Source of the DNA: Desulfobulbaceae bacterium
GTDB taxonomy: Bacteria; Desulfobacterota; Desulfobulbia; Desulfobulbales; Desulfocapsaceae
Length of the DNA: 64,000 bases
Direction: 5' to 3'
Assembly: GCA_024636345.1 (NCBI GenBank)
Contig: JAGXHG010000026.1
Location: 49,918-113,917, forward strand
The notes beneath the pieces were generated by a model, which was not told the DNA's origin, made no database searches, and saw nothing but the letters and a program-made list of their open reading frames with translations. Shown here piece after piece: positions 1 through 64,000 of the stretch; within the stretch, counting starts at the first letter, position 1, and each line of letters opens with the position of its first letter. Position numbers and translations under genes: made by a program.

Positions 1-2
1 AT

Positions 3-632
3 CCCCTCCTGAAGCGAATTGTCGAGTCGTTCAGAGACTGGGGTCGTGACTGCTGGTGCCCCGGCGGGAGTGACAACAGCTGCCGCCAGCGCTTCGACAG
101 AAAATACGGAGAGCTCCCCATCGGCTACGACCACAAATATGTCTATTCCCACTTTGGATACAACCTCAAGGCGACAGAAATGCAGGCGTCCATAGGCTGC
201 GCTCAGCTCAAAAAACTTTCTCGCTTTACCGATGCACGTATAAAAAATTGGCAACAGCTCCATGACGGGTTGCAGGAACTTGGAGACATCTTCATTCTGC
301 CCCAGGCCACCAAGAATTCAATTCCGTCCTGGTTCGGTTTTCTACTCACGGTCAGACAAGAAGCTCCTTTTGGGAGGGACAAAATCGTTCAACACTTGGA
401 AATGAAAGGGATACAAACCCGCATGCTCTTTGCCGGCAACCTCATCAAACACCCATGTTTCGATGAAATGCGCAGCACCGGCCGAGGATATCGTGTTATT
501 GGAGACCTGCCCACAACCGACCGCATCATGAGAGACACTTTCTGGGTGGGTGTCTACCCCGGTCTCACCCCGGCAATGATCGACTATATGATAGAGGCCA
601 TTACAGAATTTACAAAGACACCATGCAGCTGA
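3..632 (+). CDS. rfbH: Lipopolysaccharide biosynthesis protein RfbH-like (DegT/DnrJ aminotransferase-fold 3-dehydratase), C-terminal part; 5' end outside window
   Basis: Open frame continues upstream of the listed ATG (..RDWGRDCWCPGGSDNSCRQRFDRKYGELPIGYDHKYVYSHFGYNLKATEMQA), typical RfbH motifs. Confidence 0.85.
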   Translation, partial: PLLKRIVESFRDWGRDCWCPGGSDNSCRQRFDRKYGELPIGYDHKYVYSHFGYNLKATEMQASIGCAQLKKLSRFTDARIKNWQQLHDGLQELGDIFILPQATKNSIPSWFGFLLTVRQEAPFGRDKIVQHLEMKGIQTRMLFAGNLIKHPCFDEMRSTGRGYRVIGDLPTTDRIMRDTFWVGVYPGLTPAMIDYMIEAITEFTKTPCS

Positions 633-1183
633 CCCTGAACGAAACAGAGCTCCCCGGTTGCTACGAAATCATTCCCAAGATCATCGAGGATGACCGGGGG
701 ATCTTCGTCAAGACCTTTCATCGTGAGGCATTTTTATCAAAAAACCTCTGCGCTGACTGGCCAGAAGAATATTACTCCGTATCCCGCAATGGTGTCTTAA
801 GAGGGCTCCATTTCCAAAGCCCTCCACATGATCACAACAAACTGGTATACTGCACCGAAGGAAACATTCTCGATGCCGTGCTGGACTTAAGACGGGGGGC
901 TCCCACCTTTGGTATGCATTTCCAGATTGAACTCTGCGCAAAGAAGAGAAACATGCTCTACATTCCCAAGGGACTGGCGCACGGATTTTATGTCACCAGT
1001 GCCAGCGCAACCATGCACTACAAAGTATCCAGCCTCTATGCCCCTGAACACGACATGGGGATCAGATGGGATTCAGCGGGCATTCCCTGGCCTGACAACC
1101 ATCCGCACATTTCGTCCCGCGACCTTTCATTCCCTTTGTTGAAGAATTTCGACACCCCCTTCCATTTTGAGAGAATCCGATAA
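623..1183 (+). CDS. rfbC: dTDP-4-dehydrorhamnose 3,5-epimerase family protein (RmlC-like)
   Basis: GCYEIIPKIIEDDRGIFVKTFH...SRNGVLRGLHFQSPPHDHNKLVYCTEG...YIPKGLAHGFYV. Confidence 0.85.
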   Translation: MQLTLNETELPGCYEIIPKIIEDDRGIFVKTFHREAFLSKNLCADWPEEYYSVSRNGVLRGLHFQSPPHDHNKLVYCTEGNILDAVLDLRRGAPTFGMHFQIELCAKKRNMLYIPKGLAHGFYVTSASATMHYKVSSLYAPEHDMGIRWDSAGIPWPDNHPHISSRDLSFPLLKNFDTPFHFERIR

Positions 1184-1190
1184 GGTGTCC

Positions 1191-2048
1191 ATGCACATTC
1201 TGATGACAGGAGGGACTGGATTTATTGGCAGACATTTGATCAGGGTACTCCTTGACAGAGGCCACAGGGTCAGTCTCCTCATCCGTCCCATGCCGAACAG
1301 ACCAATGAGTTCATGGCCTCAAGGTGTTAGCGTCATCTCTGCCGACATTCATGATGAATCCTTTTATAAGCAGATCCCGAATGAGCCCTTTGAAGCCTTG
1401 GCCCATCTGGCCTGGTCAGACCTGGAAAACTACCGGTCACTCAACCACATGGAGAAGGTGCTTCCAGGAGACATGAAATTTCTCAAGACAATGGCCGAGA
1501 AACAAATCCCGAAAATTTTCGTCTCCGGCACCTGTTTCGAGTATGGTTTGCAAGAGGGGTGTATGTCGGAAACAATGCCCAGCGCCCCCATCCTCCCCTA
1601 TGCTCTGGCCAAAGATTTCCTGCGGAAATACCTCCAGGAGCTGCAGAAAAAACATCATTTCCACTTACAATGGGGTAGACTCTTCTATATGCATGGCCCG
1701 GGACAGAGCCAAAAAAGTCTGCTTTCCTTACTCGATCAAGCCATCACAAGAGGAGATAGCATCTTTAATATGTCAGGGGGAGAGCAGCTCCGCGACTACC
1801 TCCCTGTCGAAACAATGGCCGAAAAGATAGCCATGATTCTGGAAAGTGACGATCTGGACGGCATCATCAATATCTGCAGCGGTAGACCCGTTTCAGTGCG
1901 GCATCTTGTCGAACAACACATCAAAAAAGTAAAAGCCTCTATCCAACTGAACCTTGGTTATTACCCCTATCCCGATTATGAGCCGATGGCCTATTGGGGA
2001 AACGATGCGACATTCGAGGCCATGATTAACCAGGTTCCAAATTCATAA
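1191..2048 (+). CDS. NAD-dependent epimerase/dehydratase (SDR, nucleotide-sugar reductase type)
   Basis: MHILMTGGTGFIGRHLIRVL Rossmann motif; YALAKDFLRKY; downstream of rfbH/rfbC; ATG chosen at 1191. Confidence 0.8.
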   Translation: MHILMTGGTGFIGRHLIRVLLDRGHRVSLLIRPMPNRPMSSWPQGVSVISADIHDESFYKQIPNEPFEALAHLAWSDLENYRSLNHMEKVLPGDMKFLKTMAEKQIPKIFVSGTCFEYGLQEGCMSETMPSAPILPYALAKDFLRKYLQELQKKHHFHLQWGRLFYMHGPGQSQKSLLSLLDQAITRGDSIFNMSGGEQLRDYLPVETMAEKIAMILESDDLDGIINICSGRPVSVRHLVEQHIKKVKASIQLNLGYYPYPDYEPMAYWGNDATFEAMINQVPNS

Positions 2049-2064
2049 GATTGGTATAACAACA

Positions 2065-3081
2065 ATGAAAGCAGAGATCAAACCACGCATCAATCAGGAA
2101 GGCAGAACCCGTCTCGAAGAAGTGATTCCCCTGGCGACCCCCTTCGTCCTTTTTGTCGATCCCTCCAGCGCATGCAATTTTCGTTGTAAATTTTGCCCCA
2201 ATGGAGAGCAAGATCTCATTCGGGCCGCCGGTCGCTGGCAGGGAAATATGGACTTCGACCTCTACAAAAAGATCATCGACGACCTCAAAGACTTTGACCA
2301 GCCATTAAAAGTTCTTAGACTCTACAAAGAGGGAGAGCCCTTTCTCAACCCCCGCTTTGCCGACATGGTCCGTTACGCCAAAGATTCTGGATGTGTCGAA
2401 TCAATCGACACCACCACCAACGGCTCGCTGCTAACTCCCGAAAGAATCAAGCCAGCCCTGGAGGCAGGACTTGACCGCATCAATATCTCTGTGGACGGTC
2501 TTAGCGACCAGCAGTTTCTTGAATTTACCCGTACCAAAGTAGACTTTCAAAAGTTCGTGGAAAACATCAAACGGCTTCATGAGATGAAAGGGGGCTGTGA
2601 GATATGTATCAAAATAGCCGGCGATTTTCTCTCCGACGAAGACAAAGAAATGTTTTACAGCACTTTTGGCAACTACGCCGACCGAATCTTTATCGAGAAC
2701 ATTGCCCCTTGTTGGCCAGAATTTGACATTCAAGAAAAGCTAGACATCAAAATCACAAAAGGCATCTATAATCAACCCATCAGTGAAGTGATGACCTGCC
2801 CCTACATCTTTTACTCAATGGCGGTCAACTCCGACGGTACGGTCAGCCTCTGTTTTCTCGACTGGGCCAGAAAGCTACAGATCGGAGATGTAAAAAAAGA
2901 GAGCCTCAAAAAGATCTGGCAGGCCCCTCCCATTCATCAGCACCGTTTAAAACACCTGCGAGGCAAAAGAAAGGAGAATGCTGTCTGCGCTGCCTGTGGT
3001 CAGCTATCCCACTGTGCACCCGACAACATCGATCCCTATGCCGCTCATCTGCTAAAAAAGCTTACAACTTTGCGCCCATGA
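2065..3081 (+). CDS. Radical SAM/SPASM domain protein
   Basis: CNFRCKFCPNG (CxxxCxxC), SPASM-like C-terminal cysteines (CPYIFYSM.., CAACGQLSHC). Confidence 0.85.
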   Translation: MKAEIKPRINQEGRTRLEEVIPLATPFVLFVDPSSACNFRCKFCPNGEQDLIRAAGRWQGNMDFDLYKKIIDDLKDFDQPLKVLRLYKEGEPFLNPRFADMVRYAKDSGCVESIDTTTNGSLLTPERIKPALEAGLDRINISVDGLSDQQFLEFTRTKVDFQKFVENIKRLHEMKGGCEICIKIAGDFLSDEDKEMFYSTFGNYADRIFIENIAPCWPEFDIQEKLDIKITKGIYNQPISEVMTCPYIFYSMAVNSDGTVSLCFLDWARKLQIGDVKKESLKKIWQAPPIHQHRLKHLRGKRKENAVCAACGQLSHCAPDNIDPYAAHLLKKLTTLRP

Positions 3082-4364
3082 CCAAAAAGATTCAGGTACT
3101 TCATATAACCGCTCACTTGGGTGGTGGTATTGGTAAAGCCTTGAGCGGCCTGACGCAAAACACTCCAGGCATTTCTCATTCGATTGCTTGCCTGGAGCGA
3201 CCCGAAAAATTTCAGTTCGTTAATCAGATTAAGCAATCAGGAACAGAGGTCATCCTTGCACCATCTCAACGACAGCTGAGAAACCTTATTGGAGACGCAG
3301 ATATCGTCCAGGTTGAGTGGTGGGGGCACCCTGCCATCATGGCCGCCCTGTGCAGCACCCCGCCGCTACCCGCCATGCGACTACTCCTCTGGTGCCATGT
3401 CTCAGGCCTTCACACCCCTTCCATTCCAGCAGCACTGATAAAAATTGCCCACAGATGTCTTTTTACATCACCGTGTTCACTGAAAACTGAGGAGGTCCAA
3501 GAACTTTCCCCTGAGGAGAGGAAAAAACTGGGGGTTATCCACAGTGCCGGAGGCATTGATGAACTGCCTCTACCTGTTCGCAGCGTCGAAGAACCTCTGA
3601 CGGCTGGTTACCTGGGCAGCCTCAACTTCGCGAAGCTTCATCCTGACTATGTCAATTTTCTAGCCAGCGTTACCCTCCCTGATTTTCGGGTTCGTATGAT
3701 TGGAGACGAGACCAACAGAGATATTTTGGAATCTCAGTGCCGCCAGGCTGGTTGTGAAGGAATGTTGGAATTTCGTGGTTATTGCCATGACATTGTCACC
3801 GAACTTAAGAATATCAATGTCATTCCCTACATCCTCAATCCTCAACATTACGGTACGACAGAAAATGCTCTGCTCGAAGCCATGGCCATGGGTGTAGTTC
3901 CCGTTGTTTTAAACAACCCGGCCGAAGCAAACCTTATCACAAATCGTAAAACAGGCCTTATCGTCAATACCCCTGAGGAATTTGGCGAGGCCATCAGATG
4001 GCTTCATGAGAATCCTTCGGAACGACTGACGTTATCAGAACAAGCCACTAAGGAAGTGAAAAGTCGATTCAGTCTTGATCGACTTGAAACAGGCATGAAA
4101 GAGCAATATCAAGCAATTATCCAAGAGGAAAAAATTCTCATATCCTTTCAAGAAAAACTGGGAACCGATCCATCGCAGTGGTTTCTGATGCAACAAAGAG
4201 AACCGTCTCTTTTTTCAACACCATCCAATAGATCGGAAATTCCACCCTATTCGTGGCATGGCCTTGTGGAGCAAAAAAAAGGATCAGTGCACCATTTTTG
4301 CATTTACTTTAATGATAATCAACAGCTCAGGAGTTGGAGTCAATGGCTCTCTACGATGAAATAA
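3078..4364 (+). CDS. Glycosyltransferase (GT4/GT1-like)
   Basis: N-terminal GGGIGKALSGL; C-terminal NALLEAMAMGVVPVVLNNPAEANLI. Confidence 0.75.
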   Translation: MTKKIQVLHITAHLGGGIGKALSGLTQNTPGISHSIACLERPEKFQFVNQIKQSGTEVILAPSQRQLRNLIGDADIVQVEWWGHPAIMAALCSTPPLPAMRLLLWCHVSGLHTPSIPAALIKIAHRCLFTSPCSLKTEEVQELSPEERKKLGVIHSAGGIDELPLPVRSVEEPLTAGYLGSLNFAKLHPDYVNFLASVTLPDFRVRMIGDETNRDILESQCRQAGCEGMLEFRGYCHDIVTELKNINVIPYILNPQHYGTTENALLEAMAMGVVPVVLNNPAEANLITNRKTGLIVNTPEEFGEAIRWLHENPSERLTLSEQATKEVKSRFSLDRLETGMKEQYQAIIQEEKILISFQEKLGTDPSQWFLMQQREPSLFSTPSNRSEIPPYSWHGLVEQKKGSVHHFCIYFNDNQQLRSWSQWLSTMK

Positions 4365-5530
4365 TCTTCCCCTCGGCACCAGATCGTGACGAGTCTTTGG
4401 TCCTATTGGAAAGACTTTGCTCTACCCCGCCATGTGAGAGTTATCCTCAGCTTGACGGCCCCCTGATTCTTTACGGTGCCGGAAAGCTTGGGAAATTGGC
4501 CTACGACTATTTACAAAGAGTAGGCCAGACCTTTCTCTACATAGTTGATCGTAATGCCAGCACAGCTAGAGAAGAAGAATTCTGGAAGAACGTACAGATC
4601 CTCAATCCAAATGAAGTGCCTCTTATGGATAAGAAAAATGCAATACTAGCCATTTGCATATCTTCTTTATCCTGGAATAATGTAGTACGCCCCCTGCAAG
4701 AACAGGGTTGGAAAAAAATCATTCCCTTCTATGACCTAACTCACCAATTTATCGAACGACATCCCTTAAACAATGGTTGGTTCGGTCATCGTTTTTCTGA
4801 ACAAGACAGACAAATTCACGCTTCTCTCATTGAGACATGGCAGGACAATCACTCACGTGCTAGTCATTTACAATTTTTAGCATGGAGAATGCTTCGTGAA
4901 GAATGGTCTTTTCATAAAGCCGAAGTTGATACTTCCTCCAGATACTTCATCCCCGAGGTCACAAAAGCTCTGACCACCAGTGAATGTTTTCTTGACGTTG
5001 GAGCACACCATGGAGAGGTTATTCCCCAGTTTCTAGACCGAGTTTCAGGTAAGTTCATGAAAATAATGGCCATAGAAGCTGACCCCGAAAACATGATCAT
5101 TCTTCAAAAGACCATCCTCCAATCATTGCCTTCCGATTCGAGAAAAAAAGTATTTTGTAAAGAGCTTGTTATTGGAAGAATGAACCATGAAAGCTCTTTT
5201 ATTTATGGACTTAACTATGCCAGCCAACTTGGAAAAGGTGGTAAAACAGTACAAGTCATCGCATTAGACAGTTTAGAGTTTTGCCCAACCTTCGTTAAGG
5301 TGCACCTAGAAGGAGGGGAGCTCGATGCCTTGCAAGGCGGCCTGACAAAATTACAACAAAATCGGCCAATAATAGCTGCAACGGTCTACCATGGTGAGCA
5401 TCACATGAAAGATCTTGCCACATGGCTCATGGACCATTTATCCAACTATCATTTCTATCTTAGATTACACGGATGGTGGGGAACGGGATTGGTCGTTTAC
5501 GCTTTACCAAAGGAAAGGACTAACGCTTAA
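4334..5530 (+). CDS. FkbM family methyltransferase with N-terminal nucleotide-binding-like domain
   Basis: LILYGAGKLGKLAYDYL N-terminus; FLDVGAHHGEVIPQFLDR...FMKIMAIEADPENM...VKVHLEGGELDALQGG. Confidence 0.75.
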   Translation: MESMALYDEIIFPSAPDRDESLVLLERLCSTPPCESYPQLDGPLILYGAGKLGKLAYDYLQRVGQTFLYIVDRNASTAREEEFWKNVQILNPNEVPLMDKKNAILAICISSLSWNNVVRPLQEQGWKKIIPFYDLTHQFIERHPLNNGWFGHRFSEQDRQIHASLIETWQDNHSRASHLQFLAWRMLREEWSFHKAEVDTSSRYFIPEVTKALTTSECFLDVGAHHGEVIPQFLDRVSGKFMKIMAIEADPENMIILQKTILQSLPSDSRKKVFCKELVIGRMNHESSFIYGLNYASQLGKGGKTVQVIALDSLEFCPTFVKVHLEGGELDALQGGLTKLQQNRPIIAATVYHGEHHMKDLATWLMDHLSNYHFYLRLHGWWGTGLVVYALPKERTNA

Positions 5531-5654
5531 CCAAAAAACACACGATAAGAATATAATAATGATAAAAATTGAGCTAACACTTAGCTCATTTACATTTCAC
5601 AGCCCCAAGGCATAAAGTCAACTTCATATATTGGTATTTAAGGAACTACAAACA

Positions 5655-6392
5655 ATGGACAACAACTTGATATTCGACCTGGGTTTTCATATAGGTGAAG
5701 ATACTGATTTCTATTTAAAAAAAGGGTTCAAAGTTATTGCCGTAGAAGCGAATCCTGAATTATACAACCTTGGCCTTGAAAAATTTTCAGAAAATATCGA
5801 AAAAGGCCAGTTAGTATTGTTGAATCGTGCGATTTCAGACGACACAGGAAAAATAAAATTTTACATACACCCAACAAACAAGGATTGGAGCTCATGTTTC
5901 AAGGAGTTCATAAGAACTGACAAAGAAAAACTCAAGGAAATTGAAGTAGATGGTATAAGCCTGAAAGAGTTATACCGCAACTTCAAAAAACCAAGATATA
6001 TTAAAGTTGACATTGAAGGTGCTGATGTAATTGCTGCCAAACAACTATTTGAATTAGAATATAAACCCAAATTTGTCTCATTTGAGACAAGTAGACGAGA
6101 CTATGCTAAACTTTTTGCTTATTTATTATTATCAGGCTATGCAAAATTTCAGCTTATAAACCAGTTGAATTACAAAGACTTGACAGTAAAAGACATCAAC
6201 AATGAAGGGAACAGTATCGACTACACCTTCCGCTTTGGCTCCTCAGGACTATTTGGCGAAGACCTTCCTAGTGACAAATGGATTAATTATGACGAATTAT
6301 TATTTAGATATCTAAAATACATAGAATTAAGATCTGCGGACCACGAAAACTTATCACTCGGCTGGCTAGATATTCATGCAAGGCTTAATTAA
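5655..6392 (+). CDS. FkbM family methyltransferase
   Basis: IFDLGFHIGEDTDFYLKKGFKVIAVEANPEL...RYIKVDIEGADVIAAKQL. Confidence 0.8.
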   Translation: MDNNLIFDLGFHIGEDTDFYLKKGFKVIAVEANPELYNLGLEKFSENIEKGQLVLLNRAISDDTGKIKFYIHPTNKDWSSCFKEFIRTDKEKLKEIEVDGISLKELYRNFKKPRYIKVDIEGADVIAAKQLFELEYKPKFVSFETSRRDYAKLFAYLLLSGYAKFQLINQLNYKDLTVKDINNEGNSIDYTFRFGSSGLFGEDLPSDKWINYDELLFRYLKYIELRSADHENLSLGWLDIHARLN

Positions 6393-6429
6393 CTGACCAT
6401 AGGCAAAATAGCACAGGAAAAATATAAGC

Positions 6430-8133
6430 ATGGACCATTTCAATAACACAGAAAACGTCATAGACAGCAACAGTCATAATAATCAAAAGAATATACTTTT
6501 TATCATTCCACCATACTTTAATTTTCAATCACTAAATAGTGACAAACTAGATTCTATTCCGGTATTTACGGTCCCATATGGAATACTATCAATCGTATCT
6601 TATTTGAGAAAATATTCGTTAGTTGAATTAGATATTGACCTGATTGATTTAAACTTAGAAGCTTTTGAATTTTTAAGTAGCAAGGAAAGTTCTCATAGTA
6701 AAACAAATGTCAATAATTCATTATATGAAACGGTACGGAACAAACTTCTAGAAAAGAATTATGACATCGTTGGCATTTCGGCATTATTCAACAATGCCTA
6801 TAAATACATTGAAGACTTATCAACTATCGTTAAAAGTACAAAAAAGCCACCACTGTGTATCATCGGTGGTGGGCTAGCCTCTAATCTCTACAGCAAAATA
6901 TTGAACAATTTCATCAATGTAGATGCAGCTTGCCTTGCAGAAGGTGAGATACCTATGCTTGACTTATTAAATTCTCAAAATATGCAATTAGCTTTTAATA
7001 CTAGCAACAGTTGGATTACTAGAGAAAAAATAAAGAAAGAGCTCACATTCAAAGCATCTTATATCGACAATTTGGATAACATTCCAATATTGGAATATGA
7101 TCTAATTGATCTAACAAAGTACAATGGCAGATCTATTGATAAAAGATACGCCAACTCTTTGTTAAAAAGAGAATTTTCGATACACACATCGAGAGGTTGC
7201 CCTTATAGCTGCATCTATTGTTCGAACACATCAATTCATGGCAAAATCATACGGAAGATGAGTCTAGCAAGAATTACCTCGGAGTTAGATTCCATGATTA
7301 TTAATTATGGGATGAATGTATTACTCATTGAAGATGATCATTTCTTAGCAGATATAGATCGGGCAAAGGCGGTTTTAAAAGAAATAGCAAAAAGAAACAT
7401 AAGGGTAGAGTTTCCGAATGGGATTTCGGTAAGAGGAATTGATTCCGAATTGGGGATTGCTCTAAAAAATGCTGGAGTTTCAGCTGTTAACCTAGCAGTC
7501 GAATCTGGTTCTGACTTTGTGCTCAGCAAATTAATAAGAAAACCTCATCTAAATAAGCACATAAAGCCAGCTGTTCAATTCTTGAGAGATCAAGATATCC
7601 GTGTGCATGCATTTATAGTTCTAGGATTACCAGGAGAACTACCAGAACATAGACTTGAGACAGCGGAGATGATTCAAGATGTTGGTTTTGACTGGGTTTA
7701 TTTTTTCCTAGCAGTTCCAATAGTTGGCAGCAGATTATACGACCAATGCATTGAAAATAATTATATTGCTGAGAATGATTTCTCCAAACATCTAATTTCT
7801 AATGCAACTATTAAAGCTCCAGGAATTGACCCGAGCACAATTAGTGATGAAATGTATCATATGAATCTTGATGCTAATTTTGTCAACAACTGGAACCTAA
7901 AAAACAATCGACATAAAATAGCCCTACCATATTTTGAATCTATGGTACGAAAATATCCATCACATGCATTTGCATACTATGTTTTAATACAAATCTATAT
8001 CTCACTAAACTACAGTATAGATAAAATCAAAGAACTATCTAACAAGTACAACGAAATTATCAACAAAGACAAAAACTGGAAGAATTATTCTGAGACTTTC
8101 AATCTGAAGAAAACAAATTGTTCGCAGCATTAA
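6430..8133 (+). CDS. B12-binding domain-containing radical SAM protein
   Basis: HTSRGCPYSCIYCSN (CxxxCxxC), upstream B12-binding-like domain (GISALFNNAYKYIEDL, IIGGGLAS). Confidence 0.85.
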   Translation: MDHFNNTENVIDSNSHNNQKNILFIIPPYFNFQSLNSDKLDSIPVFTVPYGILSIVSYLRKYSLVELDIDLIDLNLEAFEFLSSKESSHSKTNVNNSLYETVRNKLLEKNYDIVGISALFNNAYKYIEDLSTIVKSTKKPPLCIIGGGLASNLYSKILNNFINVDAACLAEGEIPMLDLLNSQNMQLAFNTSNSWITREKIKKELTFKASYIDNLDNIPILEYDLIDLTKYNGRSIDKRYANSLLKREFSIHTSRGCPYSCIYCSNTSIHGKIIRKMSLARITSELDSMIINYGMNVLLIEDDHFLADIDRAKAVLKEIAKRNIRVEFPNGISVRGIDSELGIALKNAGVSAVNLAVESGSDFVLSKLIRKPHLNKHIKPAVQFLRDQDIRVHAFIVLGLPGELPEHRLETAEMIQDVGFDWVYFFLAVPIVGSRLYDQCIENNYIAENDFSKHLISNATIKAPGIDPSTISDEMYHMNLDANFVNNWNLKNNRHKIALPYFESMVRKYPSHAFAYYVLIQIYISLNYSIDKIKELSNKYNEIINKDKNWKNYSETFNLKKTNCSQH

Positions 8134-8202
8134 TGATTTGGTCTCCACTATTGTCGACCGACCCCAGATCAAACTCAGTTACAGAAAGCAGCATTATAAT
8201 AT

Positions 8203-9258
8203 CTAAATAATTATAGAACCTATAGGTAAATCATATGGTGGTGAAGTTCCGCATATTGCATCATTGAGAAATTCTTTTTTAAAAATATCGAACATGGCCA
8301 TATCAATATTATTTTGAGATTCTATATTTTTTTCTAAGTAATTAAACAGTTTTGAACGATAGAGCGATACGTCATATGAAGCAGCTGCCAAAAGATATTC
8401 TAAAGCCAACTTATACTCCTTATCTCTCATCATAGTTGGGATAAATTGCGTACAATACTTAATCATAAATTGATTTACATTTTTTTTTAGTTCTTCGATT
8501 CTGCTTTCGAATCCTTTAGGAAGATGATTTTCAATTATATCCATCTTAATGGAATAAATGAAATTTGGGGCAAGCTTATTTCTGATCCTTGTAGATGTCT
8601 CACTCGTGCCAGACTTTGTATAATTAAATAATGGTTTATTAATATAGCCAACATCATACAAGGAGTTAAGCCGTAAAACCAAATGCATGTCTGCAAACAC
8701 TCTAAATCTCGTATCAAAGTTACCTACATTCTTCAGAGCCTTATTATTAAATAGTATCTGCCCAGGAGAGATACTATAGCCTTTCATATTGATTTTGAAC
8801 TGTTCATGCCCTTGTATAAATGCACTATGCTTATAAAAAGCATCTTTCTCCAAAACTTGTCCGTCAACGACATCATGTCTATGCGTAGAAACATATCCCA
8901 AAAAAGTTTTGGATTGTTGATATGCCCTCATACATTCAATAATAAAACTCGGCTCCAAAGTGTCATCAGCAGACAGAAAGTTAATATAATCATAATCCTG
9001 AGTATACTCTAACAGCCTATTGCCAGTGTAATCTAATGGCAAATGCACATCATTTTTATAGACTTTTATATTTTCAAACTTTTCTGCATATTCCCGAATA
9101 ATATTCCATGAATTATCAGTAGAAACATTATCAACAACTACTACTACAGATTCATACGTTTGAGCTAAAGCACTTTCAATTGCTCTGGCAATGCTACTGC
9201 TCATATTGAAGTTTGATATACATATTGCAGCAACACCTTTCTCTTTTCCCGCTTTCAT
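8203..9258 (-). CDS. Family 2 glycosyltransferase
   Basis: AAICISNFNMSSSIARAIESALAQTYESVVVVVDNVSTDNSW...INFLSADDTLEPSF. Confidence 0.85.
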   Translation of the reverse strand: MKAGKEKGVAAICISNFNMSSSIARAIESALAQTYESVVVVVDNVSTDNSWNIIREYAEKFENIKVYKNDVHLPLDYTGNRLLEYTQDYDYINFLSADDTLEPSFIIECMRAYQQSKTFLGYVSTHRHDVVDGQVLEKDAFYKHSAFIQGHEQFKINMKGYSISPGQILFNNKALKNVGNFDTRFRVFADMHLVLRLNSLYDVGYINKPLFNYTKSGTSETSTRIRNKLAPNFIYSIKMDIIENHLPKGFESRIEELKKNVNQFMIKYCTQFIPTMMRDKEYKLALEYLLAAASYDVSLYRSKLFNYLEKNIESQNNIDMAMFDIFKKEFLNDAICGTSPPYDLPIGSIII

Positions 9259-9285
9259 ACGTCTCCTAAGGCTTATTCAGGCACA

Positions 9286-9335
9286 TCTGTAATACTGTTA
9301 ATCCAACCCCATTTAATTGTGGGAACTAAAGAGGT
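9286..9335 (+). pseudogene. Degraded 3'-terminal fragment of an IS481-like transposase (second copy of the tail at 14723-14774)
   Basis: tctgtaatactgttaatccaaccccatttaattgtgggaactaaagag aligns to tctgtttttactgttaatccagcccatttaattgtgggactaaacaag at 14724, with single-base frameshifts. Confidence 0.65.
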
Positions 9336-9575
9336 AATTCATTATTGACTCACTGTTTCTGTAAAAAGATTGAAACTCCCGCATATTATACGGGTAGGAT
9401 TTTGCCAGCAGTTGGCTTGAAATACCGTGGGGAAAACCATGCAAGATGCGAAAATGAGTGTCATTATGTTTTTTGATTAGCTGAGTATCAGCTTCATATT
9501 ATGATGCAAAGAAATCTACCTAAATTAACTATACATTTAGCTCCAGAAGGAGAGCAAAAGGCCTCGTCTCTCTGC

Positions 9576-10805
9576 TTAGTAGACATGGACGCTGTCATAA
9601 AATTTAACGATTTTCTCTTCAGGAACTCCTATCATCAAGGCACTCTGGGCAATAGCCTCCTGCCCTCCATAACTGGAGACCACGAGGGTTGTCTGAGACC
9701 AATCTAGCTGCGACAGGCAACTGGGGTCATAAATCGAAATTCCACGCCAGCTGCGTCCCTGTTTCAATTTATCGGAATCGACAATCACACAATCTCTATC
9801 AGGTGACATTTCTAATAGCTGGGTCACCTGATAGAGAAATTCAAGATGCATCCCCCCTCCCCAGATCACGAGACGGTCGGTAGCGGGGACAACGGATAAC
9901 TTTTCACTGACAGAACGAACGACGGAATACCACCAACTCAGATAGTCGAGCGACCGGTTCAGATCACTAGGATCTGCAACAATATTTTCTTCAGCTACAC
10001 ATGGAGTCGCCAGTACCCTATACCCGTTATAATCAGCGGCCTCCATCTCATCAACGATAGCCCATCCGGAAAGTTTCATGGCGTTTGCAAAACTGTTACG
10101 GCTAAAGTGAGTCATATGTTGAACAGAGAAGAATCCGTTGATATCGTTGGTTTTCCCATTCTCTAAGATGGGAATCTCAAGCACCAATTTGGTGTTTCCG
10201 TGTGAGAATTGGCGCAGATTTTTTAGGGCGGCAACGGGATCAGGCAAATGTTCAAGAACATGGTACATGGTGATGACATCAGGAGCCTCTTGGGGGCAAA
10301 AATTCTCAAAATCACCATGAATAAACTGAATATTTTTGTCCGAAAACAGATCGCGCCCTCGTTCGATTGCCGGAGCATCTATGTCAAAACCAACTTTATG
10401 AATATGATCAGGAAGTTCGGACAAAAATCTGCCGTCATAGCAACCGACATCAAGCAAGTTCAGACCCGGTTTGAGTAATTCTCTTGTTGCCAGCCAGTCT
10501 CTTTGTTCCTGAGATCTTACGGAAGTCGCACCATAGGAACATCCCGCTTCTGCAAACAGAACACGAAATCCGTATGAGGAGTATCCCGGATTGAGGTAGA
10601 TTGCAAAACAGAGACGACACTGCACCTGATGGAGCGTCATCCGCTTTGGAAGACAGACAGAATCCGAAAAAAATTGAAAATCCTTCAGCGTCAGCAGAAT
10701 TCTATTGCCCAGTGATTGACAGACGGGACAAGCCCGGGATTGTCCCGTGGCTGAATTCGATCCGTTTCCGTGAAAGGAATCGATGGAACACCAGGTTAGG
10801 CTCAT
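9576..10805 (-). CDS. Class I SAM methyltransferase with N-terminal Cys cluster and C-terminal C-methyltransferase-like domain
   Basis: CPVCQSL..CRLCFAIYLNPGYSS; LLDVGCYDGRFLSEL; C-terminal VIWGGGMHLEFLYQV domain. Confidence 0.8.
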   Translation of the reverse strand: MSLTWCSIDSFHGNGSNSATGQSRACPVCQSLGNRILLTLKDFQFFSDSVCLPKRMTLHQVQCRLCFAIYLNPGYSSYGFRVLFAEAGCSYGATSVRSQEQRDWLATRELLKPGLNLLDVGCYDGRFLSELPDHIHKVGFDIDAPAIERGRDLFSDKNIQFIHGDFENFCPQEAPDVITMYHVLEHLPDPVAALKNLRQFSHGNTKLVLEIPILENGKTNDINGFFSVQHMTHFSRNSFANAMKLSGWAIVDEMEAADYNGYRVLATPCVAEENIVADPSDLNRSLDYLSWWYSVVRSVSEKLSVVPATDRLVIWGGGMHLEFLYQVTQLLEMSPDRDCVIVDSDKLKQGRSWRGISIYDPSCLSQLDWSQTTLVVSSYGGQEAIAQSALMIGVPEEKIVKFYDSVHVY

Positions 10806-10828
10806 TTAATTCGATCCTTTTTCAATCA

Positions 10829-11593
10829 TTAATTACTCTTTTTAGTCATGTTGCTGTTCTTCAATGAGGGGGGAGGCGGGGCGTCGTTGTTACCAGCTGG
10901 AAGATTCAATGAACGCCATGCTTCAAACATCAGCTCAGCACGCTGCCAATCTTCTAACGTATCGATATCCTGAACTTGACATCTGGGAAGGATCAACGCA
11001 ACGGCTGCATCTGAAAATGCCGACACGCCACTGAGGCAAGCATCAGTTCTTGCCCAGTAGAATTGGCCAGCATCATGATATGCATGCTCCAAATCCTGTG
11101 ATCGTGTGGTGTAATGTTCCGGTTGAAACATTTCAACTCTGCCATTTTTGGTAATCTTGATGGCACGCTGGATTGGGAAAGGGAAACTCGTCGCCGTGAA
11201 TACAATCTGACTGCCGCTCTCCAAAAGTAAGTCCAAGCCATTAATCAGATCAGTGGGCTGTATGAACGGAGCAGTGGCGTAGATGGTACAAACGAACTCG
11301 ATCGGCCCCAGATTTTTGATGCCCCATTCAAGAGCATGTTGAGCTACTGCGCCTGTCCCGACATAATCATCGGCAAGCTCTGCCGGTCGCATGAACGGCA
11401 CTTCCGCACCCCACTGTATAGCAACCTCGGCAATCTCGTCATCGTCGGTGGAAACAATAATGTGATCAAATAAGTCGGAATTCTTAGCAGCCTCAATCGA
11501 CCACGCTATCATCGGTTTGCCACAAAAGGGTTTAATGTTCTTGCGTGGGATACGCTTGCTTCCGCCACGAGCTGGGATAATAGCAATTTTCAT
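10829..11593 (-). CDS. pseF: Pseudaminic acid cytidylyltransferase
   Basis: IAIIPARGGSKRIPRKNIKPFCGKPMIAWSIEAA; YATAPFIQP; adjacent to pseC and pseB. Confidence 0.85.
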   Translation of the reverse strand: MKIAIIPARGGSKRIPRKNIKPFCGKPMIAWSIEAAKNSDLFDHIIVSTDDDEIAEVAIQWGAEVPFMRPAELADDYVGTGAVAQHALEWGIKNLGPIEFVCTIYATAPFIQPTDLINGLDLLLESGSQIVFTATSFPFPIQRAIKITKNGRVEMFQPEHYTTRSQDLEHAYHDAGQFYWARTDACLSGVSAFSDAAVALILPRCQVQDIDTLEDWQRAELMFEAWRSLNLPAGNNDAPPPPSLKNSNMTKKSN

Positions 11594-12747
11594 ATACTTG
11601 CCTCTCGTACCGCCTCCACCACTTTATCTTGCTGAGCATCCGTCAGACCCGGATACATCGGCAAACTGATGGCTTCGGCGTAGTAGTGATTCGCCTCTGG
11701 AAAATTTTCCGGTTTGAAACCCATATGCTGGTAGTAGGGTTGAGTATGTACCGGGATGTAATGTAAATTGACGCCAATGTTCTGTTCGCGCAGTGATTCA
11801 AACACCTGCAGATGGGTTTTCTGAATCTTTTCCAGTTGAAGACGAATCACATAAAGATGCCATCCAGAATAACTGTCAGGATGCTGCCAGGGTGTAATAA
11901 CTGACAGACCAGAGAACATCTGATCGTATCGTCTGGCGATGGCGTTTCGTTTAGAGACAAATTCGTCCAATCGGTGCATTTGGCTCAAACCGAGCGCGGC
12001 TTGTATATCTGTCATGCGGTAGTTGAATCCCAGGTCGACTTGCTGATAGTACCAAGGGCCATCCGGTACATGAGTCATATCGGCTGCATCGCGAGTAATG
12101 CCGTGGCTACGAAGCAACTGCATGCGCTTTGCTAACTGGCCATCATTGGTTACCGCCATCCCGCCTTCACCTGTGGTGATGATCTTGACCGGGTGGAAAC
12201 TGAACACGGTGATATCACTGTAGCGGCAGTTGCCGACAGGTTCGTTTTGGTAGCGACCGCCGATGGCATGCGAGGCATCTTCAATGATCTTGAAGCCATA
12301 TTGCCGACTGAGTGCGTGAATGACGGCCATTTCACAGGGCTGCCCACACAGATGAACGGGGATCACCACCTTGGGTAACTGCCCAATTTTTTCAGCGTAA
12401 GCCAGTTTTTCTGCCAGCCGCTCCACACTCAAACTATAGGTGCGTGAATCGATGTCAACGAAATCAACTTCGGCACCGCAATACAAAGCGCAGTTGGCAC
12501 TGGCCACAAAGGTAATCGGTGTTGTCCAAACCACATCGCCTTTACCAACACCTAAAGCCAGACATGCAATATGTAGGGCACTGGTGGCGCTATTAACCGC
12601 TACCGCATGCTGCGCACCACAGTAACCGGCCACCTCAGTTTCAAATGCAGGAACAAACGGTCCCTGGGTCAGGAAGTCTGAACGCAATACTTCTACGACC
12701 GCGTCAATGTCGGCCTGGCTGATATCTTGTCGACCGTAGGGAATCAT
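11590..12747 (-). CDS. pseC: UDP-4-amino-4,6-dideoxy-N-acetyl-beta-L-altrosamine transaminase
   Basis: MIPYGRQDISQADIDAVVEVLRSDFLTQGPFVPAFE...EDASHAIGG...VFSFHPVKIITTGEGG. Confidence 0.9.
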   Translation of the reverse strand: MIPYGRQDISQADIDAVVEVLRSDFLTQGPFVPAFETEVAGYCGAQHAVAVNSATSALHIACLALGVGKGDVVWTTPITFVASANCALYCGAEVDFVDIDSRTYSLSVERLAEKLAYAEKIGQLPKVVIPVHLCGQPCEMAVIHALSRQYGFKIIEDASHAIGGRYQNEPVGNCRYSDITVFSFHPVKIITTGEGGMAVTNDGQLAKRMQLLRSHGITRDAADMTHVPDGPWYYQQVDLGFNYRMTDIQAALGLSQMHRLDEFVSKRNAIARRYDQMFSGLSVITPWQHPDSYSGWHLYVIRLQLEKIQKTHLQVFESLREQNIGVNLHYIPVHTQPYYQHMGFKPENFPEANHYYAEAISLPMYPGLTDAQQDKVVEAVREASI

Positions 12748-12752
12748 GGATG

Positions 12753-13751
12753 TCAGTTCTTGCCGATCTTTTCGCGATTTTGCTCAATCCATCCACGTAA
12801 AGTTTCAATGCTCATCCACTCAGTATTGTTATCTGAACAATAAGTGAAATCAGGGGGTACCAACCGACCCGCACCAATACGCTCAGGGTCTTGGCACCAC
12901 TTATGGATCGCGGGCAGGATTTTGTAGTGCTCGGCATATTCGTAGGTGTAAAGTGCGTCCTCGGCACTAATCATCTGCTCATGGAGCTTTTCACCGGGAC
13001 GAATACCGACGATGTCATGCCTCGCATCGGGTGCAATTGCGCGGGCGATATCAGTGACCTTCATGGAAGGGATCTTTTTCACATAGATCTCTCCACCAAC
13101 CATGTCATCAAAGGCATGCCAGACGAGATCCACTCCCTGCTCCAGGCTGATCATGAAGCGGGTCATGCGTTCATCGGTAATCGGTAACACCCCCTTATCG
13201 GCAAGGGAGAGGAAGAAAGGGATCACCGAGCCGCGCGAGCCCATGACGTTCCCGTAACGCACCACCCCAAAGCGGGTATCATTTTTCCCCGCATACGAAT
13301 TACCAGCGATGAAAAGCTTATCGGAGGTCAGCTTAGTGGCTCCGTACAAATTCACGGGACTGCTGGCCTTGTCGGTCGAAAGCGCCACCAAACGCTTAAC
13401 CCCTTGATCAATACAGGTATCGATGAGGTTCATGGCACCGATCACATTGGTTTTAACGCACTCGAAGGGGTTGTATTCCGCCGTTGGCACGATTTTGGTG
13501 GCAGCCGCATGAACCACGTAATTGATGCCGTTGAGGGCACGCGACAAACGATCTTTATCACGCACATCGCCAATAAAAAAACGTACTCGTTTGTCATCGC
13601 CATAGAGTTTAGCCATTTCCCATTGCTTCATTTCATCACGCGAGTAGATGACCAGACGACGCAGATTATATTTAGCTAAAGTCAGAGGAACAAAGGTATG
13701 ACCAAAAGAACCAGTACCCCCGGTAATCAAAATGGATGAGTTTGTTAACAT
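12753..13751 (-). CDS. pseB: UDP-N-acetylglucosamine 4,6-dehydratase (inverting)
   Basis: MLTNSSILITGGTGSFGHTFVPLTL...SRDEMKQWEM...KIVPTAEYNPFECVKTNVIGA; start set at internal ATG 13751. Confidence 0.9.
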   Translation of the reverse strand: MLTNSSILITGGTGSFGHTFVPLTLAKYNLRRLVIYSRDEMKQWEMAKLYGDDKRVRFFIGDVRDKDRLSRALNGINYVVHAAATKIVPTAEYNPFECVKTNVIGAMNLIDTCIDQGVKRLVALSTDKASSPVNLYGATKLTSDKLFIAGNSYAGKNDTRFGVVRYGNVMGSRGSVIPFFLSLADKGVLPITDERMTRFMISLEQGVDLVWHAFDDMVGGEIYVKKIPSMKVTDIARAIAPDARHDIVGIRPGEKLHEQMISAEDALYTYEYAEHYKILPAIHKWCQDPERIGAGRLVPPDFTYCSDNNTEWMSIETLRGWIEQNREKIGKN

Positions 13752-14432
13752 GTCATAAGCCCGTATTGCATATTTATAAAAATGATTGTCAACCCGAAGT
13801 TTCGAATTGTTCCGGCAGGACGGAAACAAACGCTTCAAATAGAGCGATCTTGATGGCGCGCTGCACTTCCATATCATCTATCTATTTATTTGGAATCCCA
13901 AAAGCCATATCACATCTGAGCGTATCACCAGTAAGATAAGATAAATGGATTTGAGCACATAGCCAATCTAATCCTGCCATTGACGTAATGATAATGCAAC
14001 TTTTTTCTATAAATTCGTTACCCCTTCATTCCATTTTGCCGATATCTTTAATAGCGCTACCAGGCGGAGACATCAAAACCATTGCCGTCCATGCACGTTG
14101 CCCATTGATAAAATAGTCAATATGAGCTGATTAACAACGACTGGCCTTGCAATGAAGGGCCGACTATGGCTGATAGCTGGAAAGAGCCAATGCGGTAAGG
14201 TTTAAGAAAAATGAAGTGATACTGGGGACTCTTGGGGAGTTTTTATAGTTCCTTGTCTTTTAATGTCTCGTATTGTAAAGTATTTTCTGCAGTTGTGGTT
14301 GAGAAATCTATTGACGTGTTTGTCGAAAATCGTTTCTAGCACCATTGTCATCCATAACTAGGAAAGACATAACCACTTCTCCTGACCGGATTGAACCGCC
14401 AAACGGTACCATGAAACTTGTTTTTTTCCTGA

Positions 14433-14774
14433 TTGTTACTTTGCAATGCGAGAGATTACCATCCTTTCGGCAAAATCTGCCAGGAACAACAGACGGAACA
14501 TCGTACCACACTGGTCAAACACCCGTGGACAAACGGCATGGTCGAAGCGATGAATAAGAAAATCAAAGTGAATACCGTCAAACGCTTCCACTACGACAGT
14601 GTGGAGGCACCCAAACAACATTTATACGCATATATTCTAAATTATAATTTTAACCTCAAATTACGCGCTATTGGAAGGGTCCCGCCCTTTGAGGCAATGC
14701 GTCACTTGTATAATAAATCGCCTTCTGTTTTTACTGTTAATCCAGCCCATTTAATTGTGGGACTAAACAAGTAG
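14433..14774 (+). mobile_element. Truncated IS481-family transposase (C-terminal integrase-core remnant)
   Basis: TLVKHPWTNGMVEAMNKKIKVNTVKRFHYDSVEAPKQHLYAYILNYNFNLKLRAIGRVPPFEAM; no full N-terminus, preceding frames broken. Confidence 0.75.
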
Positions 14775-14796
14775 GCAGTTTCTCCAGAGGGTTCAT

Positions 14797-16131
14797 ATGC
14801 GAGCATTTCATCACATCCCTCAATGCTTTAATGAGGACATTTATGATGCTAACATGTCCATTATTCGCCGACGATGGCCCGATATTTATGTTCTTCTAAC
14901 TAACTGCGAAGATATTGAACATGTTGAAATTGATGTCAGCTATTCAGTGCCGACATTAGTTGTTGATGGGATACATCTGTCAAGTGTGTTTGATCCTGTT
15001 CGCGAGGCAGAATTACAGGCATCTTTGATTACCAAAGATTCTGAGAAAGTATGGGTTTATGGTATTGGGACAGGAGCCCTGCCGAGACAGTTGTTGGCAG
15101 GAAAGATTACGCATTTATTTGCAGTTATTATATCACCTGCTGTATCACGCCATGTTCTTGGTTTCTTTGATCAAACCGATTGGCTGTCTGACTCTCGTCT
15201 GACTCTTCTTTCAGCAACATCTGACCAAAATGTTCATTTTCCATTCTGCGTGGTTCCTTCTGAGCTGTTTCTGGCCAGTGATTCTTCCTCTCGTTTACGT
15301 GACAATATATATCTGGAACTGCAAACACCGCACATTAAAGCACAGCATGCAAACAAAAGATTCTTTTTAGAAGAAAAGATATTCACCCAATCCGAATTCA
15401 TTCGCTCCGATGGTGATGTCGCAGAGCTTTTTGGCACGGCAAAGGGCGATATTTTTATCGTTGCCGGAGCCGGCCCCACCCTGGATGAACATTTTGATTG
15501 GCTCAGCAGAAATCGAAAAAAAGTTCGCATTGTGAGTGTGGATGCCGCCTATAACTCGTTGAGTAAAAATGAGATATTTCCAGATGTGGTCGTAGCCATT
15601 GATGACCATGACTCTCTGCATGAACTTTTCGACCAATGCGATTTGTTAAAGGCCACACATATCCCTTTAGTTTATTTCCCTCAAGTAACAAGATCATTAC
15701 TTTCCATATGGCCCGGTCCCAGAAAAACAGCCTATACCATGTCTCCTTTACATGAAAAGATCAAAAAAGAAATCCCTAAAGGGAACCTCTACACATCTGG
15801 GAGTGTTATCCATACGGCTGTTGACTTAGCTGTCAAAATGGGTGCCGGTACCATTATTTTTCTAGGAGCCGATTTTTGTTATCCAGGCGGGAAAAGCCAC
15901 AGTCGCGGATCCACTCATTCAAGAAAAGTAGATCTTGAAAAAAAATCTTCGCATTGGGTCCTTAACGGCAAAGGGGAGAGAGTAGCAACCAGCACAAATT
16001 TGAGAGGATATTTACGGGACCTTGAAAATTACATTGAGACTGTTCCCGAGGTTACGTTTTATAACGCTAGCAAGAAAGGTGCGTTGATCGCTGGAACAAA
16101 ATATTTAGAGGAGCTTCATGAGCTTACGTGA
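14797..16131 (+). CDS. Motility accessory factor (Maf)/DUF115 family protein, putative flagellin glycosyltransferase
   Basis: IFIVAGAGPTLDEHFDWLSRNRKKVRIVSVDAAYNSL...SGSVIHTAVDLAVKMGAGTIIFLGADFCYPGGKSH. Confidence 0.85.
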   Translation: MRAFHHIPQCFNEDIYDANMSIIRRRWPDIYVLLTNCEDIEHVEIDVSYSVPTLVVDGIHLSSVFDPVREAELQASLITKDSEKVWVYGIGTGALPRQLLAGKITHLFAVIISPAVSRHVLGFFDQTDWLSDSRLTLLSATSDQNVHFPFCVVPSELFLASDSSSRLRDNIYLELQTPHIKAQHANKRFFLEEKIFTQSEFIRSDGDVAELFGTAKGDIFIVAGAGPTLDEHFDWLSRNRKKVRIVSVDAAYNSLSKNEIFPDVVVAIDDHDSLHELFDQCDLLKATHIPLVYFPQVTRSLLSIWPGPRKTAYTMSPLHEKIKKEIPKGNLYTSGSVIHTAVDLAVKMGAGTIIFLGADFCYPGGKSHSRGSTHSRKVDLEKKSSHWVLNGKGERVATSTNLRGYLRDLENYIETVPEVTFYNASKKGALIAGTKYLEELHELT

Positions 16132-16387
16132 TATTTCTCAACAGCTGACTGAAGTGGCCAGCGGCTATAGACAGGGACTGGAAGGACATGGTAGCTTAAA
16201 GCTGGTGCAACTCATCGAGATGCTGCTGCCGGAGTTGACTGACTTTCCTCCGACGAGCTTATCAACGTTAAACCATTTATTAACGCAGGCCATGGAGGCC
16301 TTAAGCCGACGCGACTATCTTTTTGTTGCGGATTTGTTGGAATATCCCATCAAGGATGCCATTGATAACTATATCAAAATCAAATGA
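16118..16387 (+). CDS. Small uncharacterised helical protein between two maf genes
   Basis: 89-aa ORF overlapping the stop of the upstream maf and the start of the downstream maf. Confidence 0.65.
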   Translation: MSLRDISQQLTEVASGYRQGLEGHGSLKLVQLIEMLLPELTDFPPTSLSTLNHLLTQAMEALSRRDYLFVADLLEYPIKDAIDNYIKIK

Positions 16388-18906
16388 CAGAAAGGAGTTT
16401 TTTAGTGGAAGAATCTAATCCTTTTGAATTTGGGCCGTTTTTGACCAATAATTACGGAGACCGTTACCTTTTCCCGGTTAACCATTCCGTCTTTAATCGG
16501 CTTGGTTCCAAAGCTGTTTATGATGCAGCCTATGGAGCTCAACTTTTCAAAGAAGATACGTTTTATATTCTTATAGGCTCCGATTCCGGACTCTTAGTTG
16601 ATTACATTCTCAAGAAAGGTGTTCCCCGGAAGAGTAAATATTTATTTGTCGAACTTCCTGGCGTTTTAGAACGATTAACAGAGGTTATAGATTTCAATGA
16701 CCTTCCCAGCGAGATGGACATTGTTGAAGCTCCAAGGGTAGAACAAAAACTTCATGATCTAGATTTTACAAAATATGTATATCTAGACAGTTTGTTTGCA
16801 ATAGAAAGTTTCGCTTGCATTGATAATTTTTTTGCTGCGTATCACTCTTTATCTTTACACACCAAAAAAGCGGTTGAAGCGCTGTCCTTTGAAGAACACG
16901 CCAAGGTTGAGTCGCGTGTTTTCACAATACATCAACTGAATAATGTGACTGAGAATCCAAATTCTTCCTCATCATTAAACGGGGCCTTTCAAGGTAAGAC
17001 GGCGTTTCTTTTAGGTGGCGGCCCCTCTCTTGATGACGCACTCCCCTGGATTAAAAAAAATCGTGACAGATTTGTCCTTTTGTCTGTTTCACGTATTTGT
17101 CGCCGGTTAAAAGAAGCCGGCATCGTTCCGGATGTTGTTTTTAATGCCGACCCTAATTTTGCCAGTTACGCTTATAGCAAAGAGCTTTTCCATTTCAGCA
17201 AAGAATGTCTTTTCATTAATTTAAACCACAGCAACAGTGTGTTGTTAGGGCAGTGGACAGGGAGAAAGGCATTTATTGGTCCTCTATTCCCATGGAAGAG
17301 TCCATTAAATATTGAAGATTATGTTCCGTCAGGCCCTACTGTCTCACATGTCGCTCTAGCAAAGGCAATCGAAATGGGTTTTTCCACAATCTTATTGTCC
17401 GGAGTGGATTTATGCCATAAAGCCGATGGACAATGCCATACCAAAGGTAGCCCTGAGGACGGCCTGAACTTAAATTATGATTCTGATCTCTACGAAGTTA
17501 CAAATTACCAAGGGGATACCGTTTTCACAACTAAACAGTTTGCTTTGGGTATTGATCATTTAGAAAAAATTGCAGAAAAAGCAAAAGACCTAAAAGTTGA
17601 TATTGTGAACACCGCTGCTGAAGCAGCAATTATAAAGAATATCAGACATGAGAGCCTGGGATCTATTCAATGGCTATCTGAGTCAATATCGCCCCGCAAT
17701 ATCTTGCTCAAGCTGATACCCGAAAATAACAGTGAACAAAGGCGTAATCATTACTCCAAGGTCAAATTAGAGCTACAGAAAACTTATGCGACTCTCAAAA
17801 AAATTCAAGATCTTGTTCTGCAAGCACAAAAGGCCACCGACTCACTTTTTTCCGGAAAGATGTCCGCCGACCGATTCAAGTTTAAAAAGAAATTAGATAA
17901 AATCGAAAAGACATTGAACAATAAGTATGGTTCTCTTGCCAAGTTGATTAAATCATTTGGTATCCGTGATTTTTTCAAGGCTGTTTACTCCGGCTCTAAG
18001 GAGTGGGCCGATGAAGAAATAAAGCAGATGACAATTCTTTACTATAAAGCCTATGCAAAAAGCGTCTCAGAGCTATTAGAAGTCATCGACAGATGTCTTG
18101 CAAGAGTCAATGTCAGGGTTGAAGAGGAAAAGGAAGAGCCAGACTATGATGTAATTTTTCAGCAATGGATAAAAGATAAGCAATTCGGTAGATTCAAGTT
18201 TTTTGAACAGTTGTCAACAGATGGCCTGACTTTTCAGAAGCAGTCAACAGAGGACTTCTTTGCAGATATAAAGAAACAGTTTTCAGAGCAAATGCAGCCA
18301 GGATGGGGTTATCCAACGACAGATATTAAAAAAATTAATTTTGCCCTCTACCGGGGGATGGTGAGAAAGTTTTTCAAGTCCCACCATGAAAAGGATCTGT
18401 TTAATATTATTAATCAGTTAGACTTCTCTGAAGATATTGAGGCGATTCCTTTGAAATTTTTAGCCGAAGGGTATGGCCATGAATTACATGGCCACACCGA
18501 TGCAGCTCTTGATTCATATCAAAAAGTCATAGAATATGAGAGTTCGCCAGTTGTTGAAGACGCCTTGAATCGGATTGTTTCTCTTTCTTTAGAGGCTAAC
18601 AATTTTGATGATGCAAGATTAGGCCTTGAATATCTTTCCGGGGTTTCCGATAATTACCTGATTCCCTATGCTGATCTGTTATGGATTGTAGGGGAACGCT
18701 TCCAAGCCTTAGATCTTTTTGCGGTTTATCTCGGGAAAGTTCCTAGCGATATCAGTGTGATGCTGAAACTTGCTCTCTACTATCTGGAATTAAATTCATT
18801 AGACGGCGCGGAGATGGCGGTGAACCATGTGCTGAGTCTTGAGCCGGATAACTCGCTCGCATTAAACCTTTTTAAGCAGATAACTGAGAGGAAAGTTTTG
18901 CAATAA
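16384..18906 (+). CDS. Maf/DUF115 family protein with C-terminal TPR-like extension
   Basis: TAFLLGGGPSLDDALPWIKKNRDRFVLLSVSRICRRL...SGPTVSHVALAKAIEMGFSTILLSGVDLC; C-terminal TPR-like helices. Confidence 0.85.
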   Translation: MTERSFLVEESNPFEFGPFLTNNYGDRYLFPVNHSVFNRLGSKAVYDAAYGAQLFKEDTFYILIGSDSGLLVDYILKKGVPRKSKYLFVELPGVLERLTEVIDFNDLPSEMDIVEAPRVEQKLHDLDFTKYVYLDSLFAIESFACIDNFFAAYHSLSLHTKKAVEALSFEEHAKVESRVFTIHQLNNVTENPNSSSSLNGAFQGKTAFLLGGGPSLDDALPWIKKNRDRFVLLSVSRICRRLKEAGIVPDVVFNADPNFASYAYSKELFHFSKECLFINLNHSNSVLLGQWTGRKAFIGPLFPWKSPLNIEDYVPSGPTVSHVALAKAIEMGFSTILLSGVDLCHKADGQCHTKGSPEDGLNLNYDSDLYEVTNYQGDTVFTTKQFALGIDHLEKIAEKAKDLKVDIVNTAAEAAIIKNIRHESLGSIQWLSESISPRNILLKLIPENNSEQRRNHYSKVKLELQKTYATLKKIQDLVLQAQKATDSLFSGKMSADRFKFKKKLDKIEKTLNNKYGSLAKLIKSFGIRDFFKAVYSGSKEWADEEIKQMTILYYKAYAKSVSELLEVIDRCLARVNVRVEEEKEEPDYDVIFQQWIKDKQFGRFKFFEQLSTDGLTFQKQSTEDFFADIKKQFSEQMQPGWGYPTTDIKKINFALYRGMVRKFFKSHHEKDLFNIINQLDFSEDIEAIPLKFLAEGYGHELHGHTDAALDSYQKVIEYESSPVVEDALNRIVSLSLEANNFDDARLGLEYLSGVSDNYLIPYADLLWIVGERFQALDLFAVYLGKVPSDISVMLKLALYYLELNSLDGAEMAVNHVLSLEPDNSLALNLFKQITERKVLQ

Positions 18907-19026
18907 GCCACCGAGATCTTATATTCTTCATTCCCGACACCCTGCAAGGTTAGTTTCATACTCAATGGAAAATTGATTCATATCACTGAGGTTAGATATC
19001 AACCAAAATTTTTTTTCATCTCCCCC

Positions 19027-19054
19027 TAAACTTCTTCCATCCTGCTGCCGATAT
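19027..19054 (+). promoter_or_regulatory. Sigma-28 (FliA)-like promoter, distal
   Basis: TAAACTTC-N12-GCCGATAT upstream of flagellin. Confidence 0.6.
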
Positions 19055-19095
19055 GTTTTTCATAAGGGAGAAAAAATCTTTTTTTACTTTTTCCC

Positions 19096-19123
19096 TAAAG
19101 TTTTAATTGCAAGTGACCGATAG
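19096..19123 (+). promoter_or_regulatory. Sigma-28 (FliA)-like promoter, proximal
   Basis: TAAAGTTT-N12-ACCGATAG upstream of flagellin. Confidence 0.6.
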
Positions 19124-19271
19124 ATTAATTAAGAAGAAAAATACTGACAAGGAGGTGCCACGACACTAAATATCACAGCATAAACCAGCAGTAAATTTGC
19201 AGTAAATCGTGTTTGAATCGGGCAAGGACGCCCAGCAGTACCCCATAGACCAATATTCATGGAGGAATATC

Positions 19272-20096
19272 ATGGCTCTCTCAATTAACACCAACGTAAT
19301 GTCTCTCAATGCTCAGCGTAACTTAGGAAACTCTCAGTCCGCGCTGGCAAAATCTATGCAACGCCTTTCTTCCGGTCTCCGCATCAACTCCGCCAAGGAC
19401 GATGCAGCTGGACTGGCAATTTCCGATCGTATGACCTCTCAGATCCGCGGCCTGAATCAGGCAGCTCGTAACGCCAACGACGGCATCTCTCTGGCCCAAA
19501 CGGCTGAGGGTGCTCTTCAGGAAACCACCAACATCCTGCAGCGTATGCGTGAGATAGCTGTTCAGTCAGCCAACGATACCAACACCACCTCAGATCGTAC
19601 CTCCTTAAATGCTGAAGTAACACAACTCAAAGCGGAAATAAATCGTATCGCTGACAACACTGCCTTCAACGGCAAGACCCTGTTGGACGGCAGCTTTTCT
19701 GTTACTGGTGCCGTGTTCCAGGTTGGCGCCAATGAAGGCCAAACAATTTCCGTTACCATTGGTGCTGCTGATGCCACTACCCTTGCGGTTAATACCATAA
19801 GTGTTGGCACACAGGCATCCTCTGGCTCGGCAATTACCGCCATTGATACTGCCATTGCCTCGATCGATACCATCCGTGGTGATCTTGGTGCGGTTCAGAA
19901 CCGTTTTGAGTCCACCATTTCCAACCTGTCAAACGTCTCCGAAAATCTATCTGCTGCCCGTAGCCGGATTCTGGATGCGGACATTGCCCAGGAGACCTCG
20001 GCAATGACTAAGCAGAACATCCTGCAACAGGCCGGTGTTGCCATTTTGGCCCAGGCCAATCAGGCTCCACAGTTGGCTCTGTCGTTGTTACAGTAA
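19272..20096 (+). CDS. fliC: Flagellin
   Basis: [54 protein letters not shown]... C-terminal [27 protein letters not shown] ggaggaat at 19261. Confidence 0.97.
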
Positions 20097-20111
20097 TTTT
20101 CTGAGCAATTC

Positions 20112-20157
20112 AGTTTGTTTCGTCAGGCAGATGTTTATCTGCCTGACGAAACAACTG
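20112..20157 (+). terminator. Long perfect stem-loop after fliC (terminator or 3' stabiliser)
   Basis: GTTTCGTCAGGCAGAT-gttt-ATCTGCCTGACGAAAC, 16-bp perfect stem extended by cagtt/aactg; no U-run. Confidence 0.6.
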
Positions 20158-20254
20158 AGGAGTTATACGCATGACAAAATTTGAAGGCTGAACAGCAAAG
20201 AGGGGTCGGTCTTACGGCCGGCCCCTCTTCCCTTGAAAAAGGGCGGAGGATACG

Positions 20255-20605
20255 ATGAATATAGATATGACAGCCAGTGTGGGTGGCGCCGTCCAACAGC
20301 AACCCCGAGCCTCAGAACAAGTCGAGACACAACGGAAGAACAAAGAAAAGGCCGCTGACACCCCTCAGGCTTCCCCCGCAGAAAAAGGTGTCCAAGCGGA
20401 AGAACTGCTCAGCCAGATCAAGGCTGTTACCGATAATGGTCTCTTTAGCGTCCGCTTTGAGCAGAATGACAATAAAGAATTTATCGTCAAGATCTATGAC
20501 CAGAAGACCAACGAAGTGGTTCGCCAGATTCCTGCCGAAGAACTTGTGAAGCTCAAGGCCGCCCTGGAAGATCTCCGTGGGAATATCGTAGATACTAAGG
20601 CGTAA
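20255..20605 (+). CDS. flaG: FlaG family flagellar protein
   Basis: LFSVRFEQNDNKEFIVKIYDQKTNEVVRQIPAEELVKL. Confidence 0.85.
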   Translation: MNIDMTASVGGAVQQQPRASEQVETQRKNKEKAADTPQASPAEKGVQAEELLSQIKAVTDNGLFSVRFEQNDNKEFIVKIYDQKTNEVVRQIPAEELVKLKAALEDLRGNIVDTKA

Positions 20606-20795
20606 AAAAAATTTGATGGTCATTCCGCAGGACTGTGAGGAAGATCGCACTCCCTTCGGATTATCAAATATATTCTAAATTCTTTTCCCTCCCTGTCGAA
20701 ATGACAGTTGGGTAGTGTTGGATGAAAATAGCCAAGGAAAATGGTCTTTTCACCACAGACAGGAAAGGTGTTTTTTTCTCGGAGGGTAATCAAAA

Positions 20796-22217
20796 ATGTC
20801 AATTACATTCAGTGGGCTTGCCACAGGTTTAGACACCGACTCCATAGTCACCCAGTTGATGGCTCTTGAGCGGGCTCCCATCAACCGACTGGAAGCCAAA
20901 AAGACTGCAGAGACTAACCGTATTGAGGCATATGCCCAATTCAAGACCACCCTTGATGACCTGAAAACCGCAGCCAGCGCCATGACTCTCACCAGTCAGG
21001 TCAAAACCACCAGTGTCTCTTTGAGCACCAGCGCCCCCTTTACCGCCACCAGTGTCAATGCCAGCAGCGGCAGCTATAACATCGCCGTCAAACAACTGGC
21101 CCAGGTGCAAAAAACCGTCAGCGATGGCTGGACCTCACAGAGCGATCCTCTGCTCGGCACCGGCACCTTCACTCTCAACAACGGCACAGCAGATACCATT
21201 ATTACGGTTGATTCCACCAACAATTCCCTGGCTGGTCTCGCCGCGGCCATCAATGCACAATCCACCGCCACCGGTGTCAAGGCCACTCTAATCAATGACG
21301 GCACGGCGACCCCCTATCGCATGGTGTTCACCGGCGTAGATTCCAGCTCCAATTTCACCGTGACCAGCAATCTAACAGCCGCAGACGGAATCACCCCTAT
21401 CGCCTTTGCCACCACCCAGACACAGACAGCCCAACAGGCCATAGTCATGATGGATGGCATCGAAGTGGTCAGCACCAGCAACACCATCAGTGGAGCCATC
21501 AGCGGTGTCACACTCAATCTCAATGCCATCAGCGACGTCGAGTCTGCCGGACCACCACCAATATATAAATCATCCCTGATGACAGTTGCACCAGACACCG
21601 GGGCTTTAAAGGAAAAATTAACCACTTTTGTGACCAGCTACAACAAGGTCATGGACTGGATATTGTCCGGCTATCCCGAGTTTGGCGCCGCCACCACAAC
21701 GGACACGACCAGCACCGATCTCCTCGGTTCTGCCCTGCGGGGTGACTCCTCTATCAATAGTGTAAAGCGCGGTCTACAGTCTCTTTTGGGCTCGGTTACT
21801 ACTACCACGGGCTCACTCAGTACCTTGTCCCAGCTCGGCATAACCACAAACCTGAACGGGACCCTGAGCCAGGACAACACCAAAATGGATGCGGCCCTCC
21901 AGAATAACTTTGATGACGTCGGTAAACTGTTAAGCGGTGATGGCACCGTTAACGGGATCATGAAAAATTTCAATTCTTACCTGTTAGATGCTACCAGTAG
22001 CTCCACAGGAATCTATGCCAGCAAAAAAGAGAATTATGACATGGCCGTTCGTCGAATCGATAACCAGATCTTCAATATGGAATCACGAATGACTCAGAAA
22101 GAAGCATCACTACGGGCAAGATACACAGCAATGGAAGCACTCGTCAGTGGTCTGAATGCCCAAGGAGATTTTCTTACTCAACAAATGGACATGCTCAGCA
22201 ACTTTTCCAAAGGATAA
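20796..22217 (+). CDS. fliD: Flagellar hook-associated protein 2 (filament cap)
   Basis: SITFSGLATGLDTDSIVTQLMALERAPINRLEAKKTA...; C-terminal FliD helices. Confidence 0.93.
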   Translation: MSITFSGLATGLDTDSIVTQLMALERAPINRLEAKKTAETNRIEAYAQFKTTLDDLKTAASAMTLTSQVKTTSVSLSTSAPFTATSVNASSGSYNIAVKQLAQVQKTVSDGWTSQSDPLLGTGTFTLNNGTADTIITVDSTNNSLAGLAAAINAQSTATGVKATLINDGTATPYRMVFTGVDSSSNFTVTSNLTAADGITPIAFATTQTQTAQQAIVMMDGIEVVSTSNTISGAISGVTLNLNAISDVESAGPPPIYKSSLMTVAPDTGALKEKLTTFVTSYNKVMDWILSGYPEFGAATTTDTTSTDLLGSALRGDSSINSVKRGLQSLLGSVTTTTGSLSTLSQLGITTNLNGTLSQDNTKMDAALQNNFDDVGKLLSGDGTVNGIMKNFNSYLLDATSSSTGIYASKKENYDMAVRRIDNQIFNMESRMTQKEASLRARYTAMEALVSGLNAQGDFLTQQMDMLSNFSKG

Positions 22218-22223
22218 TTAGCC

Positions 22224-22676
22224 ATGAATGCCTATATGAACCAGTACCAGCAGAATCACATCTATACGGCTACCCGTGAACAGATTCTCATCATGCTCTA
22301 TGATGGCGCAATCCGTTTTACCCGCCAGGCTATGATTGCAGGAGAACAGGGCAACCAGCCGGAGAAACTAGGGCGAATAAGCAAAACCCTGGCCATCATC
22401 ACCGAATTCTCTAATTCGCTCAACCATGAGATAGGTGGTAAGATTGCGGCGGATTTAGACGGGCTATATCAGTTCATGATTCGCGAGCTGAATGCCGCCC
22501 GCAATGACCAAAGCGGTGAAAACCTGAAGACCGTTGAAGGTCTGCTGGTTGACCTCCGTGAAACCTGGTCCCAGGCCATTGACATCAACAACCGGCAACA
22601 AGAAGCAGCAACGTCTGGACAGAAATCACATATTCAACCTGAAAATGGATATGTGGCCCTCAACGCTGCGGTATAA
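22224..22676 (+). CDS. fliS: Flagellar export chaperone FliS
   Basis: YQQNHIYTATREQILIMLYDGAIRFTRQAM. Confidence 0.93.
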   Translation: MNAYMNQYQQNHIYTATREQILIMLYDGAIRFTRQAMIAGEQGNQPEKLGRISKTLAIITEFSNSLNHEIGGKIAADLDGLYQFMIRELNAARNDQSGENLKTVEGLLVDLRETWSQAIDINNRQQEAATSGQKSHIQPENGYVALNAAV

Positions 22677-22679
22677 AGT

Positions 22680-23129
22680 ATGTTTGATTCCACTAGACAG
22701 CAAGCCATGGAAGAGATAAACGCCCTGCTTATGAGTTCAATCGGGCGTTACGAGAACATTCTCACCATGTATGAAACCATCAACAACGATACAGGCGACA
22801 AAAGCCCTTCGACATTAGACAGCAGGGGGACAAAAATCCTGCAACTGCAGGAGGAGGCAAACCTTGCCGATCATGATCTTATCGCCATCATTAAAGAGAT
22901 TGATCCAGCAGCATCCACTCATCTCGCTGCTTATTCATTGATAAAGCAGCGCCAGAATCTTATGCAGCAAATTCTAGTGCATAACCGCTCGCTGCTCTCG
23001 TCCATTAATAATATCAAGTCCCTTCTCGCCCATGAGATCAAAGAGATGCAGGGAGGCCGTGCGGCCCTGAAAGGATACCGGCAATCAACTTCCTCGCAGA
23101 ATGGAGGTATCCTCAACAATTCACACTGA
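22680..23129 (+). CDS. FlgN/FliT-like flagellar chaperone
   Basis: All-helical 149-aa protein directly after fliS; weak family signal. Confidence 0.5.
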   Translation: MFDSTRQQAMEEINALLMSSIGRYENILTMYETINNDTGDKSPSTLDSRGTKILQLQEEANLADHDLIAIIKEIDPAASTHLAAYSLIKQRQNLMQQILVHNRSLLSSINNIKSLLAHEIKEMQGGRAALKGYRQSTSSQNGGILNNSH

Positions 23130-23440
23130 TGGTTTTGCCCTCATAATCACCGAGCGCATCCCGACAAAACTCAAGCAATCATTGATGAATGAGAAATCCA
23201 TCCGCAACACAAAAGTACGATACACCCTTCTACAGACCTCCCAAATCAAAAAAAAGCTACTGAACGAATCGACAATACACAGAAATCTTGATAGTTTTTG
23301 ACAAGACTGATAGTATAAAAAAAAATTTACTTCTTTTCCATGTACCCTATGGGAAATAGAGACAATCAGCCTTGTCCGATTAAGACATAGAAGCCGGTAT
23401 AAACTCATCCAATATCCCGAACTTTGAGAGAACGCTCATC

Positions 23441-24133
23441 GTGACCACACAATCTGATTTCATCAATAATATTCCAGACAGCAAACCGGTCAGGATTTTT
23501 TTACCGCTTCAAGACGCGGATAAGCGATATCGGGCACAATGTATCTTTCAAAAGACAACGACCCCCCGTTTCAATCTCCTCTTTGAACCCGGTGCCCTGC
23601 CTGTCAGCGCCCTTGACACCAAATCACCCTGTATCATCAGTCTTGACATGGCTGGCCAAAGTGTCTCCATGGAGGCCATGATCGAGCTGGTGGTGAACAA
23701 TCAGGTGCTCGAGATGATCGTCCAAAAGACCATCAGCCATGAGCAGATGCGAGAATATTTCCGGGTTGATCATACCACACCCATTATTGTCAGTTCCCTG
23801 TTGCCTGAAGGGTTTGGAAGTCCGGAGGATCACTGGAAACTTTCCGGGACTACCATTGATATCAGCGGCAGCGGTCTCCTGGCCATTTTCCACGACAGGC
23901 CCCCATCCGATAAACTGGCCAGGATCCAACTTCCCCTCCATGACGAGCAAAGCGATTCTATCATCACCTTTCTGGCCCATCCGGTCAGGATCTCGGAGGT
24001 CGAAGAAAACAGTTATGTGGTCGCCTATCATTACGACGAGATCAACGATGAAGACAGAGACAGGATCGTCGGCCAGTGCCTGATTACCCAACGTCGTCTG
24101 CTTCGTCTCAAAGTACAGGTTAAAGACAAATAA
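23441..24133 (+). CDS. PilZ-domain (YcgR-like) protein
   Basis: REYFR (RxxxR) followed by DISGSG (DxSxxG). Confidence 0.75.
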   Translation: MTTQSDFINNIPDSKPVRIFLPLQDADKRYRAQCIFQKTTTPRFNLLFEPGALPVSALDTKSPCIISLDMAGQSVSMEAMIELVVNNQVLEMIVQKTISHEQMREYFRVDHTTPIIVSSLLPEGFGSPEDHWKLSGTTIDISGSGLLAIFHDRPPSDKLARIQLPLHDEQSDSIITFLAHPVRISEVEENSYVVAYHYDEINDEDRDRIVGQCLITQRRLLRLKVQVKDK

Positions 24134-24170
24134 ACGAATTTTATATTTTACCCTATTCCCTTATTATCCG

Positions 24171-24842
24171 ATGCCACCTTCTCTCGTTGATCTTATAAAA
24201 AGAATCCAGGACAGCCAAGCGGCTGAAATCAATCTGCCGCTTTTAAGCGGTGGTTCCGTGCAACTCAAATGTATTTATAAAGAATCTGAGTCCCCTCATT
24301 TTTTTCTGGTTTTCCCCCCAAAACAGCTCCCTGCAGATATTGATACAAACAAGAGTTGCCTCGTAGCCGTGAAAGGCGGAGACAATTCAGTCACCTTCAA
24401 GGCTGGAATTGAAACAATCAAAGGGGACCGAATCCTGGAGCTGTTTGCCCAGAAAACCATTGACCCAATCACCCTGCGCAACTCTTACCGTGCCGACCTG
24501 CGAACCACCATCTCCGCCAGCTACGAACCCGGCCCCGAGGAAAAAGCCCGTGCCTGGCATCTTGAGGGCGAGACCCTTGATCTTTCCGCAGGCGGAACCC
24601 TGACTATTTTCCCTAAAGAATTTCTCAACAGACAACGCATCCTTCTTCATATCAATCTCCCCCATACTGATAAAGAAATCCACTGTATCGCCCACGTCAT
24701 CCGAATGACGAGATTACGCAAAGAACATTGGCAAATAGCATTACAGTTTGACAATCTTGATCAGAAAGAACGGGATTTCATCGTATCCTGTTGCCTTCAG
24801 GAACAACGAAGACAACTTCGAGAAAACGTACAAATTGCGTAA
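24171..24842 (+). CDS. PilZ-domain (YcgR-like) protein, paralogue of the preceding gene
   Basis: RNSYR (RxxxR) followed by DLSAGG (DxSxxG). Confidence 0.75.
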   Translation: MPPSLVDLIKRIQDSQAAEINLPLLSGGSVQLKCIYKESESPHFFLVFPPKQLPADIDTNKSCLVAVKGGDNSVTFKAGIETIKGDRILELFAQKTIDPITLRNSYRADLRTTISASYEPGPEEKARAWHLEGETLDLSAGGTLTIFPKEFLNRQRILLHINLPHTDKEIHCIAHVIRMTRLRKEHWQIALQFDNLDQKERDFIVSCCLQEQRRQLRENVQIA

Positions 24843-24970
24843 TTTCCCGTCCCCATAACAAAGAGATTGTCGTTCACTGGCTCAAGCCATCCCCGTGAGA
24901 GAAAAGGCTTATCACATCGCGCCTTCAACCTGGAAGTTAAGATTTTTCCATTTCTTACCGAAAGAAAAGT

Positions 24971-26017
24971 ATGGATCCAATCGCCCCACTCTCACCTTCC
25001 ACGATTCTCGGTTCATCAACTTCCGGACCAGGTGGACAACAACAAAATCCGCATCACATGCTGGAAGGACAAACCATGCAGGCCCTTGTGGTCAATGGTG
25101 CTGGTGAAAATAAATTTGTCCTCGATATAGGTTCAAGCCGTCTCCTGGTCCAGGCTGACTCTGTAACCCTCAGCCCTGGACAAACACTTCAGCTCGAAGT
25201 TACCGCCACCACGCCCCAACTTGAACTCAAGATTATCAGCTCTTCCTTGCAGCAATATCTTGGACACTCGCTGAGCTTTATCGGTCAGAATATCGATCTG
25301 ACCGCCCTTCTCCAGTTGCTTCAACAGCCACCTAATCCAGCAATTGAGACCTTATCAAGCTCAAGCATCCAGATATTGGAAAATTTTATTGCCCTGCAGC
25401 AAAGGCCATTAAACAGTACAGAGGGGGGAAACATCTTGCGCCAGATGATTGATTCCCTCGGTCTGCAGATGGAAGCAAAACTGCACACTGGCTTGAAAGG
25501 AGAAGGAACCACCACCCTTAAATCGGCACTGCTGGAGATAATGCATCTTTTTGGAGAATCAGAGAAGATCGGAGAGGCAAGCAAAACCCCGCTCTCCACC
25601 ATTGAGAGCTTCCAGTTAAGCCAACTGCGCCTGGCACAAGAGAACACCATCATCCTCCCCTTACCATTCCCTTTTCTCGATCAGGGCTACCTCCTCATCG
25701 ACCAGAAGCAGGAACAGGAAACAGAGGATCAACAGAAAAGCAAACAACTTCATTTCTCACTCCATCTGGCCCTGACCGGACTTGGCAATCTCCAGATCGA
25801 ATTTCTGCAGACCGATGACGGCTTATGGATGCGCTTCAACTGTGATTCTCAAGAAAAGGCCGATTTTGTCAGTCAGTTCAGTGACGATCTCAAGCAACAA
25901 CTGACTGATGTCCCACTGCAGGGTCTTTCCTTTTCAGGAACGGCAAATGCCCCCGGCACAGATCTGATAAGACTGCTGGTACCAGCTGGACAATCACTCC
26001 TGAACACAAAGGTATAA
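24971..26017 (+). CDS. FliK-like flagellar hook-length control protein
   Basis: Gln/Ser-rich N-terminus; C-terminal region LGNLQIEFLQTDDGLWMRFNCDS..; adjacent to flhB-like gene. Confidence 0.6.
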   Translation: MDPIAPLSPSTILGSSTSGPGGQQQNPHHMLEGQTMQALVVNGAGENKFVLDIGSSRLLVQADSVTLSPGQTLQLEVTATTPQLELKIISSSLQQYLGHSLSFIGQNIDLTALLQLLQQPPNPAIETLSSSSIQILENFIALQQRPLNSTEGGNILRQMIDSLGLQMEAKLHTGLKGEGTTTLKSALLEIMHLFGESEKIGEASKTPLSTIESFQLSQLRLAQENTIILPLPFPFLDQGYLLIDQKQEQETEDQQKSKQLHFSLHLALTGLGNLQIEFLQTDDGLWMRFNCDSQEKADFVSQFSDDLKQQLTDVPLQGLSFSGTANAPGTDLIRLLVPAGQSLLNTKV

Positions 26018-26018
26018 C

Positions 26019-26306
26019 ATGGCCGAGCACCAAAAAATGGAAAAGGCCGTTGCCATCATTTACGACGCTGAGAAAAGCAGCGCCCCCAGGGTCGTAGCAA
26101 GTGGTAAAGGAGAGATTGCCCGAAAAATTATCGAGACAGCAAGAGAGGCCGGTGTTTACATCCAGGAAGACCCCGATCTCGTTGAACTGCTGGCCAAGGT
26201 CCCCTTGGGACAGGAGATCCCAGGCGAGCTCTACCGCACCGTGGCCGAGGTTTTGTCTTTTGTTTACAAGGTAAACGAACAATTCAAAAACAAGATCAAG
26301 AGCTGA
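26019..26306 (+). CDS. FlhB C-terminal-domain-like protein (EscU/YscU/FlhB family)
   Basis: KAVAIIYDAEKSSAPRVVASGKGEIARKIIETAREAGVYIQEDPDLVELLAKVPLGQEIPGELYRTVAEVLSFVYKVN. Confidence 0.85.
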   Translation: MAEHQKMEKAVAIIYDAEKSSAPRVVASGKGEIARKIIETAREAGVYIQEDPDLVELLAKVPLGQEIPGELYRTVAEVLSFVYKVNEQFKNKIKS

Positions 26307-26312
26307 GAGAGA

Positions 26313-26492
26313 CTACCTTCCCTGCTCATTAAGATCCTTGGCCTCATCTACCAGCATCACCGGAATATCATCACGAATCTCGTACAACAACCGGCATTTT
26401 TCACAGACAAGACCATCGGCTGCTTCGGTGAGTCTGACCGGTCCCTTACATTTGGGACAGGCCAGGATATCAAGTAAATCTTTATTGATCAT
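26313..26492 (-). CDS. Trm112 family protein
   Basis: Own translation: MINKDLLDILACPKCKGPVRLTEAADGLVCEKCRLLYEIRDDIPVMLVDEAKDLNEQGR; 59 aa, below the ORF-track cutoff. Confidence 0.85.
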   Translation of the reverse strand: MINKDLLDILACPKCKGPVRLTEAADGLVCEKCRLLYEIRDDIPVMLVDEAKDLNEQGR

Positions 26493-26684
26493 TTATTTTC
26501 CCTCTAATCTATCAATCACCAGATCTCCTTCGCCCTATACTGAGGCACCCTTTTTCATAAATGAACCCTATCATAGTTAAAGCCATATTTCATCAGCAGA
26601 TTGATTTCTTCCAGTATGGATTGTTTTTCTGAGACATGGTACAGTCGCATGATCTTTCCATTCAACAATAAAGGATCAAAAAAT

Positions 26685-27497
26685 ATGACAACTAAAATCG
26701 GTTTTATCGGCGGCGGCCAGATGGGTGAGGCCCTGATTCGCGGTATTATTCAGTCTGGCTTGTATACAGCAGAAAATATCCTGGTCGCCGAACCGGACAG
26801 CGCACGGCGCGATTATCTCAAAGCGACTTATCAGGTTCAGCCCTTTGACAGCGGGGTCCCAATCTGGAATTCTTGCGCCACTATAATCCTGGCGGTAAAA
26901 CCTCAGGTCATGGGTTCTCTTCTCTCTGACTCTAAAGATCTAATCCACACGGAACACCTGATCATCTCCATTGCCGCCGGCCTCCCCATCTCTTTTTATG
27001 AGAGTCATCTCAGCGACCGGCAATACAAAATCGTCCGCGTCATGCCCAATACACCGGCCCTCGTCCTCGAGTCTGCCTCGGCTCTGAGTGGCAATAAGAA
27101 TGTAACACCTAAAGAAATGGCGCTCGCCAAATCCCTGTTTGACGCGGTGGGTGTAGCTATCATCATGGAAGAACAGTATCTTGACGCAGTCACGGGACTC
27201 AGCGGCTCAGGGCCGGCCTATGTCTTCACCTTCATTGAGGGGATGATCGATGCCGGGATAAAAACCGGCCTGGCCCGCCACGTTGCCGAGACCCTGGCTG
27301 TTCAGACCGTGCTTGGTTCGGTTAAGCTGATGCAGGAAAGCGGCAAACACCCAGCCGTCCTCCGGGCCATGGTCACCTCTCCGGGAGGCACCACTATTGC
27401 CGCCCAGCATGTCATGGAAAAAGCGGGGTTCAAGGGAATCATCATGGATGCCATCGAGGCTGCAACCAATCGTTCCATTGAACTTGGAAAGAAATAA
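26685..27497 (+). CDS. proC: Pyrroline-5-carboxylate reductase
   Basis: TKIGFIGGGQMGEALIRGII...VTGLSGSGPAYVFTFIEGMIDAG...TSPGGTTIA. Confidence 0.93.
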   Translation: MTTKIGFIGGGQMGEALIRGIIQSGLYTAENILVAEPDSARRDYLKATYQVQPFDSGVPIWNSCATIILAVKPQVMGSLLSDSKDLIHTEHLIISIAAGLPISFYESHLSDRQYKIVRVMPNTPALVLESASALSGNKNVTPKEMALAKSLFDAVGVAIIMEEQYLDAVTGLSGSGPAYVFTFIEGMIDAGIKTGLARHVAETLAVQTVLGSVKLMQESGKHPAVLRAMVTSPGGTTIAAQHVMEKAGFKGIIMDAIEAATNRSIELGKK

Positions 27498-27498
27498 G

Positions 27499-28371
27499 AT
27501 GGCGGCCCCTCTTCAGCCCTTTCGCACCGTCTCTGATTTTTCTGTACGCCGGGCGGGCATTATTATCAAAAAAGATCACGAGCCAGCCGGCATCTTTGCC
27601 GACATGCTCCACGACTGGCTGAAGGGCAAGGGAATTACGGCCACAATCAACCAGATTGATCCTGATCTTGATATCCTGATTATCCTGGGCGGGGATGGCA
27701 CTCTGCTCCATGTGGCAGACCAGGCAGCTCGTTACTCTATTCCGGTAATCGGGATCAACTTGGGCAATCTGGGATTTTTGACTGAGCTGACTGAGCAGGA
27801 AGCTCTACCGGCCCTGGAAGAGATCATCTCCGGGGCTGTAACCGTTGAAAACAGGATGATGCTCAAGACCCGCATCGTCCGCGAGAATCAATCGACAGCA
27901 TATCGGTATGCCTTAAACGAGGTGGTGATCAGCAAGGGGACACTGGATCGGGTCCTGCAACTTTCCACCAGGGCAAATGCGGAATATATCACCACCTACA
28001 AAGCAGACGGGCTGATTTTCTCGACCCCCACCGGCTCCACCGCCTATAATCTCTCGGCGGGTGGACCGCTGGTCTATCCGGGACTGGCATCAATTCTGGT
28101 CACCCCTATCTGCCCCTTCATGCTTAGCAGCAGACCGGTCCTCCTGCCACCTGAGACCAGACTCAGCACCCGCATCGATGATGGCCCTGGTCATTACGCC
28201 AATATCATCATCGACGGCCAGTCAGCTTGGGATATGCAGAGCAATGAGATGCTTGAAATCGAGGCAGCTGAACATCCCCTGCTCCTGATTATCTCTCCCC
28301 ACCGTGACTACTTCTCCATCCTGCGCAATAAACTGCACTGGGGCATCCCTCAGGCACAAAGACAACTATAA
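27499..28371 (+). CDS. nadK: NAD(+) kinase
   Basis: IILGGDGTLLHVADQ...GINLGNLGFLTEL...STPTGSTAYNLSAGGPLVYPG. Confidence 0.93.
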   Translation: MAAPLQPFRTVSDFSVRRAGIIIKKDHEPAGIFADMLHDWLKGKGITATINQIDPDLDILIILGGDGTLLHVADQAARYSIPVIGINLGNLGFLTELTEQEALPALEEIISGAVTVENRMMLKTRIVRENQSTAYRYALNEVVISKGTLDRVLQLSTRANAEYITTYKADGLIFSTPTGSTAYNLSAGGPLVYPGLASILVTPICPFMLSSRPVLLPPETRLSTRIDDGPGHYANIIIDGQSAWDMQSNEMLEIEAAEHPLLLIISPHRDYFSILRNKLHWGIPQAQRQL

Positions 28372-28804
28372 TCACACGTCCATCCAGGTATATAGTAAAG
28401 AAAAGCACCGCCATCCCTGTTCGTGTTTTGATCTATTTATGACCACCCTCCAAACAAGAATCATTAGTAACTCTTGCCTGGTATTAGTGCCTAAAAAAAA
28501 TGAGAACTATTTTTGACATTCATCCAAATTTAACATAAAATTCAATTGTAGAATAATTTTTTCGGCTTTTTTTATCTTGATGGGTGGATTGTTTTAACTG
28601 CATTATTTGCCGCAGAATGAACAATCATAACAATGGAGGGGCCTGATGTCTGCGAATCAAAACAAAACTGTTGATTGGAACGCGCCGGTCTTCAATCGTA
28701 AGCACAGTGCCTCTTCGGCTGTGTTTATCCTGGCTTTCTTTCCTGGCTCTTCGAACTTTATTTTACGCGTAATCTCAGACTGCAAAGATGTGTGGAGGAG
28801 AATT

Positions 28805-31800
28805 ATGAACCGGAAACTGACGAATAGGCGAGGCGGTACCTGGATAATTTTTCTTTTTGCATTGGCCTTCTGTGCTTTGTTTACTGTAAACGCCAGGGCA
28901 TTTATCGTCAACGTGGTGGACCCTGCCGGCGCTCCCATTACCGGAGGATTTCGCTGGCTGCTGGAAGAAGACAATACCAATGTCACGGTGCCAGGTGTCC
29001 CGGTGCGGGTCAGCATCAGCACCGACATCCACAACAGCCACGCCCCGGTCGTAAACAAGGGGCAAGAAGCAACCAGCAACAGTGCCAGCATTACCACAGA
29101 TGCCTCCGGCAACCCGCTGAATAAGCGCTATTTCATATCCGTGCTCCCCAATTCCGGGTATTCCATCAGCGGCACGGTGGTGGAGACGCCGAACCCGGCA
29201 TCCGTCACCGTCACGGTGAATCCCCTGCCCCTGCCTACCGCTCAAATATCTCTTTTTGCCTTTGTCGACCACAACCCCATCAACAATGTCTTTGATGAGC
29301 ACGACCAGGGGCTTGGGGGCGCCACGATTATCGTATCCGATGCTGCAGGCCAGGTCTCGCAGGATGCCTTCGGCAACCCCCTGGGCACCCAGTATGCGTT
29401 TGATCCAGGAACCGGACAGGCAATTGTTGATGTCGACGGCAACCCCACGGTTACCATGATGGGAAACGGTGGCCTCACCACCCTGACCCAGAATCAGTTT
29501 GTCGCAGGCGGCGCCGCTAACCCTTACAACCTGCGGGTGGGCGAAGTCCTGATCAAGTACCTCGTTCCCGGCAAGTACGGCGTCCGGGTAGTGCCTCCAG
29601 GGTTTGACGATAGCGGCACTGCCATGAAATGGTCGCAGACCTCCACCATCGAAGGAACGCCCACGGTAGATGCCTGGGTCAAGGCGAACGAGCCCAAACT
29701 CTTTACCGAAGGGTTTGGCACCGGCTTCAACCACGTCTTTTACGGTTTTTTAAAGGTAAGCCCGGCCACTTCAAGCTTCCAGGGGCAGACCTTCACTACC
29801 CTGGAGTGGAATCAAACCCCTCCTGCCACCGCAACCGGCACCATTACCGGAACGCTGAGGATGAACCATTTTTCCCGGCCGCCGACTCTCCAGGGATATT
29901 TCCCCGGGATACCCGTCCCTGGCGGCTGGGTCGGCCTCAATGATCCGCTGGTTCAGCCTGGAGACACGGCAATAGCCGTAGCAGGAAAGTATGCAGCGGC
30001 CTGTAATGAAGACGGCTCTTTTGTCATTAATAATGTGCCTCCCGGCACCTACCAACTGGTTACCTGGGACACCAATCTGGATAGCCTTTTCGGCTTCCAC
30101 ACCGTCACTGTCCCACCGGGTACTGCCGGGACAGGCGATACCGTTACTTTAGGCAATGTCCTGACCTTCCGCTGGTTCGGCACTCTGGAAAGCTATGTAT
30201 TTTTCGACGCGGATGAGGACGGCTTCCGTGACCCCGGGGAGCCCGGCATCCCGGAGCAGAACGTCAACCTCAGGTTCCGGGACGGTACCATCTATCAGGC
30301 GTTTCCCACCGATAGAGACGGCTTCGTGCCCTTTGACGAGGTCTTTCCCTTCTTCAAATGGCTGGTGGTAGAGGTAGACTTTGCCCGGTTCAAGGCCACG
30401 GGCATGACCACGGCGGTCGATCACGGCGGTCCCATCCCTGGCCCGAACTGGCCCGCAAACGGCAACAAGAATCCTCAGCCTCAAAATCCTGCCGACCCGT
30501 TCAACACCTACGGAACGCTTGATTACCGCTCTGAGACCGGTCCGGTTCTCACCCAGGCCATGCATCTTTTCCTGGGCCAGACCAACCTGATCGAATGGGG
30601 GAAGAGCAGTTACAAAGTTGGGGAAAACGGCGGTATTAGCGGCATCGTCTTTTATGCCGTGACCCGTGCCGAAAACGATCCGCGCTACGCGGCAGCCGAG
30701 ACCTGGGAGCCCGGCATTCCCCGGGTACAGGTGAATCTGTATCAAGACATGCTTGTCAACGCCACCGGTCTTCCCGGCAGCGACGGGATCGTTGACGACC
30801 TCAACGGTGACGCAGCTGCAACCCTGGCTGACGCGGACAACTATCCGTTCCAGTGGGCACCGATGTATGCAGCAGATCCTGGTTTCACAGGGATTCCCGG
30901 ACCGGAGGACGTTGATGACGGCTTCACTGGCGTCGATTTAGCATCGGGCAATGGCGTGTTCAATTTCGGCGATGCCGTCCAGATCGCCACCACGGACAGC
31001 TGGGACGACAGCAAACCCAGCGACTGCATCCAGGACCTGCCGATCCTGCCCGGCCTCGGTGCCATCAACGAGTGTGCCGACAGCTTCGGCACCTGGAACC
31101 AGGTCCGGCCCGGTATCTTTGACGGCGGTTACGCCTTTGACTCCTACTATCCCGGCGGCATTGCTTCGGGAAGCACGGAAACAGCCGGTCTGCCGACCGG
31201 GAACTACATTGTTGAGTCAGTTCCGCCTCCGGGGTATGAACTGCTTAAAGAGGAAGACAAAAACGTAGACTTCGGAGATACCTACATCCCGAGTCCGCTG
31301 CTCCTGCCGCCGGTCTGCGTCGGCGACCTGCACCCCGTGCCCGCCTTCATGTCGTTTGACGGTGTCACCCCGGCTCCTTTTGCCGGAGAGCTCAGGCCTT
31401 ATTGCGACCGGAAGCAGGTCAATCTGGGCACCGGACAGAATGCCGCGGCTGATTTCTTCCTGTTAACCCAGGTGCCCAAGGCGGCGCGGGCTGTCGGCTT
31501 TGTCAACAACGACCTCGGCGCCGAGTTCAATCAGGCCAGCCCCATCTACGGCGAAAAACTGGCTGCGGCCTGGATTCCAATATCCTTCAGAGATTGGCAG
31601 GGAAAAGAGCTGGTACGGGTTTACGCCGATGAGTTCGGCGGCTATAATGCGCTGCTCCCGTCGACCTATACGGTCAATGTACCATCGCCCACCGGGGTGT
31701 CGCCAAACATGATCACCCTGGTCTTGAACGACCCCTACATGGCAGACAGCGTGACCCCGGATCCCTTTCACGACCCGGATTACGCGGTTACCCCTTGGAC

Positions 31801-34690
31801 CTTTCATTACATGCCTGGTGCCACCAGCTATCTGGATACTCCTATTGTGCCGGTTACAGCCTTTGCTGCAAGCGACGTACGGCTTGACACCGGCCCTGCC
31901 AACGGCACCCCGGTAATCCACGCGGTCACCACCGACAGCCAGGCGGGTCCCCTTGTCTGCACCAATGCGCCTGGAACTCAAACGGTAACCATTAATGCGC
32001 CTCCCGGCGGATCCATCACGATCCGCAACCCGGAATACCCGGCACTCAGCAGCCTGCCAACCATCACCAGAGATGTAGGCTTCGAGGCCGCCCAAGGCAA
32101 TGGTTCGGTCACCCTTGACGGCGTTGAACTCACCGTGGACTCCTGGAACAATACGGCGATCCAGTTAACCTTGCCTGGCGTCAGCGCCACTGGTCGGCTC
32201 ATGGTGACCAGGGACAACGGCCTTGTTTCGGAGGTCGGCGTGACTCTGAACATTTTGGACTGCTCCGGCCTGACTGTTCACACAGTCGCGGCACTCGGTT
32301 CCATCCAGACTGCCGTCGATGCGGCCACAGCCGGCGACATCATCCTGGTTGGCACAGGCGTATTCAATGAAAACGTCATCATGGACAAGCCCGTACGGTT
32401 GCAGGGAAGCGGCACCGGTTCGGTTATCAACGCCAATCCCATTCCCCTTGACCGTCTTGACCTCTGGCATGCCCGCGTAGATGCCCTGGGTGCCCAGGCA
32501 TTTATCGCCTTTCTCCTCAAGAATCCTTTCTCCGCGGGTGAAACTCCCGGCATCTTCGTGGTAGGAGAAACTGTATTTCCCGATGGAAATCTGCAAAATC
32601 CGGGCGGGGGTACGCTGACCCTCAATCCGGGAAATCTCTTCTCCGTGCCCGGCCAGGCTGCTATTGACGGGTTCACTCTCCTCGGGTCCAAGGCCGGCGG
32701 CGGTATCTTCGCCGTCAGCGGCGCCTATGGACTGGAGATCAGTAACAACAACATCACCAACAACCAGGGCAACTTCGCCGGCGGTATAGCCATAGGGACT
32801 CCGGATTCCGGTTTCCCCGCTGATTTAACCGGCAGAAGCATTAACGAAGGAATTGTCATCCGTCACAACAAGATTCACAGAAACGGCGGTATTCAGGGCG
32901 GCGGCGGCATCGCCATCAATGAAGGCTCCGAAGGCTACCTGATTGATGAAAACATCATCATCGGCAACTTCGGCCGCTATAACGGCGGCGGCATCCAGCA
33001 CCGTGGCCTGAGCCTGGGTGACAATGTCATCCACGGAAACCGTATCCTCTTCAACGAAATCTTTTTTGGCGCCCTGTTGGCGCTGGCCGGTGACGGCGCC
33101 GGGGTCTTCATCGGCGGCGACACCGTCGGAGGAACGGGATCAGGATCGGTGACCATTGACGGCAACCTGATCCAGGGCAACATGACCGGTTCCGGCAACG
33201 GCGGCGGCATCCGTGGCTTTGCCGTCAACGGTGAGGATGTGCGGCTTTCACCCGGTGATGATGCAACTTGGTACCGGCTGGACATCTTCAACAATATGAT
33301 CGTTAACAACGTGGCCGGCAATTCCGGGGCGGGAATTTCTCTCCAGGATGTCGCCCGTGCCAACATTGTCAACAACACCATTGCCCGCAATGACAGCACC
33401 GCCACCAGCGCCTTGACCTTCCAGGCGGGACAGGCGAATTCCACTCCGCAACCGGCGGGAATCGCTGCCGGGCTGCACAGTACCATCTTGCAGGGCCTGT
33501 TCACAATTCCAGGTGAGCCAACCTATTCCGATCCCCTGCTGGTAAATGACATCATCTGGCAGAATCGTTCGTTCTTCAATGATGCCTCGCTGAACGGAGG
33601 AGCAGGCGGCCTGGCGATAAATCCCGCCGGGCAGTACTGGGATATTCACGTCGTGGGAGCGGTCTCCAGCACAGACCCCCATCTGGATCCGAACTTCTGC
33701 ATCCTCACGAGCCTGACCGATCCCGCTACCGGATTCACCTACAATGGGACGAACAGCACCACCGCTCCCGGCTTTATTGGCGCCTATTTTAATGTACTCG
33801 AGTCGACCACCGTGGTGGATGAAGGCGGCAATGCCATCAACCTCCGTTTTACCCCCCTTACCATCTTAGGCAGCAATTATCACATTGCGACTGGCCAGCC
33901 GGGTTCGATCGTACCTTTGACTACCTTCTCCCCTAGACTCGATGTTGATTTTGACGGTGAACCCCGGCCCTTTGGTCCGGAGCCGGATATCGGGGCGGAC
34001 GAAGTACAAGCAGTACCAGCAGCAGCGGCTGCGGCGCCAGCCCTGTTAAGCTGGAACAGTGTCACAAAGGTAAAACCCTCCCAAGTCACGGATATCGGTT
34101 CTGTAACCCCCGGCATCCTGACTGGCGCAAAGCAGCAAATATCGGCATCCGCACCGGCTGGGATAATTACCGGTCTAACGGGGACCGTGATTGAAACGGT
34201 TAAGGAAACTCTGTCCGGGATTGTGGAGAAGATCGTTCCCGGTCGAAGCAATTCCGCCGCTGGTCCCGGTAGTGATATATCTGGAAGTACAACCGTTTCT
34301 CCCCTGACCGGGAATGTTACCGGCCTTGCCAAGGGAACGGAGGTCTCAATTATAGACAACCAACTCCTGACCAAGGGCACGATTGCCAACGGTGAAGATA
34401 TAAATCAGGCTAACAGCTCGTCAGTACCGCGTCCCCAAGAGGAAGTAGCGGGCCTGGCCTTCTCCAGTCCGGTACAAGGGAAAGCATCTCTGTCCGGCAA
34501 CGGAGCGGACCATGCCTTGTCCACCGTTCAATCGAATCAGTCCGGAACACCCCTTGACAACACCCAGAAGCAGGGTGAGTTGAAGAGCACCGTAAACAGG
34601 TATGTATTTGTCGGGCTGAGCCTGTGCGGCCTGGCTTTAATTCTCGTCATAGCTCTTTTGCCTAAGACGAAAACAAAGCGGGAACAGTAA
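28805..34690 (+). CDS. Giant surface protein: SdrD-B/Cna-B-like modules, right-handed beta-helix region, C-terminal transmembrane anchor
   Basis: Signal peptide after ATG 28805 (MNRKLTNRRGGTWIIFLFALAFCALFTVNARA); DADEDGFRDPGEPGIPEQNVNL; GLEISNNNITNNQGNFAGGIAIG repeats; C-terminal YVFVGLSLCGLALILVIALLPKTKTKREQ. ATG 28646 is an alternative start. Confidence 0.8.
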   Translation: MNRKLTNRRGGTWIIFLFALAFCALFTVNARAFIVNVVDPAGAPITGGFRWLLEEDNTNVTVPGVPVRVSISTDIHNSHAPVVNKGQEATSNSASITTDASGNPLNKRYFISVLPNSGYSISGTVVETPNPASVTVTVNPLPLPTAQISLFAFVDHNPINNVFDEHDQGLGGATIIVSDAAGQVSQDAFGNPLGTQYAFDPGTGQAIVDVDGNPTVTMMGNGGLTTLTQNQFVAGGAANPYNLRVGEVLIKYLVPGKYGVRVVPPGFDDSGTAMKWSQTSTIEGTPTVDAWVKANEPKLFTEGFGTGFNHVFYGFLKVSPATSSFQGQTFTTLEWNQTPPATATGTITGTLRMNHFSRPPTLQGYFPGIPVPGGWVGLNDPLVQPGDTAIAVAGKYAAACNEDGSFVINNVPPGTYQLVTWDTNLDSLFGFHTVTVPPGTAGTGDTVTLGNVLTFRWFGTLESYVFFDADEDGFRDPGEPGIPEQNVNLRFRDGTIYQAFPTDRDGFVPFDEVFPFFKWLVVEVDFARFKATGMTTAVDHGGPIPGPNWPANGNKNPQPQNPADPFNTYGTLDYRSETGPVLTQAMHLFLGQTNLIEWGKSSYKVGENGGISGIVFYAVTRAENDPRYAAAETWEPGIPRVQVNLYQDMLVNATGLPGSDGIVDDLNGDAAATLADADNYPFQWAPMYAADPGFTGIPGPEDVDDGFTGVDLASGNGVFNFGDAVQIATTDSWDDSKPSDCIQDLPILPGLGAINECADSFGTWNQVRPGIFDGGYAFDSYYPGGIASGSTETAGLPTGNYIVESVPPPGYELLKEEDKNVDFGDTYIPSPLLLPPVCVGDLHPVPAFMSFDGVTPAPFAGELRPYCDRKQVNLGTGQNAAADFFLLTQVPKAARAVGFVNNDLGAEFNQASPIYGEKLAAAWIPISFRDWQGKELVRVYADEFGGYNALLPSTYTVNVPSPTGVSPNMITLVLNDPYMADSVTPDPFHDPDYAVTPWTFHYMPGATSYLDTPIVPVTAFAASDVRLDTGPANGTPVIHAVTTDSQAGPLVCTNAPGTQTVTINAPPGGSITIRNPEYPALSSLPTITRDVGFEAAQGNGSVTLDGVELTVDSWNNTAIQLTLPGVSATGRLMVTRDNGLVSEVGVTLNILDCSGLTVHTVAALGSIQTAVDAATAGDIILVGTGVFNENVIMDKPVRLQGSGTGSVINANPIPLDRLDLWHARVDALGAQAFIAFLLKNPFSAGETPGIFVVGETVFPDGNLQNPGGGTLTLNPGNLFSVPGQAAIDGFTLLGSKAGGGIFAVSGAYGLEISNNNITNNQGNFAGGIAIGTPDSGFPADLTGRSINEGIVIRHNKIHRNGGIQGGGGIAINEGSEGYLIDENIIIGNFGRYNGGGIQHRGLSLGDNVIHGNRILFNEIFFGALLALAGDGAGVFIGGDTVGGTGSGSVTIDGNLIQGNMTGSGNGGGIRGFAVNGEDVRLSPGDDATWYRLDIFNNMIVNNVAGNSGAGISLQDVARANIVNNTIARNDSTATSALTFQAGQANSTPQPAGIAAGLHSTILQGLFTIPGEPTYSDPLLVNDIIWQNRSFFNDASLNGGAGGLAINPAGQYWDIHVVGAVSSTDPHLDPNFCILTSLTDPATGFTYNGTNSTTAPGFIGAYFNVLESTTVVDEGGNAINLRFTPLTILGSNYHIATGQPGSIVPLTTFSPRLDVDFDGEPRPFGPEPDIGADEVQAVPAAAAAAPALLSWNSVTKVKPSQVTDIGSVTPGILTGAKQQISASAPAGIITGLTGTVIETVKETLSGIVEKIVPGRSNSAAGPGSDISGSTTVSPLTGNVTGLAKGTEVSIIDNQLLTKGTIANGEDINQANSSSVPRPQEEVAGLAFSSPVQGKASLSGNGADHALSTVQSNQSGTPLDNTQKQGELKSTVNRYVFVGLSLCGLALILVIALLPKTKTKREQ

Positions 34691-34704
34691 AAAAGGGGTG
34701 ATAT

Positions 34705-35934
34705 ATGAATAGCATACTCAAATATTCAATCATGGCCGTATCTGTGGGCAGCTTCCTGTCCATGATGTCGGTGTTTCCGGCAAACGCTGGAGTTTCCGTG
34801 CAATGTCCAGGCGATACAGATGGATCCGCAACGTGGACGGGTTCAGAAGTTCAGCCCCCCAACACCAAGTGCATGCATCTTGGCGCAGGGGATGGTTTCA
34901 TCACCATGGCCGATGGCTTGTCCCAGTATATTTTCGGTTTTTCAAACCTGACCGGCCTGGTAACCAGGCCGGTGTTTCCGGCCCCTGCCGATGACGTCAT
35001 GATGGCAGGCATGCTGGGGGCAAGCTTTCCGGCACCTCCTATCGTACTCGATGAAGGTGACGAATTCTATCTGACCCTTACCAATGTAGGCATGGCGGTC
35101 CGTCCCGATCTCTTTGATCCGCACACCGTTCATTACCACGGCTTTCCCCAGGCTGCGCCTATTTTTGACGGCGTCCCGGACTCCTCGATTTCGATCAACA
35201 TGGGTTCCAGCCTGACCTATTATTACAAGATTAATGATCCGGGAACGTACATGTATCATTGTCATGTCGAAGCCGCCGAACACATGCAGATGGGCATGGT
35301 GGGCAATCTCTATGTGCGGCCAGCCCAGGACGGAACCACCAAAATTTACGGCGGTAAGACTTATACCCGGTTTGCCTACAATGACGGTGACGGTTCAACC
35401 GGCTACGACGTGGATTACCCGATCCAGATCGGATCCTTTGATTCCGCCTTTCACAATGCAAGTGAAGCAGTACAGCCCCTGCCCTTCGCCCTGATGGTGG
35501 ATAACTACCCCATGCTCAATGGCAGAGGGTATCCGGATACAGTTAACCCCGCGTCGCTTCCGGCACCCGCAGAAAACGGCGGCAAGGTTTCCCAGAAGGA
35601 GAGTTCCCTGGTCACTGCCGATCGGGGGCAACGGGTACTGCTGCGCATTTCCAACCTGAATGTTACCCGGTTTTATACTTTGGGATCCATGGGCATATCG
35701 ATGAATGTGATTGGCAAGGATGCGAAGCTGTTGCGGGGTCCAGATGGTAAGAACCTCTATTACAAGACAAACTCAGTCACGCTCGGAGGAGGTCAGTCTG
35801 TTGATGCTATCATTGATATCCCTGCAGATGCGATTTCTGGGAGGAGATACTTCCTCTATACGACCAATCTGAACTATCTGAGCAACGACACAGAACCGTT
35901 CGGCGGGATGATGACTGAAATCAGAGTCAACTGA
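34705..35934 (+). CDS. Multicopper-oxidase-like cupredoxin protein with HYHG and HCHxxxxxH copper motifs
   Basis: Signal peptide; HTVHYHGFPQ...GTYMYHCHVEAAEHMQMGMVGNLYVRP. Confidence 0.85.
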   Translation: MNSILKYSIMAVSVGSFLSMMSVFPANAGVSVQCPGDTDGSATWTGSEVQPPNTKCMHLGAGDGFITMADGLSQYIFGFSNLTGLVTRPVFPAPADDVMMAGMLGASFPAPPIVLDEGDEFYLTLTNVGMAVRPDLFDPHTVHYHGFPQAAPIFDGVPDSSISINMGSSLTYYYKINDPGTYMYHCHVEAAEHMQMGMVGNLYVRPAQDGTTKIYGGKTYTRFAYNDGDGSTGYDVDYPIQIGSFDSAFHNASEAVQPLPFALMVDNYPMLNGRGYPDTVNPASLPAPAENGGKVSQKESSLVTADRGQRVLLRISNLNVTRFYTLGSMGISMNVIGKDAKLLRGPDGKNLYYKTNSVTLGGGQSVDAIIDIPADAISGRRYFLYTTNLNYLSNDTEPFGGMMTEIRVN

Positions 35935-35949
35935 AAAAGGGAGAGCAAA

Positions 35950-37296
35950 ATGCATATGAGAGTTATCAAAACGGCGTTCCAGGTTACCGTTCTTTTTGCC
36001 GCCTTCCTACTCCTGTTGACAGTCAATGCAGGGGCGATGATTAACGGCATAACTGGAACCACCTTTAACCTGACAGCAAAAACAGGCCATATTTCAACTC
36101 CTGACGGCGGCAGCTATCTCATTTGGGGATATGCCAACGGTACCGGTCTGGCCCAGTATCCGGGTCCGACATTAATTGTAAATCAAGGTGCTCTGGTACG
36201 GGTAAAACTGACCAACAATCTAACCGTGGCTGGGGGTGGGACGCCTCCCAACGTTTCCATAGTTTTCCCCGGTCAGCAGGTCACAATTGCCTCTGCAGAC
36301 CCGGGTGTTCCCGGAATTTTGACCAAAGAAGCAGCATCGGGCAAAACAGTGACCTATCAATTTACAGCCACTAATCCCGGCACCTATACCTATTACAGCG
36401 GGACCGATTCCGCACTCCAGATCGAAATGGGATTTATGGGAACAATTATCGTCCGGCCCACTAAAGGAGCCAATTTCGCGTATAACCATCAGGACGCCAA
36501 GTTTGATAGGGAGACCCTTTTCCTGCTCACCGAAATGGATCCAAGAATTCACCAGGCAGTTGAAAATTTCGGACCGGCAGGGGTGGTTGGCACTGATTAT
36601 CTTGCAAACTATTTTCCTGTGCTCTGGTTCATCAACGGCCGTGCCGCTCCAGACACCATGGCTGAACCCATGGCTCCGTGGTTGCCGTACCAGCCGTATA
36701 ACTGCATGCCCATGATGCATCCGGGGGAAAAACTGCTGATGAGAGTTGTCGGCGGCGGACGCGATCTCCATCCTTTTCATCATCATGGAAGCCACGCACG
36801 CGTCATCGCCCGCGATGGACAACTCCTCGCAAGTGCCCCGAATACAGGGCCTGATCTAAGCACCGAGGTGTTCACCATTCAGTCACAACCCGGCAGCACC
36901 ATTGACGCAATCTTCGAATGGACCGGCAAGGGACTTGGCTGGGATATTTACGGAACAGCTGCGGACGGTCCCGAATTTATCCATACCTGCAACGACACCA
37001 TTGTTGTTGATGGCTTTGATGACGCGACTCACGAATACTGTGCGGACCATGACAAGCCCTTTCCGGTCACGCTGCCTACAAACCAGGAACTGGCTTTCGG
37101 TGGATTTTATAGCGGCAGTCCGTTCCTCGGGTCACTCAATTCCCTCCCGCCTGGTCAAGGAGGACTTAATCCCAATGGGGGATATACCTACATGTGGCAC
37201 TCGCACACCGAAAAAGAGATGGTCAATTATGATATTTTTCCCGGCGGCATGATGACAATGTTGCTTATCGAAGCACCGGGTGTCCCGATAAATTAA
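35950..37296 (+). CDS. Multicopper-oxidase-like cupredoxin protein with HPFHHHG and WHSH motifs
   Basis: Signal peptide; RDLHPFHHHGSHARV...GGYTYMWHSHTEKEMVNYDIFPGGMMTMLL. Confidence 0.85.
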   Translation: MHMRVIKTAFQVTVLFAAFLLLLTVNAGAMINGITGTTFNLTAKTGHISTPDGGSYLIWGYANGTGLAQYPGPTLIVNQGALVRVKLTNNLTVAGGGTPPNVSIVFPGQQVTIASADPGVPGILTKEAASGKTVTYQFTATNPGTYTYYSGTDSALQIEMGFMGTIIVRPTKGANFAYNHQDAKFDRETLFLLTEMDPRIHQAVENFGPAGVVGTDYLANYFPVLWFINGRAAPDTMAEPMAPWLPYQPYNCMPMMHPGEKLLMRVVGGGRDLHPFHHHGSHARVIARDGQLLASAPNTGPDLSTEVFTIQSQPGSTIDAIFEWTGKGLGWDIYGTAADGPEFIHTCNDTIVVDGFDDATHEYCADHDKPFPVTLPTNQELAFGGFYSGSPFLGSLNSLPPGQGGLNPNGGYTYMWHSHTEKEMVNYDIFPGGMMTMLLIEAPGVPIN

Positions 37297-37314
37297 CGGA
37301 GCAAGAGGAGAATT

Positions 37315-38316
37315 ATGAACAGGACAAGTTTGTTAAAGTGCCTGAGGATTCCGGTTTTACTCCTGGTTGCGTTTTTCTCCGTAGCCTCATCTTCCTCCGC
37401 CTTGAATCTGGCTGCTGTGGAAGGCCGGTGGACTCCTCCGGATTCGGCGGTACCAATCACAATGTGGGGATTCATTCCCGACCCGGGATCATGCCCTGGT
37501 GCACCTGTTGCATGGAATGTCGGCCCCCTGCAGACCGGAACCTCCGGCGCCAACCTGACCATAAACCTGCGCAATTGCCTCAGTGAGCCGGTTTCCATCG
37601 TTATTCCGGGCCAGAATACAATCCTGACCCCCCAGACAATTACGGATGGTCAAGGAAGGGTAAGGGTGAGGGCTTTCACCAACGAGGCAGCCCCGGGAGG
37701 CACGGCCAGCTATACCTGGAATAACATCAAAGCCGGGACCTTTCTCTATCAGAGCGGGAGCAACCCCGCCAAACAGGTCCATATGGGGTTATACGGCTCC
37801 CTGGTGGTGGGAAAATATTCCGAGGCCACCAAAGACGTCCTGCTCCTTTTCAGTGAAATTGATCCGGCTCTGCACGGAACGCCGGCATCCGCAACTCCCC
37901 TCAATTATAAACCCAAGTACTTCCTGATAAACGGCAAGGCATATTCCTCCGGTCAACCGATACCGGTTGTGAATGGAAACACTCAGGTCAACAAAAATTT
38001 ACTTATCCGGTTTGCTAATGCCGGGCTCATGTCCCATACCCCGGTGCTGCAGGGCCCACACATGACGATTATCGCCGAAGACGGCAATCGCTATCCGTAT
38101 GCACGGAAGCAATATTCCGTTCTGCTGGCGGCAGGCAAAACACTTGACGCAATCTGGCGTCCGGTTAAATCCGGAACCTATGCTCTGTATGACCGCAGTC
38201 TGTCCCTGTCCAGCAATGGTGCTCCGGGTGGTGGAATGCTGGTGTATCTCGACATCAAGCCATTTCCGTGGGTATTGTTCACAGCGCCTATCACCAGTGG
38301 TGGGGCTATTAGATGA
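37315..38316 (+). CDS. Cupredoxin-like protein without recognisable copper ligand motifs
   Basis: Signal peptide; GTFLYQSGSNPAKQVHMGLYGSLVVG and GTYALYDRSLSLSSNGAPGGGMLVYLDI match the fold of its neighbours. Confidence 0.7.
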   Translation: MNRTSLLKCLRIPVLLLVAFFSVASSSSALNLAAVEGRWTPPDSAVPITMWGFIPDPGSCPGAPVAWNVGPLQTGTSGANLTINLRNCLSEPVSIVIPGQNTILTPQTITDGQGRVRVRAFTNEAAPGGTASYTWNNIKAGTFLYQSGSNPAKQVHMGLYGSLVVGKYSEATKDVLLLFSEIDPALHGTPASATPLNYKPKYFLINGKAYSSGQPIPVVNGNTQVNKNLLIRFANAGLMSHTPVLQGPHMTIIAEDGNRYPYARKQYSVLLAAGKTLDAIWRPVKSGTYALYDRSLSLSSNGAPGGGMLVYLDIKPFPWVLFTAPITSGGAIR

Positions 38317-38346
38317 ACGGTCATATGATAGCTGGGGAAGGGTTCA

Positions 38347-38811
38347 ATGGCTGGACAAAATAACACCAGACAATTTTTCTCATCAACGCGGATTCTTTCA
38401 GGATTGGTAGTGTGGGGGTTGTTCTTTCTCATGACGGCCTGTGTCGCAGTTGATTCAGGCACAAGGAGCGTTAATAAAGGAATAAATGAACAATGGGGTA
38501 TTGAAATCACCAGCCTGCGTATGTCTGCGGGGGGGCATATGATTGATTTCCGCTACCGCGTGCTGGATGCCGAAAAAGCCAAACCACTGTTTACACGTGC
38601 AAACAAACCGTATCTGATCGATGAAGCCAGCCAAAAAGTCCTTTCCGTCCCCACAACGGCAAAGATCGGGCCGCTGCGGACAACGGGTGACAGCAAGGAA
38701 GGACGCATATACTGGATGTTTTTTGCCAATGGTAATGGATTGGTCAAGGCCGGCAGCAAAGTGACGGTGGTTATAGGCGATTTCCGAGCGGAAAATCTGG
38801 TTGTCCAGTAG
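38347..38811 (+). CDS. Putative lipoprotein of unknown function
   Basis: GLFFLMTACVAVD lipobox-like N-terminus. Confidence 0.6.
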   Translation: MAGQNNTRQFFSSTRILSGLVVWGLFFLMTACVAVDSGTRSVNKGINEQWGIEITSLRMSAGGHMIDFRYRVLDAEKAKPLFTRANKPYLIDEASQKVLSVPTTAKIGPLRTTGDSKEGRIYWMFFANGNGLVKAGSKVTVVIGDFRAENLVVQ

Positions 38812-38930
38812 TTTTGCGCGCATCGTTCATCCTTTCATAGAAAGCACATCTTTTCCGTGCTCTGTATTGCATTATCCGGCTGATGATGAATGATTTCCTG
38901 CACTGCTCCTGGAAAACGTGATAGTACAGG

Positions 38931-40346
38931 ATGATAAAAAAATGGATAATCACTGCAGGCTTGGTTGTTATTGCCGCTGCCGTATCGACCTCACACGGAG
39001 GCACCATTTCGCCTGACCTCCTGCTCCGACTCGCGAGCTTCAATCCTGATGAGGAAATTTCGGTCATTGTCACCCTGACCGATCAGCAGGATCTCCAACA
39101 GTTTACGGGCAGGGATAAAAAGTTTCGCAGGTCGAAAATCGCCAGTGCCCTGCGCGACAAGGCTGATAAAACCCAGAAGCCCCTGCGGGAATTTTTACGG
39201 AAAAAGAAGGTACGAAAAATCACTCCGTTCTGGATATTTAACGGGATAGCGGTAACCCTCCGGGCGGATCAGGTGAGCGAACTTGCAGGGCGGCCGGAAG
39301 TCAGCAGTCTTCGCCTCGACGGTATCCTGACTCTTCCGCCACCCTCTCCGGCCACTGCCGGAGAACCCGAATGGAATCTCAACGCCATCCATGCCCCCGC
39401 CCTCTGGACCCTTGGCTATACTGGCACCGGGGTTGTCGTTGCCAGCATGGATACCGGAGTCGATTATCTTCACCCGGATATCGGGCCAAAATGGCGCGGC
39501 GGTGCAAACAGCTGGTACGACCCGAACGGTGAACATGCCGTCCCCTATGACCGCGACGGGCATGGAACTGGGGTTATGGGGGTCATGGTCGGGGGAGACG
39601 CAGGCGGAACCTCGATCGGTGTAGCGCCCGGTGCCGTCTGGATTGCGGCAAAGATCTATAATGATGCCGGTACCACTTCGGAAAGTATTATCCACCTGGG
39701 ATTCCAATGGCTGCTTGATCCGGACGGGAACCCTGAGACCGATGATCTGCCGGATGTGGTGAATCTATCATGGGGTATGGAAGACCGTGTCGATAAGTGT
39801 GATCTCATTGATCTCGTGTATCAGCCGGACATCCAGGTCTTGAAATCCGCGGAAGTAGCGGTGGTCGTTTCGGCCGGCAATTCCGGCCCGGCACCTGCAA
39901 CGAGCATAAGCCCGGCTAACTATCCGGAAAGCTTTGCCGTGGGGAGCGTTGATGAAACACTTCAAGTTGCCTTTTCCAGCAGCCGCGGTCCCTCCGCCTG
40001 TGATGGCTCTCTATTTCCCGAAATCGTCGCGCCTGGGGTCAATATCCGGCTGGCAGATCAGACTTTTGGCGGAACCATTCTTAATTCATACGTTTATCTC
40101 TCCGGCACCTCCTTCGCCGCACCCCATGTTGCCGGAGCCATGGCGTTGCTGCTCAGCGTAAACCCGCAGCTTACCGTTGCTGAACTCGAAGCTGCGCTTA
40201 TACAGTCCGCTGTCGACAGGGGAGATCCAGGAGCAGACAATGCCTATGGCTACGGACTGCTCGATGTCGCGGCTGCGTCTCATCTGTTCACTCCCTTCCC
40301 GTGGAGTTTATTTGTGCCTGCTATTACAGGCCGGCATAAGCAATAA
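38931..40346 (+). CDS. S8 family (subtilisin-like) serine protease, secreted
   Basis: VVVASMDTGVDYLHPDI (Asp), DGHGTGVMGVM (His), GTSFAAPHVAGAMALLLS (Ser). Confidence 0.9.
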   Translation: MIKKWIITAGLVVIAAAVSTSHGGTISPDLLLRLASFNPDEEISVIVTLTDQQDLQQFTGRDKKFRRSKIASALRDKADKTQKPLREFLRKKKVRKITPFWIFNGIAVTLRADQVSELAGRPEVSSLRLDGILTLPPPSPATAGEPEWNLNAIHAPALWTLGYTGTGVVVASMDTGVDYLHPDIGPKWRGGANSWYDPNGEHAVPYDRDGHGTGVMGVMVGGDAGGTSIGVAPGAVWIAAKIYNDAGTTSESIIHLGFQWLLDPDGNPETDDLPDVVNLSWGMEDRVDKCDLIDLVYQPDIQVLKSAEVAVVVSAGNSGPAPATSISPANYPESFAVGSVDETLQVAFSSSRGPSACDGSLFPEIVAPGVNIRLADQTFGGTILNSYVYLSGTSFAAPHVAGAMALLLSVNPQLTVAELEAALIQSAVDRGDPGADNAYGYGLLDVAAASHLFTPFPWSLFVPAITGRHKQ

Positions 40347-40518
40347 TTGATTTTAGAATTGCAGAGGCAGTTACGGATGGCTGGTTGATCTGGACAAAAC
40401 GGGATCAGGAATTTACTGTGAGAAGAAATCCTTTTGCGACAGGTTTTCCGTTTTGCACGACAGCCTGATTGAGGAGAAAACAAAGCCTGTTTTATTGATT
40501 CACTGGATGTGAGGAATT

Positions 40519-42102
40519 ATGAAAACAACACACTTTTTTTTGCACATATTCTTTCAAAAATTCATTCTGTTGCTGACGGTTCTCATCGGAGCTACCCTGC
40601 TCCTCTCTCCTTCCACAGTTCATGCCGCAGACGGTGATTTTGTCTGGGCAAAAGGGATGGGGGGGGATGGAAATGATGGGGGAAACGACATCTTTGTGGA
40701 TGCTGCCGGCAACGTCTACACCACCGGTTACTTTCAGAACACCGTCGACTTTGACCCGAGTGTAGCAGGGATATTCAACCTGACCAGCGCCGGGAGCAGT
40801 GATATCTTCGTCACCAAGCTGAACAGCAGCGGCAACCTTGTCTGGGCCAAACGCATCGGCGGGGGCTCTTCTGATGAAGGATGGGGGATCGTTGCGGATT
40901 CTGCGGGCAACGTCTACATCACCGGCTACTTCGTAGGCAATAATGTCGACTTTGACCCGAGTACAACAGGGACGTTCAACCTGACCAACAATGGCAGCTC
41001 CGACATCTTCATCAGTAAGCTGGACAGCAGCGGCAACTTTGTCGGGGCCTGGGCCATGGGCGGCAATGCGGCAGATTATGGCTATGGCATCTTCGTGGAT
41101 TCCACCGGCAATATCTACACCACCGGCTATTTTGAAAACACGGCTGATTTTGACCCGGGAGCAGGGACGTTCTACCTGGACAGCGCCACTGTGGGTGTTC
41201 AGGACATCTTCATCAGCAAGCTGGACAGCAGCGGCAACTTTGTCTGGGCCAAAGGTATTGGCGGGACAGGAGCCGATGTCGGGCTGGGTATATCCCTCCT
41301 TTCTACCGGCAACGTCTATATCACCGGCTGGTTCCAGGGTACGGTCGACTTTGACCCGGGTATAGGAGCTACCAACCTGATCAGCAGCAATGGCAGCCCT
41401 GACATCTTTGTCAGCAAGCTTAACAGTAACGGCGACTTTGTCTGGGCCAGAGCCATGGGAGGCACATCCTTGGATCAAGGAGAAGCTGTCTCAGTCGATT
41501 CATTAGGAAACGTTTATACCACCGGCTTTTTCAACGGTATAGCCGACTTTGACCCGGGAGCAGGGACGACGTTCAACCTGACCAGCACAGGGGGAGCTTC
41601 CGATATCTTTATCAGCAAACTGGACAGTGGCGGCAACTTTGTCTGGGCCAGGGCTATGGGCGGGCCTTATTCAGGCGATGTCGGATACGGCATCGCCATA
41701 GATGCCTCCGGTAACGTCTACACCACTGGCGGGTTCAGTGACACTGTCGACTTTGACCCGGGAGCAGGAACATTCAACCTGACCAGCGCCGGGGTTGAGG
41801 ATATCTTTATCAGCAAGCTGAACAGTAGCGGCAGCTTTGTCTGGGCCAAGGCCATGGGCGGGCCTTCAACCGATTATGGATACGACATCGCCGTTTCTCC
41901 CACTGGCGCCGTCCATACCACCGGCTACTTTCAGGGCACTGCCGACTTTGATCCCGGCCCCGGGACGTTCAACCTTGACAGCGCCGGTTTTCAGGATATC
42001 TTTATCAGCAAGCTGGCCGGGCCTGATCCCGCCATCGATACCGCCTTTCCCTGGGCGATGTTCCTGCCGGCTATCATAGGAAAAGCCCGGACGCAACCCT
42101 AA
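40519..42102 (+). CDS. SBBP (beta-propeller) repeat secreted protein
   Basis: Repeats of FVWAKxMGG...GNVYTTGYFxxTVDFDPGxGTFNLTSAG..DIFISKLDSSG. Confidence 0.85.
   Translation: MKTTHFFLHIFFQKFILLLTVLIGATLLLSPSTVHAADGDFVWAKGMGGDGNDGGNDIFVDAAGNVYTTGYFQNTVDFDPSVAGIFNLTSAGSSDIFVTKLNSSGNLVWAKRIGGGSSDEGWGIVADSAGNVYITGYFVGNNVDFDPSTTGTFNLTNNGSSDIFISKLDSSGNFVGAWAMGGNAADYGYGIFVDSTGNIYTTGYFENTADFDPGAGTFYLDSATVGVQDIFISKLDSSGNFVWAKGIGGTGADVGLGISLLSTGNVYITGWFQGTVDFDPGIGATNLISSNGSPDIFVSKLNSNGDFVWARAMGGTSLDQGEAVSVDSLGNVYTTGFFNGIADFDPGAGTTFNLTSTGGASDIFISKLDSGGNFVWARAMGGPYSGDVGYGIAIDASGNVYTTGGFSDTVDFDPGAGTFNLTSAGVEDIFISKLNSSGSFVWAKAMGGPSTDYGYDIAVSPTGAVHTTGYFQGTADFDPGPGTFNLDSAGFQDIFISKLAGPDPAIDTAFPWAMFLPAIIGKARTQP
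40637..42018 (+). repeat. About seven in-frame tandem repeats (~50-57 codons each) in the SBBP gene
   Basis: gtctgggccaa..atggg / gactttgacccg / atcttcatcagcaagctg recur. Confidence 0.8.
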
Positions 42103-42168
42103 GAATCATAAAAAAGCCAGGAGGGGAATTGTGCCAGTTTTTTTGGGGGTGATCGATGCATACAGAGG

Positions 42169-43557
42169 CTATCGTCCCTTCTTGATCCCGTACTTTTTCA
42201 TCTTGTACTGGAGCAGACTTTTGGTGATCCCCAATTTCTCTGCCGCTCGTGCCTGGACAAAGCCAGAGGCATCCAAGGCCCGGTTTAACATCTTTTCCTC
42301 CACCGCATAGAGAACCTCATTGAGCTCCACCGTATCCGGGATCAACTGAGCAAGATCCATGGCATGCGTCCAGGCGGCCTGCGGGCTTCTGGCCGTTGAT
42401 TCCGGCTGCACGTCTTCTGCCTCAATCTTGTTGTTATTACAAAGGATTGCCGCCCGTTCAATGGTGTTTTCCAGCTCACGCACATTCCCCTCCCAAGGCA
42501 GGGTTACCAGAAGACGTAAGGCATCAGGACTGATGGAAAGTCCGGGCTTGGCCAGACGTTCAGAAACCGTCCTGATAAAATATTCAACCAGGATCGGGAT
42601 ATCATCCATCCGCTCCCGCAAGGGCGGCAACAGGACATGGATCACATTGAGTCGATAATAAAGATCCTCACGAAAACGGCCCTGATCCACCTCTTCCTTG
42701 AGATCTTTATTGGTGGCGCTGATTATCCGGACATCAACGGATAACGTCTTACTCCCACCAACCCGCTCAAAACTCTTTTCCTGCAAAGACCGGAGCAATT
42801 TGGACTGCAAGGACAACGGGATCTCACCGATCTCATCGAGAAACAGAGTCCCGCCGTCTGCCAGTTCAAAACGGCCCTTGCGCATGGCCACGGCCCCGGT
42901 AAAGGCCCCCTTTTCATGGCCGAAGAGTTCGCTCTCCAGCAGGTTTTCAGCCAGGGCCGCACAGTTTACGGTAATGAAGGCCTTATCTTGACGGGGACTA
43001 TTCACATGGATAGCCTTGGCCACCAGTTCCTTGCCTGTTCCACTCTCACCGGTAATAAGCACCGACGATGGGGTCGGCGCCACTTTTTCAATCAGCTCAT
43101 AGACCTGAACCATGCGCGCATTTTTTCCGACCATACCGGCAAAACCGGTACGCGTCAGGATCTCCTTGCGCAATCGGATGTTTTCCCTAATCAGTGAATA
43201 GTGCTGAACCGCCTTATTAATGGTGATAATCAGCTCATCATTGGAAAAGGGTTTGGCCAGATAATTGAATGCCCCTGCCTGCATGGCAGCCACGGCCTTA
43301 TCCACCTGAGCAAAAGCGGTGATCATCACCACCGGCAGGTCACCATTGATCTTTTTAATGGCCTGAAGAAGCTGAAGACCATCCATGCCCGGCATCTGCA
43401 TATCGGTAATCACCATATCCAGATCCACGTTCTGAACAATTGTCAGGCCCTCGGCACCTCCCGGGGCGGTAAAGATCTCAAAGCCCTCATCGCGCAGCAG
43501 CTCAGAAAGGATCACCAGATAGTTCGGTTCATCATCAACAATCAGTATGGAATACAT
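42169..43557 (-). CDS. Sigma-54-dependent NtrC-family response regulator
   Basis: Receiver [17 protein letters not shown]+ [22 protein letters not shown]-terminal Fis-type HTH. Confidence 0.93.
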
Positions 43558-43593
43558 GATCAGCAGTTCCTGTCATAGGTATGTTTTAATCTT

Positions 43594-43748
43594 GATGGCG
43601 TCGCAAAAAGTCGCCAACTACAGCGTTGCCGCACATTGTCTCGTCACTGCGGCGTACTTACGTACGCCTCATTCCTCGAAATGTGCGCGCCTTGCATTTG
43701 ACGATTTTTACTTAGCCATCCCCAAAAATGACTTTTTACGAGACTGTC
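43594..43748. repeat. MITE-like palindromic element
   Basis: Ends tcgcaaaaagtc / gactttttacga; nested CGCACATT..AATGTGCG and GGCGTAC-ttac-GTACGCC. Confidence 0.55.
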
Positions 43749-43763
43749 AGTCTTCGCCTGAAA

Positions 43764-44609
43764 TTATGGACGCAGGCGCAATCTCTCTTTCATCTTCGCA
43801 AGGAGCTCCGGTGGAACAAAAATATTTTTCCCACCCGCCAGACTGGTACCGGGTCGCACCTCACCATGATAGTCACTGCCGCCGGTGAGCACGAGATCAT
43901 GTTCAACGGCGAGCGCTCGCAACTTCTTCTTCACTTTATTCGAATGCGTTGGATAGTACAACTCAATGCCATCCAGACCTGCCCCGACAAGGTCAACAAG
44001 GACCGCAGGTAAACGGATGACTTCCGGATCATTTTGCGTCGGATGGGCAAGGACTGCAATCCCTCCAGCCTGACGGATTAAGGCTACCGCTTCCGCCGCA
44101 TTGTAGGCAAAGCGCGACACATAGGCAGCCTCCCCTTTTTTCAAAAACTGGTCAAAAGCCTGACTCATGGTCCGGACCACCCCGCGTTGCACCAGAATCC
44201 TGGCGATATGGGGCCTACCGGTCTGCCCCTGCTCAGACACACACTGCAATTCTTCAGCCGTTACCGGAATGCCTAAGGCTTTGAGTTTTTCCAGAATCTT
44301 TTCATTGCGCTCAGCCCTTGCCCCCTGCAAGCGCTCCAAAGCTGCGGCAAGCGGACTATTGCTGGGATCGGCCCAGTATCCCAGGATATGATATTCAACA
44401 TGATCATACAACACACTGATCTCAATACCTGGAACAATCTCCACTCCCATCCTTTCTCCCGCCAGAATGGCCTCTTCCGTTCCCGCCATAGTATCATGAT
44501 CCGTCAGGGCCAGGGCAGATATTTTTTTATCTCTGGCCAGGGCCACAAGCTCGGTTGGGGTCATGGTGCCATCTGAAAAATTTGAATGGGTATGCAGATC
44601 TATAGACAT
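43764..44609 (-). CDS. PHP domain phosphoesterase
   Basis: MSIDLHTHSNFSDGTMTPTELVALA...ALTDHDTMAG. Confidence 0.85.
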   Translation of the reverse strand: MSIDLHTHSNFSDGTMTPTELVALARDKKISALALTDHDTMAGTEEAILAGERMGVEIVPGIEISVLYDHVEYHILGYWADPSNSPLAAALERLQGARAERNEKILEKLKALGIPVTAEELQCVSEQGQTGRPHIARILVQRGVVRTMSQAFDQFLKKGEAAYVSRFAYNAAEAVALIRQAGGIAVLAHPTQNDPEVIRLPAVLVDLVGAGLDGIELYYPTHSNKVKKKLRALAVEHDLVLTGGSDYHGEVRPGTSLAGGKNIFVPPELLAKMKERLRLRP

Positions 44610-44823
44610 ATCATGAAAAAAGACAAAGGGAAGAGAGGTTATGTACCGTTCAGGTATCGTTGGACATCACAATAAATATTACTAATCACTATACGCATTC
44701 ACTGAAGATCAGGCAAGAAAGATACCATTCAGCCAGGAGGCCAGTGTCCTTTTTCCTTTACTTTTCTCAATCTTATCCGATACAGTTCTGTCACTGTACA
44801 ATCATTTTATCGGAGAATTGGCC

Positions 44824-45504
44824 ATGCGCCCTATCGTTTTCACTACTTTTATCTGTTTTTTCATCCTCTGCACCAACGGATGCAGCCGTATCCCGCAACC
44901 AGTCACCTATGACTTCAGCGAACAGCAGAAGATGCAGGCAGCCCACCATTGGGATGTCCTGGCTAATGACGTGGCCAATCAGATCAACAAGGCCCTGCTT
45001 AGTCACGAATATGTCAGTACCCCTGTTGTGGTCAGAGCGACCTGCGGCACAGAAAACTCACCTTGCAAGCCCGGTGAAACGACGCAATTCAATGAAGGTT
45101 TTCGTGACCTCCTGATCACCCAACTTGTTCATTTTGGCGTCCCCACCAACGCAACCGAAGACAAAGATGCCATTGTTGTTAATTACAAGGTACAGGTCGT
45201 CTATCATCGCGACAAGCGTTCTGCGGCCCGCCCCCCCGGAGTTCTTACCGCCCTGAGCACTGCAGTTACTGTACTGCGCTGGGCCACTTGGGATGTTCAG
45301 GCGGTTGCCACGGCCGGATTTCTGGATGTGACCAACTCCGCCACTGATGATGCTGGTCAGTATGAAATAATCATTACCACCTCTATGATTACCGGTAACA
45401 AATACCTGTTCAGAACCTCGGATATCTATTACATTAACGATTCAGACTTCTGGCATTATCAAGATAATACCCAGACCAGAGAAATCCAGATCAGCAACCA
45501 CTGA
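44824..45504 (+). CDS. Putative outer-membrane lipoprotein
   Basis: FFILCTNGCSRIPQPV lipobox; paired with FlgO-like lipoprotein downstream. Confidence 0.55.
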   Translation: MRPIVFTTFICFFILCTNGCSRIPQPVTYDFSEQQKMQAAHHWDVLANDVANQINKALLSHEYVSTPVVVRATCGTENSPCKPGETTQFNEGFRDLLITQLVHFGVPTNATEDKDAIVVNYKVQVVYHRDKRSAARPPGVLTALSTAVTVLRWATWDVQAVATAGFLDVTNSATDDAGQYEIIITTSMITGNKYLFRTSDIYYINDSDFWHYQDNTQTREIQISNH

Positions 45505-45529
45505 TCATTCTATCCTGAGCCAATACGCC

Positions 45530-46177
45530 ATGAGCAACCAACCAGCCCTCATGTTTCTTCGTATAATTCTAACCCTCGCCCTGTCTCTCTCGCTGGCCGC
45601 ATGTTCCTCGTTTAACTGCACCAGACTTGAAAAACAACTCGGTGCCGAGGAAAACCTGATTAACCTTGCCGCCCGGATTACCGACGACCTGACCCAGAAA
45701 GCCTTTCCGCCACTGATGCCAAGGCAGCCGGATCTGCCCGTTCTAAGCACTACCTTTGTCAACAATAACGACTTGAAGGAAACATCACGATTCGGCAGGA
45801 TCCTCCAGGAGCACATTACTTCACGTCTGGTGCAGCTTGGTTACGCCACAAAAGAGCTCAAACTTCGTGACACCCTGCTCATGCGAGAGCGATCAGGTGA
45901 GACCATGCTTTCCCGCAATGTCGAGGAAATCAACGACAAACAATCCCTTTCGGCTCAAGCTGTTCTGGTGGGAACGTATTCTTATACCGACCGCATCATG
46001 TACATCTCTGCCCGGCTTATTAATCCAAAAGACAGAAATATCATCTCTTCTTATGACTACCGCCTCTGCATGGATGACAATATTCTGGCCATGTTCGGAC
46101 TCAAGCGACAATCAATAGGACTGGACGATGAAGTCGACCCTCCACGGGATTCTTTGATCAATTCCCTCTTTTATTAA
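45530..46177 (+). CDS. FlgO-domain-like lipoprotein
   Basis: LSLSLAACSSFNC lipobox; ITSRLVQLGYATKELKLRDTLLMRER...AQAVLVGTYSYTDRIMYISARLINPKDRNIISSYDY. Confidence 0.6.
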   Translation: MSNQPALMFLRIILTLALSLSLAACSSFNCTRLEKQLGAEENLINLAARITDDLTQKAFPPLMPRQPDLPVLSTTFVNNNDLKETSRFGRILQEHITSRLVQLGYATKELKLRDTLLMRERSGETMLSRNVEEINDKQSLSAQAVLVGTYSYTDRIMYISARLINPKDRNIISSYDYRLCMDDNILAMFGLKRQSIGLDDEVDPPRDSLINSLFY

Positions 46178-46375
46178 CCCCCCCCGCCTCGTTTTCCCCT
46201 CGGGCTGCCTTTTATTCCGGCCCACACCTGAAAAATATCTGCCCATACCAACTCTTTTTTCTGGACTTTCTCTCCATTTCCTGATTTATATTCTCTACAT
46301 AGAGATATAATCTTGTGATGGTTGTCCCCTGCCGTCACTTTCAAACTCAAGCTGAATACTACCATTCTTGTCGCT

Positions 46376-47320
46376 ATGCTTCCTGTAACGCCAATTCTTC
46401 ATTTTCTTGCTATCTGCCTGTTATCCCTCTTCATTACCGGATATGCGCATGCAGAAGTCAACATACCCCGCAGCGAGATCTCAAGGACTGCCTACCAGCG
46501 TCTGGCACCACAACTGGAACTTGAGATGCAGAATAAAAATCTGCATCTGGGCCAGCCAATCTTCATGCGTATTTTTAAAGAAGAAAATGAACTGGAGATA
46601 TGGGTAAAAAAAAATCTCGCCTACGAACTGTTTAAGACATACAAGATCTGCAAGTATTCGGGAAAACTTGGCCCCAAGTTACAAGAAGGCGACGAACAAA
46701 GTCCTGAAGGGTTCTACACCGTCAGCGTCACCGCCCTCAACCCTTGGAGTGACTTTCATCTTTCCTTTAATCTTGGCTACCCAAACGAATTCGACAGGCT
46801 CCACAAACGCACGGGCGGCGCCCTGATGGTTCATGGCAAATGCGCCTCAGTGGGCTGCTTTGCCATGAACGATTTCCGAATCGAAGAGATTTACACCATT
46901 GTTGATGCATCCTTGAGCGCCGGACAGGAACAGTTTTCCGTCCATATCTTTCCCTTTCGCATGACCTGGGACAAGATGGCCCAGAACGCCACATCTCCAT
47001 GGATCCCCTTCTGGGAAAACCTGAAACAAGGTTATGACTTTTTCCAGGGACATCGGGCTCCGCCCCAGGTCACAGTGGAAGGACAACAATACGCCTTTCA
47101 CACCTCCCGTCCCCTCCTCTTTGGCAGCGATCTGACAACGGGACAAGCCGTGCAGATTGCGCAGGTGAAACCACAACCGGATGAAAAGAGAATGGCCGCT
47201 GTCAATCTCAAACCAGTAACAAAGAAAAAATACATTACGGTCAAGAAGAGAAAATCAGCCGATGATAAAAAGTACGCTACCATCAACAAAAAATCGCCTA
47301 ACAACAGTAGCTCCCTGTAA
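46376..47320 (+). CDS. L,D-transpeptidase (YkuD) family murein enzyme
   Basis: GGALMVHGKCASVGCFAMNDFRIEEIYTIV catalytic HG..SxGCxxM motif. Confidence 0.85.
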   Translation: MLPVTPILHFLAICLLSLFITGYAHAEVNIPRSEISRTAYQRLAPQLELEMQNKNLHLGQPIFMRIFKEENELEIWVKKNLAYELFKTYKICKYSGKLGPKLQEGDEQSPEGFYTVSVTALNPWSDFHLSFNLGYPNEFDRLHKRTGGALMVHGKCASVGCFAMNDFRIEEIYTIVDASLSAGQEQFSVHIFPFRMTWDKMAQNATSPWIPFWENLKQGYDFFQGHRAPPQVTVEGQQYAFHTSRPLLFGSDLTTGQAVQIAQVKPQPDEKRMAAVNLKPVTKKKYITVKKRKSADDKKYATINKKSPNNSSSL

Positions 47321-47376
47321 CAGCAAGACGAGGTTCCTGCTCTACCCCGATAATGCCTGAAGAAAGGCGTAAGAAA

Positions 47377-48039
47377 TTATTTATCTGTAAGGGCCGCCCG
47401 GTCAAGAATGCGGATTTTCTTGCCGTCCACAGCAATGAGCCCCTCTTCACTCATCTTGGCAAAAATACGGGAAAGGGTCTCAGGAATGGTTCCAAGCAGG
47501 CTTGCAAGTTGCCCCTTTGATATCTCCAATTCAACACTCTCTTCGCTCCCCTGTTCCTCCAGAAGATAGAGGAGATATCCGGCAAGCCTTGCCGGCACTT
47601 CTTTCAAAGATAAGTTTTCAATCTGATCAACAAAGCGGCGCAGGCGCAAGGACAGGACAGCGAGCATACTGAGAGCCAGAGAGGGGTTCTCGTGGACAAG
47701 GGCAATAAACTTTTCTCTCGGGAAGAAAATCAAGGTACTCTTCGCCAGAGTCTCAGCATTGGCAGGAAAGGGTTGTCCATGAAAGACCGGCACCTCACCA
47801 AAAGGCTCTCCCGGCCCAAAAATGTGCAGGATCTGTTCCTTGCCGGAAAAGGACATCTTGAAAATCTTCACTTTGCCCTCTGCGACCATATAAAAGCCAT
47901 TGCCGGGATCCCCTTCAAAGAATATTGCCTCGCCTTTACCGAACTTCTTTTCCACGGCGATCTTCACAACCGCATTAAGCTGTTCTTCCGGCAACCCGCC
48001 AAATAAGACGCTGTCGCCAATTAACTCGCGTTTTCCCAT
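47377..48039 (-). CDS. Crp/Fnr family transcriptional regulator
   Basis: Cyclic-nucleotide-binding fold (FFEGDPGNGFYMVAEGKVKIFK) and HTH (LASLLGTIPETLSRIFAKMSEEGLI). Confidence 0.85.
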   Translation of the reverse strand: MGKRELIGDSVLFGGLPEEQLNAVVKIAVEKKFGKGEAIFFEGDPGNGFYMVAEGKVKIFKMSFSGKEQILHIFGPGEPFGEVPVFHGQPFPANAETLAKSTLIFFPREKFIALVHENPSLALSMLAVLSLRLRRFVDQIENLSLKEVPARLAGYLLYLLEEQGSEESVELEISKGQLASLLGTIPETLSRIFAKMSEEGLIAVDGKKIRILDRAALTDK

Positions 48040-48513
48040 CTATTCCATCTCCTGATCCAATTTTTTCTTTGTTATACACATTCCAAGAGAGATTCATTTA
48101 CCATTTTTCGGAAGTCCTGGCCACATTCATGAACATGTACCCATTTCTCAAGAAGTCATTTCCAGAATGGCTGAACCCAAATCCCAAAAGACTGAATAGA
48201 GTAGGTGGTCCGATGAGTTTCCACCCTTTAATAAATGAAGCGTACAACAGACGTGTCGTACTAACGAAAAACGAAGGGCAAGGTACTTTTTTAACCTTTA
48301 TGCCCAGTCATCAAATTTATTCTGGCAAAACTGTGACAACTGCGGTAGAAATCAGCTATTCAGGGATGGCCTGACCGTTATTTCTGAAAACACCGCCTCT
48401 GCTGTCTCGTGACGAATTGGCCTTCTTCCGCCGGCAGAGGCGGCATTATAAAGCTGACAAAAGCTTTACCACTCTCAAGCAACTATTTAACATTACCTAC
48501 ATTATCTAAAAGA

Positions 48514-48693
48514 ATGTCAGAAAGAAACGCAGAGATCCAACCCGACAGGCCCGTCTCCGACGAAACCCTGCTGAAAGTGTCCAAGGAAATCGTGATCAAA
48601 TTCATCGAAGTGGGACGACTGACCCCTGCCACCTTTGAGCAGACCTTTGACACCATCTACCACACGATAAAAAAAACGGTGCGCAAGGTATGA
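48514..48693 (+). CDS. Small conserved-type hypothetical protein upstream of mpl
   Basis: MSERNAEIQPDRPVSDETLLKVSKEIVIKFIEVGRLTPATFEQTFDTIYHTIKKTVRKV; overlaps mpl start. Confidence 0.55.
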   Translation: MSERNAEIQPDRPVSDETLLKVSKEIVIKFIEVGRLTPATFEQTFDTIYHTIKKTVRKV

Positions 48694-50135
48694 TCGAGCT
48701 CGATCCGAGACTCAATATGGCGCCGGAGCAGATCCGCCACATCCATATCATGGGAATCTGTGGTACCGGCATGGCCGCTCTCGCCGGGATGTTGAAGGCT
48801 TCCGGCTACCAGGTGACCGGTTCTGACAGCGGCGTCTATCCGCCCATGTCTGATTTCCTCAAGGAACAAGGAATTGTAGCTGCCAGCGGTTATGGCCCTC
48901 AGAACCTGGCCCCCCGTCCCGATCTGGTCATTGTCGGCAATGTCATCACCCGCAAGAACCCTGAGGCCCATGAGCTGGCAGAGGCAGCCATCCCCTACCT
49001 CTCCTTTCCCCAGGCTCTTGCCCATTTTTTTATCAGCACCCGCACCTCTCTCGTTGTTGCCGGTACCCACGGCAAGACCACCACTTCTTCGCTGCTGGCC
49101 TCGGCGCTACATCAGGCAGGGCTTGATCCCTCCTTCATGATCGGGGGAATCGTCCGTGAGTTTGATGCCAATTTTCGCCTCGGCCACGGCCCTTATTTTG
49201 TGGTGGAGGGCGACGAATACGATACCGCCTTTTTTGACAAGGGGTCCAAATTTCTCCATTATCGAGCCAAAATTGCCATCATCACCTCAGTTGAATTCGA
49301 TCATGCCGATATCTTCGCCGATCTCGACGCCATCAAACACACCTTCCGTAAATTTGTAGCGGGTCTACCTGCAGACGGTCTTATCGTGGCCCACCTCGAT
49401 GACCCCAACGTTGCAGAGATCGTAGCGGATGCCCCCTGTGAAGTCCAGGGATATGGGTTCAATCCAGAGCTTTCCTGGTCCCTTGCTGATGTCCGCGCCG
49501 AACATGGGATGACCAGGTTCCAGGTCCAGCACGAGGGTGAACACTGGGCAGAACTGACAGTCCGCATGCCTGGCCGCCATAACTGCCTGAACAGCCTGGC
49601 CGTCACCGCTGTCCTGCACCGGCTCGGCCTTGCCCCTGCCCAGATCAACAGTGCACTCAGCACCTTTGGCGGGGTCAAACGACGCCAGGAGGTGCGCGGT
49701 GTGGAGCACGGTATTACCGTCATCGACGATTTTGCTCACCATCCGACAGCGGTACGGGAAACCCTTGCTGCCTTGAAGGATGCCTATGCGGGCCAGCGGC
49801 TGGTAACAGTCTTTGAACCGAGAACCAACTCCTCCCGGAGGGCCATTTTCCAGCAGGATTATGTGAGCGCCTTTGACGCCGCTGACCTGATCCTGATCAG
49901 AAAACCGCTGCCCCTTGACAATGTCCCTGCATACGCCCTTTTTTCATCCACCCAACTGGCCTCTGACCTGCGGGCACGGGGGCTGGACGCCTGCACCTTT
50001 GCTGACACCGACATGATACTGGATCATCTCAAAACCACCCTGAGAGAAGGGGACGTAGTTGCCATCCTCTCCAATGGCGGTTTTGACAATATCCACAACC
50101 GGTTGCTGGAGAGATTAGCAGCCATTACCAAATAA
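48690..50135 (+). CDS. mpl: UDP-N-acetylmuramate:L-alanyl-gamma-D-glutamyl-meso-diaminopimelate ligase
   Basis: HIHIMGICGTGMAALAGMLKASGYQVTGSDSGVYPPMSDFL; VAGTHGKTTTSSLLA; FAHHPTAVRETL. Confidence 0.9.
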   Translation: MIELDPRLNMAPEQIRHIHIMGICGTGMAALAGMLKASGYQVTGSDSGVYPPMSDFLKEQGIVAASGYGPQNLAPRPDLVIVGNVITRKNPEAHELAEAAIPYLSFPQALAHFFISTRTSLVVAGTHGKTTTSSLLASALHQAGLDPSFMIGGIVREFDANFRLGHGPYFVVEGDEYDTAFFDKGSKFLHYRAKIAIITSVEFDHADIFADLDAIKHTFRKFVAGLPADGLIVAHLDDPNVAEIVADAPCEVQGYGFNPELSWSLADVRAEHGMTRFQVQHEGEHWAELTVRMPGRHNCLNSLAVTAVLHRLGLAPAQINSALSTFGGVKRRQEVRGVEHGITVIDDFAHHPTAVRETLAALKDAYAGQRLVTVFEPRTNSSRRAIFQQDYVSAFDAADLILIRKPLPLDNVPAYALFSSTQLASDLRARGLDACTFADTDMILDHLKTTLREGDVVAILSNGGFDNIHNRLLERLAAITK

Positions 50136-50207
50136 CCTTTACCATCCTGGCCATCCACGTCTGACTACCGCAGATACATTTATTAAAAAAATTCAACACA
50201 AGAAACC

Positions 50208-51347
50208 ATGATGAAACTCGCCGTCCTGAAAGAAACAGAAGAAGGGGAAAACCGAGTCGCGCTTATTCCTGACTCGATCAAGCGTCTCTCTAAAAAAGGG
50301 TTTGAAATCCTGGTTGAGTCAGGTGCCGGAAGCGCCGCCGGATACAGCGACCAGGAATACGTCCAATCTGGTGCCACTCTGGTGAGCTCGCCACAGGAAC
50401 TTGCAACACAAGCCGATTGTGTGGTCAAAGTTCGGCCTCCTTCCCTGCAGGAGGCCGAGATGCTGAAAAACGACTCTATCCTCATCGCCATCATCCAATC
50501 GACCCTCAGACATGATCTGGTGAGCAAGCTGACTGAAAAACAGATCACCTCCTTTGGTCTGGATATAATCCCTCGAACCTCCCTGGCCCAATCCATGGAC
50601 GTACTCAGCTCCATGAGTACCATTTCAGGCTACAAGGCCGTGCTGCTGGCAGCCGACACCATCAACCGCTTTTTCCCCATGCTCATGACCGCTGCCGGTA
50701 CCATTGCCCCGGCAAAGGTACTGGTCCTTGGGGCCGGTGTTGCCGGACTCATGGCCTGTGCCACCGCCAAACGTCTGGGTGGTGTCGTGGAGGCCTTTGA
50801 TGTCAGGCCGGAGGTCAAAGATCAAGTGCGCTCGGTGGGTGCAAAATTTGTTGAGGTTCCAGTCAGTGAGGACGGTTCCGGCGGCGGTGGATATGCCAAA
50901 GAGATGTCAGACGAATATAAGCAGAAACAGGCAGAGCTTATCAGCAAACATATTGCCAAGTCGGATGTGGTCATACCCACCGCCCTGATTCCAGGCCGTA
51001 AGGCACCTATCCTCATCACCGAGGAACAGGTGGCAAGCATGAAACCGGGCTCGGTCATCGTTGACCTTGCCGCTGAGATGGGCGGCAACTGCGCCCTGAC
51101 CCAGCCAGGCCAGACCATTATCGCCCATGGGGTAACCATTGTCGGTCACAGCAATCTGCCATCCACCATGTCTTTCCATGCCAGCCAGATGTTTTCCCGG
51201 AATATTGAAAAATTCCTCCTCCATCTCTGTGATGAAAAGGGCTTCAAAATGAACATGGATGATGAAATCACCCGTGGTTCGCTGGTCACCAAAGGCGGCC
51301 AGGTGATCCACGAACTAACCAGCAAACTGATGGCTGACTCGAAATAA
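50208..51347 (+). CDS. pntAA: NAD(P) transhydrogenase subunit alpha (part 1)
   Basis: MKLAVLKETEEGENRVALIPDSIKRL...VLVLGAGVAGLMACATAKRLGGVVEAFDVR. Confidence 0.92.
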   Translation: MMKLAVLKETEEGENRVALIPDSIKRLSKKGFEILVESGAGSAAGYSDQEYVQSGATLVSSPQELATQADCVVKVRPPSLQEAEMLKNDSILIAIIQSTLRHDLVSKLTEKQITSFGLDIIPRTSLAQSMDVLSSMSTISGYKAVLLAADTINRFFPMLMTAAGTIAPAKVLVLGAGVAGLMACATAKRLGGVVEAFDVRPEVKDQVRSVGAKFVEVPVSEDGSGGGGYAKEMSDEYKQKQAELISKHIAKSDVVIPTALIPGRKAPILITEEQVASMKPGSVIVDLAAEMGGNCALTQPGQTIIAHGVTIVGHSNLPSTMSFHASQMFSRNIEKFLLHLCDEKGFKMNMDDEITRGSLVTKGGQVIHELTSKLMADSK

Positions 51348-51365
51348 TAATAGGAGAATTAAAAG

Positions 51366-51650
51366 ATGGATACAGGAACAATCATTATCGGCTTGACCAT
51401 TTTTGTCCTTGCCTGTTTTGCCGGGGCGGAACTCATCGCCAAGGTACCACCGACCCTGCACACCCCCCTGATGTCAGGATCAAATGCCATCTCCGGCATT
51501 GCCATCCTCGGTGCTCTTCTGGCCACGGGATATCCGGAATCATTCAGCTCCGTCTCTGCTCTCGGCTTTCTGGCCGTTATTTTTGCATCCATCAATGTGG
51601 TTGGCGGCTACATGGTCACCCACCGGATGCTGCAGATGTTCAAGAAATAG
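51366..51650 (+). CDS. pntAB: NAD(P) transhydrogenase subunit alpha (part 2, membrane)
   Basis: VPPTLHTPLMSGSNAISGIAILGAL. Confidence 0.92.
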   Translation: MDTGTIIIGLTIFVLACFAGAELIAKVPPTLHTPLMSGSNAISGIAILGALLATGYPESFSSVSALGFLAVIFASINVVGGYMVTHRMLQMFKK

Positions 51651-51796
51651 GAGCGAAAGAGGAATCAAGGATGTTCTAAAAAAGCATTCCCTCGCCAGTT
51701 GCTCTCTTTAAGTTCATAGCAGGCATCCTTCGGCCATTCGATACGTTCATGGCACCGGCTGCTTTCATACAAACCACAGAAAAGTATGTGAACCCC

Positions 51797-53173
51797 ATGT
51801 CTAATCACAGCATCAATTTCATCTATCTTGTATCCGCCACCCTTTTCATGCTCGGCATTAAATATCTGAGCTCTCCCAGGACGGCCAAAAGGGGCAATAT
51901 CCTGTCCATGATCGGCATGGCCGCAGCCATTGGCACGACCATGGCCACCCCTGGACTCCATGGCTTCACTCTAATCATTACCGGTATGATCATCGGCGCG
52001 GTTATCGGAGGCTATACCGCAATCAAAATAAAGATGACCGCCATGCCCGAGATGGTAGCACTGTTCAACGGCTGCGGCGGGGCTGCCTCGGCCCTCGTCG
52101 CCCTTGCTGAGTTTCAGAGTAATACCGGAGGACTTGACTCATTTACCCTGACCACCCTCCTGCTCTCCCTGATCATCGGCGGCCTCACCTTTACCGGTTC
52201 CCTGATGGCCTATGCCAAACTCCAGGGCCTGATTCCTACCCGCCCCGTCACCTATCCGGGACAACAGGTCGTCAATGGTATCATCGTCCTGGCAACAGTG
52301 GCCCTTTCCTGGTTCCTCTTCCAGAATCCCACCAGCATCCTGGCCCTCTCCGGCATCATCATCTTGTCCCTGGGTCTGGGCGTGCTGGCCGTTATTCCAA
52401 TTGGCGGAGCTGACATGCCGGTTATCATCTGCCTGCTTAACTCCTATTCGGGTCTGGCCGTCTCCATGACTGGTTTTGCCTTAAAGAATAACGCCCTGAT
52501 CATTACCGGCTCTCTTGTTGGTGCCTCCGGTATCTTCCTGACCAAGATCATGTGCGATGCCATGAACCGCTCCCTTTCCAATGTCCTGTTTTCCGCCTTT
52601 GGCCAAGTGGTTGAATCCACAGACGACTCTGAAGAAGGTCCGACAGGATCGATGAAGGGATTTGAGGTGGAGGATGTGGCCACAATCCTTACCAATGCCG
52701 GATCACTGATCATTGTCCCTGGATATGGCATGGCCGCAGCCCAGGCCCAGCACGCCACCCGGGAGCTTGGTGACTACCTGGGCGATCAGGGAGTCGAAGT
52801 CCGCTACGCCATCCACCCCGTTGCCGGTCGGATGCCGGGCCACATGAATGTCCTCTTGGCCGAGGCCGATGTCCCCTATGAGCAGCTTTTTGCCCTGGAA
52901 GACATCAACGATGACTTCTCCAGCACCGATGTGGTCCTGGTGATCGGCGCCAACGATGTGGTCAATCCCGCAGCCAAGAGCAACCCCAGCAGCCCCATCT
53001 ACGGCATGCCGGTACTCGACGTGGAAAAGGCCACAACGGTGATTGTCCTCAAACGCTCCATGAGCGTTGGTTTTGCCGGCATTGAAAACGAACTCTTCTA
53101 CAAAGACAACACCATGATGCTCTTTGGGGATGCCAAGTCTTCTCTGCAAAAATTAGTAGCAGCCATGAAATAA
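51797..53173 (+). CDS. pntB: NAD(P) transhydrogenase subunit beta
   Basis: MVALFNGCGGAASALVAL; VIPIGGADMPVIICLLNSYSG; GYGMAAAQAQH; VIGANDVVNPAA. Confidence 0.93.
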   Translation: MSNHSINFIYLVSATLFMLGIKYLSSPRTAKRGNILSMIGMAAAIGTTMATPGLHGFTLIITGMIIGAVIGGYTAIKIKMTAMPEMVALFNGCGGAASALVALAEFQSNTGGLDSFTLTTLLLSLIIGGLTFTGSLMAYAKLQGLIPTRPVTYPGQQVVNGIIVLATVALSWFLFQNPTSILALSGIIILSLGLGVLAVIPIGGADMPVIICLLNSYSGLAVSMTGFALKNNALIITGSLVGASGIFLTKIMCDAMNRSLSNVLFSAFGQVVESTDDSEEGPTGSMKGFEVEDVATILTNAGSLIIVPGYGMAAAQAQHATRELGDYLGDQGVEVRYAIHPVAGRMPGHMNVLLAEADVPYEQLFALEDINDDFSSTDVVLVIGANDVVNPAAKSNPSSPIYGMPVLDVEKATTVIVLKRSMSVGFAGIENELFYKDNTMMLFGDAKSSLQKLVAAMK

Positions 53174-53194
53174 TTCCAATCACAGCATACCCAG

Positions 53195-54280
53195 TTGGAA
53201 CAGTTTACACCTCCCGCAAGTTTGCGGCATCGTATAGCGGCCCTTGTTACAACAAAGGCCGCCATGCAAAGCGGAGACCGTGTCATGGTTGCGGTCTCCG
53301 GAGGCCCGGACTCCGTGGCCCTGCTCCATATCCTCTGTTCCTCCCTGCCGCAGGTCCGATTTGTTGCCGTCTATGTCGACCACGGCCTGAGACCCGCTGA
53401 AACCGGTGCGGAGATCGAACTGGTGCAGGCCTTGGCTCATCAGCTGAAGGCCGGATTTGAGCGGATCAGCGTCGATGTCAGAAGTACGGCCCAGCAGGAG
53501 AAAAAATCCATTGAAGAGACCGCCCGCACCCTGCGTTACAGGGAGCTGGAGACAATGCGCCAAAAATACCAGGGGACAGCCATTGCCGTGGCCCATACCG
53601 CCGATGACCAGGCCGAGGAGCTCCTGATCCGCCTCATCCGCGGCAGCGGCCGAAAAGGACTGTCCGGGATGCAGTTCAAAAACGGTTGGATCATCCGGCC
53701 GCTCCTGCACGAAAGCAAGAAGACCCTGCTCCACTATCTGCAAACCGAAAAGATCCCTTTCGCCATCGACAGTTCCAACCTCGAACGCACCTATCTTCGG
53801 AACAGGGTGCGGCTCGATCTCCTCCCCTATCTGCAAGATCATTTTAACAAATCCATCCGCCAGACCCTGCTCCAGACCGCTCAGATTCTTGAAGATGAAG
53901 AGGTATTGTTGGAAGAGATCGCTGACAAGGCCTGGCAAGAGGTGGCCCATGTGATCACCATTGAACCGGTCCCCCCTGAGGCACCCTCCCATATCATCCG
54001 AATAGACACAATAGAGTTTTGCAAGTGCCACCCGGCTCTGCAGCGACGCATCCTCGAAAAATGCTGCTGGCAGATGGAGGCCAGACCCCAATTTCGGCAG
54101 ATAGCGCTGCTGCTCGACTTGGTGCATACGGGCCAGACAGGGGCTCAGATCCATCTGAGCAGAGGGTTACGGGCGCAGAAGAGACGTGGGGAGGTGATCT
54201 TCACTTATCCGGCTGGCAAATGCAGCTACAGAGGAGGGATGACCGGGGAAGGTAACAATGATGCCGTAAAATCAGAGTGA
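53195..54280 (+). CDS. tilS: tRNA(Ile)-lysidine synthase
   Basis: VMVAVSGGPDSVALLHIL PP-loop; VAHTADDQAEELLIRLIRGSG. Confidence 0.9.
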   Translation: MEQFTPPASLRHRIAALVTTKAAMQSGDRVMVAVSGGPDSVALLHILCSSLPQVRFVAVYVDHGLRPAETGAEIELVQALAHQLKAGFERISVDVRSTAQQEKKSIEETARTLRYRELETMRQKYQGTAIAVAHTADDQAEELLIRLIRGSGRKGLSGMQFKNGWIIRPLLHESKKTLLHYLQTEKIPFAIDSSNLERTYLRNRVRLDLLPYLQDHFNKSIRQTLLQTAQILEDEEVLLEEIADKAWQEVAHVITIEPVPPEAPSHIIRIDTIEFCKCHPALQRRILEKCCWQMEARPQFRQIALLLDLVHTGQTGAQIHLSRGLRAQKRRGEVIFTYPAGKCSYRGGMTGEGNNDAVKSE

Positions 54281-54979
54281 GATAGCGAATTCCCAACCCA
54301 TTTCAATGGCCAGCCACTGTGGGAAAAGCATATTTGACCGTGAGAAGTCCAGGCCGGCATTTTCAATCTGATTCCTTATGACCATGACAAACGGACTTAC
54401 CGCCGTCACAACCGACTTGAGCACTACCGGAGCATCTTCTGTAGATTCCGGATCGTTTACTGCACAGCAGCAGCGGGGATGCGAAGAGACGAAATGCGTT
54501 CGACAGACAACCGGTCTCACCGGATAGACACTGCATGTGCTATTTACCAGCATAGGGCAGCAATGGTCGTAGTTGGAAAGATCTGTCTGCTCGGTGATGA
54601 TGGCCGAGGGCCTGCCCGGCCTGGAATTATCCCATTCATGCCATTGATGCGTTCGTATCCGCAGATCGGCTATCTGGGCTGCTGACCATTCCCGCCTGAT
54701 ATAGTGGGCCAGGGTCTGGGCCTCGGAAATATTCATCACGATATGATAGCGGCAGCAGTGATCACAGCCCGGCTGACAACTTGGAGATATCCCCTCTTCA
54801 TTGAGCAGCCGATCCAGTTCACTTGCAACCGCTGCATCCACTAAAGGATAAACAGCGTTGGCCAGGTTCTCTTGCACGGCAAGAGGGATATCGGCTCCGG
54901 ACTCTTGAGGAGTCGTAGCAAAATTACACTTTTCAAGCAAATGGTTCCTTCTCCTTTTCTCGACAGAAACTTCAGCCAT
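54272..54979 (-). CDS. YkgJ-like CxxCxxCC zinc/iron-chelating domain protein
   Basis: PSCQPGCDHCCRYHIVMNISEAQTLAHYI; later Cys-rich CPMLVNSTCSVYPVRPVVCRTH. Confidence 0.8.
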   Translation of the reverse strand: MAEVSVEKRRRNHLLEKCNFATTPQESGADIPLAVQENLANAVYPLVDAAVASELDRLLNEEGISPSCQPGCDHCCRYHIVMNISEAQTLAHYIRREWSAAQIADLRIRTHQWHEWDNSRPGRPSAIITEQTDLSNYDHCCPMLVNSTCSVYPVRPVVCRTHFVSSHPRCCCAVNDPESTEDAPVVLKSVVTAVSPFVMVIRNQIENAGLDFSRSNMLFPQWLAIEMGWEFAISL

Positions 54980-55081
54980 AGAACATGCAGGGGAGCACCA
55001 TACTTTAACATGGAGCAAGGCACCATACTTAATTCCCATAATGAAGAGGTGAGCCCTATAATTCCTGAAAAAAGAGGCCCG

Positions 55082-55320
55082 TCAAAGCACCCTTAACAGC
55101 CTCATCATCTTCTCCCGATGACTTCCTGACCAATAGATCTTGTGGCAGCGCCGGCACTGTCGAAAAGAGTGATAATGTTTTTTGGTGAGTGGCTCCAGTT
55201 GGTCAATGATCTGTTCCTTTGCAACTGTCTGCAAGAGCCCATTACAACGCATACATCTGTTCAAGAGCTTCAAGAGTTCTTTAATCCCGAAGAGATGAAC
55301 AACTTCGGCCAACTTTTTTT
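55082..55320 (-). pseudogene. 5'-truncated Mut7-C RNase-domain gene
   Basis: [32 protein letters not shown]...FRQCRRCHKIYWSGSHREKMMRLL is only the C-terminal part of the family; upstream sequence encodes a different gene. Confidence 0.7.
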
Positions 55321-55451
55321 CCGATTACAAGATCCCCCGCTACATCTGGTTTGTAGAGGAGTTCCCCATGACCGTCACCGGTAAGCTCCAGGAGTACAAG
55401 ATGCGGGAACTGGTCGTGGCCCGCCTGCAACAGGACAGGGGCAGCTGTTGA
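55317..55451 (+). pseudogene. C-terminal remnant of an AMP-binding acyl-CoA synthetase
   Basis: Frame from 55317: [44 protein letters not shown], the typical family tail. Confidence 0.75.
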
Positions 55452-55472
55452 GAAGGTTTCCCTTCCTTATTC

Positions 55473-55589
55473 TAAGTTACATTCAATTCAAGACCGAGAA
55501 GACAAGCGAGCGGCGACGAAGCAGTACGGGTAGTACGGTGAGGAGCCGCACAGCGCAGTCGACGAAGGTACTGGTTTGAATGCGACTTA
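55473..55589. repeat. MITE-like element with imperfect terminal inverted repeats
   Basis: TAAGTTACATTCAA...TTGAATGCGACTTA ends (2 mismatches in 14); interior palindromic AGTACGGGTAGTACGG. Confidence 0.6.
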
Positions 55590-55592
55590 AAA

Positions 55593-56393
55593 TTACCTTT
55601 TTTTCTTGCCGGCAAAGATCTCGGGCCGGAGCATCTGCATCCGATCAAAGGCAAAGGGCAGGCTGAGATAGAGGCTGGCCACCATGGAGATCACTAAGCT
55701 GGTGAAGATGCCGATCATGATCATGATCTGGTATTTGATGGCCACCAGCGGAAAGGAACCGCCCAGGATCTGGCCGGTCATCATGCCGGGCAGAGAGACA
55801 ATGCCGATGGTCATCATGGAAGCGATGGTGGGAGCAAGAGAGCTGCGGATCGCCTCCCGCATAAAGGGATGGACCGCCTCCTTGAGGGTGGCCCCCATGA
55901 GTAGATAGGAGAGGAAGGTGCTTTCGCTCTTACGCAGCCCCGAATAAAAGCGTTCCAGGGAAAGGATATTGCCGTTCATGCAGTTGCCGAGCAGCATGCC
56001 TGCCAGGGGAATCATGTAGCGTGCGTCATAGAGAGGGGTCGGCCGGACCACGAGAAAGAGAAAGACACCGAGCACGACAAGGGTGCCGCAGGCCACTCCG
56101 GCCAGCGAGGGCCAGAAGAGTTTTTTTACGGCCAGACCTGCTTTCTTGAGGATGTTCAGGTTGGCGACCACCATGATCACCATGATCCAGAGAATATTGA
56201 GCAGGAGACTGTTGATGGCGAAGATGTACTTGAGGTAGATCCCCACCAGAAAAAGCTGCACGCTCATCCGCACGACGCTTATCAGCACCTCGCGGCCCAG
56301 GCCGAGCTTCAGTCGCTGAAGAAAGTAAAGAGGCAGAAGCAGCAGGAGGTAGAGCAGGGCAAATCTAGCCAGCGGGATGTCAAGGGCTTCCAT
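55593..56393 (-). CDS. fetB: ABC transporter permease, FetB/UPF0014 family (iron export)
   Basis: MEALDIPLARFALLYLLLLLP...MIPLAGMLLGNCMNGNILSLERF...MMTGQILGGSFPLVAIKYQIMIM. Confidence 0.85.
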   Translation of the reverse strand: MEALDIPLARFALLYLLLLLPLYFLQRLKLGLGREVLISVVRMSVQLFLVGIYLKYIFAINSLLLNILWIMVIMVVANLNILKKAGLAVKKLFWPSLAGVACGTLVVLGVFLFLVVRPTPLYDARYMIPLAGMLLGNCMNGNILSLERFYSGLRKSESTFLSYLLMGATLKEAVHPFMREAIRSSLAPTIASMMTIGIVSLPGMMTGQILGGSFPLVAIKYQIMIMIGIFTSLVISMVASLYLSLPFAFDRMQMLRPEIFAGKKKR

Positions 56394-57043
56394 TATTTCT
56401 CCTCCCGGAGGATACCATTCTCGATGATGAAGACCCGGTTGCAACGGCCAATCCACTCCAGGTCGTGGGAGATGGAAAGCACAGTGTGCTCAGATTCCAG
56501 GAGAAAGGTAAAGACTGCATTTTTACTCTCCGCATCAAGTGCCGAGGTGATCTCATCGGCAAGAAAGATCCGCTTGTTGAGCAGGATTGCCCTGGCAATG
56601 ACCAGCCGCTGTTTTTCGCCGCCGGAAAGGGTGGCGCTTTTCTGCCTGAGAATGACGGGATCAAGCAGGAGCCGACCAAGCACCGCCTCGATCTGCGCTG
56701 TTGTCGGTTCCTTGCCGCTGTGGGCCTTGAAGGAGAAGGGCAGCAGCAGATCCTCGGCCGCGGTCTCCTGGCTCACGCTCGGTTCCTGGGGGATGTAGGC
56801 AAGCTCCTGCCGAATCTGGAGGATGTTTTCGGACAGGACTGCAAGGCCGTTGACACGGATAACCCCTTGCGTGATCCGCGCCCCGCCAACCAGGGCCTTG
56901 AGCAAGGTGGTCTTGCCGCTGCCCGATTTACCGCACAAAACTACCTTTTCCCCGGCCATGATGGAAAAAGAGACATCCTGCATCAGTATCCTGCCCTGCA
57001 TACCGATGGTCACCGCATCAAAAGAGATCATATTCTTTCTCAA
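56393..57043 (-). CDS. fetA: ABC transporter ATP-binding protein, FetA-like
   Basis: Walker A GKSGSGKTTLL; LSGGEKQRLVIARAILLNKRIFLADEITSALD. Confidence 0.85.
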   Translation of the reverse strand: MRKNMISFDAVTIGMQGRILMQDVSFSIMAGEKVVLCGKSGSGKTTLLKALVGGARITQGVIRVNGLAVLSENILQIRQELAYIPQEPSVSQETAAEDLLLPFSFKAHSGKEPTTAQIEAVLGRLLLDPVILRQKSATLSGGEKQRLVIARAILLNKRIFLADEITSALDAESKNAVFTFLLESEHTVLSISHDLEWIGRCNRVFIIENGILREEK

Positions 57044-57430
57044 ATTCGAAATCCCAAATCGAAAGGTCCATACAAAAATTCCATCCTCACCCCTTGATCA
57101 CGGCCAGAGGACACAGAGTACCCCTACCTTGGTAATAAGCGCTTCAACCCCTTCTCGTCCCGCCTTGCGCAGTATCTAACAGGTATGATCCCAGATCGAT
57201 TTTTCTTCAATGGTTTTTCTTTTGCTGTTGCCATTACATCCTTCTCCTGTAGTGGTGAGTAATCCCGAACAGAATAAAAGATGGAATTTTATCGAACATA
57301 TTACCCCTGAGACTCGTCGAGCGGCAGGAAGATACTTTACATAAGATACTGAAACAATCTATCTTCAATCTATTTTTCTGTCATTATTTGTTTCTATCAC
57401 CTAAATTCGCCCCTCTCTTTTCTTACAGAA

Positions 57431-57552
57431 GGGATAGTCAGAATATCAGATCCATTTGAGCAGTGGGTTTACGAGCACACAAGACACGTCAGGACGTGAT
57501 CTTCAGCTATCCTGTTAGCAAACGGAGTTACAGAGGAAGGATAATGAGATAA
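57431..57552 (+). pseudogene. Remnant of a tilS 3' end
   Basis: QIHLSSG / frameshift / AHKTRQDVIFSYPVSKRSYRGRIMR* aligns with QIHLSRGLRAQKRRGEVIFTYPAGKCSYRGGM of tilS (54131-54243). Confidence 0.75.
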
Positions 57553-57611
57553 ACTCCCCCCTCTTTATTACAATCTGTGCAAAATACACTTTATTGTGCC
57601 AATAAAACAAA

Positions 57612-57647
57612 AAAAAAGGATGCTCGAAAAAACGAGCATCCTTTTTT
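57612..57647. terminator. Bidirectional Rho-independent terminator
   Basis: aaaaaaGGATGCTCG-aaaaaa-CGAGCATCCtttttt. Confidence 0.85.
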
Positions 57648-57673
57648 GATCTTAGAGACGTAAAAACAACAGC

Positions 57674-59755
57674 TTAGAACTTATGACATTTTACGCATTG
57701 ATAGCCTTTTTCAATATGTTTTTTATGCAGTTCTTGGCCGTTACTCCAGGATTTCGAGCTGTGGCAATCATTGCACAAATCGCTTTTTGGTTTTACAAGG
57801 CCAGTGGGTTCACTGGTATGACAGCTAGCACATGTCAGCTTAATATCTCCGCCGTTACTTGCCGCATGCTTGTTGTGCATAGACTCCCAAGACATGGATT
57901 TCTGTTCATGACACAAGGTACAGTTTGCGACCTTGGCCGGCCAGGTTTGATAACCCAGTTTGCCGAAGGGGACCATCTTGGTACCGTCAACAGTCTTACC
58001 GGTGCCGGCATGGCACTCGGTACAGGTAGGAGCCTTTGACTTTGGATCAACACCATGGGTGATCAGCATCTCGGCATTGGTTCTCACCATGGAGTAGTTA
58101 CCGGTCAGACCCTGCTCTTCCATGCCGGCCTGTACTGCCTTGTCAAAATCTCCAGTCATGAACATATCCATGATCACCGGTGGAATAATTTTGCCGCTTT
58201 CATGCAGAGGCATGACTGACCAGTGGTCCTTGATGGGCACGATCTTGGACTTGCCGTCAAAGACCTTACCATTAGCCTTGGCCATGGTGTAGGTGCCGTC
58301 CGCATTTTTCGCGATTGTTTCGCCAACATTGTAAACGTAGGAGGTACCATCGAACCAGCGATACTCTGGCTTCACATTGGCAACCTTGATCTCTTCTCCG
58401 ATATAGCCGCCCTGCCCAGCACAGAATGCCTGATTCCAGACGGGATTCAGCCAGTCACGGGACATCTCAGTGGCGCCGCCCTTGCCAAATGTACGGATAT
58501 GGCAGGTCTGGCATCCTACCTGGCCATTGGCATGACGGTTCAACACAGAGTTGTCATGAGGCGAAGTAGTATGACAGGTGGTGCATTTCGGATCAGCTGC
58601 TTCGCTCTGGCGCAGATCTATGCCGCGACCGCCTATCTTGTGATTCGTCGTCACATGGCAGGAGGTACAGGTCATATTTTGGCCGCCCGCATCGGGGGAC
58701 ATATGCACGTCTTCGGTGACCGTGGGGTTTTTAGTGCTCAGGCCCATGTCACCCCGTTTGGTCCAGTCACCGCCGCCAGCCTTGGCATGGCAACGCAGAC
58801 AGGAGGTCCTGGTCGGTTTGTGGACGTTTTGTGCCAGAGATTCCATGGTTGTTCCCGCAGGCATGAGCGAATAGTCAGGAACCGTTGTATAATTTCCCTC
58901 TGCGTCCTGGGCACCGAAAAAGTATGTCTTTATTTTACCATAGATATCAGTGACAGTAGTAGGATTGGTCGTATCGGCAACCGTCGTGCGTTGGTAGGTA
59001 TCACTATGGCACATGAGGCAGTCAACGTCATTAACATCCGGCGGATGCGGGGCATTGCCGTCGGCCCGTACGTGACAGGAGTAGCAGGCGCCCTTTGACG
59101 ACGGGGCGTAGGTACAGAAGGTGTTGATGCCGCCAACCGCCTTACCGAGAACCTGGCCAGGGGCATTGCTTAATTCAGGTGTTGGTCCTGACCATTGCAT
59201 GTGCAAACTGTTCAGCATCTCCTCGGCCTCTATCTGATGACAGGCTATACAGGTCTGAGGGCCTTCGTAGTTGGAGATGGCCAGATGCTGGGGAATACTT
59301 CCAGTGGGTGGTGGAACTACGACTGGTGCAGGCTCTACCGGTGGAGGATCAACTGGCGGCGGCTCGACCGGTGGTGGCTCTACAGGCGCACTGGCAACAA
59401 CAAGAAATTGGCTTGTTTTGGTCACTTTATGGCTTCGACTGTCCGTCAGATAACACTTATAATCCCAGTTACCGGTTTTTTTAGTGGCGGGGATAGTGTA
59501 ATCATACGTTGCACTCATGCCATTGATTCTCATTGACTTCTGGGACACAAGTGTTGAGTGAGATGTGTCATACACCCAAATTTGAGCCGTATTCAGTCTG
59601 CTCGACCAGTCACCTGTCGCTTTACAGGTAAAATGGACCGTTTTGCTGAGAACCGCCGGGCTTGGACTGAATGACATGTCAATCGTCCGATCCTCTGCAA
59701 ATGCGTTAGTGGCCAACAAAGTGAAGGCCGCAAATACCAATACTGTTTTTTTCAT
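57674..59755 (-). CDS. Multiheme c-type cytochrome, OTR (octaheme tetrathionate reductase)-like, 12 CxxCH, with N-terminal Ig-like domain and Pro-rich linker
   Basis: Twelve CxxCH counted; CHAKAGGGDWTKRGDMG..DVHMSPDAGGQNMTCTSCHVTTNHKIGGRGIDLR. Confidence 0.9.
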   Translation of the reverse strand: MKKTVLVFAAFTLLATNAFAEDRTIDMSFSPSPAVLSKTVHFTCKATGDWSSRLNTAQIWVYDTSHSTLVSQKSMRINGMSATYDYTIPATKKTGNWDYKCYLTDSRSHKVTKTSQFLVVASAPVEPPPVEPPPVDPPPVEPAPVVVPPPTGSIPQHLAISNYEGPQTCIACHQIEAEEMLNSLHMQWSGPTPELSNAPGQVLGKAVGGINTFCTYAPSSKGACYSCHVRADGNAPHPPDVNDVDCLMCHSDTYQRTTVADTTNPTTVTDIYGKIKTYFFGAQDAEGNYTTVPDYSLMPAGTTMESLAQNVHKPTRTSCLRCHAKAGGGDWTKRGDMGLSTKNPTVTEDVHMSPDAGGQNMTCTSCHVTTNHKIGGRGIDLRQSEAADPKCTTCHTTSPHDNSVLNRHANGQVGCQTCHIRTFGKGGATEMSRDWLNPVWNQAFCAGQGGYIGEEIKVANVKPEYRWFDGTSYVYNVGETIAKNADGTYTMAKANGKVFDGKSKIVPIKDHWSVMPLHESGKIIPPVIMDMFMTGDFDKAVQAGMEEQGLTGNYSMVRTNAEMLITHGVDPKSKAPTCTECHAGTGKTVDGTKMVPFGKLGYQTWPAKVANCTLCHEQKSMSWESMHNKHAASNGGDIKLTCASCHTSEPTGLVKPKSDLCNDCHSSKSWSNGQELHKKHIEKGYQCVKCHKF

Positions 59756-60052
59756 TATTCCTCCTGATTGTTCAATTTGCAGAGTCAAACTCAAGCCGCT
59801 ACCATTGTAACGGCTTACCATTATTGATGAGTCTTCTCCACCACTACTTTCATATTATTACCGTAAAATCAGCAATATCCAGTTATAAGATCGCATATAA
59901 AAATCATATAATAAATATAAACATTGGCCAGCGACAAGCCTCTTTTATCGATTCCGTCTTATCCATGCACTGGGCTGAATATCGCACCAACTCCAGGAAA
60001 GCAAAGCTAGATGCACCTCAGTTCCAAACTGAACCACTCGTGCAGGGAATTA

Positions 60053-60093
60053 AAAAGAAGGCCACCCCGCTTGTGCAGAGTGGCCTTTTTTTT
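60053..60093 (-). terminator. Rho-independent terminator of the downstream-strand cytochrome gene
   Basis: AGGCCAC / GTGGCCT stem flanked by A/T runs. Confidence 0.65.
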
Positions 60094-60112
60094 AGAGCTT
60101 ACAGAACGTTAA

Positions 60113-62008
60113 TTATGGTTTGCAGTGATCATAATAATTGTTATCTACAAACTCACTGATGGCGGCACTGTTTTCGGTGCCGTCAGGGTTACAAGGTTCG
60201 GTCAGACCTCTCTCGGGCCGCTTAATATCATGACAGAAGGTACAGCCGATTCCGGAACCCTTCTGGGTATGGGCATGCATCTGTTCCCAGTCACGTTTGA
60301 GGGACTTTTCGGCATGGCACTGGCTGCAGATGATGGCCTTGTCCGCCGCATTGATCACGCCGTTCTTGTCGGCATCCTTCAAAGCATAGCCGATTTTGTC
60401 GAGCTTGCTCTTGGTTTCAATGAGGAAGTTCCTGCTGGCATGATGGCAGCTGGTACATGCGGCCACACTGGCTGCCGGGCTCACCCCGTGGTTAATGGCC
60501 ATTTCCGCTTCCAGCCACTTCCACTCATGACTGCCGGAGAAACCTGCATAGGTCTTACCCCTTTCGGCCGCCTCGTTAGAGAGTCCGGTCTTAAACTGCC
60601 AGACCACATCATAGGGAATAACCTTGCCGCTATCGGCGCCGGAACTCATCACCGCCATATTGGACCGATGACGCTTGATGGGTACGAGCTTGCTGATTCC
60701 CAAGATCCCATTAATACTACCGTTGGCATCAGCCTGCATGAGAGAACCGCTGATAGGATCAACTGTGGTACGAAGGACATCACCCAGTTTGTAGACATAA
60801 CTGGTGCCATCAAAAAAGACATGATCGGGAGCAACATTGGCCACCTTAATCTCCTCGCCAGCCCAAGCACCCTGACCGCCGCATAAGGCCTGATTCCAAT
60901 GAGGAAGGGTCCAGTTACGCGTCATCTCCGTTGCCCCGCCCTTACCAAAGGCCGGGATATGACAGGACTGACAGGCGACACGTGCAATATGCCGATCCGG
61001 CTCGGAACGACGACCAGCAGCAGCATGACCACCGTTGTCCATGCCGACATGGCACTCAACACAGGTCTTCACTGATCCGCCTTCTGTCGGACGCAAATCA
61101 ATACCACGCCCGGGGATCTGATGATTGGTTGGGGTATGACAGCTCGTACAGCTCAGGCCGGCACCGCCATTGGCGGTAGAGGCCAGATGGACATCCTGGC
61201 TGCTGGTTGGATTGGCGCTGTTCAGACCGATATCGCCGCGTTTGGTCCAGTCACCGCCGCCAGCCTTGGCATGACAACTCAGACAGGTGGTGGTAGTTGG
61301 CCGATGCACGCCTTGGATCAGATTAAGGGCGGTGAGACCGGGCATGGCGGGCCAGTTAAAGGTGACATAAAATTCGCCGGTGGCGTTATCTTTGTCAGAT
61401 GGTTTGTAGGTCTTGGTGGTTCCCTGCCAGTCAACAACAGTATCCCAATTGGCGGGATCAGGATCACCCGGCCAGGAGCGTTTGTAGGCATCATTATGAC
61501 AGGCAAGACAATCGATATCGGCCGCTGTCACATTTTCAAATTTGCCGAGAGTGGGATGACAGGTCAGACAGGCAGCCCCGGCTTGAGCCGGATTGGGGTA
61601 GCTGCAGAAGGAATTGATTTCATTTAATTTCTGACTGAGCCCTGGGCTATTGGTGACATTCGGGGATAAGGTTGGCATCATGCCATGCAGCGAGTTCATG
61701 GCTGTAAAACCATCGCCATCGTGACATGTTAGACATTTGGCAGTTACCTGGGCCGGAGTGGTAAAGGTGCCGGTTATACCGGCATGGGGATTGGTCCCCC
61801 CTCCACAGCCACCAACGGGTTCTACTGCGCATACGCCGCAGGTATTGAGAACCCAGACGGTGGGATCATTATCATTACAATCAGCCGAAGCCGCGTGACC
61901 ATCTTTATCAACATCTACTACTGGTGCTGGCTTGCCTGCGAATACATCCTGGGCACCGAAGCCCGCTGTAATCACAAGAGCGCACAGCAATGCTCTTCTT
62001 TTTTTCAT
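60113..62008 (-). CDS. Multiheme c-type cytochrome, OTR-like, 10 CxxCH, with N-terminal Asp-rich Ca-binding-like segment
   Basis: Ten CxxCH counted; shares CHAKAGGGDWTKRGDIGL..DVH..CTSCHTPTNHQIPGRGIDLR with the neighbour; DKDGHAASADCNDNDPTVW N-terminus. Confidence 0.9.
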   Translation of the reverse strand: MKKRRALLCALVITAGFGAQDVFAGKPAPVVDVDKDGHAASADCNDNDPTVWVLNTCGVCAVEPVGGCGGGTNPHAGITGTFTTPAQVTAKCLTCHDGDGFTAMNSLHGMMPTLSPNVTNSPGLSQKLNEINSFCSYPNPAQAGAACLTCHPTLGKFENVTAADIDCLACHNDAYKRSWPGDPDPANWDTVVDWQGTTKTYKPSDKDNATGEFYVTFNWPAMPGLTALNLIQGVHRPTTTTCLSCHAKAGGGDWTKRGDIGLNSANPTSSQDVHLASTANGGAGLSCTSCHTPTNHQIPGRGIDLRPTEGGSVKTCVECHVGMDNGGHAAAGRRSEPDRHIARVACQSCHIPAFGKGGATEMTRNWTLPHWNQALCGGQGAWAGEEIKVANVAPDHVFFDGTSYVYKLGDVLRTTVDPISGSLMQADANGSINGILGISKLVPIKRHRSNMAVMSSGADSGKVIPYDVVWQFKTGLSNEAAERGKTYAGFSGSHEWKWLEAEMAINHGVSPAASVAACTSCHHASRNFLIETKSKLDKIGYALKDADKNGVINAADKAIICSQCHAEKSLKRDWEQMHAHTQKGSGIGCTFCHDIKRPERGLTEPCNPDGTENSAAISEFVDNNYYDHCKP

Positions 62009-62554
62009 ATTTTTCCCCTCAGATATTGGTTAATAACTTTCCTTGTTACAACAGCTTGACACCTTTACTGCTTGCAAACTGGCGCACACCTCCATATTGA
62101 AATTTATTTTTGTTGTTTCTCCCCTGATCGGGGAGCTGAAAGCAAAACCATAAGGTTGAAACTATTATAAAAAGAAGCCCGGCCTTGTGCGCCAATCAGG
62201 CAATTTATCGTATTCAGGACTACTTCATTAAAAGCAATTTTAATGCCAATATTCAAAAAAACTATTCATCGTTTAGTATCAGCATGTTATTGATCTCTGC
62301 TTGGAATCGTGTGGGTTCCAGGCAGAGTCGCAACTGTTCAATTATCAACACCAAGAACTTGGGCATAACATTAAATTACTGATTTTTAAGTATTTTTTCT
62401 CTAATAAAAAAGTTGTTCAAATTTCGACAGATCACGAATAACAGCGGCTGATCGTGAGAAGAGGGGGGTGTGGCGGGATTGGGCCGGGTCAGACTGTTGT
62501 TCAATTTTCAACAGGTCAGTTCAGCAAGTCAAGAAAAAGCCTTGCTGTCCACGG

Positions 62555-63931
62555 TTATGAATCAGTTTTAACAATGTCGTAATGTTTGATTTTACTGTAG
62601 AGGGTGCCCCGGGCAATGCCGAGTGCTTCGGCGGCCTGTGACAGGTTCCACTGTTTTCCTTCAAGGACTTTGCGAATCACTTCGGCTTCGATTTCGGGCA
62701 GGGAGCTGGAGCTCAGTTGAAGGGAAAAATCTTTCTTAGCGGCGACGGCCTGGCGCAGTTCATCGGGGAAATATTCGAGACGCAGTTCGCTGCCGGGGCA
62801 GAAGGCCACGGCGCGCGAGATGGCATTGGACAGCTCGCGGACGTTACCTGGCCAGGCATAGGCACAGAGCAGGTTCATGGTGGCCTGGTCAACGGAGCTG
62901 ATCTGCTTGCCGCTCGTGCGGTTGAACTTGCGCAGAAAAAAATTGACGAGCAGCGGAATGTCGGATTGCCGCTCGCGCAGGGGCGGCGCGGTGAGGGTGA
63001 CGACATTGAGCCGATAGAAGAGATCCTCGCGGAAGGTTTTTTCGCGCATGGCGGCCGCCAGATCTTTATTGGTGGCACAGATGATGCGAGTATCGACCTG
63101 GATGGTTTCGGTGCCGCCGACCCGGTGAAAGGTGCCCAACTCGAGCACCCGCAGCAGGGCAACCTGGGTCTGCAAGGGAATCTCGCCGATTTCGTCGAGA
63201 AAGATGGTACCGCCTTGAGCAAGCTCAAAAAAGCCTATTTTACGGGCTCCCGCATCGGTAAAGGCACCTTTTTCATGGCCGAACAGAGCGCTATTGATGA
63301 GGCCCTCGGTGAGGGCGGCACAGTTGACCGGGACAAATATCTGGTCCCGGCGGGCACTGCGGGCGTGAATGGCTGCGGCGATCAGTTCCTTACCGGTGCC
63401 GCTTTCACCGCGAATCAGGACGGTGATGTTGGTCGGGCCGATGCGTCTGATCCCCTCGAACAGTTCATACATGGCGGGATCCTGGCCAACCAGCTGTTCA
63501 AAATGGGCCTCTTTCTGCCCTTCTTCGTTATTATCAAGCAAACGGCGATGCTGGAGGATTTTTTCCATCTGCATCTGCAGCGTGGTGACATCAAATGGCT
63601 TGAGAATATAGTCGTAGGCACCCGCCTTCATCGCCCGGACCGCTTCATTGGCCGAATTGACACCGGTGAGGATCAAGACGAAAATCTCAGGATAGCGCCG
63701 GTGAATTTCCTGCAGCAGGGCGATGCCATCCATGCCGGGCATGCTCAGATCAGTCAGGACGATATCGGCGCGCCTGGTTTCAAGCATGCGCAGGGCGGTC
63801 GGGCCATCCTCTGCGGTTTCAATCGAAAACCGTTGATCCTCCCCCATTTCCCGACAAAAAATATTGCGGTAGGCCGCTTCGTCATCCACATAGAGAAGGC
63901 GGGTTTTTTTCTCAACCACGGTGGTCTCCAT
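62555..63931 (-). CDS. Sigma-54-dependent NtrC-family response regulator
   Basis: Receiver [36 protein letters not shown]; Fis-type HTH C-terminus. Confidence 0.93.
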   Translation of the reverse strand: METTVVEKKTRLLYVDDEAAYRNIFCREMGEDQRFSIETAEDGPTALRMLETRRADIVLTDLSMPGMDGIALLQEIHRRYPEIFVLILTGVNSANEAVRAMKAGAYDYILKPFDVTTLQMQMEKILQHRRLLDNNEEGQKEAHFEQLVGQDPAMYELFEGIRRIGPTNITVLIRGESGTGKELIAAAIHARSARRDQIFVPVNCAALTEGLINSALFGHEKGAFTDAGARKIGFFELAQGGTIFLDEIGEIPLQTQVALLRVLELGTFHRVGGTETIQVDTRIICATNKDLAAAMREKTFREDLFYRLNVVTLTAPPLRERQSDIPLLVNFFLRKFNRTSGKQISSVDQATMNLLCAYAWPGNVRELSNAISRAVAFCPGSELRLEYFPDELRQAVAAKKDFSLQLSSSSLPEIEAEVIRKVLEGKQWNLSQAAEALGIARGTLYSKIKHYDIVKTDS

Positions 63932-64000
63932 TGTCGGTGCGGATCAGATTTGCTGAGAACGGAATCGCTGCGTTCGGGTCACGTGGTTTTGCTCTCAGAT

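Follow-up and report, generated by a model that had tools for sequence, protein, structure and literature searches.

A candidate heterotrimeric multicopper oxidase with its copper ligands divided between separate genes in Desulfobulbaceae

How can the copper-binding motifs of a multicopper oxidase (MCO) be divided between two genes, and could the products of such genes build one common active site? The question is raised by two adjacent open reading frames (ORFs), here P1 and P2, in a 64,000-nucleotide stretch of a Desulfobulbaceae genome (the window, that is, the whole stretch of DNA that was analysed). A sequence-only reading of the window had placed four copper motifs on these two ORFs and proposed that their products may join in a heteromer, the trinuclear site lying at the interface and type-1 copper in domain 1 of P1. 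The positions of both ORFs and of all four motifs were exact to the base (Table 1), and the proposed heteromer gains support from the co-occurrence and adjacency of the genes, the invariance of their complementary ligands, the existence of a one-gene relative and a confidently predicted joint fold. A third MCO-like gene, P3, had been overlooked. We put the probability at roughly three in four that P1, P2 and P3 form a heterotrimeric extracellular MCO whose only trinuclear site lies where domain 1 of P1 meets domain 2 of P2. In the open-access literature, our searches turned up neither a comparable split or heteromeric MCO nor one in which two different gene products build the trinuclear site.

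Pfam searches and profile alignments identified two cupredoxin domains in each of P1, P2 and P3, and each of the three proteins has a separate signal peptide. The family Cu-oxidase_3 matched both P1 and P2 (E ~3e-15 for both), and Cu-oxidase matched P1 (1e-6). Domain 1 of P1 contains the type-1 copper site together with half of the trinuclear ligand set, and its domain 2 is free of copper ligands. In motif I, whose HYHG is found at 35131-35142 (H143-G146 of the ORF translation), H143 and H145 are trinuclear ligands and H140 is a type-1 ligand by homology; in motif II, H185 and H187 are type-3 ligands and C186, H193 and M198 are type-1 ligands. Neither HPxHxHG nor HSH was found in the P1 translation. 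The other trinuclear half is located in domain 2 of P2, where H277 and H279 of motif III are trinuclear ligands, H417 and H419 of motif IV (WHSH, 37195-37206, W416-H419 of the ORF translation) are type-3 ligands, and the position of the type-1 Cys is taken by serine. Domain 1 of P2 is degenerate, with NVSIVFPG and YYSGT where HxHG and HCH would stand; neither of these domain-1 motifs was found in the P2 translation, the HHHG within HPFHHHG being motif III itself. The full ligand set of the MCO superfamily, 10 His and 1 Cys (the eight trinuclear His plus H140, H193 and C186), is present across P1 and P2, and P3 is without copper ligands.

Table 1 Positions of the trio, its motifs and the neighbouring features in the window, and of the one-gene relatives.
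Feature	Position	Strand	Basis or remark
Possible sigma-70-like promoter 5' of P4, TTGACA-17-TAAAAT, 11/12	28513..28541	+	consensus scan only
P4, giant surface protein, 2014 aa	28646..34690	+	SdrD_B, beta-helix (Pfam), C-terminal TM segment
P1, secreted two-domain cupredoxin protein, 409 aa	34705..35934	+	ORF, translation, Pfam
P1 motif I, HTVHYHG	35122..35142	+	ligand invariance; alignment to 3g5w HTIHWHG
P1 motif II, YHCHVEAAEHMQMGM (Y184-M198)	35254..35298	+	ligand invariance; alignment to 3g5w YHCHVNVNEHVTMRGM
P2, secreted two-domain cupredoxin protein, 448 aa	35950..37296	+	ORF, translation, Pfam, profile alignment
P2 motif III, HPFHHHG (H274-G280)	36769..36789	+	H274, H277, H279 invariant
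P2 motif IV, WHSHTEKE	37195..37218	+	ligand invariance
P3, third secreted two-domain MCO paralogue, 333 aa	37315..38316	+	Pfam, profile match
P5, small putative lipoprotein (LFFLMTAC)	38347..38811	+	matches no Pfam family
S8, secreted subtilase	38931..40346	+	Peptidase_S8 5e-55
SBBP beta-propeller-repeat protein	40519..42102	+	adjoins block in close relatives only; membership uncertain
One-gene type-C two-domain MCO, Planctomycetota	L163:7992-9215, L164:693-1856		distant relative of all three subunits; outgroup

Complete trios were observed in 43 of the 47 loci inspected, with the three genes on one strand in all 43. These trios came from Desulfobacterota, Nitrospirota, Planctomycetota and Bacteroidota, mostly as metagenome-assembled genomes, and their identities to the window proteins went down to a minimum of 38-39%. 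When they were aligned, all 13 ligands (P1 H140, H143, H145, H185, C186, H187, H193 and M198; P2 H274, H277, H279, H417 and H419) were invariant. The two motif halves are not a product of chance, because of this invariance and the Pfam E-values of both proteins. Invariant in the 43 trios were also the acidic residues beside the motifs, P1 D155 and E189 and P2 E421 and E423, of which D155, E189 and E421 stand at places where MCOs have proton-relay acids. The first His of HPFHHHG, P2 H274 (36769-36771), corresponds to a type-1 ligand position in a normal MCO and was invariant although P2 is without the type-1 Cys.

The two genes were also found to occur together. In independent searches, P1 and P2 were present in the identical 16 of 258 genomes of the class (Fisher p 9e-26) and in the identical 12 of 198 Nitrospirota genomes (Fisher p 2e-19), they were adjacent wherever both were found, and their distances across the aligned trios were correlated (r=0.875). 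Among the Planctomycetota, some P1 matches were without P2; two of these represent a one-gene relative, and one stops at a contig end. The sequence-only reading had anticipated that neither protein would mostly be found without the other and that no homologue would hold all four motifs, and both expectations agree with the shared genomes and with the P1 and P2 families, in which no member has all four. No intact P1 or P2 carrying the motifs of its partner and no single-chain six-domain homologue was seen among the inspected loci, and the occasional P1::P2 gene fusion that had been sought did not appear in any of the 47. Searches for P2 covered relatives, the class, the phylum and an all-species collection, and its named matches were metagenome-assembled genomes of Desulfobulbaceae, Desulfobacteraceae, Nitrospirae, Planctomycetes and Bacteroidales. 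The search of relatives found P2 in no further genome of the genus to which the window belongs, which suggests a block that is mobile or often lost.

To place P3, we compared the three families by profiles. The matches span both domains (P1-P2, E=1e-32; P2-P3, E=9e-56; P1-P3, E=2e-26), and by these comparisons P1, P2 and P3 are full-length paralogues. In register, HTVHYHG of P1 stands against NVSIVFPG in P2 and PVSIVIPG in P3, YHCHVEAAEHMQMGM of P1 stands against YYSGTDSALQIEMGF in P2 and YQSGSNPAKQVHMGL in P3, and HPFHHHG and WHSH of P2 are opposite ligand-free sequence of P1 and P3. This alignment indicates that the domain-1 half was kept by P1, the domain-2 half by P2, and neither by P3. 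In the one-gene relatives from Planctomycetota (L163 and L164), both motif halves (PHTIHFHG, YHCHVDSASHILLGM, LHPHAYH and IMHDHN) are included in one two-domain polypeptide, 407 aa long in one relative. A quick tree rooted on these relatives recovered P1, P2 and P3 each as one group, with P2 and P3 as sisters and with the identical loci splitting off first in all three families. It is likely that a type-C two-domain oxidase, forming a homotrimer with trinuclear sites between its subunits, was duplicated twice and that the copies, among which its sites were shared out, became a heterotrimer with one active site; this division would have preceded the spread of the family across phyla.

Two-domain MCOs are trimers in which the trinuclear site lies between domain 1 and the domain 2 of a neighbour, and in type C the type-1 site is in domain 1 (PMC13151041). 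This is just the interface that the complementary P1 and P2 halves would suit, and the presence of a third subunit favours a heterotrimer over a heterodimer. In the proposed enzyme, type-1 copper in domain 1 of P1 (H140, C186, H193, M198) would be reduced by the substrate, and C186 would hand the electrons on to the type-3 pair ligands H185 and H187. The trinuclear site would take HxH and HCH from domain 1 of P1 and HxH and HSH from domain 2 of P2, and there, with P2 H277, H279, H417 and H419 completing the site, O2 would be converted to water. The interfaces between P1 domain 2 and P3 domain 1 and between P3 domain 2 and P2 domain 1 would have lost copper and be structural, by analogy with ceruloplasmin. 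We observed the genes with their motifs, conservation, co-occurrence, paralogy and fusions, and we infer the complex itself, its 1:1:1 make-up, ring order, copper content and activity. As to the substrate, a metal (Mn(II), Fe(II) or Cu(I)) or phenols would be our guesses. Contact with O2 is plausible, because the host genome encodes cytochrome bd.

Structure prediction was performed on P1 and P2, which share one frame, as an artificial single chain in AlphaFold (stop read as Gly; 56 rows). The resulting model had a pLDDT of 87.9 and a pTM of 0.88 with a disordered 34-residue linker, and the mutual placement of P1 and P2 is confidently predicted. For the fused trio the pTM was 0.69. Its best 18 PDB matches were all six-domain MCO relatives (factor V, factor VIII, ceruloplasmin and MnxG) by local alignment only, and the global TM-scores to six-domain structures were low (0.2-0.3), with Foldseek aligning domains in chain order and the expected ring order being P2-P1-P3. 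Thermus laccase 2xu9 matched the fused trio with a TM of 0.70 over 767 columns, which was not repeated with the second model; in this match, laccase domain 3 probably falls on domain 2 of P2, as would fit the trinuclear interface, and we give it little weight. The best solved-structure match of P1, in domain 1, was the two-domain MCO 3g5w (E=7e-24), whose chain holds both motif halves in the alignment.

The best-surviving alternative is that P1 and P2 share the trinuclear site as a heterodimer or as (P1-P2)n and that P3 is an MCO-derived anchor or matrix protein, which we consider unlikely. Such a role would agree with a P3 that is without copper ligands, evolves fastest of the three (10 invariant positions against 43 and 40 in the other two subunits) and bears Ig or cadherin repeats or a fusion to P4, and the P1-P2 chain folds without P3 at the higher pTM of the two models. 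However, P3 has kept two domains in the same arrangement and directly follows P2 nearly everywhere, two-domain MCOs form trimers, of which a P1-P2 pair would leave two interfaces unfilled, and the lower pTM of the trio may stem from the shallower alignment of P3.

It is very improbable that P1 and P2 act separately, with P1 carrying electrons on type-1 copper and P2 in a copper-binding or structural role, and that neither is an oxidase. Each of them is indeed without half of the trinuclear ligands, but invariance of H143, H145, H185 and H187 would be unnecessary in an electron carrier, as would that of H277, H279, H417 and H419 in a separately acting P2, and the exact co-occurrence of the two and the one-gene relative with both halves also argue against it. 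We give slightly less credence still to an enzyme that does not use O2, such as one resembling copper nitrite reductase, built on the common scaffold, although copper nitrite reductases do match domain 1 of P1 and domain 1 of P2. Nitrite reductases have a three-His type-2 site and are without the second His of HxH and HCH, whereas here all eight His are invariant and P1 matches a two-domain MCO best. That stop codons from decay or sequencing error have broken a single-chain oxidase is ruled out even though the ORFs starting at 34705, 35950 and 37315 share one frame, since separate starts and signal peptides were seen for all three, their frames are not the same in most other loci, and across several phyla 43 trios conserve the split.

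Comparisons with known systems further place the proposed heterotrimer. The type-C two-domain MCOs, such as 3g5w of Nitrosomonas europaea and the metagenome laccase 2zwn, have two cupredoxin domains per subunit, as here, and their trinuclear site is expected between domain 1 and the domain 2 of another subunit, as proposed here. Their type-1 copper is in domain 1 beside HxHG and HCH, as in P1, and the HSH of P2 is without the Cys. However, type-C enzymes have one gene, both halves in each polypeptide and three equal sites in a homotrimer, whereas here three diverged genes would yield one complete site; instead of all four trinuclear motifs, every intact P1 and P2 has half. Ceruloplasmin, hephaestin and factors V and VIII consist of three two-domain units with presumably one active trinuclear interface and the others degenerate, an arrangement that the ligand pattern of the trio appears to fit. 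In that group the six domains form one chain, whereas here there are three polypeptides with separate signal peptides. Type-1 sites of the six-domain blue proteins are in domains 2, 4 and 6 (PMC3600357), unlike the single type-1 site of the trio, which is in the first domain. By analogy, the trio would work like type-C MCOs and ceruloplasmin and fails one defining feature of each. On balance we lean towards an obligate heterotrimer that is an unfused counterpart of ceruloplasmin, held at the surface by a giant beta-helix protein, in anaerobe-rich lineages.

Other multi-gene or multidomain oxidases differ in where the motifs reside. The Bacillus manganese oxidase MnxEFG is a multi-gene extracellular MCO complex, and its six-domain MnxG is among the fold matches (9bxa); there MnxG alone is the MCO, whereas here the MCO itself is divided. 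A MnxG-type protein was rejected as an identification of the trio, as MnxG was absent from the best 60 sequence matches and appeared only by fold. The iodide oxidase is a bacterial extracellular oxidase of which two proteins from one gene cluster, IoxA and IoxC, were co-purified. By itself, IoxA contains the four copper-binding regions (PMC9415286), a set that is not complete in any P1 or P2. Three-domain laccases, CueO and CopA have the identical four motifs, and the same chemistry would be expected, but they are one chain with type-1 copper in domain 3. The host genome also encodes an MCO of this three-domain type (L041).

Origin models for ceruloplasmin and factors V and VIII lead from a trimer of two-domain subunits to a chain of three different units in which most copper sites are lost. 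The trio family would be that step without gene fusion, with diverged subunits and partitioned sites still in separate genes, and whether divergence and site loss came before fusion becomes testable. It would also show a route by which an enzyme site becomes obligately common to two gene products, and it draws attention to a surface oxidase, so far unstudied, in Desulfobacterota, Nitrospirota and Planctomycetota, lineages with no obvious need for an enzyme that uses O2.

Gene-context analysis extended the locus beyond the two ORFs of the sequence-only reading, which had also missed that the 2014-aa secreted surface protein P4 (true start perhaps at 28802) belongs to the conserved block 5' of P1. 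The order P4-P1-P2-P3-P5-subtilase recurs in most loci with long enough contigs; in most intact loci, P5 is located between P3 and the subtilase, and the subtilase adjoins the trio. In divergent Nitrospirota loci, one ORF of 2172-2459 aa contains P3 followed by P4, in two Planctomycetota loci the fusion places P4 ahead of P1 (2445-2685 aa), and in other loci P3 has Ig or cadherin repeats. These natural fusions and repeats make anchoring of the complex at the cell surface or in the matrix most likely, with P4 presumably holding the enzyme there.

Several further genes were observed at or beside the block. In a Planctomycetes metagenome-assembled genome (L034:1668-4097), the homologue of P1 is extended at its N terminus by a long stretch with a PAP2 or vanadium haloperoxidase-like match and is possibly a haloperoxidase-MCO fusion. 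A YHS-type metal P-type ATPase (copper-type) and a CopA-like three-domain MCO are located directly beside the block at L031:16044-20835, and a similar CopA-like MCO adjoins it in L030 and L043. A gene for a MauG or di-haem cytochrome c peroxidase was found directly downstream of the subtilase at L101:4199-5638. In the window, an NtrC-type sigma-54 response regulator (42169-43557) is convergent with the block, and response-regulator genes were also found near the block in several other loci.
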